A stretch of DNA of 22,722 nt from a virus: the IMG/VR virus record IMGVR_UViG_3300031952_000160, positions 1 to 22,722 of that record, one strand, 5' to 3'. This document shows, piece after piece, positions 1 to 22,722 of this stretch. Within the stretch, counting starts at the first letter, position 1. Each line of letters starts with the position of its first letter. The notes beneath the pieces were generated by a model. That model saw only the letters and a list, made by a program, of their open reading frames with translations, was not told the DNA's origin and made no database searches. The position numbers and the translations under genes are program-made.

Positions 1-576
1 ATTATTAGTACCATTAAAATTTAAATTATAATTAGATCCAGATATTGTAGTATTACTGCTTAATGTACCACCTAAACCTATATTAGTAGTACCATTTAAG
101 CCATTGACCCCAGTAGACCCGCTATTATTATTCACATTTGCAGCTGTTACCAATGCGCCTTCATCTTCAAGTAGATAATACTTTTTATTTTTAAACTCTA
201 GGTACGAATTAACACCGCCGACAACTGGGTTAGCAACTGGCCATATTGAAATACCTTGTACAGGGAAACTAAATGTTACTCCGCTTGGAATTTGTGGCTC
301 TTGATTTATTTCCAAAACCGTTGTAGATATTTGTGTTGTTCCGCCTGCATTTGCTGATGATACTAATGCGGTTATTGTTTCGGAAACCAAAAACGTTTGC
401 TCTTGTAATTGATTGCTTGTATTTGGATAATAAACAATGGCTGAATTAACCGCTGGTATCAAATCCGTTTGAAACTCGCGCATATATACATTGCTAGTTA
501 GGAAAGCAATTTGTATTGAATTATTTAATGGACTGCCATCAATTTGATAAACCGTTGCTTGTATTTGATTTGCCAT
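1..576 (-). CDS. Fibre-like structural protein, N-terminal part (partial)
   Basis: An open frame starts at the ATG at 576-574 and runs 192 codons to the window edge without a stop, so the C-terminal part lies outside. The ATG overlaps the TAA of the upstream gene (TAATG), which suggests translational coupling. The first ~150 residues are beta-rich and polar. They are followed by a Gly/Asn/Thr/Ser-rich stretch with the pattern LGGTLSSNTTISGSN. From memory, this LGGTL..NTTI style of repeat recurs in fibre or appendage proteins of Bacteroidota phages and prophages. Its place after the connector gene at the end of the virion operon fits a tail fibre, head fibre or collar protein. I see no enzymatic motif. 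The call of structural protein is fairly safe; the exact organelle is a guess. Confidence 0.7.
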   Translation of the reverse strand, partial: MANQIQATVYQIDGSPLNNSIQIAFLTSNVYMREFQTDLIPAVNSAIVYYPNTSNQLQEQTFLVSETITALVSSANAGGTTQISTTVLEINQEPQIPSGVTFSFPVQGISIWPVANPVVGGVNSYLEFKNKKYYLLEDEGALVTAANVNNNSGSTGVNGLNGTTNIGLGGTLSSNTTISGSNYNLNFNGTNN

Positions 577-1256
577 TATTGACCTTGGTTTTTAATTTGC
601 ATTGAATATTGTTCAACTACGTTTAATTGTAAATTTACACCAATTATTGCTAATGCGCGAACTATTATTTCAAGAATAGAAGCATCGTCCCAAACCGGCT
701 GGAATAGTGCGCTTCCAGATGCACTATATTCCGGTATTCCGGTAGTTGGATTTAAAGTATATGCCCATTTCATTTCTGGAGGATTACCAACATAGCTTAA
801 TTTAGCTGCTCCTATATCTTCTGGGAAAAAATGAAATCCGGTATCTTCTAGTATATATATAGGATTAGTTTCTACAGGGTCTATTTGCGATTTATAAAAA
901 GAATAAAGCGAATCTTGCTGTACGCATCTTATTCTTTCGTACCCTTCTTCTGTAAACATTGCGTCTGTTTGTAGATAGTCATCAGGGTAAGGACAAAACC
1001 CAAAAGCATCAACCGTCAAAGTATCCCAATATATTATTGGAGCTAATCTAGTTCTTACTATTGTGTTCTGTCCGAATTCAACCCTAGCGACCGCCCGACC
1101 GGGCGTATATTGCTGAAATGAACCAAGTAGATACGATACATAACTCTTTTGAGCTTGATTCATAGTAAGGTTAAAATCATCCGGGCTAACGTAGCCTTGA
1201 GATAAATTTTTAGCTGTACTATATAAAACTATATTGTAAATTTCATTTATATCCAA
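576..1256 (-). CDS. Putative head-tail connector / neck structural protein
   Basis: This 226-residue protein has no enzymatic motif. It has an N-terminal helical part (residues ~1-55, with NQAQKSYVSYLLGSFQQY) followed by a mixed alpha/beta region with several aromatic/Pro motifs (NPIYILED, YPDDYL). Its position, between a conserved virion protein and a fibre-like gene and downstream of the capsid gene, suggests a connector or adaptor, but I recognise the family only as a Bacteroidota phage conserved protein. The start codon is TTG (1256-1254); the next in-frame ATG is about 31 codons in and would cut a convincing N-terminus. The TTG lies inside the last codons of the homing endonuclease gene, with a 14-base overlap, so that insertion may have replaced the original start. 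Function is inferred from context only. Confidence 0.6.
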   Translation of the reverse strand: MDINEIYNIVLYSTAKNLSQGYVSPDDFNLTMNQAQKSYVSYLLGSFQQYTPGRAVARVEFGQNTIVRTRLAPIIYWDTLTVDAFGFCPYPDDYLQTDAMFTEEGYERIRCVQQDSLYSFYKSQIDPVETNPIYILEDTGFHFFPEDIGAAKLSYVGNPPEMKWAYTLNPTTGIPEYSASGSALFQPVWDDASILEIIVRALAIIGVNLQLNVVEQYSMQIKNQGQ

Positions 1257-2046
1257 TTACTACCTCCTTTTTATATTTAAAAACAAATCCATTGCAGGTT
1301 TTTGTTCTTTTTTTCAAATTATTATTAATTGAAGTTTTTAAGCAATTTAAACTTTTTGCGGCATCTGTTATTGAATTATATTCTTTTAAAAAAATGCCAT
1401 TTAAATTATACTGTAAGATAGTTATTTTTTTTTCTGATTCTTGACCTTTGTGTGATTCTGATAGTTTTTTTCTATGATCTTCTGATAATTTTTTACCAAT
1501 TTTGCTTTTTCTAATAGCATCAATTACATTTTGAGACCTTTTCTTTCCAGCCCAATATCTAGCGCTATTTGCTTTTAATGATGCTATATGATTTTCTGAC
1601 AACTTTACTCCTGTGTGTGTTTTTGATATTTTGTCTTTTGTTTCTTGAGAAACAATTCGCCCCATCATAGATTTAGATATTTTTTTATGTATACGCTTTT
1701 TTATTTTTATTGGAATTGCAAACATAAAATTACCAGACTTTCCGCCCAATGCGGTGTTGTAATTATTTTTATCTAAAACCCATTTTTCATTTACTAAATA
1801 CCTTTCTTCTTTTAATGCGTCTTCATAATTATCAAAAAAACAAAGGATATGCTTCTTAAATGAAGCATATCCGTATTTTTTTACTGCTCGGTGAAATAAA
1901 TAGTGCATTGTTGCATTGCTATCTCTATAAATACCACAACCTATATATCCATCGTTTATTTTTTTAGTAGAATGAACTCCTATATAACTTTTGCCGCTTG
2001 TTTCGCAAATGGTTTGATAAGTATATATATAAGGGTTTATTATCAC
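1243..2046 (-). CDS. Free-standing GIY-YIG homing endonuclease with NUMOD DNA-binding repeats
   Basis: The 267-residue protein has an N-terminal GIY-YIG nuclease domain: YIY at residues 6-8, SYIG at 20-23, likely catalytic Arg53 (FHRAVKKYG), Glu80/81 (ALKEERYLV) and Asn97 (YNTALGG). Residues ~128-201 carry three NUMOD3-like DNA-binding repeats, such as GKKLSEDHRKKLSESHKG. Residues ~207-240 look like NUMOD1 (LQYNLNGIFLKEYNSITDAA). This is the normal architecture of phage homing endonucleases, which cut a gene-specific site and spread themselves. The start is GTG, overlapping the TGA of the upstream gene (GTGA); the GIY motif lies so close to the N-terminus that no later start would work. The 3' end overlaps the next gene by 14 bases. 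The element is therefore inserted exactly at a gene junction of the virion operon. Confidence 0.9.
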   Translation of the reverse strand: MIINPYIYTYQTICETSGKSYIGVHSTKKINDGYIGCGIYRDSNATMHYLFHRAVKKYGYASFKKHILCFFDNYEDALKEERYLVNEKWVLDKNNYNTALGGKSGNFMFAIPIKIKKRIHKKISKSMMGRIVSQETKDKISKTHTGVKLSENHIASLKANSARYWAGKKRSQNVIDAIRKSKIGKKLSEDHRKKLSESHKGQESEKKITILQYNLNGIFLKEYNSITDAAKSLNCLKTSINNNLKKRTKTCNGFVFKYKKEVVIGYK

Positions 2047-2948
2047 TTTATCGTTTCTTTTAATTGTTTTTGGAATGTTCTTCCCTCTTCGCTATTAGTT
2101 AGTGCAAGCTCGGTTAAATAATCCAATGGTTGTCTTTGCGATGGGATAACTCCTATCAACCCACCTCCACTAGACCAAAACGCTCTACCCGGCTGGCTTC
2201 CTACATCTATCTTAGCTGAAAGGATTCCCTTTTTAACTAAATAATTAATTTCAACTTCTTTTGATTTGTTGCTAATTAAATCTTTAAAGTTAAACGGATT
2301 CCTTTTTGCATACAACATTAGTTCTTTTCTCAAAGAATCTATTGTTTTTAATTCGCCAAGTTCGTCCGCTACCGAAATCTTTAAAAAGCTTATATACTTT
2401 CTTAAAGTAACCTCGTCCAATTCTCTAGCAATAATTGCCATGTCAATTTCAAGGCTTTCTTTTTCCAACGCTTCTTTTGCCTGCTTAGTTGGATCGTATT
2501 CAAAAAACTCAAACTTGCTCCCGCTTTTACGGTTAGGATTACCAATGTTGTGTCTGCAAATTCTAGCAAACTCTAAAGACGTTGTATCCCAATCTGGTAT
2601 TCTTAAACACTTTGCGCCTCTAGGGAAAGATAAGCTTTTTGCATTTTGTCTAACATAATCCTGATCTACATCTTTTTGGTCTTTAATCCAAATAGAGTTT
2701 ACTCCAGACAATAATCTTATTCTCTCTTCCTTTCCTGTTGCAGGGTTTACAACATCGTCAATATTGGGAATATAAACTCCGCCTTTTTTATTGGTATCTA
2801 CCAATTTAAAAATGTGGTATTTCGTTTCCGTAGTTGGCGGATTATCAACCACCGCCATTCTTGTAACTTCTTCTAGGTTTGAAAAACCTAAATCTTGTAC
2901 TTGCGATTCTCCTTGCATTGAAGTTTCTACATCTTTTAATTTTGCCAT
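2043..2948 (-). CDS. Conserved phage protein of unknown function in the virion operon
   Basis: This 301-residue protein follows the major capsid gene. It has a charged N-terminus, a central beta-type region (~40-130, with FPRGAKCLRIPDW), a helical Lys/Glu-rich middle (~150-220) and a Gly-rich patch near 255 (FWSSGGGLIGVIPS). I see no nuclease, ATPase or protease motif. It could be a head-completion, portal-associated or packaging protein; its place after the capsid is the only clue. It starts with ATG after an A/T-rich leader without a Shine-Dalgarno. Its stop overlaps the GTG of the homing endonuclease. A hairpin separates it from the capsid gene, so its expression may be lower than that of the capsid protein. 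Confidence 0.6.
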   Translation of the reverse strand: MAKLKDVETSMQGESQVQDLGFSNLEEVTRMAVVDNPPTTETKYHIFKLVDTNKKGGVYIPNIDDVVNPATGKEERIRLLSGVNSIWIKDQKDVDQDYVRQNAKSLSFPRGAKCLRIPDWDTTSLEFARICRHNIGNPNRKSGSKFEFFEYDPTKQAKEALEKESLEIDMAIIARELDEVTLRKYISFLKISVADELGELKTIDSLRKELMLYAKRNPFNFKDLISNKSKEVEINYLVKKGILSAKIDVGSQPGRAFWSSGGGLIGVIPSQRQPLDYLTELALTNSEEGRTFQKQLKETIK

Positions 2949-3013
2949 TTTTTTTATTTTTTTACTTTTAAGGCTTTAGCCCCCTACATACATAGGGTAT
3001 ATTTTTAAAATAA

Positions 3014-3036
3014 CCCCGAAGCATTTTGCTCCGGGG
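3014..3036. terminator. Hairpin after the major capsid gene
   Basis: A 10-bp stem (minus strand CCCCGGAGCA / TGCTTCGGGG, one G-T pair) closes a 3-base AAA loop about 20 bases past the capsid stop. On the minus strand it is followed by TTATTTT, a weak U-tract; on the plus strand it is followed by a much better T-run. It probably acts as a partial terminator or mRNA 3'-end stabiliser that sets capsid expression apart from the downstream genes. The T-run on the other side would also stop antisense transcription. Confidence 0.65.
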
Positions 3037-3056
3037 TTTTATTTTTTTTCTAGTTA

Positions 3057-4493
3057 TTAGCTAGCTTGAACGATGATGAATTGATTTGCAGCACACACAC
3101 GAGTTCCGCGATATGTGATTGTCTCAATGTTATCAGTCATTGTTCCAGTAGTTGGGTTCATAGAACCACCACCCCACTGCCATACTCTGATTCCGTTACC
3201 AGTAGTTCCGCCTTTTGGAGGAGCTTGATACATAACAGTAATGTTTTTGTATGCTTTAGTAACATCCTTCGCATCGCGAGTTTCGCCTTGAGGACAGATC
3301 ATTCCAAAATTACGGAAGAAATCAGATACAGGAGTGATACCAGTGGTCATTTCTGTATTGAATTGCTTGTACTTCTTAACTTTGAACATATAGCCATCAA
3401 TTCTCAAAGATTGAACTCCGTAGTTGATTGCTGCTTCTTCTGATTTTTCGTTTTGACCCCAAACGTATGCACCTGCTGGATACTCTTTGAACAAACCATC
3501 AGAGAAGTTTTGTCTTTGATAAATATCTTGCAACCACATGTTTTCATTTGCGCAACCGTTTACGTCCATGATACGAGTGATTTCGTGCATTTTAGCAATG
3601 TCCAAAGTACCCGGAGTGTAACCGATTGTTTCTCCATCTTGAAGAACTTTAGGAATAATACCTTGAGACCCTACAGATGTAGTAACGCCTAAGCCAGAGT
3701 TGTTTTGAATGTTACCACGCATTAACTTAAACTCTACGTTGTTGATAAAGCGTTGGTTAGATTTCACTAGGCCTTTGTAAGTGAAATAGCTAGTTCCAGC
3801 TTGAGCGCCACCAGCCATATCCATTCCAGAAACACCTGAACTGTAGAACACCTCGGTCATTTCAGCTAAATCTGTTGCTGACCAAGATTCTCTCATTTCA
3901 GTAATGTTGTTGTTATACACTTGATCCAAGTGAATAAGCGGATTGATGCTTGTTGAAGCTTCTCCAGCATCCATAGCGCCACCTAACAAAAGAACATCAG
4001 TAGTCAATAAAGTGGTAGACCCTAATGAATTTAAAGCTTGTGTGCTAATTTTTGGACGGATTTGGAATGTAAACGCACTTGCTGTTGTACCAGTAATAGC
4101 AATAATTACACCCTCTACGTTAGTAGATGCTACTCTAAAAGTTTCACCTACGCGCAACGGAGATTGAGTACCGTTTAAGCCAAAGTGATCCCCAGAAAAT
4201 AAAGTTACACTTACTGTCGCTCCAGCTACGTTAGCCGTAACCGGTGTTGAGATTTGGATGCCAACTTGTAATTTACCACGATTTTCGTACCAAGTATAAT
4301 TACGATTTTTTACTTCTTCCATTCCACCATAGGTTGCTAACCACCAAGTGAAATCTTCGTTACCGTATTTTTCTACATATTGCTTGTAGTATTGAGGGGT
4401 TAATAACTGTAAATCAGCTATTAACTGCCTATTGGAGTTCGGAAGCGATACTGCTCCCGGCTGCAAAATGTTTGAGGTAGGAATTCCTGCCAT
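3057..4493 (-). CDS. Major capsid protein
   Basis: The 478-residue protein is the best candidate for the main head subunit. It lies directly downstream of a scaffold-like acidic coiled protein, and the portal and terminase genes are further upstream in the same operon. Composition is that of an abundant virion protein: rich in Gly, Ala, Thr and Asn, few Cys, no enzymatic motif. The N-terminal part has the pattern NEDFTWWLATYGG followed by a beta-rich stretch with many Val/Thr (~75-165), which could be an inserted or accessory beta domain. The gene starts with ATG preceded by an A-rich AATTAAATAAA leader, shared almost base for base with the gene at 6426. A hairpin follows its stop. The capsid call rests on size, composition and gene order; I do not recognise a named capsid family. 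Confidence 0.75.
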   Translation of the reverse strand: MAGIPTSNILQPGAVSLPNSNRQLIADLQLLTPQYYKQYVEKYGNEDFTWWLATYGGMEEVKNRNYTWYENRGKLQVGIQISTPVTANVAGATVSVTLFSGDHFGLNGTQSPLRVGETFRVASTNVEGVIIAITGTTASAFTFQIRPKISTQALNSLGSTTLLTTDVLLLGGAMDAGEASTSINPLIHLDQVYNNNITEMRESWSATDLAEMTEVFYSSGVSGMDMAGGAQAGTSYFTYKGLVKSNQRFINNVEFKLMRGNIQNNSGLGVTTSVGSQGIIPKVLQDGETIGYTPGTLDIAKMHEITRIMDVNGCANENMWLQDIYQRQNFSDGLFKEYPAGAYVWGQNEKSEEAAINYGVQSLRIDGYMFKVKKYKQFNTEMTTGITPVSDFFRNFGMICPQGETRDAKDVTKAYKNITVMYQAPPKGGTTGNGIRVWQWGGGSMNPTTGTMTDNIETITYRGTRVCAANQFIIVQAS

Positions 4494-4522
4494 TTTATTT
4501 AATTTTTAGTGTTTTAAAAAGA

Positions 4523-5671
4523 TTATTTAGCGAACATTACAGATGCCAATTTATCCATTTCAGTTTGTCTGTTGTCTGGAGAAAATGTTCCGTAATTTGA
4601 TGAACCATTAACATTGATATTGCTTTGATTTTTTAGGTGCATAGTCAATCTTCTGTTAGCTGCTTCATTAACATACTTCTGTGTGATTTTGCCTTCGTTT
4701 TGCAACAAAAACAAATCCTTTGTCATTTGCTGTATATTTATGGTGTTATCATCATTCACCCATCTTTCGGCAAATAAAAGATTAGCATCCAAATTGTTTT
4801 CAGCAAAATAATTCAATTGTTGTGCAACGGCCTGTTTTTCTTCATAAGATGGTACATAAGCAACAGCAAAATCCGCTCCTTCATCCTTTACTGATGCGCT
4901 AAATCCGTCAAATGAATTTATAACATTATTTACTTCACTACGATAATTATCCATATACCTTTGTTGATACGCCAATTCCTCTTGGGTCAAACCCGGTTGT
5001 GCTGGATTAAGATCGGGTAATACTAAACTCGATTTTATTTTTTCTAATTCTGGTCTTGCTAGTTTTGCTTCAATAACTAGCCTTTTTTCTAATTCGTTTA
5101 CTTTGTTTTCCCAAGAGCCTACTCTTTCTTCGTATTCTGAATCAAGCTCGTCAAATTTCTGCTCCGGTTTTTGCGGTGTTTTGAACTGGTCGTTGAATAA
5201 GAAATCTATTTCGCTTTGATCTAAATCCTTGTTTTTTTGCTGCATACTCAATTTTACTATTTCTGCGGCAGTATTTGCGTCTTTTATTTCAGAACTAGAA
5301 AGCCTATCTATTCTTCTTTTTTGCTCTAAAAAGTTGATAAGTTCTTCTTCTTTGTTTTCTCTAGCATAGTCATAAAACTTACGACTATCTTCGTTTTCAA
5401 AACCAAGTTCTTTTTTTTGTTTTAAATCGCTGATTTGACTAGCCGCTTCGTCCCAACTTTCAAAGCCTAATTTCATTTTAAGATACTCATTAGCATCATA
5501 AATTTCTTCATTAGAATCTTGCTGGGTTTGTTGATTCTGCTCAAATTGTTGTGTCGAACTGTTTTCGTTTTCTACATTTACGGATGAATCCATCCAACTT
5601 TCTTCCGAGAAAGGATTGGCAAGATTACTCTCTTGCTCAATTGTAGTTTGTTCTGTGTTTTGCTCTGCCAT
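4523..5671 (-). CDS. Putative capsid scaffolding protein
   Basis: This 382-residue protein is strongly acidic and rich in Gln, Asn and Glu. The first ~60 residues are low-complexity (QQFEQNQQTQQDSN) and much of the rest (~75-230) is predicted coiled or helical with many Lys/Glu. The C-terminus (~340-382) has a short Asn-rich linker, then a helical tail. Acidic helical proteins placed just upstream of the major capsid gene are typically internal scaffolds around which the procapsid assembles. There is no visible protease triad, so it is probably not a fused maturation protease. The gap to the capsid gene is 29 bases. An alternative is a minor internal virion protein. Confidence 0.6.
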   Translation of the reverse strand: MAEQNTEQTTIEQESNLANPFSEESWMDSSVNVENENSSTQQFEQNQQTQQDSNEEIYDANEYLKMKLGFESWDEAASQISDLKQKKELGFENEDSRKFYDYARENKEEELINFLEQKRRIDRLSSSEIKDANTAAEIVKLSMQQKNKDLDQSEIDFLFNDQFKTPQKPEQKFDELDSEYEERVGSWENKVNELEKRLVIEAKLARPELEKIKSSLVLPDLNPAQPGLTQEELAYQQRYMDNYRSEVNNVINSFDGFSASVKDEGADFAVAYVPSYEEKQAVAQQLNYFAENNLDANLLFAERWVNDDNTINIQQMTKDLFLLQNEGKITQKYVNEAANRRLTMHLKNQSNINVNGSSNYGTFSPDNRQTEMDKLASVMFAK

Positions 5672-5687
5672 ATATCTATTTTAATTT

Positions 5688-6065
5688 TTAACTTAGGGTA
5701 AGCATATATTGTGTTCTAGCAAAAATACCGCTTAAATCTTGTGCTTTGTTAGAAATGTCGCAATATTTTTTATCTTCTGCCCACATTTCTAATTCATAAG
5801 CAAAAGACATTCCTTCTTTTACCAAAGCAGTTACCGCTTCTTGGCTATATGTTGGGAACTCGTCAAGCTTTGCTTTTCCAATTCTTTTTCCATTTTGATA
5901 ACCCATAAGAACTTCAATAATATCATCTTTAATTCCATTTATTCCTTCATACAATTTTTGCAATGCTTTATGTTCTGCATAAGACCTTGTGTCAAGATGC
6001 AAACTATGTGCAGAGTTTTGAAAAGAAAATAATTTCCCTTTTATTATTTCGGATGTTAGTGTCAT
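5688..6065 (-). CDS. Dps/ferritin-like four-helix protein
   Basis: The 125-residue protein appears all-helical. Residues 20-51 contain a His/Asp/Glu pattern like the ferroxidase region of Dps proteins: AHSLHLDTRSYAEHKAL, then D47 and E51. The spacing H32 to D47 (15) and to E51 (19) equals that of E. coli Dps His63, Asp78 and Glu82; H20 or H23 could stand for His51, though the spacing is 9-12 rather than exactly 12, and Dps Asp67 is replaced by Gln36. From memory it also resembles a phage family of unknown function (DUF5856) found in marine and gut phages. It may bind iron or DNA, or be a virion part that reuses the fold. It lies between the possible decoration genes and the scaffold gene. Its ATG follows the upstream TAA by one base. 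Confidence 0.55.
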   Translation of the reverse strand: MTLTSEIIKGKLFSFQNSAHSLHLDTRSYAEHKALQKLYEGINGIKDDIIEVLMGYQNGKRIGKAKLDEFPTYSQEAVTALVKEGMSFAYELEMWAEDKKYCDISNKAQDLSGIFARTQYMLTLS

Positions 6066-6066
6066 A

Positions 6067-6426
6067 TTAGCTGATTTTATGGAATTGAACTATTACTTTA
6101 GTTGCTGCCGCACTTGCTCCACCAAATTTAACAAATTGCCCAACATTACCAACTCTAAACATTGCAGATGTTGCAGCGGTTACAGAAGTTACACTAGTCA
6201 ATCCATTTAATGCGGTTGCCGATACGGTTAAAAAGTTTGTTGCGGTTAGTGAGTTTCCATCAAAGCTGCCGGTTACTGCGCCTGAGTCGTTACTTGAGCT
6301 TATTCCAATTGTACCCGATGGTGTTATAAATTGCCAAATGGTATAATCCCAATTAGATGTGTCTGCGACATAACCGTTGTCTCTATTAAATTCTGCGGTT
6401 ACGTCTTGAGTTAAACTTAATGCCAT
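6067..6426 (-). CDS. Small beta-rich virion protein, possible head decoration
   Basis: This 119-residue protein is rich in Thr, Ser, Ala, Gly and Val with no Cys and no catalytic motif. It alternates hydrophobic and polar residues as expected for beta sandwiches (SATALNGLTSVTSVTAATS). Small proteins of this kind between portal and capsid genes are often decoration, stabilisation or head-fibre proteins. The leader AAATTAAATAAA before the ATG matches that of the major capsid gene, which suggests equally high translation. Function is inferred from position and composition only. Confidence 0.6.
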   Translation of the reverse strand: MALSLTQDVTAEFNRDNGYVADTSNWDYTIWQFITPSGTIGISSSNDSGAVTGSFDGNSLTATNFLTVSATALNGLTSVTSVTAATSAMFRVGNVGQFVKFGGASAAATKVIVQFHKIS

Positions 6427-6444
6427 TTTATTTAATTTTAAATA

Positions 6445-6708
6445 TTAATAAGTTACTGTTACTGCTGCTGCCAATTGACCAACCGCCGTTCCGTCAAATC
6501 TTGTTGCCGGACTAATTGGGTTTACTACAAATGAATTTCCAAATGTATCTATTGATGCTATTGTCCCGGTTTTTGAAGAGCCAGATGCTGTGCAAACTGT
6601 TCCTAAAACCATAGTTGCTAAATTTGCAGAATCCGCTGCATTTAGCGTTACTCTTACACCTTGTCCTCTTAGGGCTGATGCTGCTACTTGATTTGTTACT
6701 GTTGGCAT
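6445..6708 (-). CDS. Small Ala/Thr-rich virion protein, possible head decoration
   Basis: This 87-residue protein is rich in Ala, Thr, Val and Gly. It is beta-rich, with a central SSKTGTIASIDTFGNSFVV stretch that could form an SH3-like or small beta-barrel fold. There is no signal peptide or catalytic motif. It sits immediately downstream of the portal gene and 18 bases upstream of a second small beta-rich gene, so the two may be paired capsid cement or head-fibre proteins. I do not recognise its family. Confidence 0.55.
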   Translation of the reverse strand: MPTVTNQVAASALRGQGVRVTLNAADSANLATMVLGTVCTASGSSKTGTIASIDTFGNSFVVNPISPATRFDGTAVGQLAAAVTVTY

Positions 6709-6731
6709 TTTATTTTTTTTATTTTTTAAAA

Positions 6732-9173
6732 TTACATTGGTTGTTCTTGCATTTGTTCTTGTTCCATCTCTGCTCCTTCTGGTTGCGCTTGCTCCTCTTG
6801 CATTTGCTGTCCCTCTTGTTCTGCTCCTTCTTCCTGCGGCTGTCCTTCTTGCATTTGTTGCTGTTGTGCCATTTGCGCCTGCATTATATCTTCTGCGTTT
6901 ATGTTTTCAGAAAACAATGGCATTGCTATATTTTGCAAAATTTCCGCTTCTAATGGTTTAAGCTCTGCTGGTACAGCCATTCCTTTTTGATAAATACCAA
7001 ACAACCCCGCTACCATTGACTTCTTTAATTCGTTTGTTGTTTCTGCATCGCTTATTCTTTTCTTTATTTCCAATTCCATTTCAAGCGACTTTCTTCTTTC
7101 TTGCTCCGCCATTTGCGCCGATTGCATTTGACCTTGTATTGTCATTTGCTGATTTTGCATAGCTTGAGCTTGAAGCGTTTCTTGCATTTTCTTCATTGAT
7201 ATTCTGTAGTATTCCTCTGCAAGTTTAACGTCCTCTTTGGCTATTCTTATTATTTTAAAAGTATCTAAGAACATTGCCAATTGCGGATTGGAAGCAAGTG
7301 CTTGGTTCATTTTTTGATCAAGCATCATTATCTCTTGTCCGGTAGGCAATAACTTAACATCTGTGTTAAAAATCCTAGATTTAACTTCGTCTGCTCCAAT
7401 TATATGCCTATATGCTTGTGATCCATAAGTTACAGATGTATTTAATAAGCAAGATATTTTTCTTGCTGTTTGTTTCATACAATCCACATATGCGTTGTAC
7501 ATATAATCTGTAGCGTTTGCGGCTACCTGTTGTGCTGTATCTATATTCCCGGTTGTTACTCTTGGTTGAAGGGCTTGATTAGCCATATTTGGATCTTCTC
7601 CAAGCTCGTCTTTTAATACAGAATAATGAAACTGGTATAGCTGAATCAAACCTTGCATTTGTGGCAAAAAACCAGAGTTTGCAAGTTCTGTTATCGGCAC
7701 TGGCACTTGGTTTCCTTCGTCATCTTTACCTCTGTAATAAAGCGTACCCGTTTGGTCATACAGCTTCATTACGTCTATCGTCTTGTTGGCATCGCCTAAT
7801 CCATAATCAATTGATTGAAGCGCGTCCCAATTTATCAAAGCTCCTGTTGGTCTCATTTTAGCAACAAGCTGTTGCATTTTTAACCGGGCTAATATCATTT
7901 GGTCTGCTGGCTCTTCTATTTTTTCCGGTACAGCAAGGTTGGTTAGTGAGTAGTTTTGATACATGTAAAAAGAATAAGAAAACTCTGCGTTTCCTGTTTC
8001 TTTTGGATCTTGCGGACGTATCATATTTCTCTTCAATCCCCACTCAAGCATTATCTGCTTTACTCTTACCATTACACCACGATAAATATTCCAATTTGTT
8101 TCATCTATTACCTCTTCGTTTTCCGCTTGCTTTTCGTCTCTTCCCTTTTTTAATATTGTGCTTTTATTCTTCTTGGTTGTTACTGCTGTGTACGAATTTG
8201 TATCTACTGTTTTTATTTCAAAATCAAGTACATCTACATTCCATTCGTCATAGGGCCTAAATGCTGTTATATTCCAGTTCACATCCCAGCGTAATTTATC
8301 ATTGTATTGGAAATCTTTTGCGGTTGCAGATATGTCCCAAAGTTCTTGTTCGGTTAGTGTACCTCCAAACTCTTTGCCATACTTTCTTCTAAGCTCACTT
8401 ATCTTCATTGACTTAACCTGTCCGCGCCAAGTTGTATCTCTCAAATCCGGATATTCGCTGTATGAATATAGCGCATTTTCTGGCTTTACATAATCAACAT
8501 GAATTACCCCTTGTTCGTCCATCCAAGTATATGTTCCAACAAATCCGACTTCGGCGCTATCGTGTAGCATTTTTTCTTTAAGAACATCAAACCAGCCTCC
8601 TGCTTGTAGTATATCATTACATGCAAGCTCGTATAATATTTCTTCTGGAAGCCTTTGGAATTGCTTAACCCATAGATTAAGATCGTCTCTAGTTTCAGGT
8701 ATTTCTCTATCAGGAGTTACCTTCATTCCGCTTTCCTGTTCAAGCCTAGCAAGATACTCTCTATTTGTAATTAAAAATTCAAGCTCTTTGTATTCTTGTA
8801 ACTTATCGTCTTGTGATAAATTATCTACCGCGGTTATTTGAATTTTCTCATTTCTATTCATCCACCTGCCCACTAATCCAGAAATAATTCTATTTACAAT
8901 TCTTATTGATTGCCAATTAATATTTGCGTAGTTTACCTTTCCGTTAAAATCAAGCAAGTCCTGAAACTTGCCCATATTTATTCTTCCGTTGGCAGAATTT
9001 CTGTTTAATTTGTAGCGATTGTTTCTTGTCCAGTAATAAGAAGTAATTCCTCCGCCGATAGTAGTATCAATATATTGAGCTATTTTTAAACCATATTCTT
9101 TTTGCGATTTATCCTTTATAGACAAATCGTTTAGTTGAAAATCCTTTAATATCGTTGCAGATTTTTCCATCAT
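6732..9173 (-). CDS. Portal protein
   Basis: The 813-residue protein is the size of large portal proteins, the dodecameric ring at the head vertex through which DNA is packed. It lies directly after the large terminase gene. The N-terminal two thirds are mixed alpha/beta with many Trp/Tyr (YYWTRNNRYKLNRNSANGR near 41-60). Residues ~490-680 are helical with a Gln/Met-rich coiled segment (MKKMQETLQAQAMQNQQM), as in the portal stem/crown region. The last ~57 residues are a low-complexity Met/Gln/Glu/Pro tail. The start used is the first of two adjacent ATGs. A promoter-like TATATTTG lies about 20 bases upstream. The call rests on position, length and overall layout. Confidence 0.85.
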   Translation of the reverse strand: MMEKSATILKDFQLNDLSIKDKSQKEYGLKIAQYIDTTIGGGITSYYWTRNNRYKLNRNSANGRINMGKFQDLLDFNGKVNYANINWQSIRIVNRIISGLVGRWMNRNEKIQITAVDNLSQDDKLQEYKELEFLITNREYLARLEQESGMKVTPDREIPETRDDLNLWVKQFQRLPEEILYELACNDILQAGGWFDVLKEKMLHDSAEVGFVGTYTWMDEQGVIHVDYVKPENALYSYSEYPDLRDTTWRGQVKSMKISELRRKYGKEFGGTLTEQELWDISATAKDFQYNDKLRWDVNWNITAFRPYDEWNVDVLDFEIKTVDTNSYTAVTTKKNKSTILKKGRDEKQAENEEVIDETNWNIYRGVMVRVKQIMLEWGLKRNMIRPQDPKETGNAEFSYSFYMYQNYSLTNLAVPEKIEEPADQMILARLKMQQLVAKMRPTGALINWDALQSIDYGLGDANKTIDVMKLYDQTGTLYYRGKDDEGNQVPVPITELANSGFLPQMQGLIQLYQFHYSVLKDELGEDPNMANQALQPRVTTGNIDTAQQVAANATDYMYNAYVDCMKQTARKISCLLNTSVTYGSQAYRHIIGADEVKSRIFNTDVKLLPTGQEIMMLDQKMNQALASNPQLAMFLDTFKIIRIAKEDVKLAEEYYRISMKKMQETLQAQAMQNQQMTIQGQMQSAQMAEQERRKSLEMELEIKKRISDAETTNELKKSMVAGLFGIYQKGMAVPAELKPLEAEILQNIAMPLFSENINAEDIMQAQMAQQQQMQEGQPQEEGAEQEGQQMQEEQAQPEGAEMEQEQMQEQPM

Positions 9174-9191
9174 GGTAGACCTTCTTTATGC

Positions 9192-9199
9192 CAAATATA
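9192..9199 (-). promoter_or_regulatory. Putative -7 promoter element upstream of portal
   Basis: In the 83-base gap between terminase and portal genes the minus strand reads TATATTTG, a perfect match to the Bacteroidota -7 element TAnnTTTG, about 18 bases before the portal start. No TTTG lies at the expected -33 distance; the area is only T-rich. It may be a weak or activated internal promoter giving extra transcription of the capsid genes. Confidence 0.4.
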
Positions 9200-9256
9200 T
9201 CATTTTTTTATTGAAAAAATATTTTTTTAAATGGCTTTGGTTTAAATATTTATTTT

Positions 9257-11314
9257 TTATGCCTGAAAAACCCGGATTAACGGTGTTGTTACTTTTCTTT
9301 CTGGTGGCTGTTGCTCCAAGCTGCTAACCAGTGTAATCATTGCGCTTACCGTCTTATCCGATGGCGTTCTTTTATATGGCTTGAATTTAAGCAAGTCCTC
9401 CAATAAATCTTCGTAAGATATTTTTTCGCAATGGTGTTCGATGTATGTTATCATAGCATCGTTTTGTTTTGTCAATGCAAATGGTGTAGTAGGGAATCCG
9501 AAATGCCTATCAACGTTTTGGTTTCTTAATTTTATTGGATCGATCGTGTTTTTGGGGAATCTTCCAAGATAATTAACCCTTCCTCTGTTTTTAAAATAAG
9601 TATAATAATCGTCCGAAACAAACTCAAAATAAACAGGGAAACTCATGTACTCTGAACAAAGAAGTATTTGGTCGTACATATCTTCTTTTTCGTTTGGTCT
9701 ACCGTAAATATGTCCTCCAAAAAGCCCTGTATTTTCCGGGTCATTCATATCGTACTTTATAAAAAACCACCCAGACAATTTTGATCCATATTCTTTTCCG
9801 CCCTGCGTGTTGGAATATCCATCCACCCCAATAACGCCAACGTTTGCTCTTGTTGGCATCCTAACGTTTCCGTTCATTTTGAATTTATTGTCATGCCCCA
9901 CTGGTGGCAATACTAATACCTTCCAATATAATTCTGTTTTATTTGGGTCTACATCTCTCCATCTAACTCTCTGCGTTTCTAGGTCTCTGTAAAAATTTAA
10001 ATACCTAAATGTGGTAACTGGGTTATTTCTTAGGTAAGCGATTTGCGCATTAATGTTTTGAACATTAAAAATACAATCATCGCCGTCATTACTAAACGCT
10101 TCTTCAATAGTTCTAGCTTCCTTCTTAATCCTTTTTGATAAAGACCTTGCATTGTGCTTTACTGATTCCCTATCTCCAAGAATTTCTTTTACAGTTTTTG
10201 CTACATCGGGAAATCCATACAAATCAAAATTCTTTGCCCTGTCAGCAGTCATAAAGAAACGATATAAACCACTTGCTGTTCTTCCGTTTTCTTGTTTGTT
10301 TAACTGGTCGCTATCGTCCCAAAGATTTTTTGCTGCATCTTGTATTCCGTCTCTTTCTGTTTCTAGTTTCTCTACTGTGCTACTGTATAGCGCTTTACCA
10401 ATAATTCGTCCTTCATCATCAAGCAAGCAATAACGAATAACTTCATGCCTATCATAGATATTTACTTCGGTTGTTTTTGCCCACTCGTCCGAAAAGTATC
10501 TATGCAGCTTCTGTCCATCATAAGCAATGGTATCGGCACTTTGAAAATCAATCATTGACCCTAATTCATCCTTGTCAATATTATCTTCTGCTTTTTTACC
10601 TCTTACGTTAGTTTGCTGGAATCTAATTTCTGATTTTGGAGTAACACCCAAACTCATATCGTATTCGGGCCTGAAAAATCTTGGCAACTTTTTAAATGGA
10701 GATATTACGGCTTTGGCAAAAACTTTTTTAGCATCTGCTCCAGTTTTTGACTGGATACCGCCATTGGTCATTCTTGTCCTTGTAATGTAATCGTACAAAA
10801 ACATACCACCCCTGTACGTTTTACCAAATCTTCTTTTAGTAATCTCCAACATGCCCATACAATCGGTATCTTCCTCTACATACTTCAAAAAATAAAAATA
10901 CTCCAAATCTGGTTGCCTAAATCTTGGGTATCCAATATCAATTTGAAACCATTGCATGTACATATAGTGAGAGCCGGTGATATACGTTGGCTTCCCATTA
11001 TTCATAAACCAAAACCCATTCAATCTTCTGTCCCACTCTTGTTGTTTATATCGCTCTAGCTGGTCATCATAAAATGGCGGGTCGTCTTCTTTTCTTTTCT
11101 TATCGTAAGCATCTTCTTTTTTAAGTACATCTTTGTACCAGCTAGGCAAAGGAGTTCTTTCCCAGTATTGATCTTCTGGCTTATTTGACCTTTTATAAAT
11201 TTCTCGGCTTTCAAGTTTTCTAGTAGCTAAATTAAAAACATACCCTTGTGGGGGTATGTTACAAATTAAGCCCTGAATATCTATTGAAGTGCCGCCTTCT
11301 ATTTTATTAAACAT
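9257..11314 (-). CDS. Terminase large subunit (packaging ATPase/nuclease)
   Basis: The 685-residue protein powers DNA translocation into the procapsid and cuts the concatemer. The ATPase domain has a Walker A of the terminase type at residues 159-166 (TKRRFGKT) and a Walker B at 273-277 (YFSDE, with D276 and E277). The nuclease domain has the RNase H-like acidic residues: D498 in VIGVDGY, an acidic cluster near 564-569 (FEFVSDD), and D653 in PSDKTVSAMI. The N-terminus (~1-120) is a longer extension with many charged and aromatic residues. Its ATG overlaps the end of the preceding small gene by 8 bases, and the portal gene follows. Motifs, length and order agree; this is the safest virion call in the window. 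Confidence 0.93.
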   Translation of the reverse strand: MFNKIEGGTSIDIQGLICNIPPQGYVFNLATRKLESREIYKRSNKPEDQYWERTPLPSWYKDVLKKEDAYDKKRKEDDPPFYDDQLERYKQQEWDRRLNGFWFMNNGKPTYITGSHYMYMQWFQIDIGYPRFRQPDLEYFYFLKYVEEDTDCMGMLEITKRRFGKTYRGGMFLYDYITRTRMTNGGIQSKTGADAKKVFAKAVISPFKKLPRFFRPEYDMSLGVTPKSEIRFQQTNVRGKKAEDNIDKDELGSMIDFQSADTIAYDGQKLHRYFSDEWAKTTEVNIYDRHEVIRYCLLDDEGRIIGKALYSSTVEKLETERDGIQDAAKNLWDDSDQLNKQENGRTASGLYRFFMTADRAKNFDLYGFPDVAKTVKEILGDRESVKHNARSLSKRIKKEARTIEEAFSNDGDDCIFNVQNINAQIAYLRNNPVTTFRYLNFYRDLETQRVRWRDVDPNKTELYWKVLVLPPVGHDNKFKMNGNVRMPTRANVGVIGVDGYSNTQGGKEYGSKLSGWFFIKYDMNDPENTGLFGGHIYGRPNEKEDMYDQILLCSEYMSFPVYFEFVSDDYYTYFKNRGRVNYLGRFPKNTIDPIKLRNQNVDRHFGFPTTPFALTKQNDAMITYIEHHCEKISYEDLLEDLLKFKPYKRTPSDKTVSAMITLVSSLEQQPPERKVTTPLIRVFQA

Positions 11315-11651
11315 CTTGCGATTTATTGTCTCCTAATTGGTTTGCTATGCTTTCTGGTGTTGTTATTAACTGCCTTTTCTTTACGTCTTTCTCTTCATCA
11401 CCAGTAATGCCTATTGCCATAGCAAGTCCAGTAATAGCCGTAGTAATGCTGGTAGCATCATTCCAAATTATTTTCATTCTCTCAAAAGTTTTATCTTTTG
11501 CATCAGATAAGTCTAATGATCTCAAGCTTGTATTGTTTAAAATATCAGCCATCTCATTAGCTTTCCGATTTAAAGAATAATATAATTTGGCTGGGCCGTT
11601 TTGCTCATAAAGACCCAGCCTAATTTTAAAATCTTCAATATTTTCCGACAT
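11307..11651 (-). CDS. Small helical protein, candidate terminase small subunit
   Basis: This 114-residue protein appears mostly helical: a charged N-terminal half (KANEMADILNNTSLRSLDL), then a hydrophobic helix near 67-82 (ATSITTAITGLAMAIGI), then a charged tail. It overlaps the start of the large terminase gene by 8 bases, the place where the small terminase subunit is usually encoded. I see no clear helix-turn-helix, so the role as the DNA-recognising subunit is only suggested by position. It could also be an unrelated helper protein. Confidence 0.45.
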   Translation of the reverse strand: MSENIEDFKIRLGLYEQNGPAKLYYSLNRKANEMADILNNTSLRSLDLSDAKDKTFERMKIIWNDATSITTAITGLAMAIGITGDEEKDVKKRQLITTPESIANQLGDNKSQDV

Positions 11652-11654
11652 ATT

Positions 11655-12359
11655 TTATTGTACCGTTTTTACTTTTATTTTGTCTCCTGTTCCTTTAACT
11701 GCTTCTATAACCTTATTTACCGATTCTTGACCGTTTGGCATACTAGTAGTTGTTGTTTCGGTAACTTTTCTACCCGGTGTTACTCCGTATTGAGTATCAT
11801 ATTGGGGTTTTAATGTTGCATAATATTGCGCAATTTTTGCAACTGCATCGTCTTCATAGGTTGATCCGCCTACTTTTCTATTTGCAAACATATTTAAATA
11901 CTCTGGCGAATTAAAAATACTTTTTTCTCCTAAAATTCTTTTCCTTTGAACTGGGTCGTTAAATATTGCTCTAATATTAGCTGTTGCGTTTTTAGGATCA
12001 ACATTACCCTTTTGTAATAAATCAACAACATTGTTAATTGACAAATCTAAAGCTTGGGGCGCATCTTGAACTACCGAAAATTTTGCTTTTTCTGTATTTA
12101 CATAAGCATCGTTATTGTTTGTTTTCATTAAATCATTAATAAATAAACCAGAAGAACTTAGCTTTTTAGTTACATTTCCTTGATTTTGCGTGTTCGCATA
12201 TTCGCTTAATGTAGGTACTGTACCTGTTGTGGTTGTCTGCCTATCTGCATGTCCCGGTGTTGTTGGAGTAACAGTTGTTGTTGTTGTTGGCGTTGTTGTT
12301 GGCGTTTCGGTTGTTTTTTGAGCTGTTACCGTTTTTTTCGCCTTGTTTATTTCTCCCAT
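11655..12359 (-). CDS. Thr-rich protein of unknown function
   Basis: The 234-residue protein begins with a basic N-terminus and a Thr/Pro low-complexity stretch (~8-45, TETPTTTPTTTTTVTPTT), encoded by ACN codons that form short triplet repeats. The rest looks folded and helical (~75-190). A second Thr-rich patch (VTETTTTSMPNG) lies near 200 before a basic C-terminus (KIKVKTVQ). There is no signal peptide. The start follows a T/A-rich leader 10 bases after the upstream gene's end. It could be an internal or minor virion protein, or a packaging helper. I do not recognise it. Confidence 0.45.
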   Translation of the reverse strand: MGEINKAKKTVTAQKTTETPTTTPTTTTTVTPTTPGHADRQTTTTGTVPTLSEYANTQNQGNVTKKLSSSGLFINDLMKTNNNDAYVNTEKAKFSVVQDAPQALDLSINNVVDLLQKGNVDPKNATANIRAIFNDPVQRKRILGEKSIFNSPEYLNMFANRKVGGSTYEDDAVAKIAQYYATLKPQYDTQYGVTPGRKVTETTTTSMPNGQESVNKVIEAVKGTGDKIKVKTVQ

Positions 12360-12369
12360 TTTTTATTTT

Positions 12370-13176
12370 TTAAGGTTTAAAAATAATACTTTTTGCATCA
12401 TTTGATGAAATTCCTACTAATAATTCTCCTTTTTTTACCATTGATGTAAGACCGGTATCTATTCCAACTATCTCTTCTCTTTCGTTTGTTTCATTTTCAA
12501 AATGCCGGCATCTAATAACTCTTTGCTCAACTCCATTGCTACCCATAAAAATTATTTCGTAATCACAAGCTTTCAACGTGTGAACTACTTTTCCTTTTAA
12601 ATTTCCGGATGTAATATACAAAACATTTGGAATTAATTTATGTTCTACTCCGACCAACACGCCTTTGTACTCTTCAAAAACTCTTAATGCAGTTGCAAAG
12701 TTTTCTAATGGAAGCCATTCGTTATTTTCGTTTTTCCAAATATAACACTGTTCTTTTGGTATTGAATAATATTTTACATCTGTAATGTTTTCATTAAAAT
12801 CAAATATTTTATTTGAATCAATAATAGCGTTTGGGTGTATTAATATTTCAGCTCCAATTGTAATTCCTTCACCACTTATAACATAAGCGTTTACTGGTTC
12901 TGTTTCTCTTCTGTTTAAATTATTGAATTGTCTAGCTATGTGGATTTTAGAGCCATCTCCAAAAGTGTGAGAGTTTTTTGCTTCAGTATCTATTGAGATA
13001 ATAACACGTCCGTTAGTGTGCTTTAATTCTACCTTTTCTTTTAGTTTTTCAACACTGATTTCCCTTATTTTATTTGCATGTTGATTTATCTTTCGTTGCT
13101 TCCTTCTCTCTATTTGAGATATTTCAGAAGCGGTTAAAGGAGCGGTTTCAATTAAATCAAAATACTTTTTATTCAT
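12370..13176 (-). CDS. Putative GroES-like co-chaperonin with C-terminal extension
   Basis: The 268-residue protein has a charged helical N-terminus (~15-50) and then a stretch that lines up by eye with chaperonin-10/GroES: GRVIISID (56-63, compare DRVLVKRLE), a Gly-containing loop at ~66-86 in the place of the mobile loop, VNAYVISGEGI (95-105, compare GEVVAVG), and IGAEILIHPNA (107-117, compare VGDTVLFNKY). A second region (~170-268; VLYITSGNLKGKVVHTLKACD) is extra. Phage co-chaperonins such as T4 gp31 replace GroES so that host GroEL can fold the capsid protein. That would fit a gene at the head of the virion operon. The identification is from pattern only; an unrelated beta-barrel protein is possible. 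The last codons of the upstream gene overlap it by 8 bases. Confidence 0.5.
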   Translation of the reverse strand: MNKKYFDLIETAPLTASEISQIERRKQRKINQHANKIREISVEKLKEKVELKHTNGRVIISIDTEAKNSHTFGDGSKIHIARQFNNLNRRETEPVNAYVISGEGITIGAEILIHPNAIIDSNKIFDFNENITDVKYYSIPKEQCYIWKNENNEWLPLENFATALRVFEEYKGVLVGVEHKLIPNVLYITSGNLKGKVVHTLKACDYEIIFMGSNGVEQRVIRCRHFENETNEREEIVGIDTGLTSMVKKGELLVGISSNDAKSIIFKP

Positions 13177-13378
13177 GTTTACCTTTTTTTATTCCGTATG
13201 TTTCGTTATGCCATATTTTAATCTGGTCTGTAGTGAAGTGTCTTACTTGTCCTGTTTCAGTCAATATGCAAGTAACTTCATCGTTTTCTAGAAACCCATT
13301 TGATTTTACATACCAAATATAAGCATTTCCTAATGGTGTTACGCAAGATATGGGATTTTTTAATTCAAAAATGTTCAT
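13169..13378 (-). CDS. Small conserved phage protein of unknown function
   Basis: This 69-residue protein is probably a small beta fold: several strand-like segments (AYIWYVKSN, EVTCILTETGQVRHFTTDQI) and a basic C-terminus (YGIKKGKHE). I recall similar short proteins with an RHFTTDQIKI motif from Bacteroidota phages, without known function. It is the first gene of the minus-strand virion operon, and its stop overlaps the next gene by 8 bases. The leader upstream is AT-rich and I find no consensus promoter in it. Confidence 0.55.
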   Translation of the reverse strand: MNIFELKNPISCVTPLGNAYIWYVKSNGFLENDEVTCILTETGQVRHFTTDQIKIWHNETYGIKKGKHE

Positions 13379-13442
13379 TTTTATTTAAAATTACATTATT
13401 TTTACTTCGTTAATTTATTTTTAGCTAAAAAAAACAAACAAA

Positions 13443-13685
13443 ATGGCAAATTTAATTTCTGTAACTGTTTTTGGTTCAAATCAAAACGATTGGAATAAAA
13501 CTTCCGGTGTTGTTTTGGCTTTTCCAACTCAAGGTATTATGTTAGAAACAATACCTTCAACTGTTTATTCTGGCACTGCTTGTGTTACTGCTGTAAAGTT
13601 ATTACCTTATGGCCCAAGTCCAATGCAACCGGTTTATTACACTAATGCTACTGTAGCTAGTTTAATAACATTGGCTAATGCTTAG
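13443..13685 (+). CDS. Isolated plus-strand small protein of unknown function
   Basis: The 80-residue protein has no charged clusters, few Lys/Glu, and many Val, Thr, Ala and Pro (FGSNQNDWNKTSGVVLAFPTQG), like small secreted or virion proteins, but no signal peptide. It is the only plus-strand gene between the minus virion operon and another minus-strand group, and a strong terminator follows it, so it is an independent transcription unit. The A-rich leader (AAAAAAAACAAACAAA) directly before the ATG is typical of high translation in Bacteroidota. I find no exact promoter consensus in the 64-base gap upstream. Lone genes of this type can be late additions (morons) or highly expressed virion parts; I cannot tell which. 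Confidence 0.55.
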   Translation: MANLISVTVFGSNQNDWNKTSGVVLAFPTQGIMLETIPSTVYSGTACVTAVKLLPYGPSPMQPVYYTNATVASLITLANA

Positions 13686-13704
13686 TTTTAGTTTTAATGA
13701 AACT

Positions 13705-13734
13705 AAAAAGCCTCCTATTTTCAGGGGGCTTTTT
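13705..13734. terminator. Strong, probably bidirectional intrinsic terminator
   Basis: An 11-bp stem (AAAAAGCCTCC / GGGGGCTTTTT with one T-G pair) closes an 8-base loop, 19 bases past the stop of the plus-strand gene. T-runs are available on both strands because the stem itself ends in A5/T5. It ends the plus-strand gene and also lies exactly at the end of the minus-strand Cys-rich gene (stop at 13733), so it separates that group from the virion operon. Confidence 0.85.
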
Positions 13735-13960
13735 AATTTTCTTTATTCCAAAAATTTTCAAACGTCTGCCATCTTTTTTTATAAATAATTATTGGCTGTT
13801 CGCTTAATGGACACTCTTTCGGAGTTATTGGATTTTCGTAATTATCGCTTTCTATCAACAATACTTTTTCATCAAACTTTGGGTGTGCGCAATAAAAATC
13901 TAGTTTAAGGCTAATATTACACAAAGGACAATCCGAGCATCCATCAACTTTTAATTGCAT
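13733..13960 (-). CDS. Small Cys-rich, probably zinc-binding protein
   Basis: The 75-residue protein has Cys at 8, 11, 14, 24 and 50 plus His26 (DGCSDCPLCN, YCAHP, PKECPL). This is a metal-binding layout I recall in small phage proteins ending in a TP..CPL motif, of unknown role. A Trp-containing C-terminus follows (WQTFENFWN). The ATG is inside the end of the preceding short gene (17-base overlap). The stop lies in the bidirectional terminator. Confidence 0.55.
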   Translation of the reverse strand: MQLKVDGCSDCPLCNISLKLDFYCAHPKFDEKVLLIESDNYENPITPKECPLSEQPIIIYKKRWQTFENFWNKEN

Positions 13961-14117
13961 TTTTTAAAATTTCTTTTATTTTATTTATTTCGGGATAAAA
14001 AACATAAGGAATTGGATTTATTTTTTTCCAATCCCTTATGTAAATATAGATTTTATTTAAATCAGGATTAGGCGTTTCAATAGTAATGTTTTGAATTACT
14101 TTCTTTTTTGGTTTCAA
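13944..14117 (-). CDS. Short TTG-start protein of unknown function
   Basis: A 57-codon frame starts with TTG immediately after the TAA of the winged-helix gene (TAATTG) and ends with TGA inside the start of the Cys-rich gene. There is no in-frame ATG, so simple gene finders miss it. The product is basic, with KPKKK near the N-terminus, then IYIYIRDWKKINPIPYVFY and a helical end. The clean fit between two genes, without gap, and the plausible amino-acid composition support it. It may be conserved with its neighbours; I do not recognise it. Confidence 0.5.
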   Translation of the reverse strand: MKPKKKVIQNITIETPNPDLNKIYIYIRDWKKINPIPYVFYPEINKIKEILKNAIKS

Positions 14118-14393
14118 TTAATATTTTTTTATTAATTGGTACACAAATGCGTTTCTTCCTGATTTTGTTTTTCTTTTTTCGCCCGGTTTGAAAATAATAT
14201 TATTTCGTTCAAGTTCCGACATTCTTCTTGATGATCTGTTTTTATCATCCCAATTTAAATAAAAAGAAATTTCTTCTGCCGTTGCTTTGTCTAACATAAG
14301 TAGCGCTTTTAGTATATCGCCATGTTGATTAGATAGTAATCCGGTTGTCATACTTTCGTATGCTTCTAATGATGTTTCTGGAAAATTTTTCAT
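14118..14393 (-). CDS. Winged-helix DNA-binding protein
   Basis: The 91-residue protein has a clear winged-helix layout: helix 1 (GDILKALLMLDKA, 25-37), helix 2 (TAEEISFYLNW, 38-48), recognition helix with Arg/Ser (KNRSSRRMSELERN, 51-64) and a wing (IIFKPGEKRKTKSGRNAFVYQL, 66-87; basic). This pattern, ending in a 'GR.a.vY.l' strand, is common in small phage regulators. It probably binds DNA to control this switch region or the virion operon. It is one base downstream of the secreted-protein gene and followed directly by the TTG-start gene. Confidence 0.7.
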   Translation of the reverse strand: MKNFPETSLEAYESMTTGLLSNQHGDILKALLMLDKATAEEISFYLNWDDKNRSSRRMSELERNNIIFKPGEKRKTKSGRNAFVYQLIKKY

Positions 14394-14394
14394 A

Positions 14395-14880
14395 TTATTT
14401 TTCGTATTTAAGTTTAGGTAATGTTGCTACTAAATAATTTATTGCATTATCGTCTAAAGACACTACTTTAGAAATGTTAAAGTAAACAACTGTGTCTAAA
14501 TTAGTATAAACAGCAGTATTTTTATGTTCAACTGTATCTGTTGCAAAAATAAAACGGCAATTTTGGCCTTCTTTACCTAAATTTTCATTTTTACAAAAAA
14601 GAATTATAAACTTAGATTCATTTAAAGTAAATTGTTCTAAATAACCTATTGATGTAAGATTAATTGTAAGCCCATTTTTATCATAAAGAAAAATGGTGTC
14701 TTTTGTAAATAAAAAATCCACATCATAATTATTTACATAATCATAATGAACAGTATCAACACCTTCTCCATATTTACCTAATTTGTGATAATCGCTTCTC
14801 ATAGCAAGTACACTTGGTAATTGAGAAAAACAAAAACTAGACGTTAGCAATAATGCTAAAAACATTTTTACTTTTTTCAT
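14395..14880 (-). CDS. Secreted protein of unknown function (accessory)
   Basis: The 161-residue protein has a Sec signal peptide: basic KKVK at 2-5, a hydrophobic core (MFLALLLTSS), and a likely cut near residue 19-20 (FCFSQ). No lipobox is present. The mature part is beta-rich, with repeated Thr-Val/Asp strands (DTVHYDYVNN, FIFATDTVEHK). It looks like a host-type exported protein and not a phage structural protein, so it may be a moron that alters the host cell envelope or the infected cell's surface. It is the first gene behind the minus-strand promoter at 14918-14948. Confidence 0.6.
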   Translation of the reverse strand: MKKVKMFLALLLTSSFCFSQLPSVLAMRSDYHKLGKYGEGVDTVHYDYVNNYDVDFLFTKDTIFLYDKNGLTINLTSIGYLEQFTLNESKFIILFCKNENLGKEGQNCRFIFATDTVEHKNTAVYTNLDTVVYFNISKVVSLDDNAINYLVATLPKLKYEK

Positions 14881-14917
14881 AATTAAAAAATTTTAAGGTT
14901 AAAAATAAAGTTCAATG

Positions 14918-14948
14918 TAAAGCTACAAAACATTTTTTTATTTACAAA
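14918..14948 (-). promoter_or_regulatory. Bacteroidota-type promoter for the minus-strand group
   Basis: On the minus strand TTTG (14948-14945) is followed after exactly 19 bases by TAGCTTTA (14925-14918). The consensus is TTTG-N19-TAnnTTTG; one base differs. The start codon of the secreted-protein gene is 38 bases further on. It is back-to-back with the plus-strand promoter at 14971-15001. Confidence 0.65.
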
Positions 14949-14970
14949 ATATTTCTTTTAAAAAATAAAT

Positions 14971-15001
14971 TTTGAAATAAATCTTTTATTGATTAGTTTT
15001 G
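14971..15001 (+). promoter_or_regulatory. Perfect Bacteroidota promoter for the early operon
   Basis: TTTG (14971-14974), a 19-base spacer and TAGTTTTG (14994-15001) match the primary-sigma consensus of Bacteroidota at every defined base. The ATG of the HTH gene is at 15016, only 14 bases past the element, so the 5' leader would be very short (about 8-11 bases). This is the likely early promoter of the replication operon. Confidence 0.85.
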
Positions 15002-15015
15002 CTAAAAATTAAATT

Positions 15016-15219
15016 ATGAAAAATTCAGAAACAGTAAAAAGCGTTCCGCAATTAATTAGAAATCACTTAGAAGAGCGAGGTACAAAGCAGGTTTGGTTAG
15101 CAGAAAAAGCCGGTATATCACAGGAGCATATATCCAATGTTCTTGCAGATAGAGTGCTATTAACAGACGATGTTCTTAATAAAATTAACGAAGTTTTAGG
15201 TACTGACTTTAAAAAATAA
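15016..15219 (+). CDS. Small HTH (XRE-like) DNA-binding protein
   Basis: The 67-residue protein is a single helix-turn-helix domain of the Cro/C1 (XRE) type: helices at ~9-20, 25-32 (KQVWLAEKAG), recognition helix ~35-44 (SQEHISNVLA) and a C-terminal helix (VLNKINEVLG). There is no dimerisation or cleavage domain as in CI, so it is Cro-sized. It is the first gene behind the perfect early promoter and lies beside the divergent promoter, so it probably controls one or both. It could also be only an early auxiliary regulator. Confidence 0.75.
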   Translation: MKNSETVKSVPQLIRNHLEERGTKQVWLAEKAGISQEHISNVLADRVLLTDDVLNKINEVLGTDFKK

Positions 15220-15222
15220 ATT

Positions 15223-15747
15223 ATGGCAAAAAGGCTTACAGACACAGAAAAATGGAATGATGATTGGTATATATCATTAAGTAATGATTACAGAATCATT
15301 TGGCAATGGTTACTGGATAATTGTAATCATGCAGGGATTTGCAAAAGAAGTATTCGGCTTCTTAATTTAATGTGCAATACTTCAATATCGGAAGATGTAT
15401 TGGTTTCTATAATGGAAGGTAGGGTTATTGTCAAAGATAACAATTGGTTTATTCCAAAGTTTTTAAAATTCCAATATTTATCATTGAATAGCAACCGACC
15501 AGTAATAATTTCAGTTGTTAAAGAGTTAGAAAAGAATAATCTTATATCAATGATTCCAGAATCATTTGGTAATGATTACTTAATCATTAAGGATAAGGAT
15601 AAGGATAAGGATAAGGATATAGTTAAACCAAAAAATGAAAAAAATGGAAAATTTAGCGGGAACTTTAAATCACAAGGGGAAGAATTATTTGCTGAAAGAT
15701 TTAGAAGGCACAATGAACTTGACAAAAACGGAGAAGAAGATTATTGA
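15223..15747 (+). CDS. Replication initiator-like protein with KD-repeat linker
   Basis: The 174-residue protein begins MAKRLTDTEKWNDDW and has a conserved helical N-terminal region (~10-110, with NDYRIIWQWLLDNCNHAGI). I recall this from Bacteroidota phage and prophage replication regions, where it resembles winged-helix initiator or replisome-organiser proteins. Residues ~123-132 are a (KD)5 linker encoded by five AAGGAT copies. The C-terminus (~133-174) is charged and short. It starts 3 bases after the HTH gene stop and overlaps the next gene. The role as initiator that loads the helicase is an inference from place and N-terminal pattern. Confidence 0.6.
   Translation: MAKRLTDTEKWNDDWYISLSNDYRIIWQWLLDNCNHAGICKRSIRLLNLMCNTSISEDVLVSIMEGRVIVKDNNWFIPKFLKFQYLSLNSNRPVIISVVKELEKNNLISMIPESFGNDYLIIKDKDKDKDKDIVKPKNEKNGKFSGNFKSQGEELFAERFRRHNELDKNGEEDY
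15589..15618 (+). repeat. (AAGGAT)5 hexanucleotide repeat
   Basis: Five perfect tandem copies of AAGGAT lie in frame in the initiator-like gene and encode alternating Lys-Asp. Length changes by one unit would add or remove two residues without a frameshift. Confidence 0.95.
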
Positions 15748-16135
15748 TGCAAGATTAGTTGGATCTTCTTTTAGCCAATTAGGAGAAAAGGAAATTAAGA
15801 CAACTGTAGATCAAATAATGCTTAGGGTTGCTGCGATTTGCGGGTGTGCTTTACCAAACACTGAATTTTTCGCCAAGTTTATATCAGAAGAAATATCTAA
15901 GTTTATTTTAGATTTTTCATACGGAGATTTGACTTTGGAAGAAATACTTTTAGCGTTTAGATTAAACTCGTATGGTGGACTAAGGTTTTCAACTGGAGAA
16001 CCAATGAACACAATTACGTTTACTGGGAATTGCGTAAATGTGGATTATATTGCTAAGATATTATCGAATTACATTTCCATTAGAAACTTTTTAGACAGAA
16101 AATTACAAAATAAAATTGACGGTTATGAATTGTAA
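15713..16135 (+). CDS. Conserved replication-operon protein (possible helicase loader)
   Basis: The frame is open from 15635, but I take the internal ATG at 15713, which gives a 35-base overlap and a 140-residue product. The ATG at 15635 would overlap the initiator gene by 113 bases and adds residues that look less protein-like. The protein is mainly helical, with a central stretch I recall from Bacteroidota phages (CALPNTEFFAKFISEEISKF, then LTLEEILLAFRLNS) and a C-terminus with VDYIAKILSNYISIRN. It lies between the initiator-like and helicase genes, so a helicase-loader or accessory role is plausible. No Walker motif is present, so it is not a DnaC-type ATPase. Confidence 0.6.
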   Translation: MNLTKTEKKIIDARLVGSSFSQLGEKEIKTTVDQIMLRVAAICGCALPNTEFFAKFISEEISKFILDFSYGDLTLEEILLAFRLNSYGGLRFSTGEPMNTITFTGNCVNVDYIAKILSNYISIRNFLDRKLQNKIDGYEL

Positions 16136-18167
16136 AGAACTACAAGATATAGAAGGGTTGCAGTTTATACCTGTAAACGCAATGAAACAGCCGATAGTAA
16201 AAGATTGGCAAAACTCAACGCAAAAATATGATCTAACGAATTGTATTGCGGTAGGGCTGGTATGTGGTAAACCGTCTGGAAACGTTGAGGTTATTGATAT
16301 TGATCAGAAGTATAGCTTGGACGGCAAGCTGTTTGATAATTACAAGAGGTTGATACATGAAATTGATAAGAATTTATTAAGCAAAATAGTAGTTCAAAAA
16401 ACAAAGAACGGTGGCTATCATTTCATCTATAGATGCTCGGTAATTGGCGGAAACTCTAAGCTAGCAAACAGAAGAACAACGGATTCGGAGAGAGAAGAAA
16501 CGTATAAAAAAACTTATGAAGCCGAGCTTTTAAAAGGCAAGGAAGATGCAGACGCAAAAAAAATAGCTGAAAAATCTAAAACAAACGATAAGGTTAGGGT
16601 TTTGATTGAAACTCGCGGGCTGGGCGGACAAGTTGTTTGCTATCCTTCGGAAGGGTATGAATTTATATTTGGAGACCTCTACAGTATAACCGAGATAACC
16701 CAAGAAGAAAGGGAGGTATTGCTGGGGATTGCAAGACAGTTTAACGAGGCAACGGAAGAGTTTGCTCCACAATTCAAGCAAACTAAAAAAATAAAAGGAC
16801 TTTCTTCTTTTGATGATTACAATAATCGAGGAGACGTAGTTGGATTATTGCAAAGCAATGGCTGGAAAGTTGTCAAAAGACAAGGCAATAAAGTTATTTT
16901 TCTAAGACCGGGGCAAGCTTCATCTCAATCGTCTGGGAATTATGATGAAAATAAAAAGTGGTTTAGCGTATTTACCACCAGTAGCGAATTTGAGCCAGAG
17001 AAAGCATATCTACCATACGCCGTATTTGCAATACTTGAGTGTAACAAAGATTTTACTGAGGCAAGCAGAAAGCTTTATGATATGGGATATGGAGACAGGG
17101 AAGAGGTTAAAAAAGAAACACCAAGCACCAGAGTTATTACCTCGCGCGTGAATGTGGAAGACGATGATTTTTCTTTTTTAGCAAAGCCAGACGATTACAA
17201 CGATTACTTGAAATCTGTAAGGGAAGGGACTTTGAAAATGGGATTAACTACAGGTAGCCCCTCGCTAGACACGCATTTTCTTTTTAAGGAAGGAAACTTA
17301 GTTATGACTAACGGTATTGATAACACTGGTAAATCGGTATTTACTTGGTATTTATGCCTGCTGGCTGCAATGTACCATGGCTGGAGGGGAATAATTTTTT
17401 CAAGCGAAAACACATTAGGAGCATTTATGCGAAAAATGATACAGTTTTATTGGGGCAAACCATTAGTTGGAAATTTAGCAATGAGTGAGACCGAATATCA
17501 AATAGCAAAAAAGTTTATTGAAGATCATTTTGTTCTTATCAAAGCGCAGGAGGATTTGTACAATTACAAGGACATTATAAACATGGTCAAGAAGACGCTA
17601 AAGACCGGTAAATTTAATTACGGAATGATCGATCCATACAACTCGTTGAAAATAGATTTGAGCGGCTTTAGCAAACTTAGTACGCACGAATATCACTATG
17701 AGGCATTGAGCGAAATAAAAGCATTTGGTCAAAAAAACAATTTTGGCTGGTTTGTAAATCACCATGCTGTAACCGCAGCTGCAAGAACTAAAGACGCAGA
17801 AAAGAAATATGTTCAAGCACCCGGAAAGCAAGACACAGAAGGCGGACAAAAAGTTGCAAACAAAACCGATGATTTTTTAACTATTCACCGTATTACCCAA
17901 CACCCTACCGACTGGATGATAACTGAAGTTCATGTAAGAAAAATAAAAGACACAGAAACAGGAGGAAGGCCCACTCCTTTAGAAATGCCAGTAAAGTTTG
18001 AAATGTATAGAGGCGGTTGTGCTTTTTTAGAAAGATTAGAAGAGGGGGGCAACCCGGTAGATCCAGTAAGTTCTTGGCATTTTAAAAATAGACCAAAAAA
18101 ACAAGAGATTGTTGCCGATGCCAAATCTGGCTGGTCTCCAATAAAAGACACTTCAATTGAATTTTAG
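16125..18167 (+). CDS. Primase-polymerase / DnaB-like helicase fusion
   Basis: The 680-residue protein (ATG at 16125; a TTG nine bases earlier is possible) joins two replication activities. The N-terminal ~200 residues are an archaeo-eukaryotic Prim-Pol domain: VIDID (D58, D60) for metal binding, NGGYHFIYR (H99), and RVLIETRGLGGQVVCYPS (158-175). The middle (~225-330) may be a linker or small helical domain (VVGLLQSNGWKVVK). The C-terminal RecA-like helicase has Walker A GIDNTGKS (397-404), Walker B YGMIDPYNSL (499-508), a SEN patch (E428 area) and a NHH sensor (545-547). The protein would prime and unwind at the fork. It overlaps the preceding gene by 11 bases. Confidence 0.88.
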   Translation: MNCKELQDIEGLQFIPVNAMKQPIVKDWQNSTQKYDLTNCIAVGLVCGKPSGNVEVIDIDQKYSLDGKLFDNYKRLIHEIDKNLLSKIVVQKTKNGGYHFIYRCSVIGGNSKLANRRTTDSEREETYKKTYEAELLKGKEDADAKKIAEKSKTNDKVRVLIETRGLGGQVVCYPSEGYEFIFGDLYSITEITQEEREVLLGIARQFNEATEEFAPQFKQTKKIKGLSSFDDYNNRGDVVGLLQSNGWKVVKRQGNKVIFLRPGQASSQSSGNYDENKKWFSVFTTSSEFEPEKAYLPYAVFAILECNKDFTEASRKLYDMGYGDREEVKKETPSTRVITSRVNVEDDDFSFLAKPDDYNDYLKSVREGTLKMGLTTGSPSLDTHFLFKEGNLVMTNGIDNTGKSVFTWYLCLLAAMYHGWRGIIFSSENTLGAFMRKMIQFYWGKPLVGNLAMSETEYQIAKKFIEDHFVLIKAQEDLYNYKDIINMVKKTLKTGKFNYGMIDPYNSLKIDLSGFSKLSTHEYHYEALSEIKAFGQKNNFGWFVNHHAVTAAARTKDAEKKYVQAPGKQDTEGGQKVANKTDDFLTIHRITQHPTDWMITEVHVRKIKDTETGGRPTPLEMPVKFEMYRGGCAFLERLEEGGNPVDPVSSWHFKNRPKKQEIVADAKSGWSPIKDTSIEF

Positions 18168-18194
18168 TATATTTATTCACTCAAATCAACAACT

Positions 18195-18383
18195 ATGCTT
18201 TGTAACAAATTTGCAGAATTAACACCAAAGGAAAGGGTAATCTTCATAGGAGAACTTACTCACGCCTGTATGAACGATGACTTTATGTTTGATATGGGCA
18301 AACAAATAATAAATATTGCCGAAAACAAAGGTCTTTTTGATAACGTGAAAATAATGCCAGAAAACGATGATACCAAGGAGTAA
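18195..18383 (+). CDS. Small helical protein of unknown function
   Basis: The 62-residue protein is predicted mostly helical (LTPKERVIFIGELTHACM, DMGKQIINIAENKG) with an acidic C-terminus. It lies 27 bases after the helicase gene and overlaps the NinG-like gene by 17 bases, so it is in the early operon and probably co-translated. I see no functional motif. Confidence 0.55.
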   Translation: MLCNKFAELTPKERVIFIGELTHACMNDDFMFDMGKQIINIAENKGLFDNVKIMPENDDTKE

Positions 18384-18903
18384 AACCGGAGATTGTAGCA
18401 ACCAAGATTGTAATGCAAAAAATACTAGTTGCGTAAAAGTTGGTAAGGAACTTTTTTGCCTAAAATGTAGAAAAATACAGAAAACAAAAAAGATTATAGC
18501 CAAGGAATCTGTACGCCCAGTAGTAGACAAAAAAAAGCTAACAAAAGACCTTGATATTGCATACAGCCAATACGTTAGACGCAAAGCTTCGGACAACAAA
18601 GGCGAATGTATCTGTTTTACTTGCGGTAAAAAAGAAAGCTGGAAGAAAATGGATTGCGGACACTTTGTACCAAGGGCAAACATGTCTCTAAGATGGGATT
18701 TAAGAAACCTGCGCCCCCAGTGCGTAAATTGCAATAGATTAAATTATGGAGAATTACGTATTTATGAAAAAAATCTAGAGAAAGAAACAAATGGGTCTGT
18801 GAGTGATTTGCTTGCCGATTCTAAGCGTTTTTGCAGGGTTAGCGAGCGAGATATAGCTGAAATGCTTTTAGATATAAAAAACAAACTTAAAATACTTTGC
18901 TAA
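18367..18903 (+). CDS. ninG: NinG/Rap-like HNH recombination endonuclease
   Basis: The 178-residue protein has an N-terminal zinc-finger-like region with Cys at 10, 15, 22, 31 and 34, then a helical linker (~60-75, DLDIAYSQYVRRKAS), and an HNH-type core. The core has C83 and C86 (CFTCG), C97-G-H99 (DCGHF), W110-D111, N114, and C119/C122-N123 (PQCVNCN). This is the pattern of lambda NinG (Rap), which acts on Holliday junctions and branched DNA in recombination. In the early operon, beside the replication helicase, it would process replication or recombination intermediates. The alternative is a generic HNH nuclease. Confidence 0.8.
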   Translation: MIPRSKTGDCSNQDCNAKNTSCVKVGKELFCLKCRKIQKTKKIIAKESVRPVVDKKKLTKDLDIAYSQYVRRKASDNKGECICFTCGKKESWKKMDCGHFVPRANMSLRWDLRNLRPQCVNCNRLNYGELRIYEKNLEKETNGSVSDLLADSKRFCRVSERDIAEMLLDIKNKLKILC

Positions 18904-19016
18904 TGAAAAAAGATGATAGGATTATTATTGTTGTTTATTTTATGATACTAACAATAGCGATAACTGTTTTTTTGGGCTTTATAGCCCTTTTATTGAACCT
19001 TTATAAATTGTTGTAG
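18903..19016 (+). CDS. Tiny single-pass membrane protein
   Basis: A 37-residue frame starts with the ATG that overlaps the TAA of the NinG-like gene (TAATG) and ends at TAG. It has a charged N-terminus (MKKDDR) and a long hydrophobic segment (~7-32), thus one membrane helix. Its end runs 38 bases antisense into the neighbouring minus-strand gene, and a hairpin lies in the overlap. The tight overlap supports it as real; the role is unknown. Holin function is possible but unsupported. Confidence 0.5.
   Translation: MKKDDRIIIVVYFMILTIAITVFLGFIALLLNLYKLL
18974..18987 (+). terminator. Weak hairpin at the convergent gene ends
   Basis: GGGCT-TTAT-AGCCC followed by TTTTATT forms a 5-bp stem with a short T-rich tail on the plus strand. 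It sits inside the overlap of the two convergent genes and could end the early operon. The stem is short, so this is only a candidate. Confidence 0.4.
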
Positions 19017-19221
19017 TTTCTCCGTTGGTTGTTTTTGTAATTGTATAGCTTCTGCTATTAAGCGTTTGCGTAGAGGTTACAATTTCTTTTAAAATTTCAA
19101 TACATTCGTTTTCGCTCCGCGATGTTGTAACAAAAAAATAGACTGAATAGCTATTAACTATTAATCTATATTTTGCTTTTTTGTATGTGTCAAAATATGC
19201 AGTAAGGGTATATTTTTCCAT
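18979..19221 (-). CDS. Small beta/alpha protein of unknown function
   Basis: The 80-residue protein alternates strand-like and helical stretches (TLTAYFDTYKKAKYRLIVN, NECIEILKEIVTSTQT). It is the last gene of the minus-strand accessory operon and runs into the end of the plus-strand operon. I see no motif and no signal peptide. Confidence 0.5.
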   Translation of the reverse strand: MEKYTLTAYFDTYKKAKYRLIVNSYSVYFFVTTSRSENECIEILKEIVTSTQTLNSRSYTITKTTNGETTTIYKGSIKGL

Positions 19222-19227
19222 TTATTT

Positions 19228-19572
19228 TTAAGTTGTAGAATCAACTATTTTTACCTCTTCGCCGGCAACCATGGCTGATATTATTTTTTCAATAAACGCC
19301 CTTTGTTCTTCGTTTAAACGAATAAGCTGATCGTTTATAGCCTCAAAAGAAAAAGAATCGTCAAGTTCTTTTTTTAGAGCTTCTCTATTTTCTTCAGTTA
19401 GCCGGCACTTCATGCTATCAATAATCCAATCGCATTTTTGAATATACTGGTTGAATATATTTTTAATATCCCCAGAGACACCAGTACGAATATCATCAAA
19501 GTACATTTTGGCTAAATTAACGTGATGTAGTCCTTTAGCTAAAGAATAAGAATTGTCTGTAAATCTTTCCAT
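19228..19572 (-). CDS. Helical protein of unknown function
   Basis: I take the ATG at 19572 (114 residues), which follows an A-rich AATAAAAAAAAT leader and gives a 10-base gap to the upstream gene. The longer frame from 19650 would overlap that gene by 68 bases and adds a poor N-terminus. The protein is nearly all helical with Asp/Glu/Lys heptad-like stretches (NREALKKELDDSFSFEAI, LNEEQRAFIEKIISAMV). No known family is recognised. Confidence 0.5.
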   Translation of the reverse strand: MERFTDNSYSLAKGLHHVNLAKMYFDDIRTGVSGDIKNIFNQYIQKCDWIIDSMKCRLTEENREALKKELDDSFSFEAINDQLIRLNEEQRAFIEKIISAMVAGEEVKIVDSTT

Positions 19573-19582
19573 ATTTTTTTTA

Positions 19583-19843
19583 TTAAAAATCGTCTTGACA
19601 CCAAATAGGCGTTTTTTCTCCAACGTATCCGCCGCGTATGTTATACTCAAAATGTTCTATTGCATCTTCTTCGGTCATACTCTCTGATACCACCAGCTCT
19701 TCTAACATTGCTTTTACTGAATAAATAAGCCGAATGTTTCCACCCCAGTTGTATTCGTATCCAAGAATACAATTATCAAATCCACTTGCTACTAATATTT
19801 CTTGATCTGGATATTGTTCTATTATGTCTTCTAACTTTGTCAT
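19583..19843 (-). CDS. Widespread small phage protein of unknown function
   Basis: The 86-residue protein contains DAIEHFEYNIRGGYVGEKTP near its C-terminus. From memory this FEYN..G.YVG..TP motif recurs in small proteins of many phages of very different hosts, without known function. The N-terminus has a possible Rossmann-like or alpha/beta segment (EILVASGFDNCILGYEY). It overlaps the gene upstream by 4 bases (ATGA). Confidence 0.65.
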   Translation of the reverse strand: MTKLEDIIEQYPDQEILVASGFDNCILGYEYNWGGNIRLIYSVKAMLEELVVSESMTEEDAIEHFEYNIRGGYVGEKTPIWCQDDF

Positions 19844-20079
19844 GTTTTGTCTTTAAATTTTTTTTCAAAATAATCGGCAGCATGCAGGTACTTAGATGTG
19901 TCTTTTAATTTAATCGTAGCGCCATTTTGTTCCCCATCTAAAAAAGCGTATTTTATCATTTCTTCTTCTTTTTTTAAATAAGATTCAAGCAAAACGCAAA
20001 CAAAACGCACATCAATTTTATCACCAAAAATTCTATATCCTTTTATGTCCTCTATTGCCTTTTCAATCGTTGTTTTCAT
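19840..20079 (-). CDS. Small helical phage protein of unknown function
   Basis: The 79-residue protein is helical and charged (VLLESYLKKEEEMIKYAFLD, then ADYFEKKFKDKT). I recall comparable short phage proteins with an 'F..G...' turn and a YF..KF end. Its TGA overlaps the ATG of the next gene. It starts two bases after the upstream stop. No function is evident. Confidence 0.5.
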   Translation of the reverse strand: MKTTIEKAIEDIKGYRIFGDKIDVRFVCVLLESYLKKEEEMIKYAFLDGEQNGATIKLKDTSKYLHAADYFEKKFKDKT

Positions 20080-20081
20080 AA

Positions 20082-20255
20082 TTAATTTTTATCGGGAAAG
20101 CTAGCATCTGTACTGTCAAGCCTACTTTTAATTTTTCCAATAAAATGTTCAAATATTCCAATTAGAGTGTATGGAGAAACTCCATCAGTATCTAATTCTA
20201 CATTAACTGATCCTTCTTCTTCTTTATAAATAATTGTAATCTCGTGATGTTTCAT
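20082..20255 (-). CDS. 57-residue acidic protein of unknown function
   Basis: The frame starts at ATG 20255 with the preceding gene's TGA overlapping it (ATGA), and stops two bases before the next ATG, so it is tightly packed in the operon. The product starts MKHHEITIIYKEEEGSVNV, looks like two beta strands followed by a helix (TLIGIFEHFIGKIKSRL), and is acidic. No function is recognised. Confidence 0.55.
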   Translation of the reverse strand: MKHHEITIIYKEEEGSVNVELDTDGVSPYTLIGIFEHFIGKIKSRLDSTDASFPDKN

Positions 20256-20395
20256 TTTTTTGTTTTTTTAATTAATTGATTTATTTTGTTTTCAGCCTGT
20301 TTTAAGGTGTTGTAATTTTTAAATAATGCGTCATCAATGTATATGGAATAAAATTCAATATAACAGTACATGGATTTTTTAATTTCTATTTTCAT
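20252..20395 (-). CDS. 47-residue basic protein of unknown function
   Basis: An ATG at 20395 opens a 47-residue frame that ends in TGA overlapping the next gene. The product has an aromatic N-terminal part (MYCYIEFYSIYIDD) and a Lys-rich helix (ENKINQLIKKTKK). It is supported by its tight packing and overlap; nothing is known of its role. Confidence 0.5.
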   Translation of the reverse strand: MKIEIKKSMYCYIEFYSIYIDDALFKNYNTLKQAENKINQLIKKTKK

Positions 20396-20419
20396 TTTGC
20401 TTTTTTTATAAACAATATT

Positions 20420-20629
20420 TTAGCGAGTACCCCATTTTAATAAATCTGAAAAACCTCCGCCAGAGGCAAAAATTATTATAGTCATAATTGCGATAATTAC
20501 CAGCGCAAAAACACAGCCAACCGAATCGTGATTAGCTTTTTCTTCTGGGGTCATGTTAGCGTAGTTTTGGGCCGCTTGCTCCCTTGCTTTTTTTCTTCCG
20601 TACTTAGTGTTTAAATTGTACTGTTTCAT
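20420..20629 (-). CDS. Small single-pass membrane protein
   Basis: The 69-residue protein has a basic soluble N-terminus (NTKYGRKKAREQAAQNYANM, ~7-26) and one hydrophobic segment (~37-57, CVFALVIIAIMTIIIFASGG), then a short tail. There is no signal peptide cleavage site. Type II membrane anchor with a cytoplasmic basic domain is likely. Function is unknown; it may act at the host membrane. Confidence 0.55.
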   Translation of the reverse strand: MKQYNLNTKYGRKKAREQAAQNYANMTPEEKANHDSVGCVFALVIIAIMTIIIFASGGGFSDLLKWGTR

Positions 20630-20640
20630 TTTGATTGGTT

Positions 20641-20772
20641 TTAATAGTGTTTATAATATTTCCAAACGTGTATTTTTTTGTCGCATCTAGTGCATTTAAA
20701 CTTGCCTGATAGCCCTATAATTCTGTATAATTTCCATTTATGGAATCCCAGAAAACACAGTATTATTTTCAT
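20641..20772 (-). CDS. 43-residue zinc-ribbon-like protein
   Basis: A frame from ATG 20772 to TAA gives 43 residues with Cys6, His11, Cys27 and Cys30 (FLGFHKW, KCTRCDKK). This is like the small prophage proteins of the DUF1660 type (GHKW ... CxxC) that probably bind zinc. It lies just downstream of the tRNA. The match is from memory and short, so confidence in the family is limited; that it is translated is more likely. Confidence 0.5.
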   Translation of the reverse strand: MKIILCFLGFHKWKLYRIIGLSGKFKCTRCDKKIHVWKYYKHY

Positions 20773-20785
20773 CTTTTATTTTTAG

Positions 20786-20856
20786 TAATCAGGACAAGAT
20801 TTGAACTTGTACAAACAGAATCAAAATCTGTTGTGCTACCATTACACCACCTGACT
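20786..20856 (-). tRNA. tRNA-Gln (anticodon UUG)
   Basis: The minus strand folds into a full cloverleaf of 71 nt: acceptor AGTCAGG / CCTGATT (one G-T pair) with discriminator A, a D-arm GTG..CAC with GG in the loop, an anticodon arm ACAGA / TCTGT with loop TTTTGAT (anticodon TTG), a 4-base variable loop, and T-arm ACAAG / CTTGT with loop TTCAAAT. No CCA is encoded. It reads CAA, the favoured Gln codon in the AT-rich, Gln-rich virion genes. Confidence 0.9.
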
Positions 20857-20995
20857 ATGTTGCTTGTCTTTCCAAGCTGCCACTATTTTTTTCGCTTCCT
20901 CCAGTAATTGTTTTACCGAGTTCGACCTGTAGCGTGTAGGTACGGACAACCATTTCATACAACACGTCCGTCATTCTTATTGTTCCATTAGCCAT
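20855..20995 (-). CDS. Small open frame upstream of the tRNA (doubtful)
   Basis: The frame from ATG 20995 gives 46 residues (RMTDVLYEMVVRTYTLQVEL, then a Gly/Ser-rich end) and stops inside the first bases of the tRNA gene. The longer start at 21112 is rejected because it overlaps the next gene by about 100 bases. Another frame over the same DNA holds an EWLMEQ start (21009) and, after two stops, a more protein-like KQLLEEAKKIVAAWKDKQ stretch, so this may be a decayed gene and not an intact one. Confidence 0.3.
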   Translation of the reverse strand: MANGTIRMTDVLYEMVVRTYTLQVELGKTITGGSEKNSGSLERQAT

Positions 20996-21011
20996 TCTAT
21001 TGATGTCATAA

Positions 21012-21296
21012 TTAATCTTTTTTAGTTTTGAAATATTGTTTAGCAAAATCCATAAAAGGTTTTTCAAAGTCGTCTTTTTTCCACAAACGACACCAACCCA
21101 TTCTAAAAGCATGTATCAAATTCTGTGTTTTTTCCTGCTCATTATTATCAACAAGAAATGTATAATTCTGTTTTATCCATAAGTTTGTTGCAAGGTCTAA
21201 CACTTTATATATTGTTTCGTGTTGTAGATGACCAATAAATGCAATAGCATCTGTGTATGAATAAATGTAATCTTTCTCAAATTGTAAGTTTTTCAT
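21012..21296 (-). CDS. Helical protein of unknown function
   Basis: The 94-residue protein is helical with many aromatic and charged residues (TDAIAFIGHLQHETIYKVLD, AFRMGWCRLWKKDDFEKPF). It lies 21 bases downstream of the methyltransferase gene on the same strand. I see no motif; it could be an accessory partner of the methyltransferase or an unrelated host-takeover protein. Confidence 0.5.
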   Translation of the reverse strand: MKNLQFEKDYIYSYTDAIAFIGHLQHETIYKVLDLATNLWIKQNYTFLVDNNEQEKTQNLIHAFRMGWCRLWKKDDFEKPFMDFAKQYFKTKKD

Positions 21297-21317
21297 AATT
21301 AATCTTTTTTTAATTGT

Positions 21318-22007
21318 TTAAAACAAAGTTGGTTGAGATTGTTCGTTATTTATTCTTTTGGTTAATACTTCATAATAATTTTCATCAATTTCGCTTCCTA
21401 AAAAATTTCTTTTTTCCTTAATACATGCTACTGCTGTTGTACCGCTCCCCATAAATGGATCAAAAACTAAATCGCTTTCCCTGCTTGAGTTTGTTATTAA
21501 AGTTCTAATTATGTTTAATGGCTTTACTGTTGGGTGTTCAAATTCGCTTTTTGAATTATTTTGTAAAAAATATTTTTTCTTGCTTGCGTACCCCCCCCCC
21601 AAATATGCGCCTTTCCCTCTCATAAATATTATGTATTCGGTATCGCTTAAATATTTATTATTAGTTGTAGGTATTGGGTTTAATTTGTGATAACAAAGTA
21701 TGTCAGTATTCATGCTGTTTTCTTTTCCCCAAAGCAAAATCTGTAAAACTTGGTCTTTGCTACAAAAAAAATAACAATTGAAAATCTTTAGTACCCTTTT
21801 ACATTCATCAAGTATTTTATTTTCAAAACCATCGCTTAAAGATTTAACTCCGGTGTGATAATCTCTTTGCTCAACTCCAAAACACCCTCCAGACCCTCCA
21901 GAAACTATTTCATAAGGAGGATCTGCAATTACTAAATCTATCGAACTGTTAGGAAGCCTTTTTAAAGTTTCTAAACAATCTTCATTATACACTTTATTTA
22001 TTTCCAT
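21318..22007 (-). CDS. Beta-class DNA methyltransferase (N6-adenine or N4-cytosine) with G10 tract
   Basis: The 229-residue enzyme transfers a methyl group from S-adenosylmethionine to DNA. Motif IV is DPPY at 29-32 and motif I is FDPFMGSGTT at 182-191, in the beta-class order, with a typical HPTVKP (158-163). No restriction gene is adjacent, so it is an orphan enzyme that may protect phage DNA or change gene expression. A run of ten G (21591-21600; plus-strand C) encodes Gly137-139. One base more or fewer shifts the frame into a stop about 12 or 23 codons later, before motif I, so the tract could switch the enzyme on and off. The ATG overlaps the tail of the upstream membrane protein gene by 14 bases. 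Confidence 0.88.
   Translation of the reverse strand: MEINKVYNEDCLETLKRLPNSSIDLVIADPPYEIVSGGSGGCFGVEQRDYHTGVKSLSDGFENKILDECKRVLKIFNCYFFCSKDQVLQILLWGKENSMNTDILCYHKLNPIPTTNNKYLSDTEYIIFMRGKGAYLGGGYASKKKYFLQNNSKSEFEHPTVKPLNIIRTLITNSSRESDLVFDPFMGSGTTAVACIKEKRNFLGSEIDENYYEVLTKRINNEQSQPTLF
21591..21600 (-). repeat. Poly-G(10) phase-variation tract in the methyltransferase
   Basis: Ten consecutive G on the coding strand lie in an AT-rich genome. TTG + 3 GGG codons keep the frame at exactly 10 G. Alleles of 9 or 11 G would give premature stops before motif I, worked out by reading the other frames. Confidence 0.9.
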
Positions 22008-22092
22008 TTAATTCTTTTAATTGTTTAAAAATATCGTAAAGACCATAAACGCAAACTAGTGCCATGGCTATTAAAAAAATAAGTGCTATCAT
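21994..22092 (-). CDS. Tiny membrane protein between RHH and methyltransferase genes
   Basis: A 32-residue frame starts with ATG overlapping the TGA of the RHH-like gene (ATGA) and ends inside the methyltransferase start. It has a hydrophobic segment (MIALIFLIAMALVCVYGLY) and a short polar tail. The double overlap supports it. Function unknown. Confidence 0.5.
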   Translation of the reverse strand: MIALIFLIAMALVCVYGLYDIFKQLKELNGNK

Positions 22093-22313
22093 TTCTTTTT
22101 TATTTTTCTAAGCGCGTCCAATCTTGACATGGCGCTTTCTGTGGTTTTTGTAATAATAGGTTCTGTTTTTTCTTTTTTAGGCTCATACCCATCAAGAAAA
22201 AAATCAACTACTTTCTGCGGAGTAGCAATATTATTTTCAGATTTAACCAATTCTAGTTTATCTATGTTAAACCTAACTCCTATCGGACTTGTTTTGGCTG
22301 CTTTCTTTTTCAT
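22089..22313 (-). CDS. Ribbon-helix-helix-like small protein, first gene of the accessory operon
   Basis: The 74-residue protein has a basic N-terminus (KKKAAKTSP), then a pattern compatible with ribbon-helix-helix: strand PIGVRFNI (10-17), helix 1 DKLELVKSENN, helix 2 ATPQKVVDFFLDGYEP. The C-terminal ~30 residues are charged and flexible. RHH proteins often bind tandem operator repeats and repress their own gene. Here the promoter is inside the GTAGCTAC array next to the gene, so autoregulation is a natural expectation. A role in plasmid-like partition (ParG/omega type) is another option. The fold is read from pattern only. Confidence 0.55.
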   Translation of the reverse strand: MKKKAAKTSPIGVRFNIDKLELVKSENNIATPQKVVDFFLDGYEPKKEKTEPIITKTTESAMSRLDALRKIKKK

Positions 22314-22317
22314 AATT

Positions 22318-22474
22318 TAATTCGTAGCTACAAATTTATAACGTAGCTACGAATTTACCAAATATGTAGCTACAAATTTATAAAAAATTAACAAAAACGT
22401 AGCTACAAATAGAGAAATGTAGCTACGAATTATAAGAAAACGTAGCTACGAATAAAAAATATGTAGCTACAAAT
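22318..22474 (+). repeat. Seven-copy GTAGCTAC repeat array (operator or iteron)
   Basis: Seven copies of the palindromic core GTAGCTAC start at 22324, 22343, 22366, 22399, 22419, 22442 and 22463. All are preceded by C or T and followed by (A/G)AAT, so they share one direction despite the palindromic core: consensus YGTAGCTACRAAT. Spacings are 19, 23, 33, 20, 23 and 21 bases, close to two helix turns except one gap. AT-rich DNA lies between the copies. Regularly phased repeats like this bind a regulator, an initiator (iterons) or a partition protein. Confidence 0.9.
22331..22362 (-). promoter_or_regulatory. Promoter of the RHH/methyltransferase operon inside the repeat array
   Basis: The minus strand has TTTG (22362-22359), a 20-base spacer and TAAATTTG (22338-22331), a good Bacteroidota promoter whose last base touches repeat copy 1. 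Copy 2 lies in the spacer, and copy 3 just upstream of the -33 element. The ATG is at 22313, so the leader is short. Binding of a protein to copies 1-3 would block RNA polymerase. Confidence 0.65.
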
Positions 22475-22475
22475 A

Positions 22476-22722
22476 AAATTGGCGGCATTTGCAATAAATC
22501 ACAATATCTAAACGAATTAACAAAATTAAGCGCTTCTGAAACTTATTTCTAGCCCTTTCTAGCCCTTTTCTCCCTGTTTCCCTGCCCAATACACTACACT
22601 CCCTTAACACCCTCCAAAATACCCGCTTAAAATAGCCCAGTACATAAACAACCGCACCAACATAACCCCCGCGCAAAGATAACCGCGCACAACGAAAGTA
22701 ACACACCAACCGCGCCGGCATG
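22476..22722. other. Strand-skewed non-coding region at the window end
   Basis: This stretch has no convincing gene. From ~22540 to 22722 the plus strand is rich in C and A and very poor in G. It has more G+C than the rest of the window. It holds a tandem TTTCTAGCCC x2 at 22546-22565, followed by further pyrimidine-rich DNA. On the minus strand TATCTTTG at 22681-22674 matches a -7 promoter element without a clear -33. It could be part of an origin, a packaging site or a long leader. The only long frame (minus, 22467-22721) has an unlikely composition. Confidence 0.5.

Follow-up and report, generated by a model that had tools for sequence, protein, structure and literature searches.

A Putative Poly-G Phase-Variation Switch in Orphan DNA Methyltransferase Genes of Phages

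Results

A Beta-Class Methyltransferase Gene in a Bacteroidota Phage

The window, as we call the whole 22,722-base stretch of viral DNA from IMG/VR analyzed here, carries on its minus strand (positions 21318–22007) a gene for a 229-amino acid protein, predicted to be an orphan beta-class (N6-adenine/N4-cytosine) DNA methyltransferase (MTase). The protein matches the Pfam profile PF01555 (N6_N4_Mtase) with E=1.6e-29 and 103.9 bits (cut-off 26.7), as well as the PHROG 67 DNA methyltransferase family (phrog_67, 4.9e-53). Translation and alignment place the catalytic motif IV, DPPY, at amino acids 29–32 (21912–21923, minus strand), and alignment and frame simulation place the AdoMet-binding motif I, DPFMGSGTT, at amino acids 183–191 (21435–21461, minus strand). 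Alignment also revealed a clade-specific stretch, NKYLSDTEY (21633–21659, minus strand), from which the probe for the census described below was taken.

The best fold matches of the structural model (mean pLDDT 68, pTM 0.73, with uncertain loops, including the tract) were M.MboIIA (1g60), M.BceJIV and CcrM. Together with M1.HpyAVI (8urk, 6pbd and 5hfj for the last three), these best fold or sequence matches share the beta-class fold and motif order; their identity over the fold match is about 21–26%, and their recognition sites are not transferable. Profile score, N-terminal DPPY, C-terminal motif I and fold all agree with the beta class.

Scans of the window proteins with Pfam, PHROGs and PADLOC recognized no restriction gene, and no cognate endonuclease alongside the MTase. 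Within the limits of this fragment the MTase is therefore an orphan, as expected for an anti-restriction enzyme of this kind.

The terminase large subunit (TerL) of the window matched 87 phage records, 86 of which are Flavobacterium, Cellulophaga, Tenacibaculum or Maribacter phages (the other being labeled Caudoviricetes), in line with the Bacteroidota phage proposed in the initial annotation. Relatives of the MTase in annotated phage records are below 60% identity, and closer ones, at about 82% DNA identity, occur in eight other viral contigs. When the whole window was aligned by blastn with the loci of these eight relatives, the MTase region alone aligned; the contigs, which may be fragments, gave no match to TerL. 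Both observations fit a gene exchanged between phages.

Some other features of the window deserve mention. A tRNA-Gln (TTG) lies near the MTase (20785–20856, minus strand), and a NUMOD-type homing endonuclease gene, recognized by Pfam and PHROGs, is found within the structural gene cluster (1243–2046). Positions 22319–22474, directly upstream of a 74-amino acid minus-strand ORF (22089–22313), contain an array of seven palindromic boxes of the type GTAGCTAC, where 0.2 would be expected, flanked by AAATTT. The array is a candidate operator or partition-like site, and the ORF product, judged by eye, looks like a small DNA-binding regulator.

A G10 Tract in the Reading Frame

Within the MTase gene, ten consecutive G are found at positions 21591–21600 of the minus strand (C10 on the plus strand), corresponding to gene positions 408–417 and codons 136–139, where they form a putative slippage switch. 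The tract is read TTG GGG GGG GGG TAC (L-G-G-G-Y), and in the model it putatively falls within a loop that links a strand to the next helix. With 10 G the gene is in its full-length (ON) frame. Simulated tracts of 9 and 11 G gave proteins of 160 and 150 amino acids, respectively, both ending upstream of motif I, while 7 or 13 G would also be in frame. What had been noticed from the letters alone, namely ten in-frame G inside a beta-class MTase gene, a C-terminal motif I and its loss at either neighboring length, was thus exact.

No second run of G or C longer than 6 occurs in the 22,722 bases, for which a Markov estimate predicts 0.003 runs of C and 0.0004 runs of G of at least 10, and none of the dinucleotide shuffles matched the G7 word count of the window. 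Given the protein and the codon usage of the contig, any G8 would arise in the gene in 220 of 20000 draws (1.1%), and TTG-GGG-GGG-GGG for LGGG with a chance of 3e-4. Taken by itself, the window tract is just moderately unusual; its significance comes from the census of relatives.

The Same Site in Close Relatives

Seven of the eight closest homologues have no tract at this site, where they use mixed codons (e.g., GGT GGC GAT, in L-G-G-D); the tract is therefore recurrent rather than conserved. The exception is L009, a 59-kb contig from another phage with 82% DNA identity in the gene; here eleven G occupy the site and throw the gene out of frame. The initial annotation had named mixed glycine codons in homologues as evidence against the switch, and this observation applies in part, given the seven relatives that have them. 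At the window's own site, length variation consists of this G10–G11 pair alone. Searching viral contigs for the pattern around the tract (GGNGCNTATTTGGGGGG), we recovered L162 (= L009) as the sole match in the same gene; the remaining matches were unrelated runs of G6–G8 and were rejected.

The part of the L009 gene that follows the tract, read in the shifted frame, showed dN values of 0.07–0.09 and dS values of 0.8–1.9 relative to its relatives. These values mark purifying selection on the out-of-frame 3′ part, and the gene is therefore not a decaying relic. Between the window and L009, synonymous sites are nearly saturated (dS 1.2 and 1.9), so that the common tract must have been retained or else have arisen on two occasions; branch support on the gene tree at this point (85/64) fits one origin as well as two.

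The 59-kb contig of L009 also contains a second G11 (28176–28186; L528 2177–2187), which is intergenic and upstream of a 774-amino acid ORF. This ORF resembles a replication gene, and a promoter-spacing switch is possible there.

A Tract-Blind Census of the Clade

To survey the clade we used as a probe NKYLSDTE[YF], a conserved stretch that lies between the tract sites and carries no tract information. The complete scan returned 71 viral contigs, which with the window make 72 rows; all tract lengths and frames come from assemblies, and each tract gene was examined in three frames. A tract of G7–G12 lay inside the gene in 18 of the 72 rows, at five gene positions: about 250 and 220–230 bases upstream of the probe stretch (after DPPY), and 59 (the window and L009), 187–191 (just before motif I) and 255 bases downstream of it. 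AT-rich phages can have tracts too, examples being L279 (24.5% GC, G9), L310 (31.7% GC, G8) and the window. The census contigs matching the cultured phages H105/1, CP-T1 and 138 have no G tract.

Eight of these genes are in frame, namely L269 (G9), L298 (G8), L310 (G8), L480 (G11), L492 (G10), L500 (G8), L466/L319 (G8, the tract of L466 being taken from L319, another part of the same contig) and the window (G10). The out-of-frame genes are L458 (G12), L495 (G9), L476 (G7), L513 (G8), L173 (G8), L305/L011 (G9), L162/L009 (G11), L308 (G10), L455/L176 (G7) and L471 (G9). Frameshifts were thus present in 10 of 18 genes with a tract and in none of 54 without (Fisher p = 8e-8), a few of the latter being cut by the end of the contig or locus. 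The association persisted (p 2e-7 to 4e-7) when the genes were clustered at 95, 90 or 80% identity. In all ten out-of-frame genes both halves were open and conserved, and no other lesion was seen; in L495 the shift falls after motif I, which makes the loss of function less sure.

Excess of G Tracts over Codon Usage

As a null model for the census loci, we took all ORFs with 80 or more codons and redrew their synonymous codons according to the usage of the contig concerned. G8 or longer runs were observed in 12 MTase ORFs against 1.07 expected, an 11-fold excess (Poisson p 2e-9). Among the other ORFs, G8 was observed in 8 against 3.2 expected, but three of the 8 encode C5-cytosine MTases, and with these set aside the five remaining non-MTase ORFs show no excess in the census loci (p 0.21). 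On the gene tree, the presence of a tract changes at least 13 times and the out-of-frame state 10 times. Excess and repeated changes together indicate that the tracts recur, and that they do so chiefly in genes for DNA modification.

Close Pairs and Wider Surveys

Three pairs of contigs differ in tract length at high identity. An out-of-frame G9 in L471 corresponds to an in-frame G8 in L500, with 96.8% identity over 5.3 kb; for L263 (G9) and L272 (G8) the identity is 99.6% over 3.5 kb, and for L259 (G8) and L308 (G10) it is 92.5% over 1.7 kb. Measured against what defines a contingency locus, an in-frame repeat beyond chance is present family-wide (with p ~0.01 for the window alone), neighboring lengths abolish the product in the window gene according to the frame simulation, and both frames coexist among close relatives in these three pairs. 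Along with the G11 of L009 and the census association, the near-identical pairs support the on/off switch that the initial annotation had put forward.

A survey for poly-G at motif I yielded 85 stretches of 8–10 G in both frames; for 82 of the 85, the automated calls gave 59 in frame, 20 out of frame and 3 undecided. This set was selected for the tract, a few records appear in it twice, and some of its in-frame G8 may be ordinary codon choice. We therefore built no statistics on it, the stretches being tract-selected and in-frame G8 explicable by codon usage. In a sample of 81 DPFMGSGTT MTase genes of any kind, no G run longer than 5 preceded motif I, so that the tracts belong to certain lineages and not to all phage MTases. 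In two cultured phages, Oceanotoga UFV02 and Lactococcus D4351, G runs in the MTase gene reach at most 6. The motif-I pattern had 0 matches in 295 genomes of the order Bacteroidales, the number expected per base being too low for a verdict.

Frameshifts were also encountered elsewhere. In Enterococcus phage 156 (L330 3001–3724), a frameshift close to an A8 run divides the homologous MTase between two ORFs, and Lactobacillus johnsonii plasmid NZ_CP040855.1 (L516 ~1501–2173) carries an unannotated MTase of the same clade with a frameshift at a G7 and a second one downstream. The viral contig of L006 terminates exactly in a C9 run (L529 1–9), as if assembly had broken at a variable homopolymer.

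C5-Cytosine Methyltransferases and Other Genes

A complete small scan for YGFPCQxF[ST] returned 11 contigs with C5-MTases, five of which (L505, L517, L518, L520 and L521, two of them near-identical) have one or two G7–G11 runs at two fixed places in the gene; several are out of frame. L500 harbors a G8 in a C5-MTase gene (9251–9619) and another in the adjoining beta-class MTase gene (8482–9184). A gene of the PAPS-reductase family (phrog_424) with an in-frame G9 (L512 1564–2418) is perhaps another switched DNA-modification gene.

Discussion

A Possible Switch and Its Benefit

We consider it quite probable, on sequence grounds, that the orphan phage MTase is phase-variable by slippage of its G tract, most likely as a form of bet-hedging against host defences. 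Slipped-strand mispairing during replication would add G to the G10 tract or remove it, presumably in a reversible manner. Genomes with 10 G (also 7 or 13) would encode the full and presumably active enzyme, and those with other lengths a truncated protein lacking the AdoMet-binding motif, so the phage population would be split into genomes to be methylated and genomes not to be. Methylated progeny might then escape restriction enzymes that cut the unmethylated site, while unmethylated progeny might escape type IV restriction, which depends on methylation, and be spared whatever the modification costs. The window gene would be one case of a general pattern, in which poly-G arises repeatedly at different glycine-coding places in a beta-class clade and in phage C5-MTases. 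Going further, we consider it slightly more likely than not that poly-G phase variation is widespread and convergent in phage DNA-modification genes generally, with natural populations being epigenetic mixtures that hedge against both types of restriction.

The main alternative concerns the benefit: a real switch could serve gene regulation, with the phage carrying a phasevarion that influences lysis, lysogeny or host genes. Phage MTases can indeed change host expression, as reviewed for PamA of S. aureus (PMC13076061). We judge this role rather unlikely, yet it competes with the last step of the scheme alone and not with the switch itself. Switches in both beta-class and C5 MTases of different phages fit escape from defences better, and this spread over chemically distinct enzymes is why we regard bet-hedging as the most likely benefit.

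One might instead suppose that the tracts are real but that their out-of-frame lengths reflect miscounted G homopolymers, since every allele comes from metagenome assemblies and G runs are error-prone in some sequencing chemistries. We find this improbable. The excess of tracts in MTase genes is independent of exact length, the deviations include +2, and single reads are long enough to span the tracts. Moreover, the census genes contain thirteen A/T runs of 8–9, and among the genes with such a run L476 alone is frameshifted, the shift lying at its G tract.

We also give little credence to a mutational accident, whereby glycine-rich motifs come to consist of GGG codons throughout, undergo slippage and end up in MTase genes that are dead and under relaxed selection. 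The tracts do occupy glycine-coding places, codon usage can account for in-frame G8 at motif I, and phage MTases are easily gained and lost (PMC10333322, PMC7468147). Against an accident stand the restriction of the codon-usage excess to MTases, the number of tract-state changes on the tree (at least 13, over five gene places), the strong constraint that L009 shows in its out-of-frame part, the lack of further lesions in the ten out-of-frame genes, and the tract common to the window and L009 despite saturated synonymous sites (dS above 1.2).

Homopolymer-dependent transcriptional or translational slippage occurs in bacteria. If polymerase or ribosome were programmed to slip on poly-G, off alleles could leak some full-length enzyme, and the tract would set the dose. 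Lengths of 7–12 in both frames, rather than one conserved shifted length, and frames that switch between close relatives make this very improbable as the main explanation, though conceivable as a leaky addition to phase variation.

Relation to Known Systems

The mechanism itself is already known in bacteria, where MTases switched by simple sequence repeats (SSR) include Type III mod genes, H. pylori M.HpyAXVII, Campylobacter cj0031 and Neisseria enzymes (PMC5700931, PMC4889913, PMC12003011). As in these systems, the repeat lies inside the reading frame and out-of-frame lengths truncate the protein, and several of the bacterial repeats are poly-G. The bacterial genes, however, are chromosomal and mostly part of restriction–modification systems or phasevarions, whereas those described here encode a small orphan MTase of phages, with tracts at several places of one exchanged family.

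The present genes are of the same kind as the orphan MTases described in gut phage methylomes (PMC10711547, PMC10477858), as roving MTases (PMC10333322) and in cryoconite (PMC7468147), with which they share exchange between phages and a presumed role in protection from restriction. Term searches of these papers found no homopolymer phase variation, nor did those of two recent reviews (PMC11868660, PMC13076061) find a phage-encoded phase-variable MTase. To judge from the open-access journal papers searched, in which we found no report of it, poly-G phase variation in phage MTases appears to be undescribed.

NeuO, the capsule O-acetyltransferase of E. coli K1, depends on a repeat of a type different from a poly-G tract. 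It resembles the MTases studied here in being phage-borne and phase-variable, but it modifies the host capsule and not DNA (PMC13001214).

Phase variation has so far been treated as a bacterial strategy. If our interpretation is true, phage methylation would be a mixed and fast-switching trait, and host-range tests, phage methylomes and single-plaque stocks would overlook the switching. By the same token, MTase genes that viral metagenome annotation marks as "broken" may be alive and in their off phase. The proposal also makes testable why phages retain orphan MTases, although methyl-dependent restriction can punish them for it.
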